Part shown: piece after piece, positions 1-64,000 of the stretch | Numbering within the stretch: position 1 is the stretch's first letter | How the letters are laid out: each line of letters begins with the position of its first letter | Assembly (NCBI GenBank): GCA_039801505.1 | Contig: JBDRUV010000001.1 | Span: 124,001-188,000 of the forward strand | DNA length: 64,000 bases | Direction of reading: 5' to 3' | From: a candidate division WOR-3 bacterium | Lineage (GTDB): Bacteria > Hydrothermota > Tepidihabitantia > Tepidihabitantales > CAIPLT01 | The notes under the pieces: generated by a model | The model's input: the letters and a program-made list of their open reading frames with translations, nothing else | Database searches by the model: none | What the model was told of the DNA's origin: nothing | Translations under genes and position numbers: made by a program

Positions 1-1197
1 CGGCTCGAAGTCGAGACAGCACATAAAACATCAAAGACGAGACAAGATAAATAAAGAGCATAAAGAAAAGTAGCAAAAATTTCTTGCGTTCTTTAAGCAA
101 GAATAACATAGCTACTAAACCAGTGCTCAAAATCATACCATAATTAATAAATGCGGCCTTAAGTACCAATGAATTGTCGCGGGTTTCGTAAAAATAATAG
201 TTGTTAGGTATTTCGTAATTATTAAGAAACAACAAAAACTTTCGAAGAAGAAGCCTTAAGTAGGCTTTGGGATTTTTTTTGATAAAAGCTAGACCTTTAC
301 GAAACCAATATCTTGAAACTTCGGACGGCGTAAGCACTTTGTCGTCAACATGTTCTGCAAGATATTTAAATTTGGTGATAGAAATATCGGTTACGTGCTG
401 AAATTCTTTTAAGCTCCGCCAAGTACCATCGGTTTCTGGATTATTACCATAGTAAAAATTTATCCCACTGTGAGTTGTAAACGGTACAAACTCTTTTGTT
501 GCCAAATAGTTGTGTATTGGCACTGAACTGAAAACTGATATTGCACACAGAGAAAACAAAAAATATTTTGCAATTGGTTTGTTTTTGATATAGATTATAA
601 AGTAGAACACTAAAAGCAAAAGTAGCATAATAAATTCCGGCCGGATAATTATTAAAACGCCACAGGTAAGTCCAGTTAAAACTAGGAGAATTAATGTATA
701 GTTTTCGGCAAGTTTTATTAATAAATAAGTTAAAAGTAAGCTAAAGAAAATGTTTACTTCAACGTATAAAATAGCTCCAGTATAGAACAAAATAATTCCA
801 CAGAAGAGGTAAATAAGAGCTGCAACAGCACCGGTTATTTGATTGACCAATTTTCTCGCAATTAAAAACACCAAAACTACACTAATCGCAGCTAAGACCG
901 CCTGAACAATTTGGACAGCCAAGCTACTAACACCAAAAAATTTATAAATTATTGCTAAAAAATAAGCATAAAATGGACCAAGAAAAAAAGGTTCGCGGCT
1001 AAACCAATTACCGTTTAAAATTTTTAACGCCCACTCGTGATAGTAAAAAGAGTCTACGGAATAACGGGTAATCATTGAATAAGCATGATTGCGCATCGTA
1101 AAAATAAAAAGAAACCTAGTCAGTAGAGATGCGAGAAAAATTAATATGATTGAACGATAGGGAATATCCCTTGGCTGTTTTACTTTTCGATACCTCA
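1..1197 (-). CDS. GT39-like polytopic membrane glycosyltransferase, C-terminus beyond the window edge
   Basis: Reading the minus strand from ATG at 1197 gives an open frame of 399 codons that runs off the left edge. The N-terminal third has the pattern of GT-C/GT39 (PMT_2) sugar transferases: a YYHEWAL stretch, then GNWFSREPFFLGPFYAY. Further on come an RPEF motif after several membrane segments and a GINFYYGNN motif typical of this family. Such enzymes move sugars from polyprenyl-phosphate donors at the outer face of the inner membrane; the substrate here cannot be told. A TTGACT box at 1228-1233 and a weak -10 (1206-1211) put the transcript start close to the ATG. The promoter is back to back with that of the ORF at 1283. 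Confidence 0.8.
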
Positions 1198-1248
1198 TAA
1201 CAGAAAGTCTATAAAGAGTAAATAAATAGTCAAGATAAGGTTAGCTAA

Positions 1249-1276
1249 TTGACAAAGCGTATAATTTATTTATAAT
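1249..1276 (+). promoter_or_regulatory. Promoter of the 1283 ORF and HD-glyQ genes
   Basis: TTGACA at 1249-1254, 16 bp, TATAAT at 1271-1276. The ATG at 1283 lies 6 bp after the -10 box, so the transcript probably starts at the ATG. Confidence 0.75.
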
Positions 1277-1282
1277 TGAAGT

Positions 1283-1468
1283 ATGGCTAAAGAAAAAACT
1301 TGGATGTTTCGAGTGGCCAAGATAAATCTATTAAAATCAATCGTCCGTAGACCGAAGGGCTTGCTTCGAACATCTAGGGTTCATAAAGATAAAACGATAT
1401 ATTCTCGGGCTCAGGCGAAGCAGGAATTTCATAAGATTAAACATAACTATCCAGATGACGAGGCTTGA
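1283..1468 (+). CDS. Small basic hypothetical protein (61 aa)
   Basis: This short basic protein is rich in Lys and Arg, and I recognise no family. It is believed mainly because a consensus promoter ends 6 bp before its ATG, the same leaderless layout seen at other genes here. Its end overlaps the start of the HD-domain gene (1455) by 14 bases, which suggests translational coupling. An antisense ORF covers part of the same stretch but has no promoter of its own. It could be a real microprotein or only a leader ORF that brings ribosomes to the HD gene. Confidence 0.5.
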   Translation: MAKEKTWMFRVAKINLLKSIVRRPKGLLRTSRVHKDKTIYSRAQAKQEFHKIKHNYPDDEA

Positions 1469-2000
1469 AGCGATAGAGTTAATTAACAAAAGAGTTACCA
1501 ATAAAAATTTAATAAAACATATGCTTGCTTGTGAGGCATGCATGAGAAAACTTGCCCAACGTTTTGGTGCTGACGAGGAACGCTGGGGGCTTATTGGGCT
1601 ACTTCATGATTTAGATTATGATGAGACAGTAACTAAACCAGAGGAACACACATTGATTACTTGTGAGATCCTTAAAAACCAGGGGTTTTCAGATGTAGAA
1701 CTTAGTGCCATCCGTGCTCATGCTGGTCATGCGGAGCGGAAAACCCTACTAGCTAGTGCTCTATATGCAGTTGACCCCTTAACTGGCTTAATCGTTGCGG
1801 CAACACTAATGCATCCCTCAAGAAAACTTAAGAACGTAGATAGTAATTTTGTGCTCCGGCGATATAAAGAAAAGAACTTTGCAAAAGGGGCCAATCGGGA
1901 ACAGATTGCTCATTGTCAAGAACTTGGGCTTTCATTAGAAGAGTTTATTGAAATCTGTCTGAAAGCGATGCAGGAAATTTCTGGAGATTTGGGGCTCTAG
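1455..2000 (+). CDS. HD-domain phosphohydrolase (predicted)
   Basis: A 181-residue HD-domain protein. Visible metal-binding candidates are His22, the His51-Asp52 doublet in GLLHDLDYD, His65, His88 in IRAHAGH and Asp105 in the DPLTG segment, in the order usual for small HDIG-type hydrolases. The substrate is unknown; relatives act on nucleotides or phosphate esters in the cytoplasm. It overlaps the preceding small ORF and is followed 3 bases later by glyQ, so the three form one transcription unit. The ATG at 1455 is the first in frame and keeps the whole domain. Confidence 0.75.
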   Translation: MTRLEAIELINKRVTNKNLIKHMLACEACMRKLAQRFGADEERWGLIGLLHDLDYDETVTKPEEHTLITCEILKNQGFSDVELSAIRAHAGHAERKTLLASALYAVDPLTGLIVAATLMHPSRKLKNVDSNFVLRRYKEKNFAKGANREQIAHCQELGLSLEEFIEICLKAMQEISGDLGL

Positions 2001-2003
2001 AGT

Positions 2004-2888
2004 ATGGCGAAAATAAAATTGCAAAAACAAAAGAAACTATTAACTTTTCAAGATATTGTACTAAAACTTGAGCAGTTTTGGGCTAAAAATGGATGTTTGA
2101 TCTTTACGCCATATAACTCTGAGGTTGGCGCCGGTACCTTTAACCCAGCAACCTTCCTTCGGGTTTTAGACAAAAAACCTTGGCGAGTATGTTACATTGA
2201 ACCCTCTAAGCGTCCCCGGGACGGTCGCTACGGTCAAAATCCCTTACGGGTCCAACAATATTGGCAAATGCAGGTTATTTTAAAGCCGGCACCTAACGAC
2301 ATTCAAGACATTTACCTAAAAAGCCTAGAACAATTAGGCATATCCCTAATTGAAAATGACGTAAGGTTTATTGAAGATGATTGGGAATCACCAACTCTAG
2401 GTGCCTGGGGATTAGGATGGCAAGTTGAGTTAAATGGCATCGAGATTACGCAATTTACTTATTTTCAGCAAATGGGCGGAATTGATCTAGAGATTATTCC
2501 TGTAGAGATTACTTATGGCCTAGAGCGGATTGCGATGTTCATTCAAAACCGAAGTTCAATATTTGATATTCAATGGAACGAAGATTATACTTGGGGCGAT
2601 ATTTACCGACAAAATGAAATTGAATTTTCTAAATATAATTTCGAGTTGGCCGATATTAATTTCCACAAAGAGATGTTTAATAAATACGAAGCAGAAGTTG
2701 AGCGTTTATTAATTGAGGGGCTAGTTTATCCGGCCTACGACTGCGTGGTTAAATGTTCTCACCTTTTTAATGTATTAGAAGCCCGGGGTGCAATATCAGT
2801 ATCTGAAAGAACTAATTATATCACGAGAATCCGTCGACTAGCCCGTAAGGTTGCCCTGGCATACATGAATAATCAGCAAGCTCGGTGA
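2004..2888 (+). CDS. glyQ: Glycyl-tRNA synthetase alpha subunit
   Basis: The protein matches the bacterial tetrameric GlyRS alpha chain over its length: [14 protein letters not shown] near the start, then [12 protein letters not shown], the class II motif region [11 protein letters not shown] with [12 protein letters not shown], and the closing [10 protein letters not shown] segment. At 294 residues it has the normal size. The alpha chain charges tRNA-Gly only together with the beta chain (glyS), usually the next gene. Here the next gene is an unrelated protein with its own promoter, so glyS must lie elsewhere. The gene follows the HD protein by 3 bases and probably shares its transcript. Confidence 0.97.
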
Positions 2889-2907
2889 CTAATTCCTGCT
2901 GCGATCC

Positions 2908-2936
2908 TTGACAGTAGCCCTGGATAAATTTATAAT
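2908..2936 (+). promoter_or_regulatory. Promoter of the 2948 gene
   Basis: TTGACA at 2908-2913, 17 bp, TATAAT at 2931-2936. The ATG at 2948 is 11 bp after the -10 box, leaving a leader of about 5 nt and no room for a Shine-Dalgarno site. Confidence 0.8.
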
Positions 2937-2947
2937 CAAGCATACAT

Positions 2948-3379
2948 ATGGAGAAAAAGAAACGGCCAGAAGTTGAAGAGGCGCTGCATAACGAGGTTAT
3001 TGCTTTTATTAAAAAAACCATTTATCCCTACCCTAATGCAGCCAGACCCATGTTACTAACCTTTATTAATCATCCAGTGCCTCAAAAAATGATTAAAGAT
3101 CAACAGGGTCAAGAGTATTATCCAGATATTGTGATTGTTAATACCGAGATCGACAAAGTAGTCATGATCGGAGAAGTAGAAACTGAAAGCACGCTCAACG
3201 AGCAGGAATTAAAGCAATGGCAGAAATTTTCTGAACTCAGTTCAGTGTTTTATCTTTTTTACCCTAAAGGGAACTATGAAAGAATAAGAAAATTATGCGA
3301 AAAAATCCGCGTCACCGGATTTTTTGAATACGAAAAGGCTAATGATAAATTTCTCGTGTCGCGCCACTGGCCTACTTAA
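2948..3379 (+). CDS. Conserved-looking hypothetical protein, possible PD-(D/E)XK fold
   Basis: 143 residues, soluble, no signal peptide. The centre reads YYPDIVIV, then IGEVETE after a short gap: a strand-Asp-strand-Glu-x-Glu layout like the core of PD-(D/E)XK nuclease-fold proteins, although the usual Lys is not obvious (EVE instead of EXK). A nuclease-like or nucleic-acid-binding role is therefore a guess. It has its own near-leaderless promoter (2908-2936) and ends 5 bases before the convergent BatA-like gene. Nothing nearby indicates its partner. Confidence 0.6.
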   Translation: MEKKKRPEVEEALHNEVIAFIKKTIYPYPNAARPMLLTFINHPVPQKMIKDQQGQEYYPDIVIVNTEIDKVVMIGEVETESTLNEQELKQWQKFSELSSVFYLFYPKGNYERIRKLCEKIRVTGFFEYEKANDKFLVSRHWPT

Positions 3380-3384
3380 AGAGA

Positions 3385-5397
3385 TTATTTTAATAAAATA
3401 ATCAATTCCAAGATTACAAACCCTAACGAAATAAGGAACATCAGAAACGTCAAATCGGTTTCTCGCTCAGTGATTGCTGGAATGACTTTTAGCTTGTGTT
3501 TTTTTAAGTCGCTTAAGGACCCACGGTTAAGATTCCCTTCGTCAGGTAGTACATTTATCGCAAAATGGGCATTGCCAATTTGATAAAATCCCGGATCTTG
3601 TGTATCAGTAAGTTTTATAAGATACCGAGTATCACTACCACTCTCGGCCTTAAATGGAACTTCAAAATATTCCCTTTTGGGAGTAGTAATTTTAACCGGA
3701 GAAAGTGTTGGGGCAGGCAGAAGTATTGTATCTCCGATTTTATAAATATATCCTAATTGATTTTGAGCTAAAACAGAAAAAATTCGATGCATAAGTGCCG
3801 GGAATGGCGCCTTGAAAACAAAATTGGTATATTCCGGGCTAAATTTTGCTGTAGAGATTATAACCCTCCCGTTATTTAGAGATATTAAAAAAGGTTTACC
3901 AGAAGAAAAGTAGGCTAAAACATTTTGAGCTGGACTACTATCCAGGGCCCAGTAGGAATAAAATTTAGCGTCGTTAAGGGTTGCTGATTTAAAAATTTGA
4001 GTTATTGGATGTAAGGTATCAATCCGAGAGATATATACAAACCCACCAGATAAGCCAGTATGAAGATAGCCAAAGCCATTAAAGTTTAATCCTAAGCTCT
4101 TCCACCATTCAGTTTTACTTTCACCAAAACAACTGATAAACAGGGCACCGCCTCCTAAAAGATAGTTTTTAATTCTCGTTAGTTCTTGGGATGAAAAATC
4201 TTGGGGAAAACTAAGGGCAATTACTGAATATTGTCCGAGATTCTCCTTGACTAATTCCTGAGGAGTAATTGAAGTTATCTCAAAATAACTAGCAAGTGAC
4301 AGTTTTAGATAGTAAAAATCGTTATCGGATTTACCCACTAAAAGCACCCGAGGTTTCGGCATAATCGGCCAAAGATAAAAGTACCTATCATCCGGAGCTA
4401 ATGAATCACGATTTAGAGCAACTCGCAGTTTATAAGTGCCGGGCTTATTAAGGGTGATATTAAAAGATAAATTCTTTGTCTCAAAACTACCCAAATTAAT
4501 TTGGGTTTGCTCCTCGAACAATAAACTTTCACTGGTTAATCGGTGGTTTGTGGTGAAATCTTGGTGGTTTAGCAAAAGATTTACGGTACGTTGAGTTGGT
4601 TCATCAGAATAATTTTTAATTTTGACTGTTAGGGTAACCTGCATATCAAGACTTGGTAGGGGTGGCGTTAAATATACTTCCTCAATACCAACATTTCTTG
4701 GATTTTTTTCACCAACATCAATAATTATGATAGTTAAGTCATCAAAAAACGGAAACTCTCGAGACAAATTAAGTCTTGTGGTTTGATTAGAAAGAAGATC
4801 TATAAGTTCGCCAACTGCGCGCTGTTGGAGGTCGGTTATAATATAGAGTTCTTTACTAGAATAAATTGCGTTCTTTAGCACAAATAGCGCTTTATAGAAT
4901 GCAGGGGCTAAAGTATTATGGCAGTAGGTAGGTTTTATCGAATCAATAATTAAGTTAAGTTTTTTAGGATCTGAGACAAACCCGCTATTTATATAAAGAG
5001 AGCTAGTAATTATTGCCAGTTCGGAACTTCGGGTCGTTTGGTTAGCGATCGTTTGTAACTCGTCTTTGGCTCGACTAAAAACATTTTTATAACGCATACT
5101 ATAAGAATCATCTAAAATCACCACACGGCTGACGCTGTGTTTTTTAAATCCCAAGGCTTTTAACAGATACGGCCGAGCTAAAGAAAGTACTAGAAACAAA
5201 ATAAACATGGTGCGAACAACCAAAAGTAATATTTCTTTCAGTTGGATTACATTAAATCTTTTACGTTCTACTGAGGTAAGAAAATATAGAGATGAATAGT
5301 CAATGGTCCGTAGCCGCATTCGATGGATTAAATGAAGTAAAATAGGGATTAACACCAAGGGTAAGAGTAATAAAAATTTTGGGGCGCCGAAGTGCAT
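3385..5397 (-). CDS. BatA-like membrane protein with von Willebrand A domain
   Basis: 670 residues. The N-terminus is a BatA-type double membrane segment (APKFLLLLPLVLIPILLHLIHR, then a second hydrophobic stretch near residue 60). A vWA domain follows with the MIDAS motif DDSYS in VVILDDSYSMR. After it come a large extracytoplasmic part with beta-rich segments and a closing membrane helix near the C-terminus. Such proteins pair with DUF58 and MoxR proteins in envelope or stress complexes of unclear function. Here the DUF58 gene lies 3 bases upstream on the same strand, but no MoxR ATPase gene is next to it. The ATG at 5397 gives the expected N-terminal helix. Confidence 0.85.
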   Translation of the reverse strand: MHFGAPKFLLLLPLVLIPILLHLIHRMRLRTIDYSSLYFLTSVERKRFNVIQLKEILLLVVRTMFILFLVLSLARPYLLKALGFKKHSVSRVVILDDSYSMRYKNVFSRAKDELQTIANQTTRSSELAIITSSLYINSGFVSDPKKLNLIIDSIKPTYCHNTLAPAFYKALFVLKNAIYSSKELYIITDLQQRAVGELIDLLSNQTTRLNLSREFPFFDDLTIIIIDVGEKNPRNVGIEEVYLTPPLPSLDMQVTLTVKIKNYSDEPTQRTVNLLLNHQDFTTNHRLTSESLLFEEQTQINLGSFETKNLSFNITLNKPGTYKLRVALNRDSLAPDDRYFYLWPIMPKPRVLLVGKSDNDFYYLKLSLASYFEITSITPQELVKENLGQYSVIALSFPQDFSSQELTRIKNYLLGGGALFISCFGESKTEWWKSLGLNFNGFGYLHTGLSGGFVYISRIDTLHPITQIFKSATLNDAKFYSYWALDSSPAQNVLAYFSSGKPFLISLNNGRVIISTAKFSPEYTNFVFKAPFPALMHRIFSVLAQNQLGYIYKIGDTILLPAPTLSPVKITTPKREYFEVPFKAESGSDTRYLIKLTDTQDPGFYQIGNAHFAINVLPDEGNLNRGSLSDLKKHKLKVIPAITERETDLTFLMFLISLGFVILELIILLK

Positions 5398-5400
5398 GGC

Positions 5401-6294
5401 TTAACCTAGTCGGCTACGCTTTTGTAAGTATTCTAATAAACTACGGTCTAACGGCATATCGGTGGTGATTTGTAAATAATCGATTAGATGCTCGCGGCAC
5501 TCCTGTTTAAAACCTGAAAAATAATCAATTACAGCCTTTTGATAGTCTTTTCTAATAATGCGTGGATCGATTCGAATGGTTGAGCCGGTTTCTAGGTCTT
5601 TTAAAATTACTGGTTCATTGTATGCTAGTTTTAATTCATTTGGATCTAAAATGTGAAATACCAATACCTCGTGTTTTTTATGCCTAAAGTGCTTTAAGGC
5701 TGAAAGCACGGCATTTTTGTCATCTAAAAGATCTGAGATAATTATCACTAGCCCCCGTCGTTTAATTTTTTCGGCTAGTTCGTGAAAAGTATTAGCTAAG
5801 TTGGTATCGCCGCCGGGTGTAATTTTATCAATGGTCTGAAGGAGAGCATTTAGGTGGTCTGGTTTACTACGGGGAGGCAAATATTTATTGATTTTGGAGG
5901 TAAAGACTACCAGTCCGACTGAGTCGCGTTGTTTGATAAGTAAATAAGCAAGACTTGCGGCCAGAAATTGGGCATAGTTTAATTTGGAAATACCATTTGA
6001 TCCATACTGCATAGAACCCGAGGCATCAATTAAAAGGTAAGCCTTAAGATTGGTCTCTTCGACGAATTCTTTCACATAGAATCGGTCGGTCTTAGCGTAA
6101 ACTTTCCAGTCAATCCGTTTTAACTCGTCACCGGGCTGATAAGCGCGATATTCGGCAAATTCTTGAGCATACCCCTTATACGTACTGCGATGGAGACCAG
6201 CTAAAAATCCTTCAACTACTAGTCGAGCTTTAAGCTCAATGGTTTTTAACTTAACAATAACCTCTGGTTGCAGGAATCTCCGATAATTTTCCAT
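5401..6294 (-). CDS. DUF58 domain protein
   Basis: 297 residues, cytoplasmic. The first half has the DUF58 signature: a GYAQEFAEYRAYQPGDELKRIDWKVYAKT-type block near residues 60-90, where the family reads YxxGDDxRxIDWK. It is followed by a vWA-like fold with DASGSM (a MIDAS-type DxSxS). DUF58 proteins act with MoxR ATPases and BatA/BatB membrane proteins. It is the middle gene of a three-gene minus-strand operon, 8 bases after the archaemetzincin-like gene and 3 bases before the BatA-like gene. Confidence 0.88.
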   Translation of the reverse strand: MENYRRFLQPEVIVKLKTIELKARLVVEGFLAGLHRSTYKGYAQEFAEYRAYQPGDELKRIDWKVYAKTDRFYVKEFVEETNLKAYLLIDASGSMQYGSNGISKLNYAQFLAASLAYLLIKQRDSVGLVVFTSKINKYLPPRSKPDHLNALLQTIDKITPGGDTNLANTFHELAEKIKRRGLVIIISDLLDDKNAVLSALKHFRHKKHEVLVFHILDPNELKLAYNEPVILKDLETGSTIRIDPRIIRKDYQKAVIDYFSGFKQECREHLIDYLQITTDMPLDRSLLEYLQKRSRLG

Positions 6295-6302
6295 TGAGTA
6301 TT

Positions 6303-6842
6303 TTATTTAGACTTTGCCCAAAACTCTTTCAGTTTTGCTTGACAATTGCCGCAAAATCTTTCTGACTTCAAATCTAGTTCTAAAATAGTTTCAGCTGGAT
6401 GCATTACACAATCTTCTTCTGGACATTTGTTTAAGTTAAAAAGAAATCCTAAGTAGTAAATAGCTGCTTTGGTGATGCGCGAATAATAAGTCCTTATGTC
6501 TTCTAACATTTTATAAAACCCGGGATTAAGGCGGGTTAAAGAAATTAATGCCACCATCCTTTCGGGGTCAGTGGCGCCAAATACATAGTCGTGCCGATCA
6601 TTATATAAGTCAACATCAGTTATACCTAATGTCCGTGCTGAAAAATTTAAACTTGTCAGAGCATCTAAAAAGGAATTAGCTCGGTATTGGCCGCGATACT
6701 GATTTAGGGCCAACCGGGGAATCGCCTGACTTTCTTTAATCCTTATTGTGGAATTGTAGGCAAAATTAAGTTCCTGGGAAAGATGGTTAATAATCGCGGA
6801 ATCAATATGCCTAAAAGGTACAATTATTATCTCATTTGACAT
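6303..6842 (-). CDS. Archaemetzincin-like protein with destroyed active site
   Basis: 179 residues from the ATG at 6842, chosen because a Shine-Dalgarno-like GAAGGAAAG lies before it; an upstream in-frame ATG (6887) falls in the promoter region. The family match is clear: LGITDVDLYNDRHDYVFG and VALISLTRL equal the archaemetzincin core. In place of HExxHxxGxxHC the protein reads YYLGFLFNLNKC (residues 129-140), so all three zinc His and the catalytic Glu are gone. The second, structural zinc site (Cys140, Cys145 before VM, Cys164, Cys167) is intact. It should therefore be folded but not a protease. It is first in an operon with DUF58 and BatA-like genes. Confidence 0.8.
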   Translation of the reverse strand: MSNEIIIVPFRHIDSAIINHLSQELNFAYNSTIRIKESQAIPRLALNQYRGQYRANSFLDALTSLNFSARTLGITDVDLYNDRHDYVFGATDPERMVALISLTRLNPGFYKMLEDIRTYYSRITKAAIYYLGFLFNLNKCPEEDCVMHPAETILELDLKSERFCGNCQAKLKEFWAKSK

Positions 6843-6874
6843 AGAGCTCTTTCCTTCTCTAGAAAGACAAAGAT

Positions 6875-6903
6875 ATTTTACAAACACTATATCTGATTGT
6901 CAA
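6875..6903 (-). promoter_or_regulatory. Promoter of the archaemetzincin-DUF58-BatA operon
   Basis: On the minus strand: TTGACA (6898-6903), 17 bp, TAAAAT (6875-6880). It leaves a leader of about 27 nt containing the Shine-Dalgarno site. Confidence 0.7.
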
Positions 6904-7279
6904 TCAACTTGAAATTTCTTGTTCTCAAAAATGTGCATCTTAAAATTGCATCAACCGGGTATAATCATCAGTGGCTTGGCCTAAACCCTTCAGGGTTATA
7001 TATGAATGACAAATTCGGTATCGAGTACGGTCCGGGGACGGCCCAGGGATTCTAGGGATCGAAATCCCAATAATTATTGTCTGATTTCTGGATTGGAGAA
7101 AAAGAATTATTCAATGGTATATAAAAACCTATCTTACCATAAAACTTTTAAAACTGACGGGAATATTTTAACATTAAAGATCGCATAAGTTTGAACAAAA
7201 GATATTTTAATAGTCGTGGTCGAGGTTCGATCAAGCAAGAAATTTTCTAGCGCTAGTTCGAAAATGCTTATCGGCAGAC
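6904..7279. other. Intergenic region with one dispersed-repeat copy
   Basis: About 375 bases with no convincing gene. It holds a copy of the GC-rich dispersed repeat (7018-7060), a small AACCCT-TC-AGGGTT hairpin near 6986-6999, and an isolated TATAAT near 6961 without a good -35. A 60-codon ORF at 7006-7188 crosses the repeat and has no recognisable start signals. Confidence 0.5.
7018..7060 (+). repeat. Dispersed GC-rich intergenic repeat, copy A
   Basis: Contains GTACGGTCCGGGGACGG followed by CCCAGGGAT. It aligns with copies at 28262-28308 (reverse strand) and 52067-52110 over a core of about 27 bp. Confidence 0.65.
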
Positions 7280-7308
7280 TTGACAAATTTTTGTTTTCGG
7301 CATATAGT
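7280..7308 (+). promoter_or_regulatory. Promoter of the TetR-family gene
   Basis: TTGACA at 7280-7285, 17 bp, TATAGT at 7303-7308. The ATG at 7322 is 13 bp after the -10 box. Confidence 0.75.
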
Positions 7309-7321
7309 AGTATGCGCGATT

Positions 7322-7903
7322 ATGAACAACAAAGAAATCAGACGAGAACAGATCTTAAAAGCGGCAACCGAAGTTTTTGCGCGCTACGGACTTTCCAAAA
7401 CCACAATTGAAGATATTGCCAAAGAGGCCGGGGTTGGCAAAAGTTCCATCTATTACTATTTTGAAAATAAGGATGAAATTTTTAAGGCGGTAATTGAAGA
7501 ACAAGTGCGCGCGGTTCAAGAGAAAATCAAAAATGCCATTGAAAATGTGTCTGATCCGGTCGACAAGTTAAAGACTTTCGCTATTACCCGCATGAAATGC
7601 TTCCGAGAGGTCGCCCATGTCTATGAGCATGTGTTTAAAGAGGAGTATCTAAAACACTATGAATATATTCAAAATATTCGAAAATCTTACGATGAAGCTG
7701 AACTCCAATTACTTAAGCAAATCCTTGCTGAGGGAGTAGAAAAAGGGGTGTTTAAGATTAAAGATTTAGACCTGGTAAGCTTTGTTATCATGGTGGGAAT
7801 TAAAGGGTTAGAATATGAATGGGCAACAATACCCGAAGCTCAAAAAATCGAAGAAGATAGCGAAAAGCTCTTCGAAATTCTCTTGCACGGAATTTTAAAA
7901 TAA
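7322..7903 (+). CDS. TetR/AcrR-family transcriptional regulator
   Basis: 193 residues. The N-terminal helix-turn-helix is typical: REQILKAATEVFARYGLSKTTIEDIAKEAGVGKSSIYYYF, with YYYF closing the recognition helix, and a helical ligand domain follows. The start is set at ATG 7322 (MNNKEIRREQ); a longer frame from 7280 would begin inside the -35 box, so it cannot be in the mRNA. The gene sits 276 bases before an RND-type transporter operon on the same strand and probably represses it or itself. I found no convincing operator shared by the two promoters. Confidence 0.92.
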   Translation: MNNKEIRREQILKAATEVFARYGLSKTTIEDIAKEAGVGKSSIYYYFENKDEIFKAVIEEQVRAVQEKIKNAIENVSDPVDKLKTFAITRMKCFREVAHVYEHVFKEEYLKHYEYIQNIRKSYDEAELQLLKQILAEGVEKGVFKIKDLDLVSFVIMVGIKGLEYEWATIPEAQKIEEDSEKLFEILLHGILK

Positions 7904-8025
7904 AATTTTAAACCGATTAAAATCCCCCATCTTTTTTGACTGTAAAAACTAAATATTTTTTATTGGGGCCCAACACAGATAAATCGAACTTTTGGTTTTC
8001 ACTAAAACATTTAATTAAAAAAAGA

Positions 8026-8053
8026 TTGACACAAACGAAATTTTTGTTATAAT
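8026..8053 (+). promoter_or_regulatory. Promoter of the RND/LolA envelope operon
   Basis: TTGACA at 8026-8031, 16 bp, TATAAT at 8048-8053. The first ATG (8062) lies 8 bp after the -10 box. Confidence 0.8.
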
Positions 8054-8061
8054 TAGAATAT

Positions 8062-8103
8062 ATGAACAAATTATTTGAATTGTCCAATAATAGGCAACCA
8101 TGA
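8062..8103 (+). CDS. 13-codon leaderless leader ORF
   Basis: ATG at 8062 just after the promoter opens a 13-codon frame (MNKLFELSNNRQP) whose TGA overlaps the ATG at 8100 as ATGA. It is too short for family assignment. It is listed because its position and the overlap suggest it starts a coupled chain of translation into the transporter gene. Confidence 0.4.
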   Translation: MNKLFELSNNRQP

Positions 8104-8180
8104 CCTTAAAGAAAAATTTTTTACTTACTTTTAGAATATTAAAAGAAAACATTCTAAAGTTCAAAAATAAGGGTGTGTGA
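8100..8180 (+). CDS. 26-codon ORF coupled to the RND gene
   Basis: A basic, hydrophobic 26-residue ORF starting in ATGA overlap with the previous leader ORF. It ends with TGA at 8178-8180, which shares a base with the transporter ATG at 8180. It contains an inverted repeat, TTTAGAAT (8130-8137) with ATTCTAAA (8151-8158), that could form a hairpin or bind a regulator. No similarity is recognised. It may encode a microprotein or only carry ribosomes to the transporter start. Confidence 0.4.
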   Translation: MTLKKNFLLTFRILKENILKFKNKGV

Positions 8181-10387
8181 TGGTTCGGCGGTGGAGTAAA
8201 TTAGTGGTTGTTTTGGCGGTTTTGGTGACTTTGGTCATGGGTGTGTTTCTTAAAGATATCAAAATAAATTCCAATCTGAGTGGATATCTGCCTAGAGGTG
8301 ATTCTTTAGTGATGCTTTTTAATTATATCGGTAACGAATATCGGGGAAATTACTTAGCGATTGCAGCAATTGAGGCCGACGACGTATTTCGTAACGAAAT
8401 TCTCAAGCAAATTAATATTATTAGTCAAAAGTTAAAAACCCAAGAAGGTGTGGCTGGGGTCTTAAGCTTAACGAATATTACTGATATTAAAAAGACCCCA
8501 GAAGGTATTGAGGTCGGAAATATTGTTAATGAAAATAGACTTCCCGAAACTGAATCCGAACTTTTAGCATTTAAACACTATGTGTTATCTAAGGAACTTT
8601 ACCGAGGACATATTGTTTCGGCAGATGCCCGCTCGACATTAATAGTTATTCGGCTTTGGGAAGATGTTGACCAAATAAAAGTTTTATCCCAAATCAAATC
8701 AATTATTAATGAACATACACCTCGCACGCGGGTATATTTTGCCGGATTGCCGTTTCAGGTTTTAGAAATTAACCGTCTAATTCGAAAAGATCTTTTGCTT
8801 TTGGTCCCATTGGTGGCATTGGTAATTGCTGGTGTGTTATTTATAAACTTTCGCACACTGGCTGGAGTTTTGATTCCATTAATTACGGTTGGGGTCGGAA
8901 TTATTGTTACCTTGGGGCTTATGAGTATCTTTAAGGTCCCTTTAACAATTATTTCTAATATTATCCCAGTGGTGCTATTCACTGTGGGCAGTGCGTATAG
9001 CATCCATGTACTAGCCAAACTGAATGAAATTTTATCACCAGAAGAAACTTTTTTGGCCCTCAAGGGAGTAATAAAACCGGTAACACTTTCGGCAATTACT
9101 ACGGCGATCGGTTTTCTAGCGTTTATCTTCGGCTCTTATCTACCAATTATTCGTGACTTTGGAATTTTTAGCGCCTTAGGAACTTTAATTCTCTGTGGTC
9201 TTTCTTTGACCTTAACACCAGCCCTATGGGTTTTGTTTAATAAATCACATCGTGTAATTAAAAGTCCAACCGAAACTACTTCTTTAAAAATATGGCGAAA
9301 TAGTTTTCATTTTATTTTAAAAAGAAAACGAGTTGTGGCTTTCGGTGTTATATTAACAGTTCTTGTTTGTGGATTTTATATTTCTAAAATTACTCGAGCT
9401 TCGGATTTTATCACGTACTTTAGACCTAAAACTCAGATTCGAATTGCTGACCAGTTTATGAACCAAACATTCGGCGGCTCGATTCCTCTACAAATTTTAG
9501 TCCGCGGTGATATTTTATCACCTGAGGTACTCACACGAATAAAAGCACTTTCGGATTCTTTAATGACCATAGAAAATCTTTCTCGACCACAATCGATAGT
9601 TGATTTAATAAAAGAAGCAAGTTATGCGATTGGCGAAGAAAAAGAGATACCGGATAGTAAGGACAAAATCGCTAATTTATGGTTTCTGCTCGAAGGTGAA
9701 GAACTTACCGCTCAAATGGTTAGTCCTAGATGTGATGAAGCAATAATTACAGTAATGGTTACAGGTCTTAATAATTATCAACGAAAAGCCATAATTAACC
9801 GCATACAGCACTTTATCGACCAACTGAAAAGCAAAGAAATTGATTTTTACATTATCGGTTCTCCATTAATTTATGATAAATTAGACAGGTCCTTAATCAA
9901 AAGTCAAATTCAAAGTATTTTTATTGCTACGGTACTATTACTTATTATCCTCAGTTTACTTACTCGTTCATTCATAAAAGGACTTGGGGGAATTATACCT
10001 ATCATTTTAACATTAGTAGTGCTTTTAGGTTTTATGGGTATTGTAAAAATTCCTTTAGATATCGCAACAGTGCTTGTGGCTAGTATTTCTTTAGGAATTG
10101 GCATTGATTACGTAATTCATTTTCTTGCTCGTTACGAGAAAGAGTTAAAAAACAATTTATCGCCATATAATGCTGTAATAAACACCACAGAAAGTGCTGG
10201 TTGGGCAATATTGGTAAATGTGCTTTCAGTTACCTTAGGCTTCTTAGTATTAATTTTTGCGCAACTTATCCCCTTGGCACGGTTCGGCGTTCTTTTAGCA
10301 GTTACCATGCTATGTGCTGGGCTTAGTAGTTTAAATATTCTGCCATTAATAATCCTAAAAATCTATCAGAGAGGAGGTAAAACATGA
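8180..10387 (+). CDS. RND superfamily (MMPL-type) membrane transporter
   Basis: 735 residues from the ATG at 8180. The architecture is the MMPL/RND duplication: one N-terminal helix, a soluble porter-like domain (residues 35-200), a bundle of helices up to about 350, then a second helix, a second soluble domain (about 410-575) and a closing bundle. The segment GIGIDYVIHFLARYEKEL in the second bundle is typical of this family, and the first bundle has VGSAYSIHVLAKLNE at the same place. Such proteins use proton force to move lipids or hydrophobic compounds from the inner membrane. The LolA-like gene overlaps it by ATGA, suggesting a lipid-transport path across the periplasm. Confidence 0.88.
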   Translation: MVRRWSKLVVVLAVLVTLVMGVFLKDIKINSNLSGYLPRGDSLVMLFNYIGNEYRGNYLAIAAIEADDVFRNEILKQINIISQKLKTQEGVAGVLSLTNITDIKKTPEGIEVGNIVNENRLPETESELLAFKHYVLSKELYRGHIVSADARSTLIVIRLWEDVDQIKVLSQIKSIINEHTPRTRVYFAGLPFQVLEINRLIRKDLLLLVPLVALVIAGVLFINFRTLAGVLIPLITVGVGIIVTLGLMSIFKVPLTIISNIIPVVLFTVGSAYSIHVLAKLNEILSPEETFLALKGVIKPVTLSAITTAIGFLAFIFGSYLPIIRDFGIFSALGTLILCGLSLTLTPALWVLFNKSHRVIKSPTETTSLKIWRNSFHFILKRKRVVAFGVILTVLVCGFYISKITRASDFITYFRPKTQIRIADQFMNQTFGGSIPLQILVRGDILSPEVLTRIKALSDSLMTIENLSRPQSIVDLIKEASYAIGEEKEIPDSKDKIANLWFLLEGEELTAQMVSPRCDEAIITVMVTGLNNYQRKAIINRIQHFIDQLKSKEIDFYIIGSPLIYDKLDRSLIKSQIQSIFIATVLLLIILSLLTRSFIKGLGGIIPIILTLVVLLGFMGIVKIPLDIATVLVASISLGIGIDYVIHFLARYEKELKNNLSPYNAVINTTESAGWAILVNVLSVTLGFLVLIFAQLIPLARFGVLLAVTMLCAGLSSLNILPLIILKIYQRGGKT

Positions 10388-11124
10388 AGCTACCAATAAA
10401 ATTTTTAATGTTAGGATTTTTAATAATAACTAATATTACACTTTACAGTAAAGATTTAACGGCCGAGGAAATCCTTTATCGTATCGATGCTTGCTTGAAT
10501 GCTCCCCATGACCAACAAATGAAAATGAAACTTATTATTGAAGAAAACAGTCGAGCTGAAAGCAGCGAAGTTTTTATCATTCAAAAAGGCACCGAAAAAC
10601 GACTTGGGAAATTTCTTGCCCCCGCGACCAAAAAAGGTATTGGTTTTCTCTGTCTTCCGAATAATGTGACCTATGTTTACCTCCCGGCATATAAGAAAGT
10701 TCGAAGAATCGCTTCTCAAGTTAAAAATACGAAATTCGCCGGGACCGATTTTACCTATGAGGACCTAGAAAACAAACGATATGCCTTGAGTTGGCAAGCC
10801 CAGATCTTAAAACATGATAGTGGATATTATTATTTAGAACTTACCCCAAAGAAGAATACGGTGACTTTTTATAGCAAATTGGTTCTTGTAGTCAATACTC
10901 AAAATTACTATCCGGTTGAAATTGATTATTACGACAAAAGTGGTCGACTTTATAAAAAAATGCGAGCAACTAAACTAGAAAATATCGGCGGGTTCTGGGT
11001 GGCTAAAGAGTCGGTAATGGAGGATTTTCTTACCAAACGCAAGACGAAGATGGTTCTTGAGGATGTTAAATTTAACATCGGGATTTCTGACGACAAGTTT
11101 ACAGAACGCTATTTAGCTCAATAG
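10384..11124 (+). CDS. LolA-like outer-membrane lipoprotein-sorting protein
   Basis: 246 residues with an N-terminal signal peptide (hydrophobic FLMLGFLIITNITLYS). The body matches the LolA-like proteins that accompany MMPL transporters: YVYLPAYKKVRRIASQVK, FAGTDFTYEDLE and a late KKMRATKLENIGGFWV segment, which form a half-barrel that binds acyl chains in the periplasm. The gene begins inside the transporter stop codon and precedes a beta-barrel gene, consistent with shuttling a lipid between the two membranes. The substrate is not shown by the sequence. Confidence 0.85.
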   Translation: MKLPIKFLMLGFLIITNITLYSKDLTAEEILYRIDACLNAPHDQQMKMKLIIEENSRAESSEVFIIQKGTEKRLGKFLAPATKKGIGFLCLPNNVTYVYLPAYKKVRRIASQVKNTKFAGTDFTYEDLENKRYALSWQAQILKHDSGYYYLELTPKKNTVTFYSKLVLVVNTQNYYPVEIDYYDKSGRLYKKMRATKLENIGGFWVAKESVMEDFLTKRKTKMVLEDVKFNIGISDDKFTERYLAQ

Positions 11125-11133
11125 GAGAGGAAA

Positions 11134-12453
11134 ATGAAGAGATATAAAATTACGATTTTATTACTAATAGTAACTGGTTCCCTAAATTACGCCCAAATTA
11201 ACTGGAATGGGTATTTACTACTCGATAACCGTATGCGCGTAACTGACCTAAACTATTCTTGTGAAGAACTGCGTCTGGCGTTATCTTCCGAATACCAACC
11301 TACGGATCGGTTGAAGTTTTTGTCTGAATTTTGGCTAAGGACCTCTGATCCTCTGGCTAGTAATAGTAGAGACTTAACCTCGGTTAGTAAAATTTTGCCA
11401 GTCAAATTAGTTCTAAGAGAAGCTTATTTTAATCTGCGATCATTTCCATTAGAGAATTTTGATTTAAGTATTGGTAAGCAGTTAATTCCCTGGGGTGTGG
11501 CTACGCGATTTTCACCTACCGATAATCTTAATCCTATGTACTTAGAAGACATTTGGGATTTTTCATCTCGTCTCGCGGTAACTAGCCTTAAAGTATCTTA
11601 CTATCACCAAATTTTTTTATTACAGGGAGTTTATATGCCCTATTTCACACCTGCGGTGCTACCTAAGATTAAAACAACCAGGTTGGAAAATTTACCGACG
11701 ATGTTTAACTATCGTAACATATCTGATACTTTGATCATGCCAGAGCATAAACCTCAAGAAACTCAAAGTTTTGGTATGCGGGTTAAAACGACGATTTTTA
11801 ATTATGACTTGGCGATTAGTTATCTTAATGGCCGTTACGATATACCTTTTCCGAAACGTATGGTATTTAGCCCAGCATCGTCTCCTGGTGAGGTCGACTT
11901 AAAGACCGAACTTTATTTTCCTAAAAGGCATATTTTCGGTTGCGAGCTTACCGGGACGGTTAAGAATTGTGGTATTTGGGCCGAAGCGGCAATGTATCTA
12001 CCAGAAAAAATTAACCTTACCTCAGACTTAACCCAATTAGGCTTAGGTACTTTTGATAGTATAATACTCAATAATACTCCCTATTTTCTCTATGTTTTAG
12101 GTCTTGACTATACATTTACCTCGGGTTTATATCTTAATTATGAATATTTTCATGGGTTTCTTTCAGAGCACGGCAAGGATAATCTTAATAATTATATGGC
12201 GTTTACGATAGAATATAAAACATTAAATGAAAAACTAAAAATCTATCCCTTAAATACCATTTTAACCGTGAACAATTGGCGTAGTATTAAAGATAGTTAC
12301 GGGCTAGTCCTAATGCCTGAAGTTAGTTATTATCCAATAACAGATCTCGAGTTTACCTTGGGTTATCGATTTATTTACAGCAAGGCAAATGCTGCCTTTA
12401 AGCATCTCAGCAACCAAGACGAGGTTTATCTTAAATTCAAGTATAACTTTTAG
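11134..12453 (+). CDS. Outer-membrane beta-barrel-like protein (DUF1302-like)
   Basis: 439 residues with a signal peptide (ILLLIVTGSLNYAQ). Alternating aromatic and polar residues run through the length, and the protein ends in an aromatic residue (KFKYNF), as barrel proteins do. The stretch REAYFNLRSFPLENFDLSIGKQ followed by IPWG and DNLNP recalls DUF1302-type proteins, which occur with MMPL transporters and LolA-like proteins. A GGAGAGG site precedes the ATG. It is probably the outer-membrane member of this operon. The family assignment is by pattern only. Confidence 0.72.
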   Translation: MKRYKITILLLIVTGSLNYAQINWNGYLLLDNRMRVTDLNYSCEELRLALSSEYQPTDRLKFLSEFWLRTSDPLASNSRDLTSVSKILPVKLVLREAYFNLRSFPLENFDLSIGKQLIPWGVATRFSPTDNLNPMYLEDIWDFSSRLAVTSLKVSYYHQIFLLQGVYMPYFTPAVLPKIKTTRLENLPTMFNYRNISDTLIMPEHKPQETQSFGMRVKTTIFNYDLAISYLNGRYDIPFPKRMVFSPASSPGEVDLKTELYFPKRHIFGCELTGTVKNCGIWAEAAMYLPEKINLTSDLTQLGLGTFDSIILNNTPYFLYVLGLDYTFTSGLYLNYEYFHGFLSEHGKDNLNNYMAFTIEYKTLNEKLKIYPLNTILTVNNWRSIKDSYGLVLMPEVSYYPITDLEFTLGYRFIYSKANAAFKHLSNQDEVYLKFKYNF

Positions 12454-12461
12454 TCTTATTG

Positions 12462-13187
12462 ATGTTGATTTTTATCATAACCTTACTTTTGGGGATATCA
12501 GCCAACGAATCTACTAGTCAGTTAATCGAACAGGCAATTATGCTTTATGATACCAGGCATCAAAATAGCATCAACTTAAACCGAAGTAGAGAACTTTTAG
12601 AATCAATCCTTATGGCCGAACCTAATAATCCGGTAGCAATTTATCGGCTGAGTCAGGTTTATTTTACTTTAGGTGAATATGCCAAAAGCAAGAAAGAAAA
12701 GCTATTCTGGTATGAGAAGGGTGCCAACTTAGCTAAACGGACGATAACAATTGATTCTAATTTAGTGTGGGGACATTTTTGGTATGTGGCAAATTTAGGT
12801 CAGGCTACAAAGCTAAAAGGTATCTTCTCGGGTCTTAGTGCGATTAGCGAGGTTAAAAAAGAATTCGAGCGGATGATGAGATTAGATTCTAATAATGTTT
12901 GGGTGCTGAATGCTTTAGGAAATTATTATTTAGAGTTACCAGAAGTTTTAGGCGGTGATCCCAATAAAGCCTTAGCGATATTACATCGAGCTTTGACTAT
13001 TGACTCCACATATAGTGCGATTTATCTCAGTTTGGCGAAGGTGTATCTGAAACTAAAAGCTTCAGATAAAGCTCTTATGTATTTAAATCGAATGTTAACG
13101 CTTAAAAATCCTTATCCAGTTGCCGATTACTTATTAGAACATAAATCCCAAGCCCTAAAATTGCTTCAAGAACTTCGCCGTCGATAA
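12462..13187 (+). CDS. TPR-repeat periplasmic protein
   Basis: 241 residues beginning with a signal peptide (MLIFIITLLLGISAN). Helical repeats of TPR type follow: PVAIYRLSQVYFTLGEY near residue 60, WVLNALGNYYLELPEVLGGDPNKALAILHRAL near 150, and SAIYLSLAKVYLKLKASDKALMYLNRML near 190. TPR modules hold protein complexes together; no catalytic motif is seen. It is the last gene of the TetR-linked envelope operon, 8 bases after the barrel gene. ATG 12462 is preferred over the TTG one codon earlier. Confidence 0.8.
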   Translation: MLIFIITLLLGISANESTSQLIEQAIMLYDTRHQNSINLNRSRELLESILMAEPNNPVAIYRLSQVYFTLGEYAKSKKEKLFWYEKGANLAKRTITIDSNLVWGHFWYVANLGQATKLKGIFSGLSAISEVKKEFERMMRLDSNNVWVLNALGNYYLELPEVLGGDPNKALAILHRALTIDSTYSAIYLSLAKVYLKLKASDKALMYLNRMLTLKNPYPVADYLLEHKSQALKLLQELRRR

Positions 13188-13202
13188 GTTTCTTTTAGCT
13201 GG

Positions 13203-13239
13203 TTGACTATTTTAATTAAGATTATATAATAACTCCGTA
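13203..13239 (+). repeat. Upstream copy of the selD promoter (left flank of the CRISPR-Cas locus)
   Basis: TTGACT at 13203-13208, 16 bp, TATAAT at 13225-13230, ending CTCCGTA. It matches 20014-20050 at 35 of 37 positions. The similarity fades at once downstream, and the selD ATG position reads ACG here. It may now drive the cas genes from cas6 (13398), with a leader of about 160 nt that holds no convincing gene. Confidence 0.8.
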
Positions 13240-13397
13240 CGAACGAGAATAAAAGCCGTTTTAATATGATTGCGGCTGCCAAGAGTATTTCAAATTTTTC
13301 GATAGTTGGTTATATTAACCGTAGAAAGATTATCACTAATTCTTGTGCTCAAGTTGGCGACTAGGACCATGAGATTATTAATAAATAATTTTACTTA

Positions 13398-14318
13398 ATG
13401 AAGGTTGCTAAATTAAAAATAAATTATAGAGTAATTGATATTTTACAATTAAATCAATTTATAGGTTCAATTTTACGCGGTGCTTTCGGGTATATTTTTC
13501 GAAAAATTACTTGTCCCAATAAAAATCAAAGATGCTCGGACTGTTTATTAAAGTCAAAATGTATCTATCTTTATATTTTCGAAACCCCGAGGCCTGAAAA
13601 TTCTCAAATTATGCGTAAATATGAAAGCATTCCTCGCCCGTTTATTATTGAGCCGCCCCTCAATAATAAGCAGATATATAAACCGGGTGAAAATTTTATC
13701 TTCAATTTAATTTTAATTGGTAGGGCTATTGAATATATTCCATATTTTATCTATACCTTAGAGGAAATTGGGAACTACGGCATTGGCAAAAATCGCGGTC
13801 ACATGTCCCTTGTTTCGATAACCCAGGGGTTAAGAAAAATTTATAATGGTGGTGACCGCAAAATTCTTGCTAACATTATACCTCAAAAGTTGTCATTGAC
13901 CAAGCCTCGAAAACCGATAAAAAAAATAACGATTAAATTTCTTACACCATTCAGGATTATATATCAAGAAAAACTGACCCAGAGTTTAGATTTCCATGTC
14001 TTAATTCGAAGTCTTTTACGGCGCATTGGTCTTTTGTCTTATTTTCACGCCGACGAGCCATATAAAATTGATTTTAAATACTTAATTTCAAAGGCCGAAA
14101 AAATTCAAACCATCAAGGCCAACCTAATGTTTCAGGAGCAGTATCGATATTCTACCCGTCAACAGCAACGAATATCAATTGCTGGGATGATTGGCGAGTT
14201 TACATATCAAGGGGACTTGACAGAATTTTTACCTTACCTTAAAATAGGGGAAGTTGTTCATGTGGGCAAAGGAACAGTTTTTGGCATGGGGAAATATAAG
14301 CTGGAGGTGATGGAATGA
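13398..14318 (+). CDS. cas6: CRISPR pre-crRNA endoribonuclease Cas6
   Basis: 306 residues of the RAMP-type Cas6 family. An early cysteine cluster (CPNKNQRCSDCLLKSKC, about residues 39-55) probably binds zinc. The C-terminal ferredoxin-like half ends with the glycine-rich VHVGKGTVFGMGKYKLEV loop that grips the repeat RNA. Cas6 cuts the array transcript within each repeat, leaving an 8-nt 5' handle; the repeat's ATTGCGAC end fits such a handle. It is the first gene of the locus and overlaps the large-subunit gene by 4 bases. No Shine-Dalgarno site is visible before ATG 13398. Confidence 0.88.
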   Translation: MKVAKLKINYRVIDILQLNQFIGSILRGAFGYIFRKITCPNKNQRCSDCLLKSKCIYLYIFETPRPENSQIMRKYESIPRPFIIEPPLNNKQIYKPGENFIFNLILIGRAIEYIPYFIYTLEEIGNYGIGKNRGHMSLVSITQGLRKIYNGGDRKILANIIPQKLSLTKPRKPIKKITIKFLTPFRIIYQEKLTQSLDFHVLIRSLLRRIGLLSYFHADEPYKIDFKYLISKAEKIQTIKANLMFQEQYRYSTRQQQRISIAGMIGEFTYQGDLTEFLPYLKIGEVVHVGKGTVFGMGKYKLEVME

Positions 14319-16207
14319 ACGATGAATTGGTCCCTGAAATGCACGATTTATTGAAATTGACAAAATATGGACATCTTGATAGTGATGAAAAGTTAAAAGA
14401 TTTCCAGAAATTTAGAGATTATATCCCCGATAATAAAACTTGGCAAGGCATAATTGGTCATCATTTCTTTGACGAAAATCCTAACTATCCTACGACCCCG
14501 GACCTTTTTATTCTTTCGACTGCCGATCATCTTGCTTCGGGTATTTCGCGGGAAAGCGAACGAAGAATTGGTGATGTCTATAATGTTTATAAACTATGGA
14601 ATCCACCGGTACAGAATATTGACCCTAGACTACAAAACGACAGTGATATTATAGAGTTACTTAAATTTGCTAATAGAAATCCTTCTGGTGAAGATTTTCT
14701 AAATAAATACAAAGATTTACTTAAAACAAGAACTGAAGATGCTGGCAAAGGGAAAAATATATCATCATTGTATACACACAGTCTTTTAACTGGCAAGTTT
14801 TACCGTATATTAAAGAACTCACCTGCCTATAGTATTAACGAAAAGGATTTATGTAAACACAAGTCTGAAGTAAAAAGTCTTCAAGAGAGAAAAGAAATTC
14901 AAGAATGGAAGATGTATGTAATAAGATGTAAGGTTAAGTTTAAGCAGAGGCCGCTAAGAACAAAAGACCTGAATATTTTTTCTGTAATACATCAACTATT
15001 TAATGATTTAAAAGAAACCTGTGCGGATAATATATTTTTTATGAGTAGTGACGAATTGGTTATGTTTTTTCCTGATGCAAATTCAGCACGAACAAAAATT
15101 GAAAAACTTCTTAAATTCGGATTTTATCTTGAGGCAATTAGTACAGAACGACGACTTAACGAAATTACAAATCCAAGATGGATTGCTGAATATGGTGCAA
15201 AGGAATATATTTGGCAAAATTTACCCGCCTCTATTAAGCCTCCAATATGTGAAATCTGTCAGACAGCGAAAGCAATCAAGCATTGGCCAATAGATTACAT
15301 TCTTGAAACAAAAAAAGTTTGTGCTAACTGTCGAAATGTATTGTCTGAATTATCGCTAGATGAAGCCTTTACGCATTTGTGTGAAGAAGACAGACAAAAA
15401 TTATGGGATGTAACAGAAGATACTGCTACCGAAAATTTATGCGAAAATTGTTATAAAATCCGTGCCAACGGTGTAAAGTTATTAAAACTTAGAAATTGGA
15501 CAGAATCCGGCAACACAAAGGTTGTATGGCTAAAAGTAAGTTTAGATTTTGGTCAATTAAGAGATGCGCTTAATAATTTATACAAAAAATATTTAAATAA
15601 ACTTGGTATTACTGACGAAGATGCTCAAGTTAGATTTCCGGTTATTAGTGAATTTCAAGAAGATTATAAAGAATTTATTGATAATTTTAAACAAAACATC
15701 ACCAAGTTTTTTACTGAAGAAAACATTGAATTTATTAGTGAAGATTTAATGTGTATCAAAATTGAAAAACTTTCAGAAATGTTGAAAGTATTAGAAATTT
15801 ATAATAATCTTATTGATAAGTTCTTCCCTAAATTTAAGGATAAAGATATATCGCCAAGTCCAATTAGAATAACTTTAGTTGCCAGTAATTCAAAATTTCC
15901 ATTCTTTGAAGTGTGGGACATTATGGAAAATGCTCAAGAAGACGTTTTGGTCGTACTAATTAATCGTGGAATGATGAAAATAAGATTATGTAATATTGAT
16001 GCTATCGTTACAGCATATCAAGAAGGTTATAAATTTCAGAAGAGTGCATTAGAAAAACTTGCCCGAATAGCTGAAATATCAGAAGAACTTGCCCAAATAA
16101 CCGCTCAGGATAAAAACAATAAGGATTATCCCACCTATGAAAATATGACACATCTCGGCTTGGATTTTAAAAGTCTGCTTACTTTTGCCAAGATCATGGA
16201 GGATTGA
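14315..16207 (+). CDS. Type III CRISPR large subunit, Cas10/Csx11-like, cyclase motif altered
   Basis: 630 residues. An HD-nuclease domain is marked by His10-Asp11, His49-His50 (GIIGHHF) and Asp71 (TADHLASG). A palm-like domain follows, but where Cas10 has GGDD this protein has Ser244-Ser245-Asp246-Glu247 (FMSSDELVMFFP). Zinc-finger cysteines are C312/C315, C336/C339 and C376/C379. The C-terminal SNSKFPFFEVW stretch recalls Csx11 proteins. It should hold crRNA-bound target complexes and may cut ssDNA through the HD site; cyclic-oligoadenylate synthesis looks unlikely. Arginine is mostly AGA, unlike cas1 and the host-like genes, which use CGN. The exact subtype is uncertain. Confidence 0.78.
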   Translation: MNDELVPEMHDLLKLTKYGHLDSDEKLKDFQKFRDYIPDNKTWQGIIGHHFFDENPNYPTTPDLFILSTADHLASGISRESERRIGDVYNVYKLWNPPVQNIDPRLQNDSDIIELLKFANRNPSGEDFLNKYKDLLKTRTEDAGKGKNISSLYTHSLLTGKFYRILKNSPAYSINEKDLCKHKSEVKSLQERKEIQEWKMYVIRCKVKFKQRPLRTKDLNIFSVIHQLFNDLKETCADNIFFMSSDELVMFFPDANSARTKIEKLLKFGFYLEAISTERRLNEITNPRWIAEYGAKEYIWQNLPASIKPPICEICQTAKAIKHWPIDYILETKKVCANCRNVLSELSLDEAFTHLCEEDRQKLWDVTEDTATENLCENCYKIRANGVKLLKLRNWTESGNTKVVWLKVSLDFGQLRDALNNLYKKYLNKLGITDEDAQVRFPVISEFQEDYKEFIDNFKQNITKFFTEENIEFISEDLMCIKIEKLSEMLKVLEIYNNLIDKFFPKFKDKDISPSPIRITLVASNSKFPFFEVWDIMENAQEDVLVVLINRGMMKIRLCNIDAIVTAYQEGYKFQKSALEKLARIAEISEELAQITAQDKNNKDYPTYENMTHLGLDFKSLLTFAKIMED

Positions 16208-16833
16208 TGAGGGTTATCGAATATACTTTAACTGCGGAAACTTTATATATGGGCGAAAGAGAGAAGGCGGGTATATTTAAGCCGTGTTGCCAAACAATTC
16301 GGTACAGTCAAATTACTGGTGCTTTACGCCATAAGTTTGGGAATCAAGAAATACATGCGGTTGGTTATCTGGTTAAAGAAAATGGTTATAATCAGGTCGA
16401 TTATTTAGTCTATTCTCCGCGGGAACGAGTAACTGAAACAAGTAAAATTCCCTTACAAGTAGAATTTTTACGTAATGTAAAAGCAAAAGTTTTTGTACTT
16501 GAAAACGATGCGACAAAAGACCTCCCGAATGAATTTGAGATTTTAATGGGTGGAATGCTTTCGAAAGGGTTTGGTTTATGCAAACTTACTAAAAATAAAA
16601 CATTTGAAGCAGGCAATCCCAATCGAGGTATTCTAAAGACGAGAATTCCTATAGAACCTGAAAAATATTATAAAGAAATTTTTGATATAAGAAAAATATT
16701 AAAGCCAATTTATGGTTATCTTTTTGAACCCGACAAAACCGATCCTTCAACCGGGAAATATGTTTTATCCCTGTTTGAAGGGAGCGAAATAGTCGCGCCC
16801 GATTTTTTAATTGAAAGGGGGAAAAATGGATGA
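16207..16833 (+). CDS. Type III RAMP protein, Cas5-like (Csm4/Csx10-type)
   Basis: 208 residues from the ATG at 16207, whose first base is the last base of the previous TGA. A RAMP (RRM-like) protein: the segment IRYSQITGALRHKFG takes the place of the usual GxxxxGALR loop, and LMGGMLSKGFGLCKL is the glycine-rich RAMP loop. By its size and place between large and small subunits it probably caps the crRNA 5' handle, as Csm4 or Cmr3 do. The assignment rests on motif and order, not on close family recognition. Confidence 0.65.
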   Translation: MRVIEYTLTAETLYMGEREKAGIFKPCCQTIRYSQITGALRHKFGNQEIHAVGYLVKENGYNQVDYLVYSPRERVTETSKIPLQVEFLRNVKAKVFVLENDATKDLPNEFEILMGGMLSKGFGLCKLTKNKTFEAGNPNRGILKTRIPIEPEKYYKEIFDIRKILKPIYGYLFEPDKTDPSTGKYVLSLFEGSEIVAPDFLIERGKNG

Positions 16834-17128
16834 GGTTGATGAAATTATAGAACAAATCAAAAATGATTCTACACTAAAAGGGAATGAATTTTCATCTTCT
16901 ATACTTAACGCTCTTGGTGAAATATTTGAAGAAAAAGGTGTTGGTGCATCAAAGGTATTTCTTTTATCAAAATTTAACGAAGATGACAATGAAAGGAAGA
17001 GATTACTAAAAGTGATATCAATTTTAGAAAAGTCTTCAGCAATAATGCAAGATAGGTCAATTGGAAGATTAATAATAAAAAGTTTAAACCAACTTATAAA
17101 AGGAGGAAATAATGGAAACAATGATTGA
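16826..17128 (+). CDS. Type III small subunit (Cas11/Csm2-like)
   Basis: 100 residues, predicted almost wholly helical and charged, from ATG 16826 after an AAAGGGGG site. Small all-helical proteins at this place in type III operons form the inner filament of the effector (Csm2 or Cmr5). Sequence alone does not prove the family because these subunits diverge quickly. It overlaps the preceding RAMP gene by 8 bases and the following Cas7 gene by 17. An equally long antisense ORF on the minus strand is regarded as a shadow. Confidence 0.65.
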   Translation: MDEVDEIIEQIKNDSTLKGNEFSSSILNALGEIFEEKGVGASKVFLLSKFNEDDNERKRLLKVISILEKSSAIMQDRSIGRLIIKSLNQLIKGGNNGNND

Positions 17129-17939
17129 AACTAGAAAATTAAATATAGTATTAAAGACACTCGAACCTTTTCGTATCGGTGGAATAGAGGATGTCACTTC
17201 AGGGAGAGATAACCCTATCGCTAGAATTGGTGGAAGGTTAGTAATACCCGGAACATCGCTTAAAGGAGCTCTACGAGCTGAAATAGAAAATTATTTAATT
17301 ATGAAATATTGGAAAAACAATAAATGGTTAGAAGAAATGCGTGCGTTTCAACCGTGTATTCCGTCTTCTAAAAAGTTGTTAACACCCGGCGAAAAAAATC
17401 TTCAGGAGATAGGTAAATATAGGAAATTTGCATGTCATTACCCATGTTTTGAAGACCCGTGTGGCGAAGAAAATAAATCTGAAGATACTAAAGATGATCA
17501 AAAAATAAACGAAAAAGAAATGCATACAATATGTCCAGTTTGTTATTTTTTAGGGGCAATGAAATTAATAGGTTTTGTAAGAGTTCCCTTTTTGTATTCG
17601 ACAGTGCGTTACGAAAAATTATACTCTTCTCGATTAGATCGATTAACTGGCAATGTTGTAAAAAAAACCAATCGCCCCTATCAATTGGTGCCTAAGGATA
17701 CAGAATTTTCAGGCGAAATGGAAATAATAATTGAAAACAGGAAACTAGGTTGGATATTGGGACAACCAAGACCACTACCAAATACCCTAGGTGATAAATG
17801 GCTTGAAGGAAATACCAAGACCCAAGACGAATTGATTAAAGAATTCATCATTGACCGATTACAAGCAATTACTATGCTTGGCGGCTATAAATCAAAAGGA
17901 TTTGGGCGGGTAGAGATAAAAGTTAAAGATAACAGTTAG
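17112..17939 (+). CDS. Type III backbone RAMP, Cas7 (Csm3-like)
   Basis: 275 residues. The N-terminal RAMP loops read EPFRIGGIEDV, GRDNPIAR and IPGTSLKGALR, as in Csm3, and the Asp33 in GRDNPI aligns with the Csm3 RNase Asp. A cysteine-rich insert (CHYPCFEDPC, later CPVC) probably binds zinc, and GGYKSKGFGRVEI is the C-terminal glycine loop. Several copies should line the crRNA and cut target RNA at 6-nt steps. An AAAAGGAGG site precedes the ATG. No second Cas7 paralogue (such as Csm5) is present in the locus, so the complex looks unusually simple. Confidence 0.85.
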   Translation: METMIETRKLNIVLKTLEPFRIGGIEDVTSGRDNPIARIGGRLVIPGTSLKGALRAEIENYLIMKYWKNNKWLEEMRAFQPCIPSSKKLLTPGEKNLQEIGKYRKFACHYPCFEDPCGEENKSEDTKDDQKINEKEMHTICPVCYFLGAMKLIGFVRVPFLYSTVRYEKLYSSRLDRLTGNVVKKTNRPYQLVPKDTEFSGEMEIIIENRKLGWILGQPRPLPNTLGDKWLEGNTKTQDELIKEFIIDRLQAITMLGGYKSKGFGRVEIKVKDNS

Positions 17940-17972
17940 CGAAAAGCAGTAAATTTTTTATAGATAAATTTT

Positions 17973-17985
17973 TGCTCTTTGACAA
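17973..17985 (+). promoter_or_regulatory. boxA-like antitermination site before cas1-cas2-CRISPR
   Basis: TGCTCTTTGACAA differs at one position from the E. coli rRNA boxA (TGCTCTTTAACAA). GCTCTTTGA, one differing base, then AATTTGGTA is shared with the 16S leader (33295-33313). It would recruit NusB/NusE-type factors to keep polymerase elongating through the array. Confidence 0.65.
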
Positions 17986-18038
17986 TTTGGTAGTTTAGTT
18001 GGGTCTATAAAATCGCCTGATAAGGAGGTTTGTAGTTT

Positions 18039-19031
18039 ATGGCGACTTTATACCTAACCGAGCAAGGTAGCAAGATTACCCGGACATCGGGGCGATTGGT
18101 AATCAGTAAAGAGGGTGAAGTTATTCAACAGATTCCAATTATAAAGGTCGAACGGATAGTTATCTACGGACGAGTAAAAATTACTATTCCGGTGTTAGAG
18201 TTAATACTGACTGAAGATATTCCTACGGCATTTCTAACTATTGAGGGTCGATTAAAGGGAGTTTTAGAACCGGCGCGTTCCAAAAATATTATTTTAAGGA
18301 TAAAACAATTTGAACGGAGTAGGGATCCTTCGTTTAAACTACAGTTTGCTCGTTCAATTGTGCGTGGTAAAATTTCCAATCAACGACGACTGATTCAAAG
18401 ATTTTCTAGTCACCACCCCGAAATAGATTTTAAGCCCTATCTAAATCAACTGAATTGGCTGAAAGATTCGATTAGCTACGAAACTGCGATTTCTGGTTTG
18501 CGGGGTCTTGAGGGAAAGGCTACAGCGCTATATTTTTCGGCTTACGCTAAACTTTTTAAGGACGAGATCAAGTTTACCAATCGAACACGCCGTCCGCCCA
18601 GGGATCCCGTGAATTCGCTTTTAAGTTTTGGCTATACTATTCTGGTAAACGAGTATTTCTCGTTGCTATCTGCGAGTGGTTTTGATCCATATTTAAGTTT
18701 TTATCATGCAATCGGTTATGGTCGCCCTTCTTTAGCGATAGATTTAGTGGAAGAGTTAAGGCACCCCATAATTGATATGTTGGTTCTGGATTTGATTGGC
18801 CGTCGAATTCTTCGGTTAGAAGATTTTACTGAAAGTCAAGATGGGTTTTATCTTACATCAGAAGGCCGCAAAGCGTTTTTTACTAACTATGAAAGGCGAA
18901 TGAATAGAGAGTTTATTCATCCTCGCGAAAATACCATAACAACGATGCGTAAGGTAATGCGAGATCAGGTCAGCAAGTTATTAGACACGGTGATGACAAA
19001 TAAGGAATACGAGCCTTATCTTATTGGGTAG
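18039..19031 (+). CDS. cas1: CRISPR integrase Cas1
   Basis: 330 residues, the normal Cas1 length. The start LYLTEQGSKITRTSGRLVI is the family N-terminus. The helical catalytic domain shows the metal-ligand regions: GLEGKATALYF (Glu), YHAIGYGRPSLAIDLVEE (His and Glu/Asp) and DL(I)GR following. It joins new spacers into the array together with Cas2. A TAAGGAGG site lies before the ATG. The gene is separated from the effector genes by a 99-bp gap carrying a boxA. Its Arg codons are mostly CGN, unlike the effector genes. No reverse-transcriptase domain is fused. Confidence 0.95.
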   Translation: MATLYLTEQGSKITRTSGRLVISKEGEVIQQIPIIKVERIVIYGRVKITIPVLELILTEDIPTAFLTIEGRLKGVLEPARSKNIILRIKQFERSRDPSFKLQFARSIVRGKISNQRRLIQRFSSHHPEIDFKPYLNQLNWLKDSISYETAISGLRGLEGKATALYFSAYAKLFKDEIKFTNRTRRPPRDPVNSLLSFGYTILVNEYFSLLSASGFDPYLSFYHAIGYGRPSLAIDLVEELRHPIIDMLVLDLIGRRILRLEDFTESQDGFYLTSEGRKAFFTNYERRMNREFIHPRENTITTMRKVMRDQVSKLLDTVMTNKEYEPYLIG

Positions 19032-19043
19032 GAGGGTGGCGAG

Positions 19044-19319
19044 ATGTTTTTATTAGTAAGTTATGATATTATTAACAATCGGCGGCGTTCCAAAGTCTGT
19101 AACATTCTAAAAGATTATGGCAAACGCGTACAGTTTAGTGTTTTTGAGTGTCTACTGGACAGTAAAGATCTAATACGACTTAAAGCGGCTCTATTGAAAT
19201 TAATAAATGAAAAGGAGGATAATCTTCGGATATATCAACTATGTGAAAGCTGTAAGAAGAATGTTCTAATTTATGGGAACACAAAGATAACAGAAGATGA
19301 AGAGGTTTACATTATCTAA
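19044..19319 (+). CDS. cas2: CRISPR adaptation protein Cas2
   Basis: 91 residues with the Cas2 fold signature MFLLVSYDIINNRRRSKV (Asp8 after the first strand), SVFECLLD in the middle, and YQLC followed by a C-terminal strand. Cas2 forms the dimer core of the Cas1-Cas2 integrase. The gene follows cas1 by 12 bases with a GGAGGGTGGCGAG site, and the array begins 93 bases after it. Confidence 0.95.
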   Translation: MFLLVSYDIINNRRRSKVCNILKDYGKRVQFSVFECLLDSKDLIRLKAALLKLINEKEDNLRIYQLCESCKKNVLIYGNTKITEDEEVYII

Positions 19320-19323
19320 ATTT

Positions 19324-19365
19324 TGTACCGACCGGGAAGACCCTAAAAATATCCTAGTCGGTACA
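19324..19365 (+). other. Stem-loop in the CRISPR leader
   Basis: TGTACCGAC (19324-19332) pairs with GTCGGTACA (19357-19365), a perfect 9-bp inverted repeat with a 24-base loop between cas2 and the first repeat. There is no T-run, so it is not a classic terminator. It may be a leader anchoring site for Cas1-Cas2 or a factor-binding site. Confidence 0.5.
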
Positions 19366-19412
19366 TCGGCTACATTAAACCATTTGAAATTTAACGGGTT
19401 ATGGTCCCCACG

Positions 19413-20005
19413 GTCTGAAAACCGCCCCTGGCGAAAAAGGGATTGCGACTTCTCTATAAACTCTTCAGCAACCGATTTTGGAATTCCTTTCGTCTGAAAA
19501 CCGCCCCTGGCGAAAAAGGGATTGCGACTAAAAATACTGAGTAATTCGTTAAGCAAGTTTAACACGCTTGAGTCTGAAAACCGCCCCTGGCGAAAAAGGG
19601 ATTGCGACCGCACTTTCCTGTCGCCCGAGTGCACACAACATAATTCCGATAGTCTGAAAACCGCCCCTGGCGAAAAAGGGATTGCGACCGCACTTCTTTA
19701 ACGCCTCCTCAGCAACCTCCAGATAAGAGTTAAGTCTGAAAACCGCCCCTGCGAAAAAGGGATTGCGACTAATATTAGAGTGAGGCATAAATTTTGGTTC
19801 ATATACTACTGTGTCTGAAAACCGCCCCTGGCGAAAAAGGGATTGCGACCTCTGAAAAATTTTTATCAACTAAAACTACCATTTTTATTCCCCGTCTGAA
19901 AACCGCCCCTGGCGAAAAAGGGATTGCGACGAGGGGAGGGTATGGACACCGTCCCCTCCCCTTACCCTATTTTAGTCTGAAAACTGACCCTGATGAAAAA
20001 GGGTT
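19413..20005 (+). CRISPR. CRISPR array: 8 repeats (37 bp), 7 spacers (42-45 bp)
   Basis: Repeats begin GTCTGAAAACCGCCCCTGGC and end AAAAAGGGATTGCGAC, at 19413, 19492, 19572, 19652, 19734, 19813, 19894 and 19975. The fifth lacks one G (36 bp). The last is degenerate from its eleventh base on and has lost the ATTGCGAC end, which marks it as the distal end. Transcription thus runs in the plus direction, away from cas2. Spacers are 42, 43, 43, 45, 43, 44 and 44 bp. The last spacer (19931-19974) holds an inverted repeat of GGGGAGGG and CCCTCCCC. Confidence 0.98.
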
Positions 20006-20013
20006 ATTTCTTG

Positions 20014-20050
20014 TTGACTATTTTAATTAAAATTTTATAATAACTCCGTA
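20014..20050 (+). promoter_or_regulatory. selD promoter, right-hand copy of the flanking repeat
   Basis: TTGACT at 20014-20019, 16 bp, TATAAT at 20036-20041; the selD ATG at 20050 follows by 8 bp, so the mRNA is nearly leaderless. It is 35/37 identical to 13203-13239 on the other side of the CRISPR-Cas locus. Confidence 0.85.
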
Positions 20051-21084
20051 TGGAGCAGCATAAAAACAAAGGGCTTTTAGCGTTTATTAAGTGTCCGGGT
20101 TGAGCATCAAAGCTTTCGGCGAGCCAGTTGGCTCAAGCTTTGAAGTTTTTACCCCAAACTCTTGATCCCAATCTTTTAGTTGGGGTAAATACTGCTGATG
20201 ATGCCGGGGTTTATAAACTAAACGACGAGTTAGCCTTAGTGTATACCGTGGATGTGTTTGCGCCGGTCGTTGATGATCCCTATACCTTTGGCATGATTGC
20301 CGCAGCTAATAGTATCTCAGATGTTTATGCGATGGGTGGTGATCCCAAACTGGCGCTAAATGTTGTCGGGTTCCCAGCTAAAGCTGATATTAAGATCTTA
20401 GGCGAAATGCTGAAAGGTGCCCAAGATAAAGCTAATGAAGCCGCAGTAGTAATTTGTGGTGGCCATACCTTTGTTTCAGATGAGATTCGGTATGGACTCT
20501 CGGTGGTTGGCTATATTAACCCCCAAAAGATTATTACCAATGCCGGTGCCCAGGTTGGCGATTTGGTGATTTTAACTAAACCGATTGGAGTCGGCACAAT
20601 TATTCAGGCGCAAATCTTAGGTCATCAGGTTAGTGAATATGTGAACGCAGCCGTTAAGTCTATGTCTACTCTAAATAAAGATGCTTCACTAGCGATGCGG
20701 GATTTGGCGCATGCGGCAACTGATATTACTGGTTATGGACTGGCTGGCCATTTAGTAGAGATGGCTACAGCCAGTAATGTGGGTATTGAGCTCTTTTTAT
20801 CCCAAGTGCCAGTCTTACCTGGAGCTTTAGAGATTTTACAGTCCGGCGTAACCGAGCCGGGCGTAATAATGAATCATAACTCGTTTGCAGCTAAAGTGGA
20901 GTCTAGCGAGGGGATTAACGATGATTTGGCAACATTGATTTTTGGTTCTGAAACCTCGGGTGGTTTAGCAATTACCCTTCCTGAAGATAAACTCGATGTG
21001 TTTGCCTCTAAGTATCAAAAAGAATTTTCTGTTATCGGTCGGGTAATTGCCGAAGCCCCGGGTCGGCTTAAATTACGACCTTAA
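20050..21084 (+). CDS. selD: Selenophosphate synthetase, probable selenoprotein (in-frame UGA)
   Basis: An ATG at 20050, 8 bp after a promoter, opens a frame that reads through one TGA (20101-20103) and joins the SelD body, 344 residues in all. The N-terminus reads KCPGU then ASKLS, with Sec at residue 18 and Lys21, which match catalytic Cys17 and Lys20 of E. coli SelD. Next come DPNLLVGVNTADDAGVY, the ATP-binding region, and the GGHT and TDITGYGLAGH motifs of the AIRS fold. The enzyme makes selenophosphate from selenide and ATP. A strong hairpin follows the TGA. Ordinary ORF calling starts at a TTG (20128) and loses the catalytic end. Confidence 0.9.
20107..20143 (+). promoter_or_regulatory. 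SECIS-like hairpin in selD
   Basis: Three bases after the TGA, TCAAAGCTT (20107-20115) pairs with AAGCTTTGA (20135-20143). Inside, GAGCCA (20121-20126) pairs with TGGCTC (20129-20134) around a GT loop, with TCGGC bulged on one side. Size, distance from UGA and the apical G/U fit bacterial SECIS elements bound by SelB. Confidence 0.8.
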
Positions 21085-21479
21085 CATTTCTTGTCGGTGG
21101 TAAGGGTTACAATCTCAGCTTTGCCACAATCAGCTACAAGCGTTAAGAGGGCTGAAAAATTACAAGAGCTGCGATACTGAAAATATTTAATTAACATCCC
21201 AACATTGACGCCCGAGATAATGCCAACATTCTCTTTAGCTTGAGCTAAAATTTGCCGAGAGGCAATCGCACAGCTACCACCTAAAAGATCAGTAAAGATT
21301 ATAATATCATGGGGCTTTAGCTTCTCGATGGCTAAAAGAATATTTTTTTTCAGCTCTTCAGCCGAGAGTCGTTCGTTGGAGATGACTACAAAATTATCCT
21401 GCTCGCCGATGATTCTTTTTACAGTGTTATAAAGAGCATAGGGTAACTCACCATGGCCAACTAAAATGCCTGCAACCAT
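21081..21479 (-). CDS. PTS EIIA component, mannose-family type
   Basis: 132 residues with the EIIA-Man fold pattern: VAGILVGHGELPYAL with the phosphorylatable His9, then DIIIFTDLLGGSCAIASR as the family's DLxGGTP-like segment, and ISGVNVGMLI. In sugar-transporting systems this domain passes phosphate from HPr to EIIB. Here it lies 3 bases downstream of hprK and no permease, EIIB or HPr gene is nearby, so a regulatory phosphorelay is likelier than sugar uptake. Its 3' end overlaps that of selD by 4 bases on the opposite strand. Confidence 0.85.
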   Translation of the reverse strand: MVAGILVGHGELPYALYNTVKRIIGEQDNFVVISNERLSAEELKKNILLAIEKLKPHDIIIFTDLLGGSCAIASRQILAQAKENVGIISGVNVGMLIKYFQYRSSCNFSALLTLVADCGKAEIVTLTTDKKC

Positions 21480-21482
21480 AAG

Positions 21483-22502
21483 CTATTCAATATCGTAATC
21501 AATCCATGGGTCGAGTTTGGCTTCTTCGCTTTTTTGGGTCATTAATTTTACAAGCTCTTCGTTAAACGATTTGGCTGGCGAGTAGCCTAAGATTTTTAAT
21601 AAGTAATTTTTAGCAATCACCTCACAGACCAAAGCTAAGTTCTTGCCGGGAATAACCGGAATTTGGACTAAAGGAATTTTGACCCCTAAAATTTCTGTAT
21701 ATTTATCTTCAAGGCCGACGCGTTCGTAGTCTAACTCTTTGGTGTAGCGGACAAGTTCTACCTGGACCTCGATGCGCTTTTGCATTCGGATGGCCCGGAT
21801 GCCATATAAGGCATAGATGTCGACAATGCCCACGCCGCGGATCTCAATATGATGTTTAAGCTTTGGGGTTTTCGCAGCACTAAAACCGATTATTACGACT
21901 TCGCTACGCTTAATCACCTTGATTAAATCGTCAGCTACTAATCGATGACCGCGTTCTACTAAATCTAAGGCACATTCGCTTTTACCAATGCCTGACTCAC
22001 CAACTAATAACAAACCCACCCCGTAGACATCAACCAGATCACCGTGCAGATAAGTCTCCGGAGCCAGCTTGTAATCAAGGTAACTAGAAAGCATATGAAT
22101 AATTTGGGTTGTCTCAAGTGGCGTGCGAAAGACCGGCACTTTATATTTATTAGCTAAAGCCACAAGTCCTTCGGGTGCCGCTGAGCCATTGGTAATGATA
22201 ATACAGGGCGGCGTAAAAGTTATTACATTATTAATGGCATTTTTGCGCTGCGGTGCGGTTAGAGTTTTAAGATAGGTAATTTCGGTGCTGCCTAAAATTT
22301 GCACGCGTTCTTTGGGAAATGCTTGCGTAAAACCAGCTAGGGCTAAACCGGGCCGATGAATATCTGGCGTGACTAATTTTCGAAGCTTCAGACCTTCTTC
22401 GCCGGCCAAGAGTTCTAATTTGAGGTTGTCTTTTTGGTCAATAAAAAAGGTGTTGACTGTAATTGTTTTGACAACCTCTTCAGTGGTTTTATTTTCTGCC
22501 AT
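21483..22502 (-). CDS. hprK: HPr kinase/phosphorylase
   Basis: 339 residues. The N-terminal regulatory half is followed by the kinase half with the Walker A loop GESGIGKSE, ERGHRLVADDLI, and the signature IEIRGVGIVDIYALYGIRAI, all diagnostic of HprK/P. It phosphorylates HPr on Ser and reverses this with phosphate, linking energy state to PTS functions. It stands between the hibernation factor gene (16 bases upstream) and the EIIA gene (3 bases downstream), an arrangement of PTS regulators seen in Gram-negative bacteria. HPr itself is not in the window. Confidence 0.95.
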   Translation of the reverse strand: MAENKTTEEVVKTITVNTFFIDQKDNLKLELLAGEEGLKLRKLVTPDIHRPGLALAGFTQAFPKERVQILGSTEITYLKTLTAPQRKNAINNVITFTPPCIIITNGSAAPEGLVALANKYKVPVFRTPLETTQIIHMLSSYLDYKLAPETYLHGDLVDVYGVGLLLVGESGIGKSECALDLVERGHRLVADDLIKVIKRSEVVIIGFSAAKTPKLKHHIEIRGVGIVDIYALYGIRAIRMQKRIEVQVELVRYTKELDYERVGLEDKYTEILGVKIPLVQIPVIPGKNLALVCEVIAKNYLLKILGYSPAKSFNEELVKLMTQKSEEAKLDPWIDYDIE

Positions 22503-22518
22503 TAATTTACTTTACTTG

Positions 22519-22815
22519 TTAAGCCCGTTTTTTGCTTTTTAATTTACTATCAAAAGTTTTAAGTTGCTTAAGTAATTTATCAGCTAATTCATCTATGGCT
22601 AAATAGATATCATGAGAAGATGTTTTGGCAACCAAGAAATTACCGCGAGCCGCAATTTTGCCTTCGGCAACCTTTAGGCCCTTTTCATCGCTTACAATCA
22701 GATCGGTGCGCACAACTAAATGTTTATAGCGGTCCAGTTTCTTAAACTTCTTTTCGGTAAATTTTTTAAGCTCGTCGGTGACTTCAAAATGACGTGCCGT
22801 GATATTAAGCTCCAT
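22519..22815 (-). CDS. hpf: Ribosome hibernation promoting factor, short form
   Basis: 98 residues of the HPF/RaiA family: MELNITARHFEVTDELKKFTEKKFKKLDRY at the start, a beta strand with VRTDLIVSD, and DIYLAIDELADKLLKQLK at the end. The protein binds the 30S decoding region and stores ribosomes in rest. It is the short form without the dimerising C-terminal domain of long HPF. A strong GGGAGGAGGG site precedes the ATG, and a promoter lies at 22849-22877. It heads the hpf-hprK-EIIA operon. Confidence 0.93.
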   Translation of the reverse strand: MELNITARHFEVTDELKKFTEKKFKKLDRYKHLVVRTDLIVSDEKGLKVAEGKIAARGNFLVAKTSSHDIYLAIDELADKLLKQLKTFDSKLKSKKRA

Positions 22816-22848
22816 GAGCCCTCCTCCCTTTCGTTGTCATCATAGAGA

Positions 22849-22877
22849 ATATAAAAGAACAAGTCTTAAATGTCAAG
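22849..22877 (-). promoter_or_regulatory. Promoter of hpf-hprK-EIIA
   Basis: Minus strand TTGACA (22872-22877), 17 bp, TTATAT (22849-22854), or TATATT one base on. A leader of about 30 nt includes the Shine-Dalgarno site. Confidence 0.65.
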
Positions 22878-22905
22878 AAGGATGACGCGTGGAATTTACG
22901 AAACT

Positions 22906-23517
22906 CTATCGCAATCGGCGCAGGCGATCAAGGGCATTGATCAGGCGGGTCTGTGGACCTAAGATCTTTACGATATACCATTTATGAAGGCGTTTTTCTA
23001 AATTAAAAGTCTCGGTCGAGGTATTTGGTTCCATTGACTTTTGAGCTTTTTCAGAAAGTAAGGGCGCAACTAAAGATTTAAGCCCTAAAAAATCGCTGGT
23101 GACAATTTGCACTTCAAGCGTTGCGTAGCTATTATCAACGGTGATTTCGTTAATTGACCAGGTGTCAAATTTATAAAAAGCCAAAGCGGCAACTGCGGCC
23201 TTGCCGTATTCCTGGTCTTTAAATAAATAGGCCGGGTTGGTTATGCCTAAGGCGAGCAGTTTTTCGTTTAACCTTTGGAGTGCTTCTTGGTTCTTATTGG
23301 AATTTTCTAATTCGTTTAGTAAACTTTCAGCTTGGGCTTGGGTCGCCGGGTCCCATAAGAGATTACTCAGTTTTATGACATTTTCCATAAAAGTTGCTAC
23401 GGCTTTTTTGGGACTACCTTGCGGTCCACATTCAGCCTGGCGCTTGTAGGTGTGATATTTTACTAATCCGATAACAATTATAAATATAACCAGGAAGATG
23501 GCGATTAGTTTTTTCAT
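22906..23517 (-). CDS. Membrane-anchored or exported hypothetical protein
   Basis: 203 residues from ATG 23517: a basic start and one hydrophobic segment (KKLIAIFLVIFIIVIGLV), then a soluble part. The segment GSPKKAVATFMENVIKLSNLL, followed later by VDNSYATLEVQIVTSDF and KRLHKWYIVKI, recalls the NTF2-like DUF4878 type of envelope proteins, but this is only a resemblance. A longer frame from 23559 would begin inside the -35 box. The promoter at 23531-23559 leaves a leader of about 7 nt. The protein at 24273 on the other side of the repeat region has a similar layout. Confidence 0.7.
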   Translation of the reverse strand: MKKLIAIFLVIFIIVIGLVKYHTYKRQAECGPQGSPKKAVATFMENVIKLSNLLWDPATQAQAESLLNELENSNKNQEALQRLNEKLLALGITNPAYLFKDQEYGKAAVAALAFYKFDTWSINEITVDNSYATLEVQIVTSDFLGLKSLVAPLLSEKAQKSMEPNTSTETFNLEKRLHKWYIVKILGPQTRLINALDRLRRLR

Positions 23518-23530
23518 TGTCCGCCCAGGT

Positions 23531-23559
23531 ATATTAAAGTTCCAATTATCGATTGTCAA
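23531..23559 (-). promoter_or_regulatory. Promoter of the 23517 gene
   Basis: Minus strand TTGACA (23554-23559), 17 bp, TAATAT (23531-23536). The start codon is 13 bp after the -10 box. Confidence 0.7.
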
Positions 23560-23570
23560 GACATTTAACT

Positions 23571-23849
23571 TTATTTAGCACCGAAAAACAAGCCGACTCC
23601 CACAGCCGCTCCCATAACCGCTCCCGGAGCCATTCCCAGGACTACTCCCGGAGCATATCCCCGAGCCACCCCCAAAGCCAGTCTCCCAGCCAGTCCCAGA
23701 GCTACACTCTAGGCTAATCCCATAGCAACCCCCAGAGCTATTCCCAGAGCTACTACGATAACCAGTCCCAGAGCCACTCTCAGAGCTACCCCCAGAGCAA
23801 CTCCGGGGGCTACTGGGGGAACTATACCATCCCTTTTGCCGATTTTTAT
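23571..23849 (-). pseudogene. Decayed glycine-zipper ORF made of 12-bp tandem repeats
   Basis: The minus strand holds roughly twenty degenerate 12-bp units of the type GGCTCTGGGAGT. One frame encodes a hydrophobic glycine every fourth residue (VALGVALRVALG, ending MGAAVGVGLFFGAK), like glycine-zipper membrane peptides, and starts after KIGKRDG. It is broken by a TAG at 23709-23711 and begins with ATA, not ATG, so it is probably decayed. Another frame gives an open Gly/Ser-rich ORF (23575-23868), which I take as a by-product of the repeat. Confidence 0.5.
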
Positions 23850-23852
23850 CTA

Positions 23853-24143
23853 GTCCTAAGACTATCAAAGAGTTAGCTTAAAAATTGCCCTTGAGAAAAC
23901 GTTACTTATAAGTAACCTATTTTGGGGTATTTTTACTAAAAATCTGGTAGTTTGGAGGTGGGGGGATAAGGGATGCCGTAAAGATAATCACAAATTGGTA
24001 GCAAGCGAGTGATCAGGGGTTGATTGGTTAACATATTGGCTTAAGAGATTGAAAGACCGGAGGCGTATACCCTTAGCATATCTCTTGCAAAACCCCTAAG
24101 GCAAATAGACATTTGAAACCTTTGTTGCACTGCAAATCTCCTA
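23853..24143. other. Intergenic region with a 16-bp palindrome
   Basis: About 290 bases without a gene. The only clear structure is the perfect palindrome GTTACTTATAAGTAAC at 23901-23916. Confidence 0.45.
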
Positions 24144-24171
24144 TTGACAAATGAGAAAATTTCAGTATCAT
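24144..24171 (+). promoter_or_regulatory. Promoter of tRNA-Asp
   Basis: TTGACA at 24144-24149, 16 bp, TATCAT at 24166-24171; the tRNA begins at 24181. Confidence 0.75.
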
Positions 24172-24180
24172 TTTAATGTC

Positions 24181-24256
24181 GGGCTCGTGGTGTAGCCTGG
24201 TCTAACACGTCGCCCTGTCACGGCGAAGATCGCCAGTTCAAATCTGGTCGAGCCCG
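24181..24256 (+). tRNA. tRNA-Asp (GTC)
   Basis: Acceptor GGGCTCG pairs with CGAGCCC at 24249-24255. The anticodon loop CTGTCAC sits in a CGCC-GGCG stem and gives anticodon GTC. The T loop TTCAAAT is canonical and the discriminator is G. CCA is not encoded. The next gene starts 17 bases later and is probably cotranscribed. Confidence 0.97.
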
Positions 24257-24272
24257 CATTATTTTTATTTAA

Positions 24273-25178
24273 ATGACTTCCAAGGCGCGCTGGCTAAAAA
24301 TCGGGGGTTTGGTTGCAATTGCGGTGCTCTCGGTAGTGCTTGCCGGAATAATTTTTCTGCGCTTCACCTATTATGGCCAATTGATTACAACGATAATTTC
24401 TAATCGGTTATCCGGTCGAACCCACGAAGACAAGTTGTTATATACCAAAATTACGGAACTCTCAAATGCCCTGATCAAGAATACACCAAACGCAATTTAT
24501 AATCTTTTTAACTCTTCATTTCAAGCTACGGTGTTGTGGGATAGTTTTCTTAACGCTTATCAAAACTGGCTTAATAATCGCAAGATTAAAGGTATTCGAT
24601 TTACCAATATTAAGAGGATTGGACGCCTTGGCCATGTGTCGAGCTTAATCCGGTTTAATACTAACGAAGAAAAATATATGTATCAGTCCTGGATTTTAAC
24701 CCAAAAAGGTTGGCGGCTGGTGTGGCTGACAAACTTTCTGCCTAAGACTTTTCTTAGGTATGGCGAAGGTCAAAAATACAGTATCCAAGAGATTAAACAA
24801 CTTGCCATCAAAGAGCTATTTGAGAATGGCCGGATAAAACTTATTACCCATAGCCTAAAGATACCTAAAACAATTTTCATTAAAGCCGAACGCAGTCGGA
24901 AACAGACTTATTACCACGCTCCTGGCTATACAATTAAAGAATTAACCTTACCGGCGATTAAAACTCAGGCTTATAAAACTGATGCTTTTTACTATGTGGA
25001 GTTTGCGACCATTAGAATTATTGATGATATAGCCTCAATTTATATTGATATTGTGCCCTTATATCGAGAAGTTCCCGGACTTAACAGGCGGCGGGGCCTT
25101 CAGCTCTTCTTTGTCAACCAAAATTATCCCTGCCCTGAAGCCCATTGGGTATATGAAGGAGTTGGTGCGCTTTGGTAA
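24273..25178 (+). CDS. Membrane-anchored hypothetical protein
   Basis: 301 residues with an N-terminal anchor (IGGLVAIAVLSVVLAGIIFLRF) and a long soluble part, probably outside the inner membrane. No family recognised. The stretch ALIKNTPNAIYNLFNSSFQA followed by a YQSWILTQKGWRLVWLTNF strand pair resembles NTF2-like lipoprotein-type domains, in a way similar to the protein at 22906. It has no Shine-Dalgarno site and follows tRNA-Asp by 17 bases; it converges with tspO. Confidence 0.6.
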   Translation: MTSKARWLKIGGLVAIAVLSVVLAGIIFLRFTYYGQLITTIISNRLSGRTHEDKLLYTKITELSNALIKNTPNAIYNLFNSSFQATVLWDSFLNAYQNWLNNRKIKGIRFTNIKRIGRLGHVSSLIRFNTNEEKYMYQSWILTQKGWRLVWLTNFLPKTFLRYGEGQKYSIQEIKQLAIKELFENGRIKLITHSLKIPKTIFIKAERSRKQTYYHAPGYTIKELTLPAIKTQAYKTDAFYYVEFATIRIIDDIASIYIDIVPLYREVPGLNRRRGLQLFFVNQNYPCPEAHWVYEGVGALW

Positions 25179-25180
25179 GG

Positions 25181-25651
25181 TTAGTTGAGCTTATAAAGCA
25201 TAAAATTTAATACCGAGGCAAAACTCACCCATAACAAGTAAGGTACCAATAGCCCAGCGGCCAGTTTGGAGACAGCCCCGAAATAAATCATGGTTAAAAG
25301 AATTAAAAACCATAAGGCCACAATCACAAAAAAGCCACCCAAGGGAAACCGCAGTCCAAAGAAAACCGCCGACCATAAAATATTTACTAAAAGATGAATA
25401 AAGAAAATCGTCATGGCAGAACGCACCGCCGGGTTGCTGAAGCCTTCTTTCCAGACTAAATATAACGAGATGCCCATGAGCAAGAAGAGCACAGTCCAGA
25501 CTGGTGCAAAAAGCCAATTCGGCGGGGCAAATGATGGTTTTACCAAAGAGTTATACCAGGTAGGAATATTCGGTCGAGTAAAAAATGAGCCCAAAACTCC
25601 AGCCAGTTCACATATTAAAATACTAGCAATTAATTTTAAGATATCTTTCAT
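25181..25651 (-). CDS. tspO: TspO/MBR family membrane protein
   Basis: 156 residues with five membrane helices. Diagnostic motifs are WYNSLVKPSFAPPNWLFAPVWTVLF (PSFxPPxxVFxxVWxxL), the middle NILWSAVFFGLR, and the closing VSFASVLNFMLYKLN. TspO binds tetrapyrroles and takes part in stress responses in the membrane. It lies 4 bases downstream of tsaE on the same strand and is the last gene of that unit. Confidence 0.92.
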   Translation of the reverse strand: MKDILKLIASILICELAGVLGSFFTRPNIPTWYNSLVKPSFAPPNWLFAPVWTVLFLLMGISLYLVWKEGFSNPAVRSAMTIFFIHLLVNILWSAVFFGLRFPLGGFFVIVALWFLILLTMIYFGAVSKLAAGLLVPYLLWVSFASVLNFMLYKLN

Positions 25652-25655
25652 TTTT

Positions 25656-26090
25656 TTAATGTAAGTTTACAGTTAGCCCCGGAAGTTTTATTTTCCGGCT
25701 GGTGCTATTAAGGATTTCCAGTTCAATTCGAATTGTTCGGGATGGTAGTGGTGTGGGTAGTTTTTCGGCCCACTCGATAATACTGACCCCCGAGCCTTCT
25801 AGGTAATCATCAAGTCCTAAGCTGATAATTTCTGAAGGGTTCTGAATGCGGTATAAGTCGATATGATAGATCGGATACCGGCCTTGGTATTCGTTGATAA
25901 TAATAAACGACGGACTTTTAACAATACCGGCCTCGCTGACCCCTAAGCCTAAGCAGATACCCTTAATCATTGTGGTCTTGCCACTTCCCAGCTCACCATA
26001 AAACGCCAATATATCACCGGCTTTAAGGATTGCCCCAAGTTTTTTACCCAGTTCGATCGTCTCTTCCGGGGAGTTAGTAATATATTCCAT
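25656..26090 (-). CDS. tsaE: tRNA t6A ATPase TsaE
   Basis: 144 residues. Walker A loop GELGSGKTT near residue 40, then GICLGLGV, SPSFIIINEYQGRYPIYHIDLYR and the EWAEKLP motif, all typical of TsaE. The protein drives the TsaBD complex that adds threonylcarbamoyl to A37 of ANN-decoding tRNAs. It lies 5 bases downstream of the thiolase gene, an unrelated neighbour. Confidence 0.95.
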   Translation of the reverse strand: MEYITNSPEETIELGKKLGAILKAGDILAFYGELGSGKTTMIKGICLGLGVSEAGIVKSPSFIIINEYQGRYPIYHIDLYRIQNPSEIISLGLDDYLEGSGVSIIEWAEKLPTPLPSRTIRIELEILNSTSRKIKLPGLTVNLH

Positions 26091-26095
26091 GAGCG

Positions 26096-27289
26096 TTAAA
26101 TCATCTCTACAGCCATTGCCACTGCTTCACCACCACCCAAGCAGATTGCAGCCAAGCCATTTTTAAGTCCCCGATCCTTGAGGGCATAAAGTAATGTCAC
26201 AACGATCCGAGCCCCGGAGGCCCCAATGGGATGACCTAACGCCACCGCACCACCATTGACATTAACCTTATCAGGGTTAAGATTAAGCTCTTTGATATCC
26301 GCTAAAACCTGAGCACTAAAGGCTTCGTTGATCTCGATTAAATCAAAGTAATCAATATCTACCTGAAGTTTATTTAGAATTTTCCTTACCGCATGGACCG
26401 GCGCATAAAAAAGCATCTTCGGTTCTACGCTCGCTGTGGCATAGGCGGTAATTCTGGCTAAAGGTTTTAAGCTTTTTTTCTGGGCAATATCCTCAGAGGT
26501 AACTACCAGAGCTGCGGCACCGTCATTGGTGCTTGGAGCATTACCTGCGGTAATCGTGCCGCCTTCTTTTTTAAATGCTGGTTTCAGTTTAGCTAACGCT
26601 TCTAGTGAGGTGTCAGCTCTTGGTCCTTCATCGGTATCAACGATTATCGCCTCGCCTTTTTTCTGAGGTACACTGACCGGCACGATCTCGTCTTTAAATT
26701 TGCCAGCCTTTATTGCCGCCACCGCTTTCTGATGACTACCTAGAGCCCACCGGTCTTGCATTTCCCGAGTAATCCCAGACCGTTCAGCGGTAAATTCACC
26801 GAGCATACCCATATGGACATTTTCAAAAGCACACCAGATGCCGTCATAGATCATGCCATCAACTAACTTAACCTCCCCCATGCGATTACCGAGTCGAAGT
26901 TGATGCAGATAATACGGCACATTGGACATCGACTCCTGGCCACCAGCAACTATGATCTGGGCATCACCGGCTTTAATCTGCTGGGCGGCCAAGACAATAG
27001 CCATCATGCCCGAGCCGCATACCTTATTAATTGTGAGAGCTGGAATATCTGGCGGCAGTCCAGCTTTAATTTGAGCTTGCCGCGCCGGGGCTTGACCTAA
27101 GCCAGCTGGACAGACATGGCCCATAATTACCCCGTCAACTTCTGGGCCGTCAATGCCTGCCCGTTTTACGGCTTCTTTAATAGCCGCAGCACCTAAATCG
27201 GTAGCCTGAAGCGGTGCTAAAACGCCTAAAAATCGGCCAATCGGGGTTCGGGCCCCACTTACAATGACAATTTCTTTAGCTGCGGACAT
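26096..27289 (-). CDS. Acetyl-CoA acetyltransferase (thiolase)
   Basis: 397 residues, full-length thiolase. The nucleophile Cys is in NKVCGSGMMAI (about residue 91), the His in NGGAVALGHPIGASGARI, and the second Cys in CLGGGEAVAM at the end. It joins two acetyl-CoA to acetoacetyl-CoA or cleaves the reverse. An AGGAG site precedes the ATG. The crotonase gene lies 13 bases upstream and a PHA-type regulator gene farther up, so a role in acyl-CoA or polyhydroxyalkanoate metabolism is likely; the direction is not decided by sequence. Confidence 0.95.
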   Translation of the reverse strand: MSAAKEIVIVSGARTPIGRFLGVLAPLQATDLGAAAIKEAVKRAGIDGPEVDGVIMGHVCPAGLGQAPARQAQIKAGLPPDIPALTINKVCGSGMMAIVLAAQQIKAGDAQIIVAGGQESMSNVPYYLHQLRLGNRMGEVKLVDGMIYDGIWCAFENVHMGMLGEFTAERSGITREMQDRWALGSHQKAVAAIKAGKFKDEIVPVSVPQKKGEAIIVDTDEGPRADTSLEALAKLKPAFKKEGGTITAGNAPSTNDGAAALVVTSEDIAQKKSLKPLARITAYATASVEPKMLFYAPVHAVRKILNKLQVDIDYFDLIEINEAFSAQVLADIKELNLNPDKVNVNGGAVALGHPIGASGARIVVTLLYALKDRGLKNGLAAICLGGGEAVAMAVEMI

Positions 27290-27302
27290 AATTTACTCCT
27301 TT

Positions 27303-28082
27303 CTATGGTTTTACCCAATTGGGTTTTCTTTTCTCTAAAAATGCGGTCATTCCTTCTTTTGGTTCGCCGGTTGCAAAACATAACGCAAAGGTTTCAATCT
27401 CTAGTTCCTTGGCCGTCTCCAAAGGACTATCTAGACCGCGATTGATGACCGATTTGGTAAGCTTTATGGCTGTGGGTCCTTTGTCTAAAATCTTTCGAGC
27501 CAGTTCTTTTGCGGCCTCTAATAATTTATCTTGGGGCACAACTTTATTGACCAGTCCGATGCGATAGGCCTCTTGGGCATCGATCATCTCGCCAGTATAG
27601 ATAAGTTCTTTAGCTACCCCAGCCCCACACAGTCGAGCTAGGCGTTGCGTGCCGCCAAAGCCCGGGATAATACCCAAATTGACCTCAGGTTGACCGATCT
27701 TAGCAGTCTCAGCTATGATGCGCAAATCACAGGCCAAAGCAACTTCACAGCCGCCACCTAAGGCATAGCCGTTAATTGCAGCAATTACCGGACACTCAAA
27801 GTTTTCAAGCTTGCTAAGCACCCGATGGCCAAGTTGCGCAAAAGTCCGAGCCTCCTCAGGACTAAACTTACTCATCTGGGCGATGTCAGCCCCAGCCACA
27901 AAAGCCTTACCTTCACCGGTTAGAATTATCACTCGCACCCGCTCATGGGTTTTGAGTTCATCTAAAGTTGTTTCTAATTCTAATAAGGTCTCAGTATTTA
28001 AGGCATTTAAAACGCTTGGCCGATTAAACTTAATAATCGCAATGTTTTCTTCGATTGTGACTAAAAGGTTTTTATTTTCCAT
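27303..28082 (-). CDS. Enoyl-CoA hydratase/isomerase family protein (crotonase)
   Basis: 259 residues from ATG 28082, which has a strong AGGGAGGA site; a longer frame from 28133 starts in the promoter. Crotonase motifs: AFVAGADIAQM (first oxyanion part), NGYALGGGCEVALACDLRI, and the PEVNLGIIPGFGGTQRL segment with the catalytic-type Glu residues. It probably hydrates crotonyl-CoA or a related enoyl-CoA. It is cotranscribed with the thiolase downstream. Confidence 0.94.
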   Translation of the reverse strand: MENKNLLVTIEENIAIIKFNRPSVLNALNTETLLELETTLDELKTHERVRVIILTGEGKAFVAGADIAQMSKFSPEEARTFAQLGHRVLSKLENFECPVIAAINGYALGGGCEVALACDLRIIAETAKIGQPEVNLGIIPGFGGTQRLARLCGAGVAKELIYTGEMIDAQEAYRIGLVNKVVPQDKLLEAAKELARKILDKGPTAIKLTKSVINRGLDSPLETAKELEIETFALCFATGEPKEGMTAFLEKRKPNWVKP

Positions 28083-28112
28083 AAGTCCTCCCTTAGCTTC
28101 ATTTAACACTTG

Positions 28113-28140
28113 ATTATAAATAATAATTCCCAATAGTCAA
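28113..28140 (-). promoter_or_regulatory. Promoter of the crotonase-thiolase-tsaE-tspO unit
   Basis: Minus strand TTGACT (28135-28140), 16 bp, TATAAT (28113-28118). The leader of about 25 nt contains the AGGGAGGA site. Confidence 0.7.
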
Positions 28141-28261
28141 GCAGTTATCACGCACGACTAATGCTTAACCGATAATAAAAAAGAAAAAGATAAGCCAACA
28201 CTTATCCCTTGTCTTTGGTGGATGGTCTACTTAGCTAAATTTGAACCTTATTTAACTAGCC

Positions 28262-28308
28262 CTGAGCCTAGATCCCCCAGACCGTCCCGGGATCCTACCC
28301 GGTAGGCA
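28262..28308 (-). repeat. Dispersed GC-rich intergenic repeat, copy B
   Basis: On the minus strand it reads GTAGGATCCCGGGACGG followed by TCTGGGGGAT. It matches copies A (7018-7060) and C (52067-52110) and lies in the 230-bp gap after the radical SAM gene. Confidence 0.65.
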
Positions 28309-28312
28309 ATTT

Positions 28313-29710
28313 TTAACGGAGATACTCGCCTTCCCAGATTGGTTTGGTCTTTTCGGCCAAGGCTTCGTTATAGCTATTCATGAGTTGGGCAAAATTGTTA
28401 TCCGAAAGCATTACTAACGGCGAAAAATCAGTTGGTCGGGGATTACTCGATTTTATTAATTGTAAAGCTTCAAGAAAATGGTCCCGAATTGGACACGGTC
28501 TTAACCAGTCACTTCGACTCGTCAGAGGGGCTTGATATCCGTAGCTTTTTTGCCATTCCTGAATTTTTTCAAATAGCGGGGTTTTAAGGATATCTTGTAG
28601 GTGGCCGTTGTTTTTATAAATTTCGTTAATATTGGCGACTGCGAACGGGAAGAAAACGCACGGCGAGACATCACCGTTCCAATCAATATGAAAATAGCCA
28701 CCAGGCCGAGCTGCCGCGATACAACCTGAGGAGACCGTGCCGTGATTCCAAAAGTCGGCAATCATTATTTTATGTTTTTTGATAAGCTCCCAGCTGCGTT
28801 GATAAAGCCAAAGTCGCTCCTCAACTGTGGGCATCATCTCAGGATTAGGATTTCGGCCAATTGGCATATAATGAAATAACCAGGCATAGCGAGCTTTCTG
28901 TTGATTAAAGAAGAAATCAATAAACTCATCTGATAAAAGCTCGTAGGCGTTATGCCGCGTCGCAGTAAGCGAGATACCAAAGATCACCCTTTCTTGTCGC
29001 AGAAGTGACATTACTTTTAGGATTTTATCAAAAGTTCCAGCGCCCCGGCGCCGATCCGTGGTTGCTTTCATACCTTCAACTGAGATGGCCGGGGTAATGT
29101 TGCCAAGTTCACCTAATCTTTTGGCTACGGCCTCATTTATCAGTAGGCCATTGGTGTAAACTAAAAACAGACAGTCCGGATTTTCTTGCGCTAGATCTAT
29201 GATACCTTTACCATGGCTCTGATAGATAAACGGCTCACCACCCGAGATGACAAAGAATCGCATATGCCAAGTCTCTTTGGCTTCACGAACAATACGCGAC
29301 AATACTTCATAATCTAAGGCATCTTTTTCCGTTGCCGAATTGGCATAACAATCCGGACAGCGCAGATTACACCGTTTGCCCGGACTAATGACCATAAAGC
29401 CGGGCACTTCTTCTTTAGTCTGAGTGTAACCTAAAGTAAAAATATTTTTTAATAATTCTAAAGTCTTAGGTGGGGCACTTTCTTTTAAGCCCGAATAAAG
29501 AAGCGCACGCAGCATATAGTATTTATCTTCTACGATTTTTTTCGGAAGCTCAGCCGACCGCTTTTTTGGTAAGATCAATCTTCGAACCAGAAAGTCAAAG
29601 GCATTAAAGACCATAAGACCAACTATGCGATGCCTTACTGCCCACACCGACGCGTTTATTAGGGGATTCCAAAAAAACGGTGTCGTATTCTTCTTTTGAT
29701 TCGTCGTCAT
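28313..29710 (-). CDS. Radical SAM protein
   Basis: 465 residues. The iron-sulfur motif is CNLRCPDC (Cys114, Cys118, Cys121) preceded by SPGKR, followed by the FFVISGGEPF SAM-binding glycine motif. The extra C-terminal cysteines (SSGCIAAARPGGYFHIDWNGDVSPCVFFPF, then RPCPIRDH) resemble a SPASM-like region that could bind further clusters, as in peptide- or cofactor-modifying enzymes. The substrate is unknown. It begins 1 base after the PHA-type regulator gene and is probably cotranscribed with it. GGAGG lies before the ATG. Confidence 0.88.
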   Translation of the reverse strand: MTTNQKKNTTPFFWNPLINASVWAVRHRIVGLMVFNAFDFLVRRLILPKKRSAELPKKIVEDKYYMLRALLYSGLKESAPPKTLELLKNIFTLGYTQTKEEVPGFMVISPGKRCNLRCPDCYANSATEKDALDYEVLSRIVREAKETWHMRFFVISGGEPFIYQSHGKGIIDLAQENPDCLFLVYTNGLLINEAVAKRLGELGNITPAISVEGMKATTDRRRGAGTFDKILKVMSLLRQERVIFGISLTATRHNAYELLSDEFIDFFFNQQKARYAWLFHYMPIGRNPNPEMMPTVEERLWLYQRSWELIKKHKIMIADFWNHGTVSSGCIAAARPGGYFHIDWNGDVSPCVFFPFAVANINEIYKNNGHLQDILKTPLFEKIQEWQKSYGYQAPLTSRSDWLRPCPIRDHFLEALQLIKSSNPRPTDFSPLVMLSDNNFAQLMNSYNEALAEKTKPIWEGEYLR

Positions 29711-29711
29711 A

Positions 29712-30200
29712 TCATCCTCCGTTTTTAGTAAATGATTTTAAATTTTTTAACTCCTTTTGGAGTTGTGCAATTTTAGCCTTGAGTTTTCTTGCCTCATCAC
29801 TCTTAGTCGGAGCCAGAGATGATTGCAGAGATTTTAGAATTTTACCTAAGTTAAATTTCTGATGATTAGTTTTAGTCGAGCGAGCTGTGGTTTCAGAAAA
29901 CTTAGCTGTAGGCACCGACGCTAATAGGACTTTTAAAATATGATGTAATGAGGTCCAGTTGGCTTTTATTAAACTATGAAGAAGTCGGGATAAGGAAACC
30001 TTGCGCGCCTGATTTTTAATAAGTTCGATTATCACCTGAATTAACACAAAGTCGGTAATATCTTTTTTGGTTTCGTGTTCAATAATTACCAGTTCATCAC
30101 CACTTCTAATCATCTGGGCTAAATCTAAAAGATTCACAAAACTACCCGAATAGACATCATATAACTTACGGTTCCGGTAGCGTTTAATTAGTCGCTTCAT
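29712..30200 (-). CDS. Polyhydroxyalkanoate-synthesis-type regulator, DNA-binding domain
   Basis: 162 residues. The N-terminal 60 residues match the PHB_acc_N domain: RLIKRYRNRKLYD, then VNLLDLAQMIRSGDELVIIEHETKKDITDFVLIQVI. This domain binds DNA and PHA granules in PhaR. The C-terminal part is Lys-rich and ends in a coiled coil (KLKAKIAQLQKELKNLKSF). Thiolase and crotonase genes downstream fit a link to PHA-like metabolism, though no PHA synthase is in the window. The promoter is at 30221-30249 with a leader of about 13 nt. Confidence 0.88.
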   Translation of the reverse strand: MKRLIKRYRNRKLYDVYSGSFVNLLDLAQMIRSGDELVIIEHETKKDITDFVLIQVIIELIKNQARKVSLSRLLHSLIKANWTSLHHILKVLLASVPTAKFSETTARSTKTNHQKFNLGKILKSLQSSLAPTKSDEARKLKAKIAQLQKELKNLKSFTKNGG

Positions 30201-30220
30201 ATTTATTACGCACCGCGTAA

Positions 30221-30249
30221 ATTATAGCCGAAAAATTGGCAACTGTCAA
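30221..30249 (-). promoter_or_regulatory. Promoter of the PHA-type regulator gene
   Basis: Minus strand TTGACA (30244-30249), 17 bp, TATAAT (30221-30226). It lies back to back with the tRNA-Val promoter. Confidence 0.75.
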
Positions 30250-30264
30250 GTGGCGTTGAAGGCA

Positions 30265-30293
30265 TTGACAAGTTATAAATTTTTCGATATGAT
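30265..30293 (+). promoter_or_regulatory. Promoter of tRNA-Val and the groESL unit
   Basis: TTGACA at 30265-30270, 17 bp, TATGAT at 30288-30293. No CIRCE-type inverted repeat is seen here or before groES. Confidence 0.7.
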
Positions 30294-30318
30294 ATAAAAC
30301 TGGGAAGTTAAAACAAAT

Positions 30319-30392
30319 GGGCGATTAGCTCAGATGGCGAGAGCGCTTCCCTTACAAGGAAGAGGTCACCTGTTCAAGTCAGGTATCGCCCA
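30319..30392 (+). tRNA. tRNA-Val (TAC)
   Basis: Acceptor GGGCGAT pairs with ATCGCCC. The anticodon stem CTTCC-GGAAG encloses loop CTTACAA, giving anticodon TAC. T loop TTCAAGT, discriminator A. CCA is not encoded. The next gene starts 29 bases later. Confidence 0.97.
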
Positions 30393-30421
30393 TTAGATTT
30401 TTTATTTTAAGGAGTAATACT

Positions 30422-30934
30422 ATGCCGAAAACACGTAGTCAAGAACGCTCCGGACCTAGTCCGAAGCTTACTGATCCTTATTTAGTCAAAAAAATTCCTG
30501 AGCCGAATATTTGTCCGGGGTGCGGGTTGGTGTATTATAAGAAAAGATGGCGCAAGGACGAAGAGTTAAAAAACACATTTACGGGCCCGGTATACAATCA
30601 GAAGTGTCCAGCTTGTCGCAAGATTGAAGATCATTATCCGATGGGGATTGTTACAATTAGCGGCAACTTTTGGCCAACAGTTAAAGACCAAATTATCAAT
30701 TTAATTCACCATCAAGAAGAGAAAGAAAATTTTACGAATCCTTTAGCCCGGATTATGAGTCTAACTTATCGTAAAGATGTTCTGGTTGTGGAAACGACGA
30801 CAGAAAATTTAGCGATTATGATTGGTAAAGCGCTCAATCGGGCGTATAAGGGTGATTTAAAGATTAGTATTAGTGATAACAAAATTGCTCGAGTCAACTG
30901 GGAACGAACAGTTGACTTAAGCAAAATAAAATAA
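30422..30934 (+). CDS. BCAM0308-like zinc-ribbon protein
   Basis: 170 residues. Two CxxC pairs, [13 protein letters not shown] (about residue 37) and CPACRKI (about residue 60), form a zinc ribbon like that of BCAM0308-type and NMD3-like proteins. A C-terminal alpha-beta part ([23 protein letters not shown]) follows. The function is not established; the neighbourhood (tRNA-Val before, groES-groEL after) hints at ribosome or protein quality control. An AAGGAG site lies before the ATG. Confidence 0.78.
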
Positions 30935-30953
30935 AAACTTCAAAGGAGGTCGT

Positions 30954-31247
30954 ATGAAACTAAAACCTTTAGCCGACCGTATCGTGGTCGAACGAATTGA
31001 AGAAGAAATGAAAAAAGGCAGTATTATCATTCCGGATACTGCCAAGGAAAAACCCCAATACGGTAAGGTAATTGCGGTTGGTCCGGGTCGACTGGATGAC
31101 AAGGGTAATCGCATTCCGATGGAAGTTAAGAAAGGCGACTTAATCATCTTCAGCAAGTATTCCGGTAACGAAGTCAAGATTGACGACAAGGAATATCTGA
31201 TTATGCGTGAAGATGATGTTTTAGCTATTGTGGAAAAAGAAAAATAA
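30954..31247 (+). CDS. groES: Co-chaperonin GroES
   Basis: 97 residues. [43 protein letters not shown] is the GroES fold with the mobile loop around residues 17-30; [23 protein letters not shown] closes the barrel. It caps GroEL. An AAAGGAGG site precedes the ATG, and groEL starts 16 bases later. No heat-shock operator is visible, so control may come from the upstream tRNA-Val promoter or from elsewhere. Confidence 0.97.
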
Positions 31248-31254
31248 ATTTTAA

Positions 31255-32886
<1,632 letters not shown>

Positions 32887-32896
32887 TCCTAACGCC

Positions 32897-32929
32897 AAGC
32901 GGGACCGTAATCTTTAAGCGGTCCCGCTT
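32897..32929 (+). terminator. Rho-independent terminator after groEL
   Basis: AAGCGGGACCG (32897-32907) pairs perfectly with CGGTCCCGCTT (32919-32929) and is followed by TAGTTTTAT. Confidence 0.88.
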
Positions 32930-32952
32930 TAGTTTTATCTCAGGGGGCTGTT

Positions 32953-33201
32953 ATGCCTACTTATGAATATTTATGTAGCACTTGTAATTATCATTTTGAA
33001 GAGTTTCAAAAAATTACAGATAAACCGGTACAAAAATGTCCTAAATGTGGTAATAAGGTTAAAAGATTAATTTCGCCAGGAGCAGGATTTATTTTTAAGG
33101 GAAGCGGTTTTTATATTACTGATTACAAACGAAACAGTTCTGAAAGTAAAAATATTGGTGAGAAAAAGTATGATAAAAAATCTGATGAGCAAAAATCATA
33201 A
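32953..33201 (+). CDS. FmdB-type zinc-ribbon protein
   Basis: 82 residues. The FmdB_C_C zinc ribbon is clear: MPTYEYLCSTCNYHFEEFQ with the first CxxC, then KCPKCGNKVKRL with the second. The segment GAGFIFKGSGFYITDYKR and a Lys/Ser-rich tail follow. The family is thought to be regulatory, with no firm function. A CAGGGGG site precedes the ATG, and the gene stands alone between the groEL terminator and the 16S promoter. Confidence 0.88.
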   Translation: MPTYEYLCSTCNYHFEEFQKITDKPVQKCPKCGNKVKRLISPGAGFIFKGSGFYITDYKRNSSESKNIGEKKYDKKSDEQKS

Positions 33202-33248
33202 GCAATTTATTTCAAAACCAATGTGTGTAAATTCATTTAAAAGACCTC

Positions 33249-33276
33249 TTGACAAAACCCAATTTTTTGATATAAT
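33249..33276 (+). promoter_or_regulatory. 16S rRNA promoter
   Basis: TTGACA at 33249-33254, 16 bp, TATAAT at 33271-33276. Transcription should start near 33283, some 80 bases before mature 16S. Confidence 0.85.
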
Positions 33277-33293
33277 TTATTAGGTTAGTTTGG

Positions 33294-33306
33294 AGCTCTT
33301 TGAAAA
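33294..33306 (+). promoter_or_regulatory. boxA-like site in the 16S leader
   Basis: AGCTCTTTGAAAA resembles the bacterial rRNA boxA. With the bases after it, it matches the site before cas1 at 18 of 19 positions. Confidence 0.65.
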
Positions 33307-33322
33307 TTTGGTAATTGGCAAC

Positions 33323-33340
33323 AAAAGCGTGTCTGATAGC
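33323..33340 (+). other. Left arm of the 16S processing stem
   Basis: AAAAGCGTGTCTGATAGC is the exact reverse complement of 34936-34953. The two would form an 18-bp stem enclosing the 16S RNA, an RNase III-type processing signal. Confidence 0.85.
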
Positions 33341-33364
33341 CAGACATTGTCCTCGGAAATTCCT

Positions 33365-34919
<1,555 letters not shown>

Positions 34920-34935
34920 CTAAGAGACATAAAAA

Positions 34936-34953
34936 GCTATCAGACACGCTTTT
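34936..34953 (+). other. Right arm of the 16S processing stem
   Basis: GCTATCAGACACGCTTTT pairs with 33323-33340. It runs into a T-rich stretch, so it may also help transcription to end. Confidence 0.8.
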
Positions 34954-34978
34954 TATTTTAATTATTTGTATTATGATG

Positions 34979-35007
34979 TTGACAACTACCAATTACTTAT
35001 TTATAAT
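34979..35007 (+). promoter_or_regulatory. Promoter of the 35016-38230 operon
   Basis: TTGACA at 34979-34984, 17 bp, TATAAT at 35002-35007. The ATG at 35016 follows after 8 bp, a near-leaderless start. Confidence 0.8.
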
Positions 35008-35015
35008 CTCATTTA

Positions 35016-35294
35016 ATGCAAGAATTCATTCAAGCCGATAGTAACCTGGAAATGATAGATTATTCAGAAACACATAGAGGCTCGTATAATTATTTTAAAC
35101 CACAACCCTGGCCGCTAATTGACGAAAAAAAGATTTTCTTTGGAATCAACGTCGATATTATTTCTGCACAAAGCATTAATGCTATTGACTTTTCTTGTTC
35201 ACACTTAAGTGCCGATAATCAGCTGACCGCAATTTTATTAAGTCAAGATTTGCGGTTGAAAAAGAGCTTACAAAACAACAAAGCCGGATTTTAA
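35016..35294 (+). CDS. Hypothetical protein (92 aa), first gene of the thiol/Fe-S operon
   Basis: No family recognised. It is accepted because a consensus promoter ends 8 bp before the ATG and the frame stays open until 2 bases before the next gene. It has no signal peptide or membrane segment and two Cys-containing or aromatic patches (FSCSHL, KPQPWPL). Being first in a unit with a thioredoxin-like protein and iron-sulfur membrane proteins, it may be a small cytoplasmic partner, but nothing in the sequence shows its role. Confidence 0.55.
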   Translation: MQEFIQADSNLEMIDYSETHRGSYNYFKPQPWPLIDEKKIFFGINVDIISAQSINAIDFSCSHLSADNQLTAILLSQDLRLKKSLQNNKAGF

Positions 35295-35296
35295 CT

Positions 35297-35809
35297 ATGA
35301 GAAAATTAATCGCAAAAATTATTACAATTAGTTTTTTGTTATTAAATTTTGCCTTTGCGGAAAGTCCGACTCTAAAAATTGCCCCGAGTTTTTCCTTATA
35401 CGACATAAAAGGCACACCGGTGGTTTTGGATTCCCTAATAAAACGCGGGCCAGTAGTTATGAGTTTCTGGGCTTTATGGTGCAAAATGTGCATTAAAGAG
35501 CTTGATGCCCTAAAACCTTACTTTTCCGAGCTTGAGTCTTTAGGAATAAATTTTTTAGCAATCAGTCAAGACAAGGCTAAAGCCAAAGAAGCTGTGCGGT
35601 CGTTTGTCGTAGGCAAAAAATGGCCCTATCAAATACTTTTAGATCCCAACAACAAACTCCGGAAACTCTACAATGTTCAGGTAATGCCAACCCTATTTAT
35701 TATTAACGAAGAAAAAGAGATTATTTACATTCATCAAGGATATAAGCCCGGTGACGAGAAGAAACTTATGGAAAAAGTTAGAAGCATTAAACGATGCGCC
35801 ACCGAGTAA
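35297..35809 (+). CDS. TlpA/ResA-like thioredoxin-fold protein
   Basis: 170 residues with a signal peptide (AKIITISFLLLNFAFAES). The thioredoxin fold carries the CxxC site in SFWALWCKMCIKELDALKP and the cis-Pro region VMPTLFIINEEKEI. Such periplasmic proteins reduce or oxidise disulfides, often during haem or metal-site maturation. The intervening pair Lys-Met is unusual for the family. It begins 2 bases after the 92-residue ORF and overlaps the next gene by 16 bases. Confidence 0.88.
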   Translation: MRKLIAKIITISFLLLNFAFAESPTLKIAPSFSLYDIKGTPVVLDSLIKRGPVVMSFWALWCKMCIKELDALKPYFSELESLGINFLAISQDKAKAKEAVRSFVVGKKWPYQILLDPNNKLRKLYNVQVMPTLFIINEEKEIIYIHQGYKPGDEKKLMEKVRSIKRCATE

Positions 35810-37272
35810 ATAAATTTTTTTTTATTGGGCTAATTTTAAGCGCAGCAATTTCCCTCGGATTAGGTATTGAATTCAGTGGTGGTAATACTATCGAATACTG
35901 GCTTTATATGAATAGTGCGCTGGATAGCTTAAGTTTTAAAGACCATTTTGAAGATCGGTTAAAACTAAACTTGAATTATGAAAAATTAAGAATCGGCACA
36001 GTCTTTTTTTATTGGCATCTTTCCGCACCCAATCAAAATCGTCTGTTATATTTTGATTATAATTGCGATTATACTGATCAAATATTCGAACTTACTTATG
36101 GGCGGTATTATGTTACTTTCGGAAAAGGACTATGTCTTAACCAGTATTTAGATGAAGATTTTAGGGTCGATAATTCAATTTTCGGGCTCAAGGGGGTACT
36201 AAAATATGAAGGTTCGGAATTAACCTTCTTGGCCGGTGAACCCCGTAATATCTTTTTTGAAGAAAACATCTATAAGATAAAAAACGACACCTTAGACCGA
36301 CTACGAGGAATCAATTTAGATAGTAGACTTCGACTTTTAAATACAGTTAATATGAATTTGGGGGCCCGTTATGTTCGCTATCATCGGCCAGTTGATATAA
36401 CACCAAGAGCATTTACTGAATTATTTGGTGGTAATATCGAAGTTAATCTCGGTCCTTATGAGGGATATTTAGAATATGCCCAGCATTTAGGCAGTTATCC
36501 TTATATCGGTGGTAGACTTACCGGCAATGCACTATTTTTTTCTTCAGCCCTAACAATCCCAGGTTTGGGCATAAATTTTCAACTAATGAACTATGACTCC
36601 ATCGGTTTTGGCGGTGCCGGTTATCGTTATAACGAGGTGCCAACACCGATTAAATCAGGAACATCGATTAATCGAGGAATTGACGAATTCGGCTATGGCC
36701 TGGGGCTTGTTTGTTCTCTTTTAGATAAGTTAAATATTGATCTTCAACATAATACTATTAATTCTCATAATAAAAACGAGGTTATTTTAGAACAGATCGG
36801 AAATTTTAAGTATTTATTTTTCGACAACTTAGAAGGTAGGCTTAATTTTGAACATAATCAAAAAAATAATATCGAACTGCCAATTAAAAAGAAAACCGAG
36901 TTTAAGCCAACCTGTGAGTTTTCTTATACCCTGGAAAATTATTTTATTGATTTCAGCTACGAACATAATTTTATTTCCGCTGATAGTAGTAAATATTATG
37001 AACATGCAGTTGTTTTTTCTTTAGGTCGAGCGGAACGTGCTCAGTTTACTCTTCGTCTTGAACGCCGCAATCGAACACCAATTTGGCTGATACCTAAAAT
37101 TGGTGACGAACGATACTGGATTTTGGCCGAACTTTCCTGGGATATCTCGGATCGTCATAATTTGAGAGTGCGTGTTGGCTCAGAAAAGGGCGGAATTATC
37201 TGCTCGGGCGGTGTCTGCCGCTACGAGGAACCATTTAGAGGTATAAAATTAGTATTGACAAGTATTTTCTAA
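35794..37272 (+). CDS. Outer-membrane beta-barrel-like protein (DUF6029-like)
   Basis: 492 residues with a signal peptide (FFFIGLILSAAISLGLG). Alternating beta-strand patterns with many Tyr and Phe fill the whole length, and the last residue is Phe (LVLTSIF). The early part, SGGNTIEYWLYMN, then FFYWHLSAPN and ELTYGRYYVTFGKGLCLNQY, resembles DUF6029 proteins, which accompany TlpA-like thioredoxins and 4Fe-4S membrane proteins. The role is unknown; it may be a channel or anchor for redox partners. Confidence 0.68.
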   Translation: MRHRVNKFFFIGLILSAAISLGLGIEFSGGNTIEYWLYMNSALDSLSFKDHFEDRLKLNLNYEKLRIGTVFFYWHLSAPNQNRLLYFDYNCDYTDQIFELTYGRYYVTFGKGLCLNQYLDEDFRVDNSIFGLKGVLKYEGSELTFLAGEPRNIFFEENIYKIKNDTLDRLRGINLDSRLRLLNTVNMNLGARYVRYHRPVDITPRAFTELFGGNIEVNLGPYEGYLEYAQHLGSYPYIGGRLTGNALFFSSALTIPGLGINFQLMNYDSIGFGGAGYRYNEVPTPIKSGTSINRGIDEFGYGLGLVCSLLDKLNIDLQHNTINSHNKNEVILEQIGNFKYLFFDNLEGRLNFEHNQKNNIELPIKKKTEFKPTCEFSYTLENYFIDFSYEHNFISADSSKYYEHAVVFSLGRAERAQFTLRLERRNRTPIWLIPKIGDERYWILAELSWDISDRHNLRVRVGSEKGGIICSGGVCRYEEPFRGIKLVLTSIF

Positions 37273-37275
37273 GCT

Positions 37276-37413
37276 ATGAATAAGATCTTAGCGATAATTA
37301 TTTTGTTTTGTTCATTGTTCTTTATATTGTTAGGTGTTATAAAGACGCAACCGCAAGCGGTCGAAAATGTCGGCTCGGTAATGTGTCTTTCGTGTATGGG
37401 ATTGCAACAATAA
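37276..37413 (+). CDS. 45-residue membrane microprotein with CLSC motif
   Basis: Starts at ATG 37276, 3 bases after the barrel gene, and ends with TAA at 37411-37413. One hydrophobic helix (ILAIIILFCSLFFILLGVI) is followed by a short tail with CLSCMGLQQ. The CxxC could carry a disulfide or hold a metal on the outer face. It lies between the TlpA/barrel genes and the 4Fe-4S membrane protein, 16 bases before the latter, which supports a redox role. No named family recognised. Confidence 0.65.
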   Translation: MNKILAIIILFCSLFFILLGVIKTQPQAVENVGSVMCLSCMGLQQ

Positions 37414-37429
37414 AAAATAATAATAAGCT

Positions 37430-38230
37430 ATGCGACCATATCGTTTAAGCCAAATAATTTCGACCCTAATTCAACTTAGTTATTATCCAGCCTTATGGTC
37501 TGGCGCAATCTATCAAGGATTTACTAAACAGGTTTGTGTACCAATTCTTACCTGTTGGGGTTGTCCATTAATGCGTTTCGGATGTCCAATGGGTGCCTTA
37601 CAATACTTTATTGGTGCGCGAGAGTTTCCATTTTATATTATTGGGTTTTTTGCATTTTTGGGTATCGTTATCGGACGAATGGTGTGTGCTTGGATTTGTC
37701 CTTTTGGCCTACTCCAAGATCTGTTTAAAAAAATTACGAAACTAAAGGTTACTCTACCCAATTGGCTCACTTATTCTAAATATTTAGTTTTAATTAGTGT
37801 GGCCGGTGTTGCCGTTTATCTAACCCAGGAACCGTGGTATTGCAAAATTTGTCCAGCCGGGATGCTTGAAGCAGGACTGCCGTTAGTACTAGCTGATCGA
37901 AGTGGTGATCTTAGGGCCCTTGTTGGTTGGCTATTTAAATTAAAATTAATAATTTTATTGTTAGTAATTTTAGGGTCTATATTCATAAAACGCTTTTTCT
38001 GTCGTGTGCTATGCCCGGTTGGGGCAATTTATTCTATATTTAACCGAATTTCAATGTTTCGGATGAAAGTCGATATTGGAAAATGTGGCGATAGAAAATG
38101 TAACACCTGTCGGCGGGTCTGTCCGATGGATATAAATATTTATGATAATCCTAATGCCCGAGAGTGTATTCGTTGTTTAGAATGTAAGTATAAATGCCCG
38201 AGGGTTGCGATCAACATTGGATTTAAATGA
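37430..38230 (+). CDS. 4Fe-4S membrane protein, NapH/YccM-like
   Basis: 266 residues with about five membrane helices. Cys-rich membrane motifs CPMGALQY, CAWICPFGLLQDLF, CKICPAGMLEAGLP and CRVLCPVGAIYSIFNRIS are typical of the NapH/CcoG/YccM group. Two ferredoxin clusters close the protein: CGDRKCNTCRRVCPMDI and CIRCLECKYKCPRVAI. It passes electrons from the membrane to the periplasmic side, here probably to the TlpA-like thioredoxin and the CLSC microprotein encoded just before it. That coupling is inferred from gene order. Confidence 0.88.
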   Translation: MRPYRLSQIISTLIQLSYYPALWSGAIYQGFTKQVCVPILTCWGCPLMRFGCPMGALQYFIGAREFPFYIIGFFAFLGIVIGRMVCAWICPFGLLQDLFKKITKLKVTLPNWLTYSKYLVLISVAGVAVYLTQEPWYCKICPAGMLEAGLPLVLADRSGDLRALVGWLFKLKLIILLLVILGSIFIKRFFCRVLCPVGAIYSIFNRISMFRMKVDIGKCGDRKCNTCRRVCPMDINIYDNPNARECIRCLECKYKCPRVAINIGFK

Positions 38231-38234
38231 TTAG

Positions 38235-39305
38235 TTAACCGATTTGATTTTTTAATACTCTGAGATTCTTTTTAATCTTTGCGACAAAATTGGGGGCGGT
38301 AAAATCAATATTACCCAAAATCGCAGAAATGACCGCCACACCTCTAGCTCCATTGTCGAATACTTGCCTGATATTATCAGCGTTTATGCCCCCAATTGCG
38401 ACAACCGGCAGATGGACTTTTTGCGAGATTTCTTTTAAGGTCTTTAAACCGACCACCGGCGCAGCAGGTTTGGTTGGCGATGGAAAAATTGATCCCACTG
38501 CGATATAATTGGCCGAAGCATTTTCAGCAGCTAAGGCTTGGGTTAGGTTTCTAGTAGTAGCTCCAATAATCTTATTTTCCCCCAAGATTTTTCGAGCCAA
38601 TTCAATAGGCATATCATCATAGCCTAAATGCACACCATCAGCATCAACTGCTAAAGCAATATCAACTCGATCGTTAATAATAAATCGAATATTCGGGAAA
38701 TTATTAAGGGCCTTTTTTACTATTACGGCATCGGTAAGCCAAATTTTGGTTGGTGTTCCTTTACTTTCTCGCAATTGAATTATTGTAGCACCGGCTTTAC
38801 TACAAGCTTCCGTTATAATTTTAAGGTTTTTGCGACCGATGGTTGGAATATCCAAAACAACATATAGTGTAGGGTCAAACGTGACGATAAGTTTCTTAAA
38901 AAGATTTTTTTCTAAATCATAAAGGGAAAATCTTATGGTTTTAAATAACCCGCTGAGTTTTTTGTGTTGATACCTTAAGAGTTCTTCTAAAATCCGGGCT
39001 GCCTCTTCGGCCCGCGAGAAGTTGGTTTTCAGTAACTGCTGAGCTGAAAAATAATTGCTACTGGCCTGGGGAAAATCAAACTTTTGAGCTCGACCAAGAT
39101 CTTTTTGACTCTCTCTCGCCAGGAGGAGTTTAACTCGCAGGGATTGTAAATAAGGATATAAAGTATGTTTTAATTTTCTGATATAAGTAAGAGCTTCTCG
39201 ATCAGCCAGATAAAATCGGATAATATCCTCAAGAACTTTTAAGGCTTCAAAGAACCGGTTGAAATTGACATCCAACAATCGGTCATAGCTTTTAGCGTTT
39301 AGCAT
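38235..39305 (-). CDS. thiE: ThiD2-ThiE fusion, thiamine-phosphate synthase
   Basis: 356 residues. The first 140 form a helical ThiD2-type domain (LLDVNFNRFFEALKVLEDIIRFYLAD, then EEAARILEELLRY). The rest is the ThiE barrel: TIIQLRE, FIINDRVDIALAVDADGVHLGYDDMP, IGATTRN, YIAVGSIFPSPTKP and VVAIGGINADNI. ThiE joins the pyrimidine and thiazole halves of thiamine phosphate. No TPP riboswitch is visible; the promoter (39314-39342) leaves only a few leader bases. No other thiamine gene is in the window. Confidence 0.93.
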   Translation of the reverse strand: MLNAKSYDRLLDVNFNRFFEALKVLEDIIRFYLADREALTYIRKLKHTLYPYLQSLRVKLLLARESQKDLGRAQKFDFPQASSNYFSAQQLLKTNFSRAEEAARILEELLRYQHKKLSGLFKTIRFSLYDLEKNLFKKLIVTFDPTLYVVLDIPTIGRKNLKIITEACSKAGATIIQLRESKGTPTKIWLTDAVIVKKALNNFPNIRFIINDRVDIALAVDADGVHLGYDDMPIELARKILGENKIIGATTRNLTQALAAENASANYIAVGSIFPSPTKPAAPVVGLKTLKEISQKVHLPVVAIGGINADNIRQVFDNGARGVAVISAILGNIDFTAPNFVAKIKKNLRVLKNQIG

Positions 39306-39313
39306 TCTTATTT

Positions 39314-39342
39314 ACAATACTAGAATTATTACCAGATGTCAA
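39314..39342 (-). promoter_or_regulatory. Promoter of thiE
   Basis: Minus strand TTGACA (39337-39342), 17 bp, TATTGT (39314-39319). The ATG at 39305 lies 8 bp beyond. Confidence 0.7.
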
Positions 39343-39496
39343 TAAAGACAGATAAAGGCTAAAAGCAAATAATGATAGTGATTAACAAGAGATCTTTTAG
39401 GTCATAATTCAGGTCCGTGCCTACACGGTGGGGTATACGGCCTCTTAGGAATTATTAAGCCTATTATGATTAACAGGGCACGTTAAGGGAAATATC
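39343..39496. other. Intergenic region between divergent promoters
   Basis: Part of a 325-base gap between thiE and degP. I see no gene, only a GC-richer patch near 39412-39450 (GGTCCGTGCC, then GGGGTATACGGCC) that faintly resembles the dispersed repeat. Confidence 0.4.
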
Positions 39497-39525
39497 TTGA
39501 CAACCAGTATGATTTGATTTACAAT
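39497..39525 (+). promoter_or_regulatory. Promoter of the degP-comEA operon
   Basis: TTGACA at 39497-39502, 17 bp, TACAAT at 39520-39525. It leaves a leader of about 100 nt with an AAAGGAGG site before degP. Confidence 0.7.
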
Positions 39526-39630
39526 ATATTACTATCGAAAAATAAAGGTCATTGGAAAATAAACCGTTGAACGAATTGGTAAGTCTAATGTATAGGAAGG
39601 GAATTTTTACTTTAATAAAGGAGGCACGCC

Positions 39631-41142
39631 ATGAGTAACCACAAACCCTTAAGCTATCATATTAGAGTTGGCGTTCTTATCGCGATAGCCGTAGTTTTTG
39701 CCTTTGTATTAGGTCTGTTTGTGGCTGGGTCATTTAATTTTAGATCCCGTAATACTTTAGAAGCACAGGCTAAGCCCCAGATCAGTGAACCTAAATATAC
39801 GGTAATTACCGAAGAAGGCACCAGCCCCTTTGTTAAGGTGGCTGAAATGGTAATTCCGACCGTGGTAAATATTTCAGCCGAGAAAGTGATAAAGACTCGC
39901 TCGCGCGACTTCTGGTGGCCTTTTGACGACGACTGGTTTAAAGAATTTTTCAAAAATTTACCGAAAATCGAACCGGAAACAGAGAAACGTCAAACCCTGG
40001 GTTCTGGCGTGATTATTTCTGAGGACGGTTATATTATCACCAACAATCATGTGATTGCCGATTATGATAATATCGTCGTAAGACTTTATGACAAAACTGA
40101 ATATAAAGGTAAGAAAGTAAAAGTTGTTGGTCGGGACCCCAAGACCGATGTCGCTGTGCTAAAAATCGATGTCGGGGACAGAAAATTACCGGTGGCCAAA
40201 TTAGGTAATTCCGATGAGATAAAAGTAGGTGACTGGGCAATTGCCGTTGGTATTCCGTTTGGATTAGAAGGAACGGTAACCGTTGGGGTGATTAGTGCCA
40301 AAGGCCGAAGTAATATTCCACTCCCCGAGATCAGCTATCAGGATTTCATTCAGACCGATGCTTCGATTAATCCGGGCAATTCTGGTGGTCCCTTGGTAAA
40401 TATCCGAGGCGAGGTGATAGGTATCAATACTGCAATTCGCTCGCCCGTAGGAGCCAATGTCGGCATCGGATTTGCTACGCCGATTAACTTAGTGAAAGAG
40501 ATTGCTGAGACCTTGATTAAGAAAGGTAAAATTGTCCGTGGCTATTTAGGAGTTTATCCGCAGGAAATTTCTCAAGACTTAAAAGAGGCTTTAGGCCTGC
40601 CCTCAACCGAAGGCGTTTTAATCTCTGAGGTCGTCGAGAATACCCCAGCAGCAAAAGCTGGCTTAAAACCTGGAGATGTGATTGTGAGATTCAATGGCGT
40701 CAAGGTTAAAGATGTTTCCCAGTTCCGGCGTATGGTGGCTGAACATAGTCCTGGGACTAAAGTAAAGATCGAAGTTATTCGAGAGGGCAAAAATTTCACC
40801 CTTGAAGCAACCTTGGGTGAATTACCGGAGGAAGTCAGTGTCAAACCTGAAAAGAAGCAAGAAGAGTCAAAAGAACTAACCAGAACCTGGCTTGGTATTA
40901 CTGTGAAAGAAACTGCTTCGGGCACCAAGGGTGTTGAAGTAGCCGAAGTTGAAGCTGGTAGTGTTGGCGAGCTCGCCGGTATTCAAACAGGTGACATTAT
41001 CTTAAAGATTGATAAATACGACATTGAAGGTATAAGTGATTTTTCTAAAGCCGCTAATGCCTTAAAGAATACTAAACGACCGATCCTTTTCCGAATTAAA
41101 CGCGGCAGTGCTTCTTTGTTTATTGCTGTGACTCCGGAATAA
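39631..41142 (+). CDS. degP: HtrA/DegP-type periplasmic serine protease
   Basis: 503 residues. An N-terminal membrane anchor (VGVLIAIAVVFAFVLGLFVAG) is followed by a trypsin-like domain with the triad His140 (TNNHVIADYD), Asp173 (TDVAVLKI) and Ser251 (NPGNSGGPLVN). Two PDZ domains follow (about residues 300-395 and 420-500). It degrades or refolds damaged envelope proteins. It opens a long operon through nfeD, folD, ispA, dxs, sprA and comEA, in keeping with the envelope load of a type IX secretion system. Confidence 0.96.
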   Translation: MSNHKPLSYHIRVGVLIAIAVVFAFVLGLFVAGSFNFRSRNTLEAQAKPQISEPKYTVITEEGTSPFVKVAEMVIPTVVNISAEKVIKTRSRDFWWPFDDDWFKEFFKNLPKIEPETEKRQTLGSGVIISEDGYIITNNHVIADYDNIVVRLYDKTEYKGKKVKVVGRDPKTDVAVLKIDVGDRKLPVAKLGNSDEIKVGDWAIAVGIPFGLEGTVTVGVISAKGRSNIPLPEISYQDFIQTDASINPGNSGGPLVNIRGEVIGINTAIRSPVGANVGIGFATPINLVKEIAETLIKKGKIVRGYLGVYPQEISQDLKEALGLPSTEGVLISEVVENTPAAKAGLKPGDVIVRFNGVKVKDVSQFRRMVAEHSPGTKVKIEVIREGKNFTLEATLGELPEEVSVKPEKKQEESKELTRTWLGITVKETASGTKGVEVAEVEAGSVGELAGIQTGDIILKIDKYDIEGISDFSKAANALKNTKRPILFRIKRGSASLFIAVTPE

Positions 41143-41156
41143 GCTGTAAATAGTTA

Positions 41157-42461
41157 ATGGCACAGATTTTGATAAAAATCTTACACAATAAAAAGGGATG
41201 TTTAGGCGTTTTATTGTTCTTGCTCTTTGGGAGTTTAGCATACGCTCAGAAAGATCTCTATTTTTTAGAGTTCTCTGGAATTATAAGCCCGGTAAGTGCT
41301 AATTATATTACCGCCGGTATACTCAAGGCCACAAAAGCTAAGGCCTTGGCTTTAATAATTAAACTTAATACCCCGGGCGGACTAGACGAATCGATGCGTC
41401 AAATAGTCTCAACGATCCTAAATGCTCAAGTGCCGATAATTACCTATGTAGCACCAGCTGGGGCTCGGGCAGCTTCAGCTGGGGTTTTTATCGCTTATGC
41501 TAGCGATATTTTGGCCATGGCTGAAGGCACAACAATTGGTGCTGCGCATCCAATAAGTATTGGCGGAAAGGAGATTCCTAAGGAGCTTGAAGAAAAAATT
41601 ACCAACGATGCCGTAAGTTATCTTGTGGCGATAAGTGAGAAAAAAGGTCGCAATAAGGTTTGGGCCGAAGAAGCGGTCAGAAAGTCATCATCACTTAGTG
41701 CTAAAGAGGCTTTAAAACTCGGCGTCTGTGATCTGATTGCTAATAGTGAAGAAGAACTTTTACGAAAATTAGACTCAGTAGCATTTACTAAAAATCTCCC
41801 AAGTGATTTTTCTCGAGCTTCGAAAAAAGTAATTTCTTTAAGTTTGCGCGATCGATTACTTTTGATCTTGACTAATCCTAATATTGCTTATATTCTCTTG
41901 ATGTTAGGAATTTATGGTTTACTTTTTGAACTACAAGCTCCAGGAAGTATATTCCCAGGGACAGTGGGTGCTATATGTTTGATTTTGGGGCTTTACGCTT
42001 TAAGTGTGTTGCCGACCAATTATACCGGCCTGTTTCTAATCGGAATTGCGGCTATCTTTTTTATTTTAGAAATTTATGTGACTTCATACGGACTTCTAAC
42101 TATAGGAGGAATAATATCTCTAATTTTGGGTTCACTTTTATTGTTTTCTGGAAATATTCCGTATTATAAAATTGCGATGCCAGTATTAATCATTGTTTTA
42201 GTGGTGTCAGTAGTCCTTTTACTAGTAATAATAATTTTAGGCATCCGAGCCCATAAAAGAAAAATAACCACTGGAAAAGAAGGCCTTGTTGATGAACTGG
42301 GACGAGCAGCAACTGATCTTAATCCCGAAGGTACCATTGTAATTCATGGCGAGTTGTGGAATGCACATTCGGTAGACGGCTTGATTACCAAGGGCGAGAT
42401 TGTTAAAGTAGTTAGAGTTGAAGGATTAAAATTATATGTCACCCGAAACCCGATAAAATAA
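41157..42461 (+). CDS. NfeD-family membrane serine protease (ClpP class)
   Basis: 434 residues. A signal peptide (GCLGVLLFLLFGSLAYA) leads into a ClpP-like protease domain: INTPGGLDESMRQIV-type start (KLNTPGGLDE), and APAGARAASAGVFIAYASDILAMA with the catalytic Ser. Four to five membrane helices follow (about 245-375), then an OB-fold domain near the C-terminus (GIRAHKRK, GRAATDLNPEGTIVIHGELWNAHS). Relatives cleave hydrophobic tails of stomatin-like proteins. No stomatin gene is adjacent here. It starts 14 bases after degP. Confidence 0.92.
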   Translation: MAQILIKILHNKKGCLGVLLFLLFGSLAYAQKDLYFLEFSGIISPVSANYITAGILKATKAKALALIIKLNTPGGLDESMRQIVSTILNAQVPIITYVAPAGARAASAGVFIAYASDILAMAEGTTIGAAHPISIGGKEIPKELEEKITNDAVSYLVAISEKKGRNKVWAEEAVRKSSSLSAKEALKLGVCDLIANSEEELLRKLDSVAFTKNLPSDFSRASKKVISLSLRDRLLLILTNPNIAYILLMLGIYGLLFELQAPGSIFPGTVGAICLILGLYALSVLPTNYTGLFLIGIAAIFFILEIYVTSYGLLTIGGIISLILGSLLLFSGNIPYYKIAMPVLIIVLVVSVVLLLVIIILGIRAHKRKITTGKEGLVDELGRAATDLNPEGTIVIHGELWNAHSVDGLITKGEIVKVVRVEGLKLYVTRNPIK

Positions 42462-42462
42462 A

Positions 42463-43362
42463 ATGATAATACTGGACGGTAAAGAGACGTCGCGAAAAAT
42501 TAAAGAAAGTCTAAAAACCGAAGTAGCCGATTTGAAAAATAAAGGCATTGTGCCAAATCTTGGTGTAATCTTAGTGGGCGAATTTCCACCGTCGGTAATC
42601 TATGTGCGCAATAAAGAAAATGCTTGTCGCGAGGTGGGGATTTTGACCACAACATTACATTTGGAAGAAAGTGTTACCGAAGCATCATTGCTTGAAATTA
42701 TCGAAAACTGGAACCAGGACCCGGCAATATCGGGTATCTTAGTTCAAATGCCCTTGCCTTCTCATATCAATCATCATCAGGTCCTAAATGCTATTTCGCC
42801 CAAAAAAGATGTCGACGGTCTTTGTGCCACAAATTTGGGTAGTCTAATTTCTGGTAAAGACCCATATTTTTATCCGTGCACACCACTAGGGATTATTGAG
42901 CTGTTGTATTATTATCAAATAAGCCCTAAAGGGAAACACTGCGTAATTGTCGGAAGAGGTGAATTAGTCGGGAAACCCTTAGCTAATATGCTTCTTTTAA
43001 AAAATATCTATCAATATGAAGGCAATGCCACAGTAACTGTTTGTCATAGCCTAACCCCTAATCTTAGTTATTTTACCAACTTAGCCGATATTTTAGTGGT
43101 CGCTATTGGTAAACCGGAGTTTATTACCGAGAACATGGTTAAAGAGAATGCTGTAGTGATAGACGTTGGCGTTAACCGAATCAATGTTAATAAAGCCGGA
43201 ACGGTCAGTACCAAATTAGTTGGGGATTGTGATTTTGTATCGTTGAAAGATAAGGTTCATGCAATAACTCCAGTTCCCGGCGGGGTTGGACCAATGACCG
43301 TGGCAATGCTTCTTAAAAATACCGTGCGGGCTGCAAAAATTAATGCTGGATTATTAGTATGA
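42463..43362 (+). CDS. folD: Methylene-THF dehydrogenase/cyclohydrolase FolD
   Basis: 299 residues. The catalytic segment PPSVIYVRNKENACREVGI contains the Tyr and Lys of FolD. Next come GILVQMPLPSHI, SPKKDVDGLCATNLG, the NAD(P)-binding VIVGRGELVGKPLANMLL, and the terminal TPVPGGVGPMTVAMLLKNT. It interconverts methylene-, methenyl- and formyl-tetrahydrofolate. It starts 1 base after nfeD and overlaps the prenyl transferase gene by 4 bases. Confidence 0.97.
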   Translation: MIILDGKETSRKIKESLKTEVADLKNKGIVPNLGVILVGEFPPSVIYVRNKENACREVGILTTTLHLEESVTEASLLEIIENWNQDPAISGILVQMPLPSHINHHQVLNAISPKKDVDGLCATNLGSLISGKDPYFYPCTPLGIIELLYYYQISPKGKHCVIVGRGELVGKPLANMLLLKNIYQYEGNATVTVCHSLTPNLSYFTNLADILVVAIGKPEFITENMVKENAVVIDVGVNRINVNKAGTVSTKLVGDCDFVSLKDKVHAITPVPGGVGPMTVAMLLKNTVRAAKINAGLLV

Positions 43363-44186
43363 AGGAATTTGACAACTATAAAAATTTAGTAGAACAAGAA
43401 CTGCGGAGAATCTTTCAAAAGAAGTTACAAAAAATAACGCCCAGAACTCTATATTCCGCAATGACCTATTCAGTCTTAAGCCCGGGTAAAAGGCTACGAC
43501 CGATACTGTGTCTAATGAGTTATAAAGCGACATGCAAGAAGCTGCAACGAAAGATTAAATATTCAGAAATTCTACCTTTTGCCTGCGGGTTAGAATTTAT
43601 TCATACCTTTTCTCTAATTCAGGATGACCTACCCGCTATGGATAACGACGACTTTCGTCGAGGAAAGCCCACTCTTCATCGCAAATATAATGAGGCGATC
43701 GCTTTACTTGCAGCTGACGCGCTTTTTGCGTACGCATTTGAACTTTTTTTTACCGCCCCAGTGCACAACGACATTAAAATCAACACTGCTTTAGTGCTTG
43801 CTGAAACTTGTGGTCCTCAGGGGCTTGCCGGAGGACAATTACTTGATATCTTAAATAAAAAAAATGAGACATTATCTTATTATTCTTTAGAACAAATTAA
43901 TAAAAAAAAGACGGCCAGTTTAATCAGTAGCTCAATTAAAATTGGCGCCATTGTAGCTAATGCCCCAGCTAAAATAATTGCAACTTTGGAAGAAGCCGGA
44001 GTGGCTCTGGGACTATTGTTCCAATTAACCGACGACATTATTGATAAAAAAATATCCCCTAACGGCAAGACTGATCGAATGCTTCAATCGTATGCTAAAG
44101 CCGCTAGTTGTAATTTCGAGAAGCTAGGTCAGCATTTCGAAAACTTTAAAGAATTAATAGAAATATTAAGCACACGCACTGCATGA
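43359..44186 (+). CDS. ispA: Short-chain polyprenyl diphosphate synthase (IspA-like)
   Basis: 275 residues. The first aspartate-rich motif is DDLPAMDNDDFRRGKPTLH; the second is DDIID near residue 225. GKRLRPIL near residue 45 binds the diphosphate. It condenses IPP with allylic diphosphates; the product is probably farnesyl or geranylgeranyl diphosphate, which the sequence does not decide. It is encoded between folD and dxs with 4-base overlaps on both sides, and with ispF (52317) supplies isoprenoid precursors. Confidence 0.94.
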   Translation: MKEFDNYKNLVEQELRRIFQKKLQKITPRTLYSAMTYSVLSPGKRLRPILCLMSYKATCKKLQRKIKYSEILPFACGLEFIHTFSLIQDDLPAMDNDDFRRGKPTLHRKYNEAIALLAADALFAYAFELFFTAPVHNDIKINTALVLAETCGPQGLAGGQLLDILNKKNETLSYYSLEQINKKKTASLISSSIKIGAIVANAPAKIIATLEEAGVALGLLFQLTDDIIDKKISPNGKTDRMLQSYAKAASCNFEKLGQHFENFKELIEILSTRTA

Positions 44187-46138
44187 TAACGAAAAATATT
44201 TATCCGGAAGATATAAGAACGCTTAGTATCACAGAGCTTGAAAATTTAGCAGCAATTCTTCGCGCTAGAATTATCGATGTCGTTTTACGACGCGGTGGAC
44301 ATTTGGCTAGCAGCTTAGGGTGTGTGGAATTGGCAATTGCATTACACTACGTTTTTAATACTCCAGAAGATAAAATAATCTGGGATGTCGGTCACCAAAG
44401 TTATGCGCACAAACTTATAACCGGAAGATTTGAGGCTTTCGAAACTCTTCGAACCTACGGAGGAATTTCAGGGTTTCCGAAACGCGATGAAAGTATATAC
44501 GACGTATTTGACACCGGCCATTCCGGAAATGCGATATCCGTAGCGTTAGGAATTGCAACTGCGGCCAAATTAACCGGAAAAAACATCAAAAGTATTGCGG
44601 TAATTGGTGACGGTTCAATTGTTAATGGTATGGCTTTTGAGGCATTAAATCATGCCGGAGCCGGTTGGGATAACTTAATTGTCGTTTTGAATGACAATGA
44701 AATGGCTATTAGTCAAACCCGCGGGGCAATGGCGAATTACTTAAATAAAATAATCACGGGCCGAATGTATAATCAGCTTAAGGCTCGGATTTGGCGGATG
44801 CTTGAATTATTACCGAAGAATCTTCGCGGTCGTGCCCGGCTTTATGCCAAAAAACTTCAAGCGGGGATAAAAAATCTTTTAGCCCCCTCGATACTTTTTG
44901 AAGAATTAGGTTTTAGATACTTTGGTCCATTAGATGGACATAACCTTTCTTTGCTAATAGATACCTTTAAAAAAGTTAAAGAAATAACTGGGCCGATTCT
45001 TATTCATGTAGTTACCAAAAAAGGCAAGGGTTATCCACCAGCGGAAAGAGAGCCAGAGAAATTTCATGGTGTAAGCCCCACCAGAAAAAATCTGGCGTAT
45101 CCTGAGAAGTTAATCAGTATGTCGAATACTGATTCAGTTGCCAAAGATATTACTACCAGCAGCTATTTCGGCGAAACTCTTGTCAAATTAGCCGAGCGTG
45201 ATCCGCGAATATGCGCGATTACGGCTGGCATGTGTTTGGGGACCGGCCTAGAGGCCTTTAAGCAAAAATTTCCTAGTAGATTTTTCGATGTCGGAATCTG
45301 CGAAGAACATGCTGTAACATTTGCGGCGGGCTTAGCCTTAATGGGATTACGCCCGGTGGTGGCAATTTATGCAACTTTTTTGTCTCGAGCCTACGATCAG
45401 ATTATTCAAGATGTTGCGCTTCAGAATCTTCCGGTAATATTTGCCATTGATCGCGCAGGAATTGCGGGGGAAGACGGGCCGACCCACCACGGAACTTTGA
45501 CGCTTTCTTATCTTAGAGTGGTACCAAATTTAGTGATAGCTGTGCCTAAAGACTTAAATGAAATTGAACAATTGTTAGAGTTTGGTATAAAATGTAATCG
45601 ACCTTTTGCGTTGCTTTACCCCAAAGGAACATTAAAGGAAATTCCTATTATTAAGACGGACACACCTTTGGCGTTAGCAAAAGCTGAAATTATCATTAAT
45701 AATACTGAAAATTCAAGATTCGCCGATTTACCCAAACTGATAATTTTTGCTTTAGGTGCCGTTATTTATGAAGCTTACGAAGCACTTCGGAAGTTCGAAA
45801 GGTTAGAAAATGTTATACTTGTTAATCTTAGATGGCTTAAACCAATCGACGAGGAACTTATTAAAAGATTGGTTTCAGAAGACGATTATGTGGTAAGTGT
45901 TGAAGAAAACACCAAAATTGGAGGATTAGGTAGCGCTCTTTTAGAAATTTTTGGAAAGTTTAATATTTTCCCAAAGAAATTTATTGCTCTAGGGCTTGAT
46001 GATAAATTTATTGCCCACGGGACAAGAGAAGAATTGCTCAGCTTAGAAGGACTTACTGCTCACAAATTAGTTCAAGTATTTTCCAATTTATTAAAAGAAA
46101 TAAATACTCCTTGCTTAGCAAAACACTTGAGCATATGA
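44183..46138 (+). CDS. dxs: 1-deoxy-D-xylulose-5-phosphate synthase
   Basis: 651 residues, full length. TPP-binding GDGSIVNGMAFEALNHAG-type motif (GDGSIVNG), WDVGHQSYAHKLITGR near the N-terminus, the FEELGFRYFGPLDGHN segment, VTKKGKGYPPAE, then DRAGIAGEDGPTHHG in the second domain. It makes DXP from pyruvate and glyceraldehyde phosphate, the first MEP-pathway step. The ATG lies in the stop region of ispA, and the end overlaps sprA by ATGA. Confidence 0.98.
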   Translation: MITKNIYPEDIRTLSITELENLAAILRARIIDVVLRRGGHLASSLGCVELAIALHYVFNTPEDKIIWDVGHQSYAHKLITGRFEAFETLRTYGGISGFPKRDESIYDVFDTGHSGNAISVALGIATAAKLTGKNIKSIAVIGDGSIVNGMAFEALNHAGAGWDNLIVVLNDNEMAISQTRGAMANYLNKIITGRMYNQLKARIWRMLELLPKNLRGRARLYAKKLQAGIKNLLAPSILFEELGFRYFGPLDGHNLSLLIDTFKKVKEITGPILIHVVTKKGKGYPPAEREPEKFHGVSPTRKNLAYPEKLISMSNTDSVAKDITTSSYFGETLVKLAERDPRICAITAGMCLGTGLEAFKQKFPSRFFDVGICEEHAVTFAAGLALMGLRPVVAIYATFLSRAYDQIIQDVALQNLPVIFAIDRAGIAGEDGPTHHGTLTLSYLRVVPNLVIAVPKDLNEIEQLLEFGIKCNRPFALLYPKGTLKEIPIIKTDTPLALAKAEIIINNTENSRFADLPKLIIFALGAVIYEAYEALRKFERLENVILVNLRWLKPIDEELIKRLVSEDDYVVSVEENTKIGGLGSALLEIFGKFNIFPKKFIALGLDDKFIAHGTREELLSLEGLTAHKLVQVFSNLLKEINTPCLAKHLSI

Positions 46139-49100
46139 GAAAAAGCGTATTTTTATTGATTATTATAGGAAACTTACTTTTTAGTCAAGACCTCAGTGAT
46201 TCCTTATATTATTATCCAGGGCTAAAAGAACCTTATCGAATCGTTCCCAGAATTAACTACCTTACAGAAAAAGTTTACTTAGAAATGTGGCATGATTCGA
46301 TTTTTTTAGGCTATAAAAACATTATTCCGCTTCAAGAGTACTTTATATATTCTGCCTATCAAGAACTTAGACCGCCGCAGACAAGTAAAACAAGTAAGGA
46401 AAAAATTACTTACGGCATGGAGGGATTAATTCCCGATATTGAACTCCCTAGAATTCCGCTTGTTGGTGAAGGCACTCGGATTAACATATCTGGCTCGGAC
46501 CGGATAACATTTGGTGGTCGTCAGACATTTACCAAAGGTTTTACGCCAACCCCCGGGCCGTCGCGGTTGTTTCCTGAGTTAAAAATGGACCAGCAATTAA
46601 AAGTAAAATTAGACGGCACAATTGGAGATAAAACAAAAGTTTTAATTGACCATGATTCCGAACGAGATATCCTGGGGCGAAACCAGATAAAGATTTCGTA
46701 CTCGGGCACAGAAGATGAGATCGTTCAGAGTTTAGAATTCGGTGATACAAGGCTTTTAATTCCTGCTACCAATTATACCGGTGATTTGCCATCTCGACGG
46801 GGGCTTTTCGGATTTTCAGGTCGTGGTAAGTTGGGCGGAATTGACTTATATATGGTAGCATCTCGAGAGGAAGCTCAGGGCGAAACGAAGGAGTTTCGGG
46901 GACAAACCCGTATTGTGTATGATACGATATACGATGTAGAATTTACTCGCCGGACATTTTTTTCACTGGGAGAAGCGGGTAACGCGCGAATTACCGACCT
47001 GAGAGTTTATGTAAAGGATAACTCATTACAAGGTGAATCAGCCATTGCAACTGTGCTCTGGAATTATCCGGAATCAATTCCACCATACCCTTACGATCGG
47101 GAAGTTGGTCTGTTTTCACTCAGAGTACGTAATCAAGATTACGTTTTTCATGATGATGGCAACATAATAGAATTTATTCGGAATGCGCCAGCGGCTAATC
47201 ATGCGGTTGCGGTACGCTATGTGGTTAATACTGATACAGTCGGCGGCATTCGGTTAATAAATAATACACCAACACTTGTGCTAAAATTATTAAAGCCGAG
47301 CCGGGAAGATACTATGTCGTGGTGCTGGAATTATGAACTTAAAAATGTTTATCGGCTTGGTGCAACTAATATTAAATTAGAAGAGATTAAAATTTTCCGA
47401 ATCGCCGAAGGAGTTGATCCGATAAATTATAAAGACTACGAAACGGAAGGTCCACTCAGCGGTAGGACTTTTCTTAATATTTTAGGGCTTGATCCTGATA
47501 ATGATGGTAAGTTAGAGTGGCCACAATTTGATGGTGCCCGAGGACTCTTAATATTTCCTCGTGCCCAGCCGTTTGATCATGAATCTTTATCAGTTCGCAA
47601 CCCGATAATTTACCGCAAGATTAATCCATCTATTAATGAAGACAAGAAATATCTTATTGCTGTTAGTTATACAGCAACTACCGGTGGCTTTAACTTGGGT
47701 CAATTTGATATCGAAGAGGGTTCAGAAAAGGTATATGTTAATGGAGTACAACTATCCCGTGAAGAATACGAGATTAACTATACCACCGGCGAACTTCGTT
47801 TCAAAAACCCCCTTCCAGCCAATGCCGATGTCAAGGTTACCTACGAATATCGCCCATTATTTTCTTTAGCTCAAAAATCGCTTCTCGGAACTAGAGGTGA
47901 ATGGAAATTTAGTTCAGACGGTAAGATCGGGTCAAGTATTTTCTATCGAGACGAAGTTACGGCTGATGCCACCCAAAAACCAAAACTTGGTTCAGAAGCA
48001 TTAAGAAGAATGATTACTGAAGCTGATTTTTCTTATACTTATAAGCCTGTCTTTCTTTCTAATTTTCTGAAATCTGTACCATATTTAAATAATAAAGGGG
48101 ATGTCGTGCTGACTTTATCATCAGAGGCTGCAGCATCGCTTCCCAATTTTAGTCGCCAAAACTTCGTTTATATCGATGATTTCGAGGAAAGTCAAATCAA
48201 CCAAAATGTATTATTGCGCGGGTTAGTCTGGAAGTGGGCATCTGTACCGGTAGGGCAAGACACCGCCAATTTTGCCCGAACGCCGCTTGTCTGGTATAAT
48301 CCAACCACACGGATTCGTAAGGACTCAATATTCGGTTCAAGTATCGGCGAAGAGGGGCGAGATTTAGAAGAATATTTGCGGGTTATTTATATACCCGACG
48401 ACCAAAACTCTTGGGCCGGGATCATGAGTTGTCTTTCGCAATCCGGTTGGAACCTAAAAGATGTGGAAAATTTAGAAATCATCTTTCGGCATTTACCATA
48501 CCGAACTGGTAGACTTCACTTTACCTTGGCAACAGCAATTGATGAAGATGCCCCGCGTCGCACTAAAGATGGTAAAATTGTCGGATACAACGGAACTCAT
48601 GATACTGAAGACAAAAACGGCAATGGAATTTTAGATGAGGGATTAGGCGAAGACTGCGGATTAGATGGGGTTGCTGGTAATGACCAAGATAACGTGCTGG
48701 GAGACGACGGCAACGATGATTACGACCCTTATTATAATCCCATGGGAACCGAAAATAATCGCCAGCTCGATGATGAAGACTTAGACAAAAATGGTTTTTC
48801 GCGCTACAATGATTACTACGAATACACTATTAGTCTTTCGGATAGTAGCTATATTGTAAACTTAAATGGCAACTGGCGGCTACTACGAATTCCTCTTATG
48901 GATTCAGTTTTTCAATCTTCACCAAATAGATTTGTAAGATCTGGACTTTTTAATTGGGAAAATGTTCGAATAGTAAGACTATGGTTTTCGGGGTTTGATG
49001 GTGCTGATACTATTGATATTTATTCGATAGCCTTTGTCGGCTCAAAATGGCAAAAAGCCCGGGTATTTATTGCCGATAGTTTGTTGGCTGGGACTACCCC

Positions 49101-51606
49101 ACCAGATACCACAGAACGAGTGAGTATCGCCTTGATAAGCCAAAAAACTGATATTAATTATACTCCGCCATTTGAGTTAAGAAAAGACGCTCTGGGACGG
49201 TATGAATATGAAGCTTCCTTGGCAGTTAAATACGACAGCATAAAACCCGGGCATGGAGTTATAGTGCAAAAAACTAATTTTGCAAAAGAAGACTACCGCG
49301 AATATTCAAAAATTAGAATTTATGTTTATCAACCACCGAACGAAGCGTTTCCACCAGTTTATTTTTTCCGTTTTGGAAGTGACTCGTTCAATTTCTATGA
49401 GTATCGCGCGACTACCAATACGGGTAATAATGTGGCAGGTCGAATTGGCTGGTATGAATTTGAGTTAGACCTTGACAGCGTAATATTCTATAAAACATTA
49501 AAATCACGACGAGACACAATCATCGGTAACTACCGAATTTACGGTTCACCATCTCTAAGTGACATTCGCTATCAGAGTTTAGGAATAATCAATCCTTATC
49601 CGTTTGTTATTTCTGGTTATGTGTGGTTTAATGACATTAGACTTGCGCAATCGAATATCGAACCCGGATACGGAATTACCTCCAATGCTTCATTAAACTT
49701 AGGCGATTTAGCGAGTTTTGGATTCAGTTATACTTATTCTGACCCTAATTTTAAACGATTTAGCGAAGGCCGCGGTGTGAAAACTACGGGATTCGCACAC
49801 AACACCTTATTTAATCTTCGCACAAATCTTGATCGGTTCCTGCCATCAAAATTAGGTTTTAATGTCCCACTTTCCTACCGCCGAACCGACACTCGAGGAT
49901 TACCCAAATACTCAAATTTATACTCAGATTACCGGATACCTAAGTCGCTTGCCGAAAGCGAAAAACAAATTACAAATGACGAGCAACTTTCACTATCTGG
50001 GGTGTCAAAGCGCCGTAGTAGCAATAAAATTCTTAATTACACGATAGAGGCTCTAAATTATTCATTTACCAAGCGCAAGACGAGTAATTATAATTATTCC
50101 GGTCTTGATAGTACATCATCAGTTTCTCATAATCTTGATTATTCGGTTAGCCCGGATTTAACCGTAAGCGTAGGAGATAAAGAAATCTCGGTACTTCCTG
50201 ACCGGATAAACTTTGGTGTTGATTTTGGAAAAAGTCGGACAATCAGATATACTGCCCGTTATTATGACTCTTCAGGAGTCCGAATCCGTAAAGATAGTCT
50301 TTTGCGAACCGACTCAACGGCTAATACCAACTTTGATTTAGAGCTTTCGGCCTCGCCGATCGAAGATTTAAATATCAGTTATAGTTTATCGTCAAATAGA
50401 GATCTAACAGTGTCTAAAGATAGGTGGGAAAAATTTGTAATCGTGCCAGCCGGTCAAGAAACGGATAATAGCGAAAGCTTCTCGATAAGCTATGAATTAG
50501 AACTGGGTGATATATTAAAGCCAGAAATTCGTTATGAAGAAGGATATGATGAGAATCGTCCTAAACGGCAAGGTGAATATAGCTTAAGAAATTTTACTAG
50601 TAACCGGAGTTTAGATCTAAATACCGATTTTTCGCTACCGGATTTATTAACCACAATTTTTGAACGCCAGGCTGGTGGTCGAAGTGTAAATGCCTTAGCT
50701 AATATGCTTGATAATATTAATCTGAGTTATTCTCAGGATTATGAAGAACAATACCAATCAGTATCTTCTCGGCCATCTTTTCTTTATCGGCTTGGATTTA
50801 CCGACAAGTTCAGCTATGATACTTTATCGGCTCAGCGACCAATTCGCAATTTAAACCGCAATCGCGATTTTCAAGCAAGTACTGGGGTGCGACTGCGAGA
50901 TCTGTCGTTGAGCATTAGATACGGGCGGGGGAATGAACGGCAATATTACCGATATGACATAAATGAAACTCGTTCCTTAACCTGGCCCGATTTAACTTTT
51001 ACAATTAGTCGTTTGGAGCGGTTCTTAAAAAGATTAGCAACCAGTTCTGATATTAACCTCTCGTATAAGTATCAAACCCGGTTAAGTGGTTTACTGTTTG
51101 AAGATACCATGCGACTTGAAGGTCGTCGGGAGCAAAAAAATCTTGATTTTACCCCCCTGTTTAATTGGCGGACCACCTGGAAGAATCGTCTGAGTACCAA
51201 TCTATCAACAAACTATTCCCGAGGGCAAGAAATTATTCGACTAACTCAAGGGAGTAATATTATCGAGAATTATCAGAAAGGGGCAAATTTCTCATTGGGC
51301 TATAATTTTTCAGCACCCGAAGGTCTTCCTTTGCCATTTTTAAGAAGAATAAGGCTTTCTTCGAATGTTAACTTAAATCTAAATTTCCGCTACACTGAAA
51401 ACCAGGCGTTGACCCAATATTATATGGGTAACAAAGTGACCACGCGAAATGACCGGTCGTTAGGCACCGATTTTTCAGCCTCGTATCAGATTTCTAATGC
51501 TGTTCAAGCCGGTATTACCAGCGGTTATACTGAATATAACGACCGGCAGCGCGGTCGGTCAACTCAAACCGTTGACTTAAACATCTGGGTGCAATTTAAC
51601 TTTTAA
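46135..51606 (+). CDS. sprA: SprA-like outer-membrane translocon of the type IX secretion system
   Basis: 1823 residues from ATG 46135, which overlaps the dxs stop codon (ATGA) and begins with a signal peptide (SVFLLIIIGNLLFSQ). Hallmarks of SprA/Sov are VTYEYRPLFSLAQKSLLGTRGEW near residue 570, the YIDDFEESQ segment near residue 680, and very long beta-strand-rich repeats to the C-terminal aromatic end (IWVQFNF). SprA forms the huge barrel through which folded cargo leaves. An Asp-rich, calcium-type patch (DKNGNGILDEG and neighbours) is seen around residue 835. The C25 protease at 57616 is a likely client. Confidence 0.93.
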   Translation: MRKSVFLLIIIGNLLFSQDLSDSLYYYPGLKEPYRIVPRINYLTEKVYLEMWHDSIFLGYKNIIPLQEYFIYSAYQELRPPQTSKTSKEKITYGMEGLIPDIELPRIPLVGEGTRINISGSDRITFGGRQTFTKGFTPTPGPSRLFPELKMDQQLKVKLDGTIGDKTKVLIDHDSERDILGRNQIKISYSGTEDEIVQSLEFGDTRLLIPATNYTGDLPSRRGLFGFSGRGKLGGIDLYMVASREEAQGETKEFRGQTRIVYDTIYDVEFTRRTFFSLGEAGNARITDLRVYVKDNSLQGESAIATVLWNYPESIPPYPYDREVGLFSLRVRNQDYVFHDDGNIIEFIRNAPAANHAVAVRYVVNTDTVGGIRLINNTPTLVLKLLKPSREDTMSWCWNYELKNVYRLGATNIKLEEIKIFRIAEGVDPINYKDYETEGPLSGRTFLNILGLDPDNDGKLEWPQFDGARGLLIFPRAQPFDHESLSVRNPIIYRKINPSINEDKKYLIAVSYTATTGGFNLGQFDIEEGSEKVYVNGVQLSREEYEINYTTGELRFKNPLPANADVKVTYEYRPLFSLAQKSLLGTRGEWKFSSDGKIGSSIFYRDEVTADATQKPKLGSEALRRMITEADFSYTYKPVFLSNFLKSVPYLNNKGDVVLTLSSEAAASLPNFSRQNFVYIDDFEESQINQNVLLRGLVWKWASVPVGQDTANFARTPLVWYNPTTRIRKDSIFGSSIGEEGRDLEEYLRVIYIPDDQNSWAGIMSCLSQSGWNLKDVENLEIIFRHLPYRTGRLHFTLATAIDEDAPRRTKDGKIVGYNGTHDTEDKNGNGILDEGLGEDCGLDGVAGNDQDNVLGDDGNDDYDPYYNPMGTENNRQLDDEDLDKNGFSRYNDYYEYTISLSDSSYIVNLNGNWRLLRIPLMDSVFQSSPNRFVRSGLFNWENVRIVRLWFSGFDGADTIDIYSIAFVGSKWQKARVFIADSLLAGTTPPDTTERVSIALISQKTDINYTPPFELRKDALGRYEYEASLAVKYDSIKPGHGVIVQKTNFAKEDYREYSKIRIYVYQPPNEAFPPVYFFRFGSDSFNFYEYRATTNTGNNVAGRIGWYEFELDLDSVIFYKTLKSRRDTIIGNYRIYGSPSLSDIRYQSLGIINPYPFVISGYVWFNDIRLAQSNIEPGYGITSNASLNLGDLASFGFSYTYSDPNFKRFSEGRGVKTTGFAHNTLFNLRTNLDRFLPSKLGFNVPLSYRRTDTRGLPKYSNLYSDYRIPKSLAESEKQITNDEQLSLSGVSKRRSSNKILNYTIEALNYSFTKRKTSNYNYSGLDSTSSVSHNLDYSVSPDLTVSVGDKEISVLPDRINFGVDFGKSRTIRYTARYYDSSGVRIRKDSLLRTDSTANTNFDLELSASPIEDLNISYSLSSNRDLTVSKDRWEKFVIVPAGQETDNSESFSISYELELGDILKPEIRYEEGYDENRPKRQGEYSLRNFTSNRSLDLNTDFSLPDLLTTIFERQAGGRSVNALANMLDNINLSYSQDYEEQYQSVSSRPSFLYRLGFTDKFSYDTLSAQRPIRNLNRNRDFQASTGVRLRDLSLSIRYGRGNERQYYRYDINETRSLTWPDLTFTISRLERFLKRLATSSDINLSYKYQTRLSGLLFEDTMRLEGRREQKNLDFTPLFNWRTTWKNRLSTNLSTNYSRGQEIIRLTQGSNIIENYQKGANFSLGYNFSAPEGLPLPFLRRIRLSSNVNLNLNFRYTENQALTQYYMGNKVTTRNDRSLGTDFSASYQISNAVQAGITSGYTEYNDRQRGRSTQTVDLNIWVQFNF

Positions 51607-51608
51607 TA

Positions 51609-51992
51609 ATGAACCAAAAAGAAAAGCTTGCCATAATATTTTTGGCCTCAATGCTGGCTTTGGGTATTGGGGTTAATTATATTAAGACCGCAAAAATAAA
51701 GCAAACCAATAAAATACTTATTTCGCTAAAAGATACCCTGGCTGAGAGTACTCCAAAGGATAGTAGCGCAAACAGTGCCTATTCAAGCCCAGAAGCCGCA
51801 TCACTTATTAATATAAATACAGCCACACAAAAAGAATTGGAAGCCCTTCCGGGAATTGGGCCGGTTATTGCCCAAAGAATCATTGAATACCGCAATCAGG
51901 TTGGACGATTTAGGGCTAAAGAAGAAATCTTAAGAGTTAAAGGGATCGGTCCTAAGAAATATCAAGCAATCAAAGATAAAATAACCATTTAG
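51609..51992 (+). CDS. ComEA-like helix-hairpin-helix protein
   Basis: 127 residues: an N-terminal membrane anchor (IIFLASMLALGIGVNYI), a Ser/Ala-rich linker, then two helix-hairpin-helix motifs (ININTATQKELEALPGIGPVIAQRIIEYR and EEILRVKGIGPKKYQAIKDKI). This is the ComEA layout for binding incoming DNA outside the inner membrane. It starts 2 bases after sprA and ends the long operon. No other competence gene is near, so a role in DNA uptake is possible but not shown. Confidence 0.9.
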   Translation: MNQKEKLAIIFLASMLALGIGVNYIKTAKIKQTNKILISLKDTLAESTPKDSSANSAYSSPEAASLININTATQKELEALPGIGPVIAQRIIEYRNQVGRFRAKEEILRVKGIGPKKYQAIKDKITI

Positions 51993-52282
51993 AATTAAAA
52001 TTATTTTTAGTTTTACCCTGTAAAGAATTACAAAGAAGAAATTTGAGAGCGCGCGATTGTTTTATTGGTAGGGGGTATGGTCCCGGGACGGTCCGGGGGA
52101 TATCTCCCTAAACGACACAAGACTTATTTGCGCATACGGATTAAGTGTTATTTGGGTAGTGGGTTGCTTAATGCCTTGGTGATCTCAAGTTTACATTCAA
52201 TTTTAAGATCGCCATAAATCTAATGCTGATCCCAATTGCCATTTCTTTTGGCTAATTATTAACCTACAGGAACCGGTTTATC
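51993..52282. other. Intergenic region with one dispersed-repeat copy
   Basis: About 290 bases with no gene. It contains repeat copy C at 52067-52110; otherwise nothing recognised before the ispF promoter. Confidence 0.5.
52067..52110 (+). repeat. Dispersed GC-rich intergenic repeat, copy C
   Basis: Contains GTATGGTCCCGGGACGG followed by TCCGGGGGAT. The inner GTCCCGGGAC is a perfect palindrome, and TAGGG/CCCTA at the ends could extend a hairpin. Confidence 0.65.
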
Positions 52283-52311
52283 TTGACCCGATAATAAATT
52301 TCCGATACAAT
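52283..52311 (+). promoter_or_regulatory. Promoter of ispF-rhomboid
   Basis: TTGACC at 52283-52288, 17 bp, TACAAT at 52306-52311. The GTG at 52317 is 5 bp beyond, so the mRNA would start at or next to the GTG. Confidence 0.75.
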
Positions 52312-52316
52312 TTAGC

Positions 52317-52799
52317 GTGAAAGAAAAACTTTTAACCGGCATCGGCTTTGATGCACATCGACTCATCAAGGGACGCAAGCTAATTTTAGGTGGTATGGAA
52401 ATACCTTACCATAAAGGGCTTTTAGGTCATTCTGATGGCGATGTGCTCTCGCACGCGATAAGTGACGCAATTCTAACTGCGGCCGGCCTGAATGACATTG
52501 GAGTTTTATTTCCAGATACTAATCCTGAGTATAAAAATATTTCTTCAATTATAATTCTTAATCAGGTCCTTAAACTCATTACAAAGAAACACCTAAAACT
52601 GGTCAATATTAGCGCCGTGCTGATCTGCGAGGCCCCGAAGCTTAATCCCTATTTTCCCGAGATTAAAAAGAATCTAGCCCGAGTTCTAGGGCTTACCCCG
52701 GAAAAGATCGGACTTTCCGCCAAAACCACTGAAACTCTTATATTTAATCCTAGAAAAGAAGCCATTGCGGCATTAGCTATTAGTTTACTGCGAGGTTAA
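52317..52799 (+). CDS. ispF: 2-C-methyl-D-erythritol 2,4-cyclodiphosphate synthase
   Basis: 160 residues from a GTG start fixed by the promoter 5 bp upstream. GIGFDAHRLIKG holds the zinc Asp and His, LLGHSDGDVLSHAISDAILTAAGLNDIG the third ligand and substrate loop, and AKTTETL the nucleotide site. It closes the MEP ring of isoprenoid synthesis after dxs. The gene is separated from the dxs operon by about 320 bases and followed 3 bases later by a rhomboid protease gene. Confidence 0.96.
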   Translation: MKEKLLTGIGFDAHRLIKGRKLILGGMEIPYHKGLLGHSDGDVLSHAISDAILTAAGLNDIGVLFPDTNPEYKNISSIIILNQVLKLITKKHLKLVNISAVLICEAPKLNPYFPEIKKNLARVLGLTPEKIGLSAKTTETLIFNPRKEAIAALAISLLRG

Positions 52800-52802
52800 A
52801 TA

Positions 52803-53462
52803 ATGTTACCTTTACGTGATGATATTCCATCAGAACGTCGGCCGGTTATTACGTATTTAATTGTCGGTATCAATGCCTTAGTATTCTTTTATGAGCTCTT
52901 ATTAAGCCGCGATGGACTTCAAGACTTTTTTGGAAGCTACGGGGTTGTGCCAATAAATATTGTATACGGGGAAAATCTTTATACCCTATTTACCGCAATG
53001 TTTATCCACGCCAATTTTGCCCATATCCTTGGCAATATGCTTTATTTGTGGATCTTTGGCGATAATGTTGAAGATACTCTGGGCAAGTTCTGGTTTATCA
53101 TTATGTATTTACTATCTGGACTGGTCGGAAGTTTTGCCCATATCCTGGTGGTGCCTAATTCAGCAATTCCAACGATTGGTGCTTCAGGAGCGGTTTCTGG
53201 GGTTTTAGGTGCTTATCTGGTGCTTTATCCCAATGCCCGGGTTTTGACTCTGGTGCCTTTGGGCTTTTTTTTGCGAATTCTCCTACTACCGGCTGGGCTT
53301 TTCTTAGGTTTTTGGATCTTTTTACAACTTTTATACGGATTTAGTAGTATCGGTGGACATAGTGGGGTCGCTTATTTTGCCCACATTGGCGGTTTTGTCG
53401 TGGGGCTTTTCTTTGGGCTAATTTTTCGCCGGCGACGTCGGATTTATTACGAGATTTATTAA
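52803..53462 (+). CDS. Rhomboid-family intramembrane serine protease
   Basis: 219 residues, six membrane helices. Catalytic Ser128 lies in TIGASGAVSGVLGAYL and His194 in VAYFAHIGGFVVGLFFG. The early FTAMFIHANFAHILGNMLYLWIFG carries the HxxxxHxxxN motif of rhomboids. It cleaves membrane helices of unknown clients. It begins 3 bases after ispF and ends in a basic tail (RRRRRIYYEIY). Confidence 0.93.
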   Translation: MLPLRDDIPSERRPVITYLIVGINALVFFYELLLSRDGLQDFFGSYGVVPINIVYGENLYTLFTAMFIHANFAHILGNMLYLWIFGDNVEDTLGKFWFIIMYLLSGLVGSFAHILVVPNSAIPTIGASGAVSGVLGAYLVLYPNARVLTLVPLGFFLRILLLPAGLFLGFWIFLQLLYGFSSIGGHSGVAYFAHIGGFVVGLFFGLIFRRRRRIYYEIY

Positions 53463-53508
53463 AAAATACCCCTCCACAACGGAGGGGTACGGAGGGTATG
53501 AGAAGCGA
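53461..53508 (-). ncRNA. Possible small RNA of about 48 nt
   Basis: On the minus strand a promoter (53515-53542) is followed about 20 bp later by a perfect hairpin TACCCCTCC-GTTGT-GGAGGGGTA (53467-53489) and a run of six T. That is a complete promoter and terminator with no ORF between. The 5' part contains ACCCTCCG, which could pair with Shine-Dalgarno sites. Confidence 0.45.
53467..53489 (-). terminator. Rho-independent terminator (minus orientation)
   Basis: Nine-bp perfect stem TACCCCTCC/GGAGGGGTA with a GTTGT loop on the minus strand, followed by TTTTTT (53461-53466). In the plus direction no T-run follows. Confidence 0.75.
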
Positions 53509-53514
53509 TGCAAT

Positions 53515-53542
53515 ATTTTATATAGATTTTACGCCTTGTCAA
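53515..53542 (-). promoter_or_regulatory. Orphan minus-strand promoter
   Basis: TTGACA (53537-53542), 16 bp, TAAAAT (53515-53520), reading toward the terminator at 53467-53489. Confidence 0.55.
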
Positions 53543-53577
53543 GCCTTTTATTAATTCATCAACCGGCTTAAATCCTC

Positions 53578-53605
53578 TTTACATTTTAGATTTTTTTGTT
53601 ATAAT
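53578..53605 (+). promoter_or_regulatory. Promoter of the aldolase-transketolase-aminotransferase unit
   Basis: TTTACA at 53578-53583, 16 bp, TATAAT at 53600-53605. A leader of about 63 nt ends with an AAGGAGG site. Confidence 0.65.
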
Positions 53606-53674
53606 TTTTATCTAAGATTTATTTATGATATCTAGACCCCATAAAAATCTTAAGATTAAAAGAAGGAGGATTGT

Positions 53675-54328
53675 ATGAAAATTTTTATCGACTCAGCTGA
53701 TGTGACAGAGATTCGGGAAGTTGCCAGTTGGGGTATATTGGATGGTGTAACCACGAATCCCACGCTAGTGGCTAAAACCGGTCGAGAAATGCGCGAGTGT
53801 ATTACGGAGATTGCCCAGATTGTGGATGGTCCGATTTCGGTTGAGGTGATAAGTACCGACCATCAGGGAATGGTTCGGGAAGCCGAGGACTGGGCCACAA
53901 TAAATCCCAGAAATATCACGATAAAGATCCCGATGACTACCGAAGGGCTAAAGGCCGTGAAGATCTTAAGCGAAAAGAACATCAAAACCAATGTGACTCT
54001 GGTATTTAGTCCGAATCAGGCAATTCTGGCAGCTAAAGCTGGGGCAAGTTTTGTTAGTCCGTTTGTCGGCCGATTAGATGATATCTCGCATTTTGGGATG
54101 GAGATTGTGGGTGATATTGTCCAGATCTATCACAACTATGGATTTTCTACCGAGATTATTGTGGCCAGCGTGCGTAATCCTCTGCATGTGGTGGAAGCCG
54201 CACGAATGGGCGCCGATATTGTCACAGTGCCATTTGCAGTTTTAAAACAGATGGTCGCACATCCCTTAACTGATATTGGAATTAAAAAATTCTTTGAAGA
54301 TTATCAAAAAATTCCTAAGAAAAATTAG
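53675..54328 (+). CDS. Transaldolase / fructose-6-phosphate aldolase-like protein
   Basis: 217 residues, the short transaldolase type. [13 protein letters not shown] at the start, [14 protein letters not shown] near residue 28, the Schiff-base Lys in [12 protein letters not shown] (about residue 88), [31 protein letters not shown] and the late [17 protein letters not shown] segment identify it. It works in the pentose-phosphate carbon exchange, which fits the transketolase gene 13 bases downstream. Confidence 0.95.
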
Positions 54329-54341
54329 AAAGTGGGGGTCA

Positions 54342-56375
54342 ATGGCAATCATCGACTCTAAAACCGGTAAAATAAGAAAAGACTATACTATTGAAGAATT
54401 AAAGGAATGGGCTCGGTTAATGCGCGGTTATAACCTAATCGCGCTTTGTGCTGCCGGCTCGGGTCATGCCGGTGGCACTTTATCAATAATGGATATTACG
54501 GCAGCGCTGTATCTGAAGGTTGCAAACCACGATCCAGAAAATCCTTTTTGGGATGACCGAGACCGTATTATTTGGTCCACCGGCCATAAGGCACCAAGTC
54601 TGTATTTAGGACTAGGCGCGGCCGGTTATTATGATATCGAGGATGTAGTACGACTGCGTAAACTCTATTCACCATATCAAGGGCATCCCCATTGGCTAAA
54701 ATTACCCGGAGTTGAGGCGTCAACCGGTTCTTTAGGTCAGGGTCTGTCAATTGGCGTTGGGATTGCGCTTCGGGCAAAACTGGACAACAAGAGTTTCCGA
54801 GTATATGTGCTAAACGGTGACGGTGAACTTCAAGAAGGCCAAATCTGGGAAGCAGTAATGGAAGCTGGCAATTGGCAATTGGATAATCTGTGCTCGATAG
54901 TGGATAAAAACCGACTTCAGATTGATGGTTGGGTTAAGGATGTTCAAGACATCGACCCCCTAAAAGAGAAGTTTGAAGCTTTTAAGTGGCATGTGATCGA
55001 ATGCGATGGTCATGATATGGCCTCAATTTTAGAAGCCTTTAAAGAAGCTGAGGCGACCAAAGGGAAGCCAAGCGTGATTATTGCCCACACGACAAAAGGC
55101 AAAGGCGTAAGCTTTATGGAAAATGTGGCTGGCTGGCATGGCAAGGCCCCCAATAAACAAGAGATGATTCAGGGCTTAAAAGAATTAGGACTTTTAGAAA
55201 AATTAGATTACGAGCGACTGTTAAAACGAGCTGAGGATTATCAGAAAGAAGTTGATAAAAAACTTTCAGCCAAGATCCCCAAATTCAGCCGAGACTATTT
55301 CTGGAATCGACAGCCAATAATGAAAGTTAAGATGGAGCCGACACGGTTTGGCTTTGGCAAAGCCTTAGAAGAAGTTGGTGATGATGACCGAATTGTCTGT
55401 ATTGGGGCTGATATCTCAGGTTCAATTACCATCAGTAAATTTTACGAGAACCATCCTGAGCGTAAAAAACGCTGGATTTCTGCTGGTATTGCTGAACAAT
55501 CAGCCACCGCTTTAGCCGCTGGATTAGCTAAAGAAGGAAAGCTACCGGTTTTTGGGACTTATGGGGTTTTTGCGGCTGGTCGTAACTTAGATCAATTACG
55601 GACCACTGTTTGTTATGGTAATTTTAATGTGTTTATTGCTGGTGCTCACGGTGGTGTTTCAGTTGGTCCGGACGGCGCTACGCATCAAAGTTTGGAGGAT
55701 CTCTTCCAAATATGCGGCCTACCTAATATGCATGTTTCAGTACCTTGCGATGCGATTGAGACTAAAAAGGCAACCAAGTATATGCTGTTTAATATTAAAG
55801 GGCCGAAATATTTACGATTTGCTCGAGAAGCTACGCCAATTGTCACCACCGAGGAGACCCCGTATGTGTGGGGTGTGGCTAATATTTACCGTTTTCGAAA
55901 AGAGAAAGAAAACTTTGTTGATGCTTTTGATGTTTATTTGGCCACAGAATATAAAAACGAAAACGAAGATATTACGATAATAGCTTGTGGTCCGGAGGTG
56001 CCGGAAGCGATGCGAGCTGCGTGGATCTTAAAAATGGAGTATGGCTTAGAAGTTCGGGTTGTTAACATGCATACCTTAAAACCTTTAGACAAAGGTACCA
56101 TAATTCGCTGTGCCGAAGAAACCGGCGTGATTATTACCGCTGAAGAGCATCAGGTTGGTGCTTTAGGAAATCAAGTAGCCGGGGTAATTATGCAAACCCC
56201 AAAGCTTTTAGGTCGAAATATTTTAATGGGAATGATTGGCGTTAAAGACCGATTTGGGGAATCTGGTCAACCCTGGGAGCTAATGTGGGAGTTTGAAGTC
56301 TCAGGGGAGCATATTGCGGCTAAAGCCAAAGAAGTTTATGACCAATTACAGATATATAAAAAATCAAAATGTTAA
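54342..56375 (+). CDS. tkt: Transketolase
   Basis: 677 residues from ATG 54342, preceded by GTGGGGGT; a longer frame starting at 54276 lies inside the aldolase gene. The TPP motif GDGELQEGQIWEAVMEAGNWQLDNLCSIVDKN, STGSLGQGLS, and in the second half AGIAEQSATALAAGLAKEG and GAHGGVSVGPDGATHQSLEDL show one complete polypeptide with both halves. It moves two-carbon units between sugar phosphates. It is cotranscribed with the aldolase and followed 11 bases later by the aminotransferase. Confidence 0.96.
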   Translation: MAIIDSKTGKIRKDYTIEELKEWARLMRGYNLIALCAAGSGHAGGTLSIMDITAALYLKVANHDPENPFWDDRDRIIWSTGHKAPSLYLGLGAAGYYDIEDVVRLRKLYSPYQGHPHWLKLPGVEASTGSLGQGLSIGVGIALRAKLDNKSFRVYVLNGDGELQEGQIWEAVMEAGNWQLDNLCSIVDKNRLQIDGWVKDVQDIDPLKEKFEAFKWHVIECDGHDMASILEAFKEAEATKGKPSVIIAHTTKGKGVSFMENVAGWHGKAPNKQEMIQGLKELGLLEKLDYERLLKRAEDYQKEVDKKLSAKIPKFSRDYFWNRQPIMKVKMEPTRFGFGKALEEVGDDDRIVCIGADISGSITISKFYENHPERKKRWISAGIAEQSATALAAGLAKEGKLPVFGTYGVFAAGRNLDQLRTTVCYGNFNVFIAGAHGGVSVGPDGATHQSLEDLFQICGLPNMHVSVPCDAIETKKATKYMLFNIKGPKYLRFAREATPIVTTEETPYVWGVANIYRFRKEKENFVDAFDVYLATEYKNENEDITIIACGPEVPEAMRAAWILKMEYGLEVRVVNMHTLKPLDKGTIIRCAEETGVIITAEEHQVGALGNQVAGVIMQTPKLLGRNILMGMIGVKDRFGESGQPWELMWEFEVSGEHIAAKAKEVYDQLQIYKKSKC

Positions 56376-56386
56376 AGGAGTAAAAA

Positions 56387-57610
56387 ATGGTAATAAAAAA
56401 GACTAGGCGAATTAAAAAGTTAAAAGCCTGCACGTTGGCTTGTGGACTACCAGAATCATCTCGCATGAAAAAAATGGGTACCGAAACAGCATTTGACGTT
56501 CTGGTACGGGCAAAACAACTGGAAGCTCAAGGTCGGCATGTTATCCACCTGGAGATCGGTGAACCCGATTTTGATACTCCTCGAAATATTAAAGAAGCTG
56601 CTAAAAAAGCCTTAGATGAGGGATATACTCACTATGGGCCGTCCCAGGGACTGCCAGAATTACGGGAGGTGATTGCTCAAAAAGCTGGAGAACTGAGAGG
56701 CATGAAGTTTTCGGCTGACGAAGTAGTTGTGACTCCCGGAGCTAAGCCCATCATGTCTTTTGCGATTATGGCCTTAGTGGAAGATGGCGACGAGGTGATT
56801 TATGTAAATCCAGGATTTCCGATCTATGAGTCGATGATTAAGTTTATGGGTGGAAAACCCATTCCTTTGCCCTTATTAGAAAAGAACGATTTTCTACCAG
56901 ATCTAAAATACTTAAAGAAAATAGTAAACAAAAAGACTCGAATGCTCATCATTAACACCCCTCATAATCCTTGCGGTAGTATTATGATGCATGAGTTTTT
57001 ATCAGAAATGGCCAAGATTTTAGAACCTTATGAAGATCTCTGGATTTTGTCCGATGAAATTTATTCGCGTATCACCTACGAGACACCATTTGAAACCATT
57101 GCCAAATTTCCTGGTATGCGCGAGCGGACAATTATCCTAGACGGTTTTTCGAAAACCTATGCAATGACTGGTTGGCGAATTGGTTATGGGATTATGCATC
57201 CGGATTTAGCCAAGGAACTAGCTCGAATTGAAACTAATATTAACTCCTGCACTACAACTTTTATTCAACGGGCCTGTATTGAGGCCTTAACTGGACCACA
57301 ACACGAACCTGAGCGAATGCGTCAAGAATTTCAGAAACGCCGCGATGTAATTGTTGAAGGGTTAAACTCTATTAAAGGCTTTAGCTGTAAAAAACCTCAG
57401 GGTGCGTTTTATGCCTTTGCGAATATTAAAGAAACCGGTTATAATGCCAAAGAACTCTCAGACCTACTTCTTCAAGAAGTAGGAGTTGCTTGCCTTTCCG
57501 GTACCTGTTTTGGTAAATATGGCGAAGGGTATATCAGATTTTCCTACGCAAATTCTATTGAAAATATTCAGGAGGCAATTCGACGAATTAAGAAATTTAT
57601 TGAGGAATAA
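56387..57610 (+). CDS. PLP-dependent aminotransferase, class I/II (aspartate aminotransferase-like)
   Basis: 407 residues. An N-terminal extension of about 45 residues with basic KKTRRIKKLK precedes the fold. VIHLEIGEPDFDTP, YTHYGPSQGLPELREVI, NTPHNPCGSI and the PLP-Lys motif DGFSKTYAMTGWRIGYG (Lys about residue 250) are present, as is the C-terminal YIRFSYANS with the carboxylate-binding Arg. It is close to aspartate-type enzymes; the amino acid used cannot be told. An AAAGGAG site lies before the ATG. Confidence 0.92.
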   Translation: MVIKKTRRIKKLKACTLACGLPESSRMKKMGTETAFDVLVRAKQLEAQGRHVIHLEIGEPDFDTPRNIKEAAKKALDEGYTHYGPSQGLPELREVIAQKAGELRGMKFSADEVVVTPGAKPIMSFAIMALVEDGDEVIYVNPGFPIYESMIKFMGGKPIPLPLLEKNDFLPDLKYLKKIVNKKTRMLIINTPHNPCGSIMMHEFLSEMAKILEPYEDLWILSDEIYSRITYETPFETIAKFPGMRERTIILDGFSKTYAMTGWRIGYGIMHPDLAKELARIETNINSCTTTFIQRACIEALTGPQHEPERMRQEFQKRRDVIVEGLNSIKGFSCKKPQGAFYAFANIKETGYNAKELSDLLLQEVGVACLSGTCFGKYGEGYIRFSYANSIENIQEAIRRIKKFIEE

Positions 57611-57615
57611 AACTT

Positions 57616-60600
57616 TTACTTTATAAACAAAAACTTTTGTAGTGCCGTGCCATCGGCGCTAGTAAGTTTTACAAAATAGATACCATGAGTGACTGATTGA
57701 CCATTAGAATCTTGGCCATTCCAATTAACTGTATAAGAGCCAGGATTTAACTTGCCAGCAAATAAGGTGTTAATAACCCGGCCTGTGGCATCGTATATTT
57801 TAATGGTTGCATTTCCTGGCTGGCGGATAAGATACTTTATCGTAAGACTGGATTTAAACGGATTAGGAAAAGCAAAAATTAAATTTTCTTTGGATCGTAC
57901 TAGTTGAAATTGGTACTCTTCAAAATCAGTTGTTGGCTCGTCCGTAATAAATTTTATTGCTCGCCCCGGCACAAGACCAGCAGCGGCAGGATGGTATGAG
58001 CCATTGTAGAGATATTGAATACCAATTGTTTCTGTATGGTCTTCAATACCAACTGTGGCACTATTATTAAGATTGGCTGTAAGATATTGGTAAATAATTA
58101 TATTGTCACCGCTGTGTGTTGAATGAGCTGTTGAATCATAAATAATTACTTGAAACTTATCTCGGGTCGAAGTTGCATTGTAATAATACACGCTATCCCA
58201 TTCGACAATTACCGCATTTAAGAACGGGTGGTAATACCACCAGATTCCGCCATAGCTACTAGTATTGGAATGATAAAGATCATCCCATTTCACTGCGAGC
58301 ATCGGAGCCGGTCCATCAGGATCCGGTATTGGGCTATTAGAATAGTCTCGGGTAGTATCGGCACCGAGCCTGATAAAACCGTCAACGCTGACGCTTATTG
58401 TATCATAGCGAACACCATAAAATCTTAAAACAAAATTTTGGGGTAAAGGAATCTTACGGACCTGGTCATTGTGGTCGTAAGTGATTCTTGTGCCTAGATT
58501 CTTAATCTCAATCCAGTTAAAGGCTGGAGCTTGAGAATAAATACTATCAATATTGTCATACGCCCAGTATCTGGGTGGAATTCTTGGACCGTCGGGAATC
58601 GGGTCAATAATTCGAAATTCTCCAACGATGAGGTTAATGCCGAATTTGGTAGTATAATTGCCGGCGGCCGTAATATACAATGAACAGGGCATAAGCGTAC
58701 CTGGGCTAATGTTATTACTAGCATATACTACAAACGGATCTTGATAATTACTACCAGTTGTTTCCGCATAGACTGTGCCAAAGTTTCCAGTAGAATCAAT
58801 CACAATAAGTCGCGAATCAAAACTCCGTAAAATTCCAGAGACGTTGTAGCCGTTTCCGTAACCCGAATTTAATAGAGTTATATACAGATTTGCGGTTTCA
58901 TTAGGATCCAGTCGGCCGTTATTATTAGCTGGTGGCGGATCCGAGATAACATGTGCCCGATAAAAAAGTCGGGGCGTACCAATCCGTAAACAAATTATTG
59001 AAACCCAGGTCGAATCGTAGATGTCCCGACAGTAAAGTTGAAAATTAATTCGCATGCCGTTTGTACAATTTGGGGCTACCATAAATCGATAACCTTGGAG
59101 GCCGCTAAAAGCTGAGTCATAAGCCGGGATGGTACCAAAAGATTTTATCGAGTCAACAACATTAATGTAATTTTGCTGATTTCTAATATATCCTAAAATA
59201 CCTTGGGCTGTTTCATTACCATAATTTTTAACCCACGTCCTTAGATTAATTTCTTCACCAGGATTAATAATACCATCACCGTTGCCATTAGTGCTATCGA
59301 TCACAATTGACCTTAAATGTCCGACATATGGCCCATTTGCTTGGGCAACAATGCTGTCTTCATAAGGATAACAATTTTGCGCGGTGATCGTAAGATACAC
59401 TCGACCCGGGGTTATTGGGGTGATAGGAATTGTGGCAATACCAGCACTATTAGTATAAGCATAAGCATAAATTTCTTGGGGCTTTTCAATACATACTAAG
59501 GCATTCGCAATTGGGCTCAGTCCGTTGCGTGTAACCTGAATATTAAAGTTCGATGGCCCCAATGGCACAACTTGCGGATATTGAGCAACAATGGTTTGGG
59601 GAATTTCTGTCCAAAGCGGCATTGCCGGATCGCCGAAGAGATTTAATTCGTAAACACACCAGCGGGTAACAGGATCGGAATTTGCTTGAGGCGTAAATAT
59701 CGCCTTGCTGCGGGCATGAGCCGCTCCAATTAAAAAGCTATCGCGGTTGATTAAGAAATCGTAAAACTTAACATCAATCCGTTCTGAAGGACCAAGGTTC
59801 GGGGGATTTCCCCAACCATACCGAGAATTTTGAATTGTAGCTACAGCACCACCATTAGAATTGTTCATCATAGCTTCGGCTAAACATTCACCACTACCGT
59901 AGCCAAAATCTCCAGAATTACAGGCAATCGCATTTAATACAAATAACCGATTACCGTTGGTTTGGGCATAAGCATCGGTTCTAGTATAGATTGGAGTCCC
60001 GGATTGGTAATAAAAACCTACTTCATCACCGTGAGCTGAGACATGACAATAAAGAAATCCATTATTTAATGATTCGCGCATTGGTGTAGTATTTGGAGGA
60101 TCAATTAAAAGTCGATCGGTCCAGCTAGCCGGTGTAATAAGGGCAATAGAGTCATTGACAATGCGGCCGTGATAGTTGTATTGAGAAAAGAGCATCACGG
60201 ATGGTAAAAGGATGCGTTTAAAGTAATCTGTTGGCGGATTTTTTTCAAAAGTGAATATTTTATTGACAAAAGTATTTACCTCGTTCAAGTTATCGACTGA
60301 AGCGCGACCAACATAAACATCCGGGTACATATCAACATTATCACCAGGAACTTCCCCAAAGATATTATTATTATTAGCGTCCCAGGTACCGTCTAGGTCG
60401 GAATAGTATAAATCACAGGGAATATTCCCGGTATAAGAACTAGCAACTACTCGAGCAATTCTTGGTTCCACCAGTTGACTGTCGCCTCCCAAAACGACAA
60501 AAATTAGTCCACGGTTCTGATAATAATCCTTAATAGCATTGCGCATCTTTTCTTGGATATCTCGGCCTGGATAACTTAGAGCAATTGTATTTATCGTCGT

Positions 60601-61347
60601 AATTTCACCGCGATAACCTTGTTTGGTCCGCCAGCGTACCAATGGTTCAAATGCACTTAAATAACTATCAACGGTAATGATTAAATAATTGCATTCAGTT
60701 TCAGTGGTTTGAAGCGGGGGGCTAAAGCGTTCCAGATCATATGGATTAACTACAATTTTTTTAAGTTCGGCGGAAAACACCTGCTTCTGTTTTTGGGTGA
60801 GCTTTATCGGTAGTATCTTTGCTTCTTCATAGTCGATTCTCACAGTAAGTTTTGTATAAAATACCAACCGCTGTTCTTTGGGATAGTACTGAAACGGCAT
60901 AATTCCCAAACCGCAAACCCGGTAGCCACTTTTTGTGCCCGTATGATAATATCTAATGAGCTCTCGTGGATACGGAGTGTCACTTTGGTAAATATCTTCG
61001 TTTGGTATCACTATCGGTCCTTTTATTAATGATATCGGCTGAAACTCGGGTGTGGGCATAATTAAGTAATCACCAGCTAAGGTGATAGCCTGGGCATCTT
61101 CGATTGTAATATTTGTAACTTCAGCGGTGGGCGGTATCACCAACTGGTAATTTGCTAATGGTAGACATGGGGCACCAACTTCATAATTTTGGGAATATCC
61201 TTTAAGTTTAACAATTAGATAATTCTCGTAGCGCTCAAAGATTGGTTCCGACTCAGAAAAATTAAAGGTCTTTATAATGCTACCCCCAAAGAGGGCTGAG
61301 CCAGACAGTATAAGACCAGTCATTAAAAAAGCAAAAAACTTTTTCAT
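57616..61347 (-). CDS. Gingipain-type C25 cysteine protease with type IX sorting domain
   Basis: 1243 residues. A signal peptide (FFAFLMTGLILSGSALFGG) is followed by a propeptide-like part, then the C25 domain (about 215-580) with catalytic His439 (HVSAHGDE) and Cys476 (LNAIACNSGDF). A long region of Ig-like and other beta domains follows, with a terminal FlgD-like/T9SS type A sorting domain (FAFPNPFKSSLTIKY, then NWNGQDSNGQ and HGIYFVKLTS). The protein should pass through the SprA translocon and be held at or released from the surface. A strong GGGAGG site precedes the ATG. Confidence 0.93.
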   Translation of the reverse strand: MKKFFAFLMTGLILSGSALFGGSIIKTFNFSESEPIFERYENYLIVKLKGYSQNYEVGAPCLPLANYQLVIPPTAEVTNITIEDAQAITLAGDYLIMPTPEFQPISLIKGPIVIPNEDIYQSDTPYPRELIRYYHTGTKSGYRVCGLGIMPFQYYPKEQRLVFYTKLTVRIDYEEAKILPIKLTQKQKQVFSAELKKIVVNPYDLERFSPPLQTTETECNYLIITVDSYLSAFEPLVRWRTKQGYRGEITTINTIALSYPGRDIQEKMRNAIKDYYQNRGLIFVVLGGDSQLVEPRIARVVASSYTGNIPCDLYYSDLDGTWDANNNNIFGEVPGDNVDMYPDVYVGRASVDNLNEVNTFVNKIFTFEKNPPTDYFKRILLPSVMLFSQYNYHGRIVNDSIALITPASWTDRLLIDPPNTTPMRESLNNGFLYCHVSAHGDEVGFYYQSGTPIYTRTDAYAQTNGNRLFVLNAIACNSGDFGYGSGECLAEAMMNNSNGGAVATIQNSRYGWGNPPNLGPSERIDVKFYDFLINRDSFLIGAAHARSKAIFTPQANSDPVTRWCVYELNLFGDPAMPLWTEIPQTIVAQYPQVVPLGPSNFNIQVTRNGLSPIANALVCIEKPQEIYAYAYTNSAGIATIPITPITPGRVYLTITAQNCYPYEDSIVAQANGPYVGHLRSIVIDSTNGNGDGIINPGEEINLRTWVKNYGNETAQGILGYIRNQQNYINVVDSIKSFGTIPAYDSAFSGLQGYRFMVAPNCTNGMRINFQLYCRDIYDSTWVSIICLRIGTPRLFYRAHVISDPPPANNNGRLDPNETANLYITLLNSGYGNGYNVSGILRSFDSRLIVIDSTGNFGTVYAETTGSNYQDPFVVYASNNISPGTLMPCSLYITAAGNYTTKFGINLIVGEFRIIDPIPDGPRIPPRYWAYDNIDSIYSQAPAFNWIEIKNLGTRITYDHNDQVRKIPLPQNFVLRFYGVRYDTISVSVDGFIRLGADTTRDYSNSPIPDPDGPAPMLAVKWDDLYHSNTSSYGGIWWYYHPFLNAVIVEWDSVYYYNATSTRDKFQVIIYDSTAHSTHSGDNIIIYQYLTANLNNSATVGIEDHTETIGIQYLYNGSYHPAAAGLVPGRAIKFITDEPTTDFEEYQFQLVRSKENLIFAFPNPFKSSLTIKYLIRQPGNATIKIYDATGRVINTLFAGKLNPGSYTVNWNGQDSNGQSVTHGIYFVKLTSADGTALQKFLFIK

Positions 61348-61393
61348 TTTACCTCCCTAAAGATATTAGTTCTTGGCCAAAAAATTTACCTCG

Positions 61394-61422
61394 CGTATAA
61401 ATTATTGTTCCGGGGCCGTCAA
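61394..61422 (-). promoter_or_regulatory. Promoter of the C25 protease gene
   Basis: Minus strand TTGACG (61417-61422), 17 bp, TATACG (61394-61399). A leader of about 40 nt includes AGGGAGG. Confidence 0.5.
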
Positions 61423-61442
61423 TGACTATTATAAAAATTTCT

Positions 61443-62012
61443 TTACTCTTTTTCTTTAACCCGGTCTAAGTACCGTTCGGTCTCTACATCAACCCGAACA
61501 GTATCGCCGGTCTTAATAAATTGCGGTACCATAATTTCCATGCCGTTTTCTAAAATAGCGCTTTTGTAGGCGGCATCGTGATCACCTTTAACTCCGGCAC
61601 CGGTTGAGGCTACCTTTAGTTCCACGGTCTTGGGGGGCACAATATCAACTGGAACATCGTTATAAAGTTCAACCCGGACTTTCATACCCGGAACCAAAAA
61701 CTTGGCAAAATTGCCTAAGTGCTCTTTGGCAAAGGGGAACTGTTCATAGGTTTCCGGATGCATAAAATAATAATCAGCTTCGTCATGATAGATATATTCC
61801 ATCATCACCGGTTCTAAGACTACATCTTCCAGGCGATCTTCAGGATGAAACCGTTGTTCAGTAAAAGTATGCGTTGAGATATTACGTAACTTTGCATGAA
61901 CCACTCCGGCCATTTGGGCGGTGCCGCTTTTATATTCGGCACTCAATACCCGAAATAAATTTTCTCCAATTTTTATCACCATGCCTTCTCGAAGATCAGA
62001 TGCTAAAACCAT
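61443..62012 (-). CDS. efp: Elongation factor P with altered tip loop
   Basis: 189 residues with three beta-barrel domains. LREGMVIKIGENLFRVL at the start, KLRNISTHTFTEQRF and DRLEDVVLE in domain I-II, and HDAAYKSAILENGMEIMVPQFIKTGDTVRVD in domain III identify EF-P. The loop that carries the modified Lys34 in E. coli is longer here (KSGTAQMAGVV), and Gln33 stands where the related GGGKMGG loop has Lys. The protein normally helps ribosomes form Pro-Pro bonds; the tip chemistry may differ here. The mRNA is probably leaderless (promoter 62018-62046). Confidence 0.93.
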   Translation of the reverse strand: MVLASDLREGMVIKIGENLFRVLSAEYKSGTAQMAGVVHAKLRNISTHTFTEQRFHPEDRLEDVVLEPVMMEYIYHDEADYYFMHPETYEQFPFAKEHLGNFAKFLVPGMKVRVELYNDVPVDIVPPKTVELKVASTGAGVKGDHDAAYKSAILENGMEIMVPQFIKTGDTVRVDVETERYLDRVKEKE

Positions 62013-62017
62013 ACTAT

Positions 62018-62046
62018 AAAATACTCAATAATTGAATATGTGTCAA
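62018..62046 (-). promoter_or_regulatory. Promoter of efp
   Basis: Minus strand TTGACA (62041-62046), 17 bp, TATTTT (62018-62023). The ATG at 62012 lies 5 bp beyond. Confidence 0.7.
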
Positions 62047-62054
62047 GATATTAA

Positions 62055-62948
62055 TTAAAGCCAACTAAATATATAACCCAATCCCAAACCACCCAAGCTA
62101 ATTACCAGTAAATAAATAAATGTAACCTTAAGACCAAACTTTTTAGCTAAAACTAAAATTGTGCCATAAGAGGTGATCGGGCCAATTAATAGCAATACCA
62201 TACCTGCGCCAATATTTAGCCCCTGATTAATTAACGCATGCACTAGGGGTGGGCTAGAAGTGGAGCAGAAATACATACTTAGACCGAATATCCAGGCAAA
62301 AAGATACGAATAGATTCCGGAGAGGTAATGTTTAATAAATACACCAATTGGGTTAAAAGTCACCACCAGGGCGGCCAAAAATATGCCTAGTAGAGTTAGG
62401 GGCCCGATTTCTTTGGGTAATTCAATAAAGGCAAAGTAAAGAATGCGCTTGATGCGTTCTTGGGGCCGAGCGTGGCACTGGCAAAGCACCAGTTGTTTAT
62501 GGCAATGGGCGCAATTATCAGTAATTTCTGTTTCTTTGGGTTGATACACGAGTAAATTTCCAATAATACCCATAATTAAACCTAAGAGGATCACTGCCAG
62601 AAAAATATATACGGTAAACTTGCCACCTAAAAGTCGCCAAGAAACCAGGAGGGCACTAATTGAGGTTGCCGGGGTTGCAACTAAGAACGCCAAGACTGGT
62701 CCGAGCCGTACCCCGCGGCGGTGAAAAGTTACCGCCAGAGGCAGGCTGCCAAAGCAACAGATTGGTAAAAATGTGCCCACGAGGATCAAAGAAATTATGG
62801 GCTGTATTCCTCGGCCAGTAAGAAAGCGCTCTAAAAAGGTGTTGGGCACTAATTCATTAAAGATCCCAGAAAGCAAAAATCCGATAAATAATATTGGTAA
62901 GAGTTCGACTAGATAATTAAAAAAATTACTGACTAGTTCTGTGACCAC
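62055..62948 (-). CDS. DUF318/YraQ-like permease
   Basis: 297 residues from GTG 62948. The GTG is chosen because the -10 box ends 5 bp before it; an in-frame TTG at 62966 lies in the promoter spacer. About eight membrane helices fall in two bundles. PICCFGSLPLAVTFHRRGVRLGPVLAFLVATPATS and the later STSSPPLVHALINQGLNIGAGM are the paired signature of this permease family. A loop between the bundles has CAHCHKQLVLCQCH, likely to bind metal. Relatives are proposed to export metal ions; the substrate here is not known. Confidence 0.88.
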   Translation of the reverse strand: MVTELVSNFFNYLVELLPILFIGFLLSGIFNELVPNTFLERFLTGRGIQPIISLILVGTFLPICCFGSLPLAVTFHRRGVRLGPVLAFLVATPATSISALLVSWRLLGGKFTVYIFLAVILLGLIMGIIGNLLVYQPKETEITDNCAHCHKQLVLCQCHARPQERIKRILYFAFIELPKEIGPLTLLGIFLAALVVTFNPIGVFIKHYLSGIYSYLFAWIFGLSMYFCSTSSPPLVHALINQGLNIGAGMVLLLIGPITSYGTILVLAKKFGLKVTFIYLLVISLGGLGLGYIFSWL

Positions 62949-62953
62949 GAAAT

Positions 62954-62982
62954 ATTTTAATTCCAAACCTAATTAAAGTCAA
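62954..62982 (-). promoter_or_regulatory. Promoter of the permease gene
   Basis: Minus strand TTGACT (62977-62982), 17 bp, TAAAAT (62954-62959). It lies back to back with the HAD gene promoter. Confidence 0.7.
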
Positions 62983-63000
62983 TAAATTAATCTCGTTATC

Positions 63001-63028
63001 TTGACATTTATTCGAGACTTATTAAACT
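63001..63028 (+). promoter_or_regulatory. Promoter of the HAD phosphatase gene
   Basis: TTGACA at 63001-63006, 16 bp, TAAACT at 63023-63028. The ATG at 63035 lies 6 bp beyond. Confidence 0.65.
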
Positions 63029-63034
63029 ATCAGT

Positions 63035-63835
63035 ATGCGTAAAACGAAACGGGAAAAGAAGTATCTTTTTGTCTCGGATTTTGACCAGACAATTTCTTTA
63101 GATGATTCTGGCACCTTAATTTCCCAGGCCCTAGGGATCTCGCAGGACCGGTTTTTAGAAAAGGTTAAGGCAATCCGGCGGCGTAATATTGTGCAATTAG
63201 GTGGTGAGCTGGCTTATCTTTTAGTTACTGACCCGGAATACAAGGGCAAGGTTACCAAAGATATTTTTATTAAGGTTGGCAAAGAGATTCGACTAAAAAA
63301 TAATGTAGCCGAGCTATTTAAGATTTTAAATCAAGGTATTGAACATATTAAATTTTTACCTTATGTAGTCTCGGCTTGTCCTAAACCACTAATTGTAAAG
63401 TCATTAGAGAACATTTTACCGGAAGACCAGATCTTTGGTACCGATTTCCGCTACGACCACGATGGCAAGGTGATTGAAATTGACCGGACCGCAGCCGGGC
63501 AGGGCAAGGTGGCGATTTTAGATCTATTAATTGAACGAGTCCATGTGCCCCGCGAACAGGTGATTTATGTTGGTGACGGCTCCTCAGACCTGCATGTGAT
63601 GCTCCATGTAAATGTTTATGGGGGCTTTACCATTGCGGTTTCACCTTCGCCGTATCTAGGGCATATTTCAAAACGCACAGTTCTTTCTGATAATGCCCTA
63701 GCCGTGCTTGTGCCAATTTTGGAATTTATTCTAAATTACGATGAGAAACAGATAAAAGAATTTTTTAATGATATTGGCCACCCAATCTTTAAATGGAACC
63801 GAGCCCAAACTGAGTGGTTAACAATTGAAGGCTAA
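63035..63835 (+). CDS. HAD-superfamily phosphatase (PSP/MtnX-like)
   Basis: 266 residues. The HAD nucleophile motif is FVSDFDQTI (Asp15, Asp17). The Ser motif is near VVSACP, the Lys lies in the middle, and VIYVGDGSSDLHVML carries the magnesium aspartates. A cap domain lies between residues 30 and 110. It resembles phosphoserine-phosphatase or MtnX-type enzymes, but the substrate cannot be told. Divergent from the permease gene with a short shared promoter region; it has a near-leaderless start. Confidence 0.85.
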   Translation: MRKTKREKKYLFVSDFDQTISLDDSGTLISQALGISQDRFLEKVKAIRRRNIVQLGGELAYLLVTDPEYKGKVTKDIFIKVGKEIRLKNNVAELFKILNQGIEHIKFLPYVVSACPKPLIVKSLENILPEDQIFGTDFRYDHDGKVIEIDRTAAGQGKVAILDLLIERVHVPREQVIYVGDGSSDLHVMLHVNVYGGFTIAVSPSPYLGHISKRTVLSDNALAVLVPILEFILNYDEKQIKEFFNDIGHPIFKWNRAQTEWLTIEG

Positions 63836-64000
63836 AGCTCAAAGTTAATTACAACTGATCAAAGTTCTCGAGGTAACTTAGGATATCATGGAAAAGTTCT
63901 GAGCCTTCGATATCTAATAATGGTCGCCTTATAAGCTTCTGATAACTGGCTTATAATATAAACTCTAGGCTCATAATAAACACTTTAAGACCGTCCCCTA

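What the first reader, a model, noticed from the sequence alone, without database searches (positions are those of the whole stretch)
20050..21084. selD is a UGA-containing selenoprotein gene with a SECIS-like hairpin
Extending the SelD frame upstream through one TGA (20101-20103) reaches an ATG at 20050, 8 bp after a consensus promoter. The added 26 codons contain KCPGU-ASK, where U18 and K21 align with catalytic Cys17 and Lys20 of E. coli SelD. A two-part hairpin (9-bp and 6-bp stems, GT loop) starts 3 bases after the TGA. Together these show Sec insertion and a Sec-decoding host. Standard annotation would truncate the enzyme and lose its active site.
Basis: partly seen in the sequence, partly recalled or inferred. 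Interest (0 to 1): 0.8.

Follow-up and report, generated by a model that had tools for sequence, protein, structure and literature searches.

The report
Selenocysteine-containing selenophosphate synthetase gene, selD
A bacterium of the little-known WOR-3 group makes its selenium-activating enzyme SelD by reading one stop codon as the amino acid selenocysteine; the reading is correct, but selenium-containing SelD is already well known in other bacteria.

Summary
A selD frame runs from ATG 20050 through one in-frame TGA (20101-20103) to TAA 21082-21084. It is the only in-frame TGA in the window followed by more than 200 open codons. Sec18 and Lys21 align with Cys17 and Lys20 of E. coli SelD. The host has selA, selB and a tRNA-Sec (anticodon TCA) in one cluster just upstream of the window. 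All 30 close relatives read at codon level have TGA at the same position; more distant relatives have TGA, TGT or TGC. The hairpin after the TGA fits the published bacterial SECIS model, is rarely matched by synonymous recoding (3 of 2000), and its apical stem shows compensatory changes. One correction: the apical hairpin is 5 bp with an AGUU loop, not 6 bp with a GT loop. The promoter 5-8 nt before the ATG is conserved in 14 of 25 relatives, so the mRNA is probably leaderless. Sec-SelD is a known selenoprotein (19% of prokaryotic SelD genes in one survey), so this is a new member of a known kind. In passing: nine or more same-class relatives fuse a ferredoxin-thioredoxin-reductase-like domain to Sec-SelD, a fusion I did not find in the papers searched. 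Sec insertion itself is inferred.

The parts
20014..20041 (+). sigma-70-type promoter, TTGACT-16-TATAAT, ending 8 nt before the start codon
   Evidence: 11 of 12 consensus positions; the same arrangement scores 10-12 of 12 in 14 of 25 sequences compared, this one included
20050..21084 (+). selD, 344-residue selenide, water dikinase with Sec at residue 18; probably leaderless (no Shine-Dalgarno)
   Evidence: translation with TGA=U; TIGR00476 selD 321 bits against a cut-off of 125; PF00586 and PF02769
20101..20103 (+). in-frame UGA read as selenocysteine (residue 18)
   Evidence: aligned to Cys17 of E. coli SelD; TGA at this codon in all 30 close sequences read, TGT/TGC or TGA in more distant ones
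20107..20143 (+). bacterial SECIS hairpin: 9-bp lower stem, 5-nt 5' bulge (UCGGC), 5-bp apical stem, AGUU loop 22 nt after the UGA
   Evidence: fold -20.6 kcal/mol; synonymous null 3/2000; apical stem with three compensated pairs in relatives
20110..20112 (+). catalytic Lys21 codon (aligned to E. coli Lys20)
   Evidence: alignment

Best explanation
This is a functional selD of a WOR-3 bacterium that encodes a selenocysteine-containing selenophosphate synthetase. RNA polymerase starts at or within a few bases of the ATG at 20050, giving a leaderless mRNA. The ribosome reaches UGA at codon 18, where SelB with GTP and Sec-tRNA(Sec) is recruited by the hairpin whose AGUU loop lies 22 nt downstream, and inserts Sec. 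Sec18 in the mobile N-terminal loop, with Lys21, then takes part in making selenophosphate from selenide and ATP, as in other SelD. Selenophosphate feeds SelA, which makes the Sec-tRNA needed to translate selD itself. Shown here: the gene, the codon conservation, the machinery and the conserved hairpin. Inferred: actual Sec insertion, catalysis, leaderless initiation and the feedback loop.
For: Frame and domains. selA at C1:121918-123288, selB at C1:120004-121884 and tRNA-Sec at C1:118885-118974 with anticodon TCA, 1-5 kb before the window, which starts at C1:124001. The 47 best-scoring SelD matches among 150 genomes all contain in-frame TGA (46 one, 1 two); all 30 close sequences read have it at the aligned codon, with ASK following. 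Distant homologues swap TGA for TGT/TGC at this codon (L050, L051, L056-L058, L060-L062). SelD-SelA co-occurrence: 55 both, 8 SelD only, 5 SelA only, 82 neither. SECIS; three apical pairs change on both sides (0/500 shuffles reach this). Promoter position conserved in 14 of 25 sequences.
Against: No proteomic or biochemical data. The simple bSECIS criterion is unspecific, and the long lower stem is well formed only in this species and its nearest relative. Eight SelD-positive genomes lacked a SelA match, though several are incomplete or fragmented. No second selenoprotein was found among the six families tested here.
Confidence: 0.97

Rival explanations
1. UGA is a real stop. A short 17-residue ORF precedes an N-terminally truncated SelD-like protein started at TTG 20128 or further in.
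For: A TTG-started ORF of 318 aa exists.
Against: The truncated form lacks the catalytic Cys/Sec and Lys, while the lost segment is conserved at protein level in relatives with the same TGA. The genome has the full Sec machinery. The promoter abuts ATG 20050, not TTG 20128.
Confidence: 0.01
2. The TGA is a sequencing or assembly error, or the gene is a pseudogene.
For: The genome is a fragmented draft assembly (57 contigs).
Against: Independent assemblies carry TGA at the same codon; the rest of the frame is intact and conserved at protein level.
Confidence: 0.005
3. The organism reassigns TGA genome-wide (for example to Trp or Gly) rather than using Sec.
For: An in-frame TGA is read through.
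Against: selA, selB and tRNA-Sec with anticodon TCA are present; the TGA sits at the one codon that is Cys or Sec in the SelD sequences compared; no other TGA in the window has comparable downstream coding sequence; selA and selB contain no internal TGA.
Confidence: 0.005

Closest known systems
Sec-containing SelD / selenophosphate synthetase (e.g. Aquifex aeolicus SPS, PDB 2yye/2zod; NCBIfam TIGR00476)
   Same: Same fold family; Sec at the N-terminal catalytic position, Lys three residues later; UGA followed by a bacterial SECIS. About 19% of SelD genes in a 223-genome survey are of this type (PMC4561486). That the Aquifex enzyme is natively a Sec protein is from my own knowledge.
   Different: Host phylum WOR-3 (only one paper in the held library mentions both WOR-3 and selenocysteine); motif CPGUASK (a CxxU form); probable leaderless mRNA.
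Cys-type SelD (E. coli SelD, PDB 3u0o)
   Same: Sequence and domain architecture; U18/K21 align to C17/K20.
   Different: Cys in place of Sec; no UGA or SECIS needed.
bacterial SECIS (bSECIS) consensus model (summarised in PMC13188914)
   Same: [quoted passage not shown] all inside the published limits.
   Different: Nothing outside the model.

Membership tests
Selenide, water dikinase (SelD, TIGR00476) | Full-length match above the curated cut-off, with AIRS and AIRS_C domains | tested here: met
   321 bits against a cut-off of 125, residues 11-313; PF00586 and PF02769
Selenide, water dikinase (SelD, TIGR00476) | Catalytic Cys/Sec and Lys of the N-terminal loop | tested here: met
   U18 and K21 aligned with E. 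coli C17 and K20
Selenide, water dikinase (SelD, TIGR00476) | Makes selenophosphate from selenide and ATP | not testable with these tools
   needs an enzyme assay
Sec-containing selenoprotein | In-frame UGA conserved as UGA or Cys codon in homologues | tested here: met
   TGA in 30 of 30 close sequences, TGA/TGT/TGC in distant ones
Sec-containing selenoprotein | Host encodes SelA, SelB and tRNA-Sec | tested here: met
Sec-containing selenoprotein | bSECIS downstream: 3-9 nt loop, G in first two positions, 4-16 bp upper stem, 16-37 nt spacing, MFE at most -7.5 kcal/mol | tested here: met
   conserved apical stem; limits from PMC13188914
Sec-containing selenoprotein | Sec physically present in the protein | not testable with these tools
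   needs mass spectrometry or 75Se labelling

The most novel reading that the evidence does not exclude
In WOR-3 bacteria selenophosphate synthesis is coupled to ferredoxin-derived electrons through a ferredoxin-thioredoxin-reductase-like iron-sulfur module. This module is fused to the N-terminus of Sec-SelD in at least nine same-class relatives and would act as a separate protein in the window organism. It would keep the catalytic Sec reduced or make selenide on the spot.
Probability: 0.25. Interest if true: 0.5.

Novelty: new member of a known kind. Interest (0 to 1): 0.27.

Why it matters
It adds a well-supported Sec-decoding lineage (WOR-3, with Sec-SelD across its class) to a trait mapped mainly in cultured phyla. 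It is a case where stop-codon-based annotation would remove the active site of a key selenium enzyme. The relatives give a covarying SECIS, a conserved leaderless-type promoter and an FTR-SelD fusion that can be tested.

Tried and rejected
None had an in-frame TGA within the matched stretch. YbbB (selenouridine) was absent, so the Sec pathway is the only use of selenophosphate found here; the Se-cofactor trait was not tested. A second TGA in G061 SelD (TGFGUAGHL) lies at a Leu position in relatives and looks like a base error, not a second Sec. A bare bSECIS rule was rejected as evidence because 458 of 1054 TGA triplets pass. Fixed-register pair counting failed for the whole set because the stem of the window's nearest relatives is shifted by one base relative to the rest of the class; the covariation count therefore covers the 23 sequences of the other register, not the window's own. 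The papers found by leaderless + selenoprotein or FTR + SelD fusion were judged from titles, abstract starts and selected passages; none seen describes either arrangement. The library is incomplete.

Full report
What is there. The frame from ATG 20050 to TAA 21082-21084 has a single in-frame stop before its end, TGA at 20101-20103. Read with TGA as Sec it gives a 344-residue protein matching SelD well above the curated cut-off (TIGR00476, 321 bits against 125) with both AIRS domains. Its best solved relative is 2yye (selenide, water dikinase; Aquifex aeolicus from my own knowledge), with the E. coli enzyme 3u0o close behind. In the E. coli alignment U18 pairs with Cys17 and K21 with Lys20. Under the standard code the longest ORF starts at TTG 20128 and lacks both. 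Among TGA codons in the window with at least 15 open codons before and 60 after, this is the only one followed by more than 200 open codons (326; the next have 198 and 136).

Machinery. The window is G000:C1:124001-188000. Just before it lie tRNA-Sec (C1:118885-118974, 77 bits, ARAGORN anticodon TCA), selB (C1:120004-121884, 639-aa ORF) and selA (C1:121918-123288, 468-aa ORF). selD begins 20.8 kb beyond selA, at C1:144050. No YbbB was found, so Sec synthesis is the only use of selenophosphate found in this genome.

Relatives. In 150 related genomes the 47 best SelD matches all contain an in-frame TGA. In the 30 sequences read at codon level the TGA is at the aligned codon and is followed by ASK. 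The nearest named relatives are WOR-3 MAGs (SKYB20, 77% identity; AM-sed-core2-D2_bin-250, 66%) and one record labelled Latescibacterota (70%). Distant homologues have TGA, TGT or TGC there, the Cys/Sec exchange expected of a selenoprotein. SelD and SelA co-occur: 55 genomes with both, 82 with neither, 13 discordant, Fisher p 3e-26; related genomes are not independent, so the p-value overstates the case.

SECIS. The RNA after the TGA folds at -20.6 kcal/mol (z -2.8). It has a 9-bp lower stem, a 5-nt bulge, a 5-bp apical stem and an AGUU loop 22 nt after the UGA. This meets every limit of the bSECIS model given in PMC13188914. Synonymous recoding of the same peptide reaches this stability in 3 of 2000 trials. 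In 23 relatives the apical stem is GCGC-AGUUG-GCGC or a variant, with three of six pairs changing on both sides (GC to UA, GC to AU, CG to UA), 0 of 500 shuffles as good. In the window species and its genus-mate the stem is GAGCC-AGUU-GGCUC, in a register shifted by one base. The GUU of the loop is present in all 30. The long lower stem is not conserved beyond the nearest relative.

Initiation. The promoter ends 8 nt before the ATG with no Shine-Dalgarno. In 14 of 25 sequences compared (the window's included) a promoter scoring 10-12 of 12 lies 5-8 nt before the start codon, always with a 16-nt spacer; shuffles match it in 0-3 of 500. A start site about 7 nt after the -10 box would put the mRNA 5' end at or next to the ATG, so the message is probably leaderless (inference). 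Five other ORFs in the window show the same layout against 0.6 expected, so this appears to be a habit of the genome rather than a selD speciality.

Fusion seen in relatives. In G028, G029, G041, G049, G050, G052, G054, G056 and G062, in a second copy in G051, and in a partial copy in G061, the selD frame continues upstream for about 100-160 codons. The N-terminal domain matches Pfam FeThRed_B (ferredoxin-thioredoxin reductase catalytic chain, E 4e-14 to 2e-16 in the five tested) and carries the CPC...CPC...CHC cysteines. PMC4561486 names NADH-dehydrogenase-like and NifS-like fusions in prokaryotes, nearly all on Cys-type SelD; PMC2398784 reports FTR as a separate selenoprotein family. The FTR-SelD(Sec) fusion was not described in the passages I read. 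The window genome has a separate FTR-like gene next to a glutaredoxin-like gene and with a rubredoxin-like tail (names from reading the sequence).

Verdict. The finding and its interpretation are right apart from the loop detail. Sec-containing SelD is long known, so this is a new member of a known kind, of moderate interest mainly for the lineage and for the neighbouring observations.

Noticed in passing
L033, L035-L042, L069:518-2365 (-), L070:631-1941 (+): Same-class relatives carry a ferredoxin-thioredoxin-reductase-like domain fused in frame to the N-terminus of Sec-SelD.
   Followed up: partly
window 20014-20049 and upstream of selD in relatives: Near-perfect sigma-70 promoters (16-nt spacer) sit 5-8 nt before the selD ATG in 14 of 25 sequences, suggesting a conserved leaderless mRNA; five other window ORFs look alike.
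   Followed up: partly
window about 13398-20010: CRISPR locus (by reading: RAMP-type Cas genes, Cas1, Cas2, then an array) directly upstream of selD; the last repeat (about 19976-20010) is degenerate and overlaps a terminator-like hairpin. It lies between selAB and selD, which are about 3-17 kb apart in several relatives.
   Followed up: no
G006, G009, G013 and other same-order genomes: Two SelD copies per genome, one with in-frame TGA and one without a stop, probably a Cys type.
   Followed up: no
G072:C13, G147:C74: SelD inside 735-748-codon open frames without TGA, probably the known NADH-dehydrogenase-like SelD fusion.
   Followed up: no
G000:C2:279744-281600: hdrA and flpD (MvhD-like) side by side, both without in-frame TGA.
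   Followed up: partly
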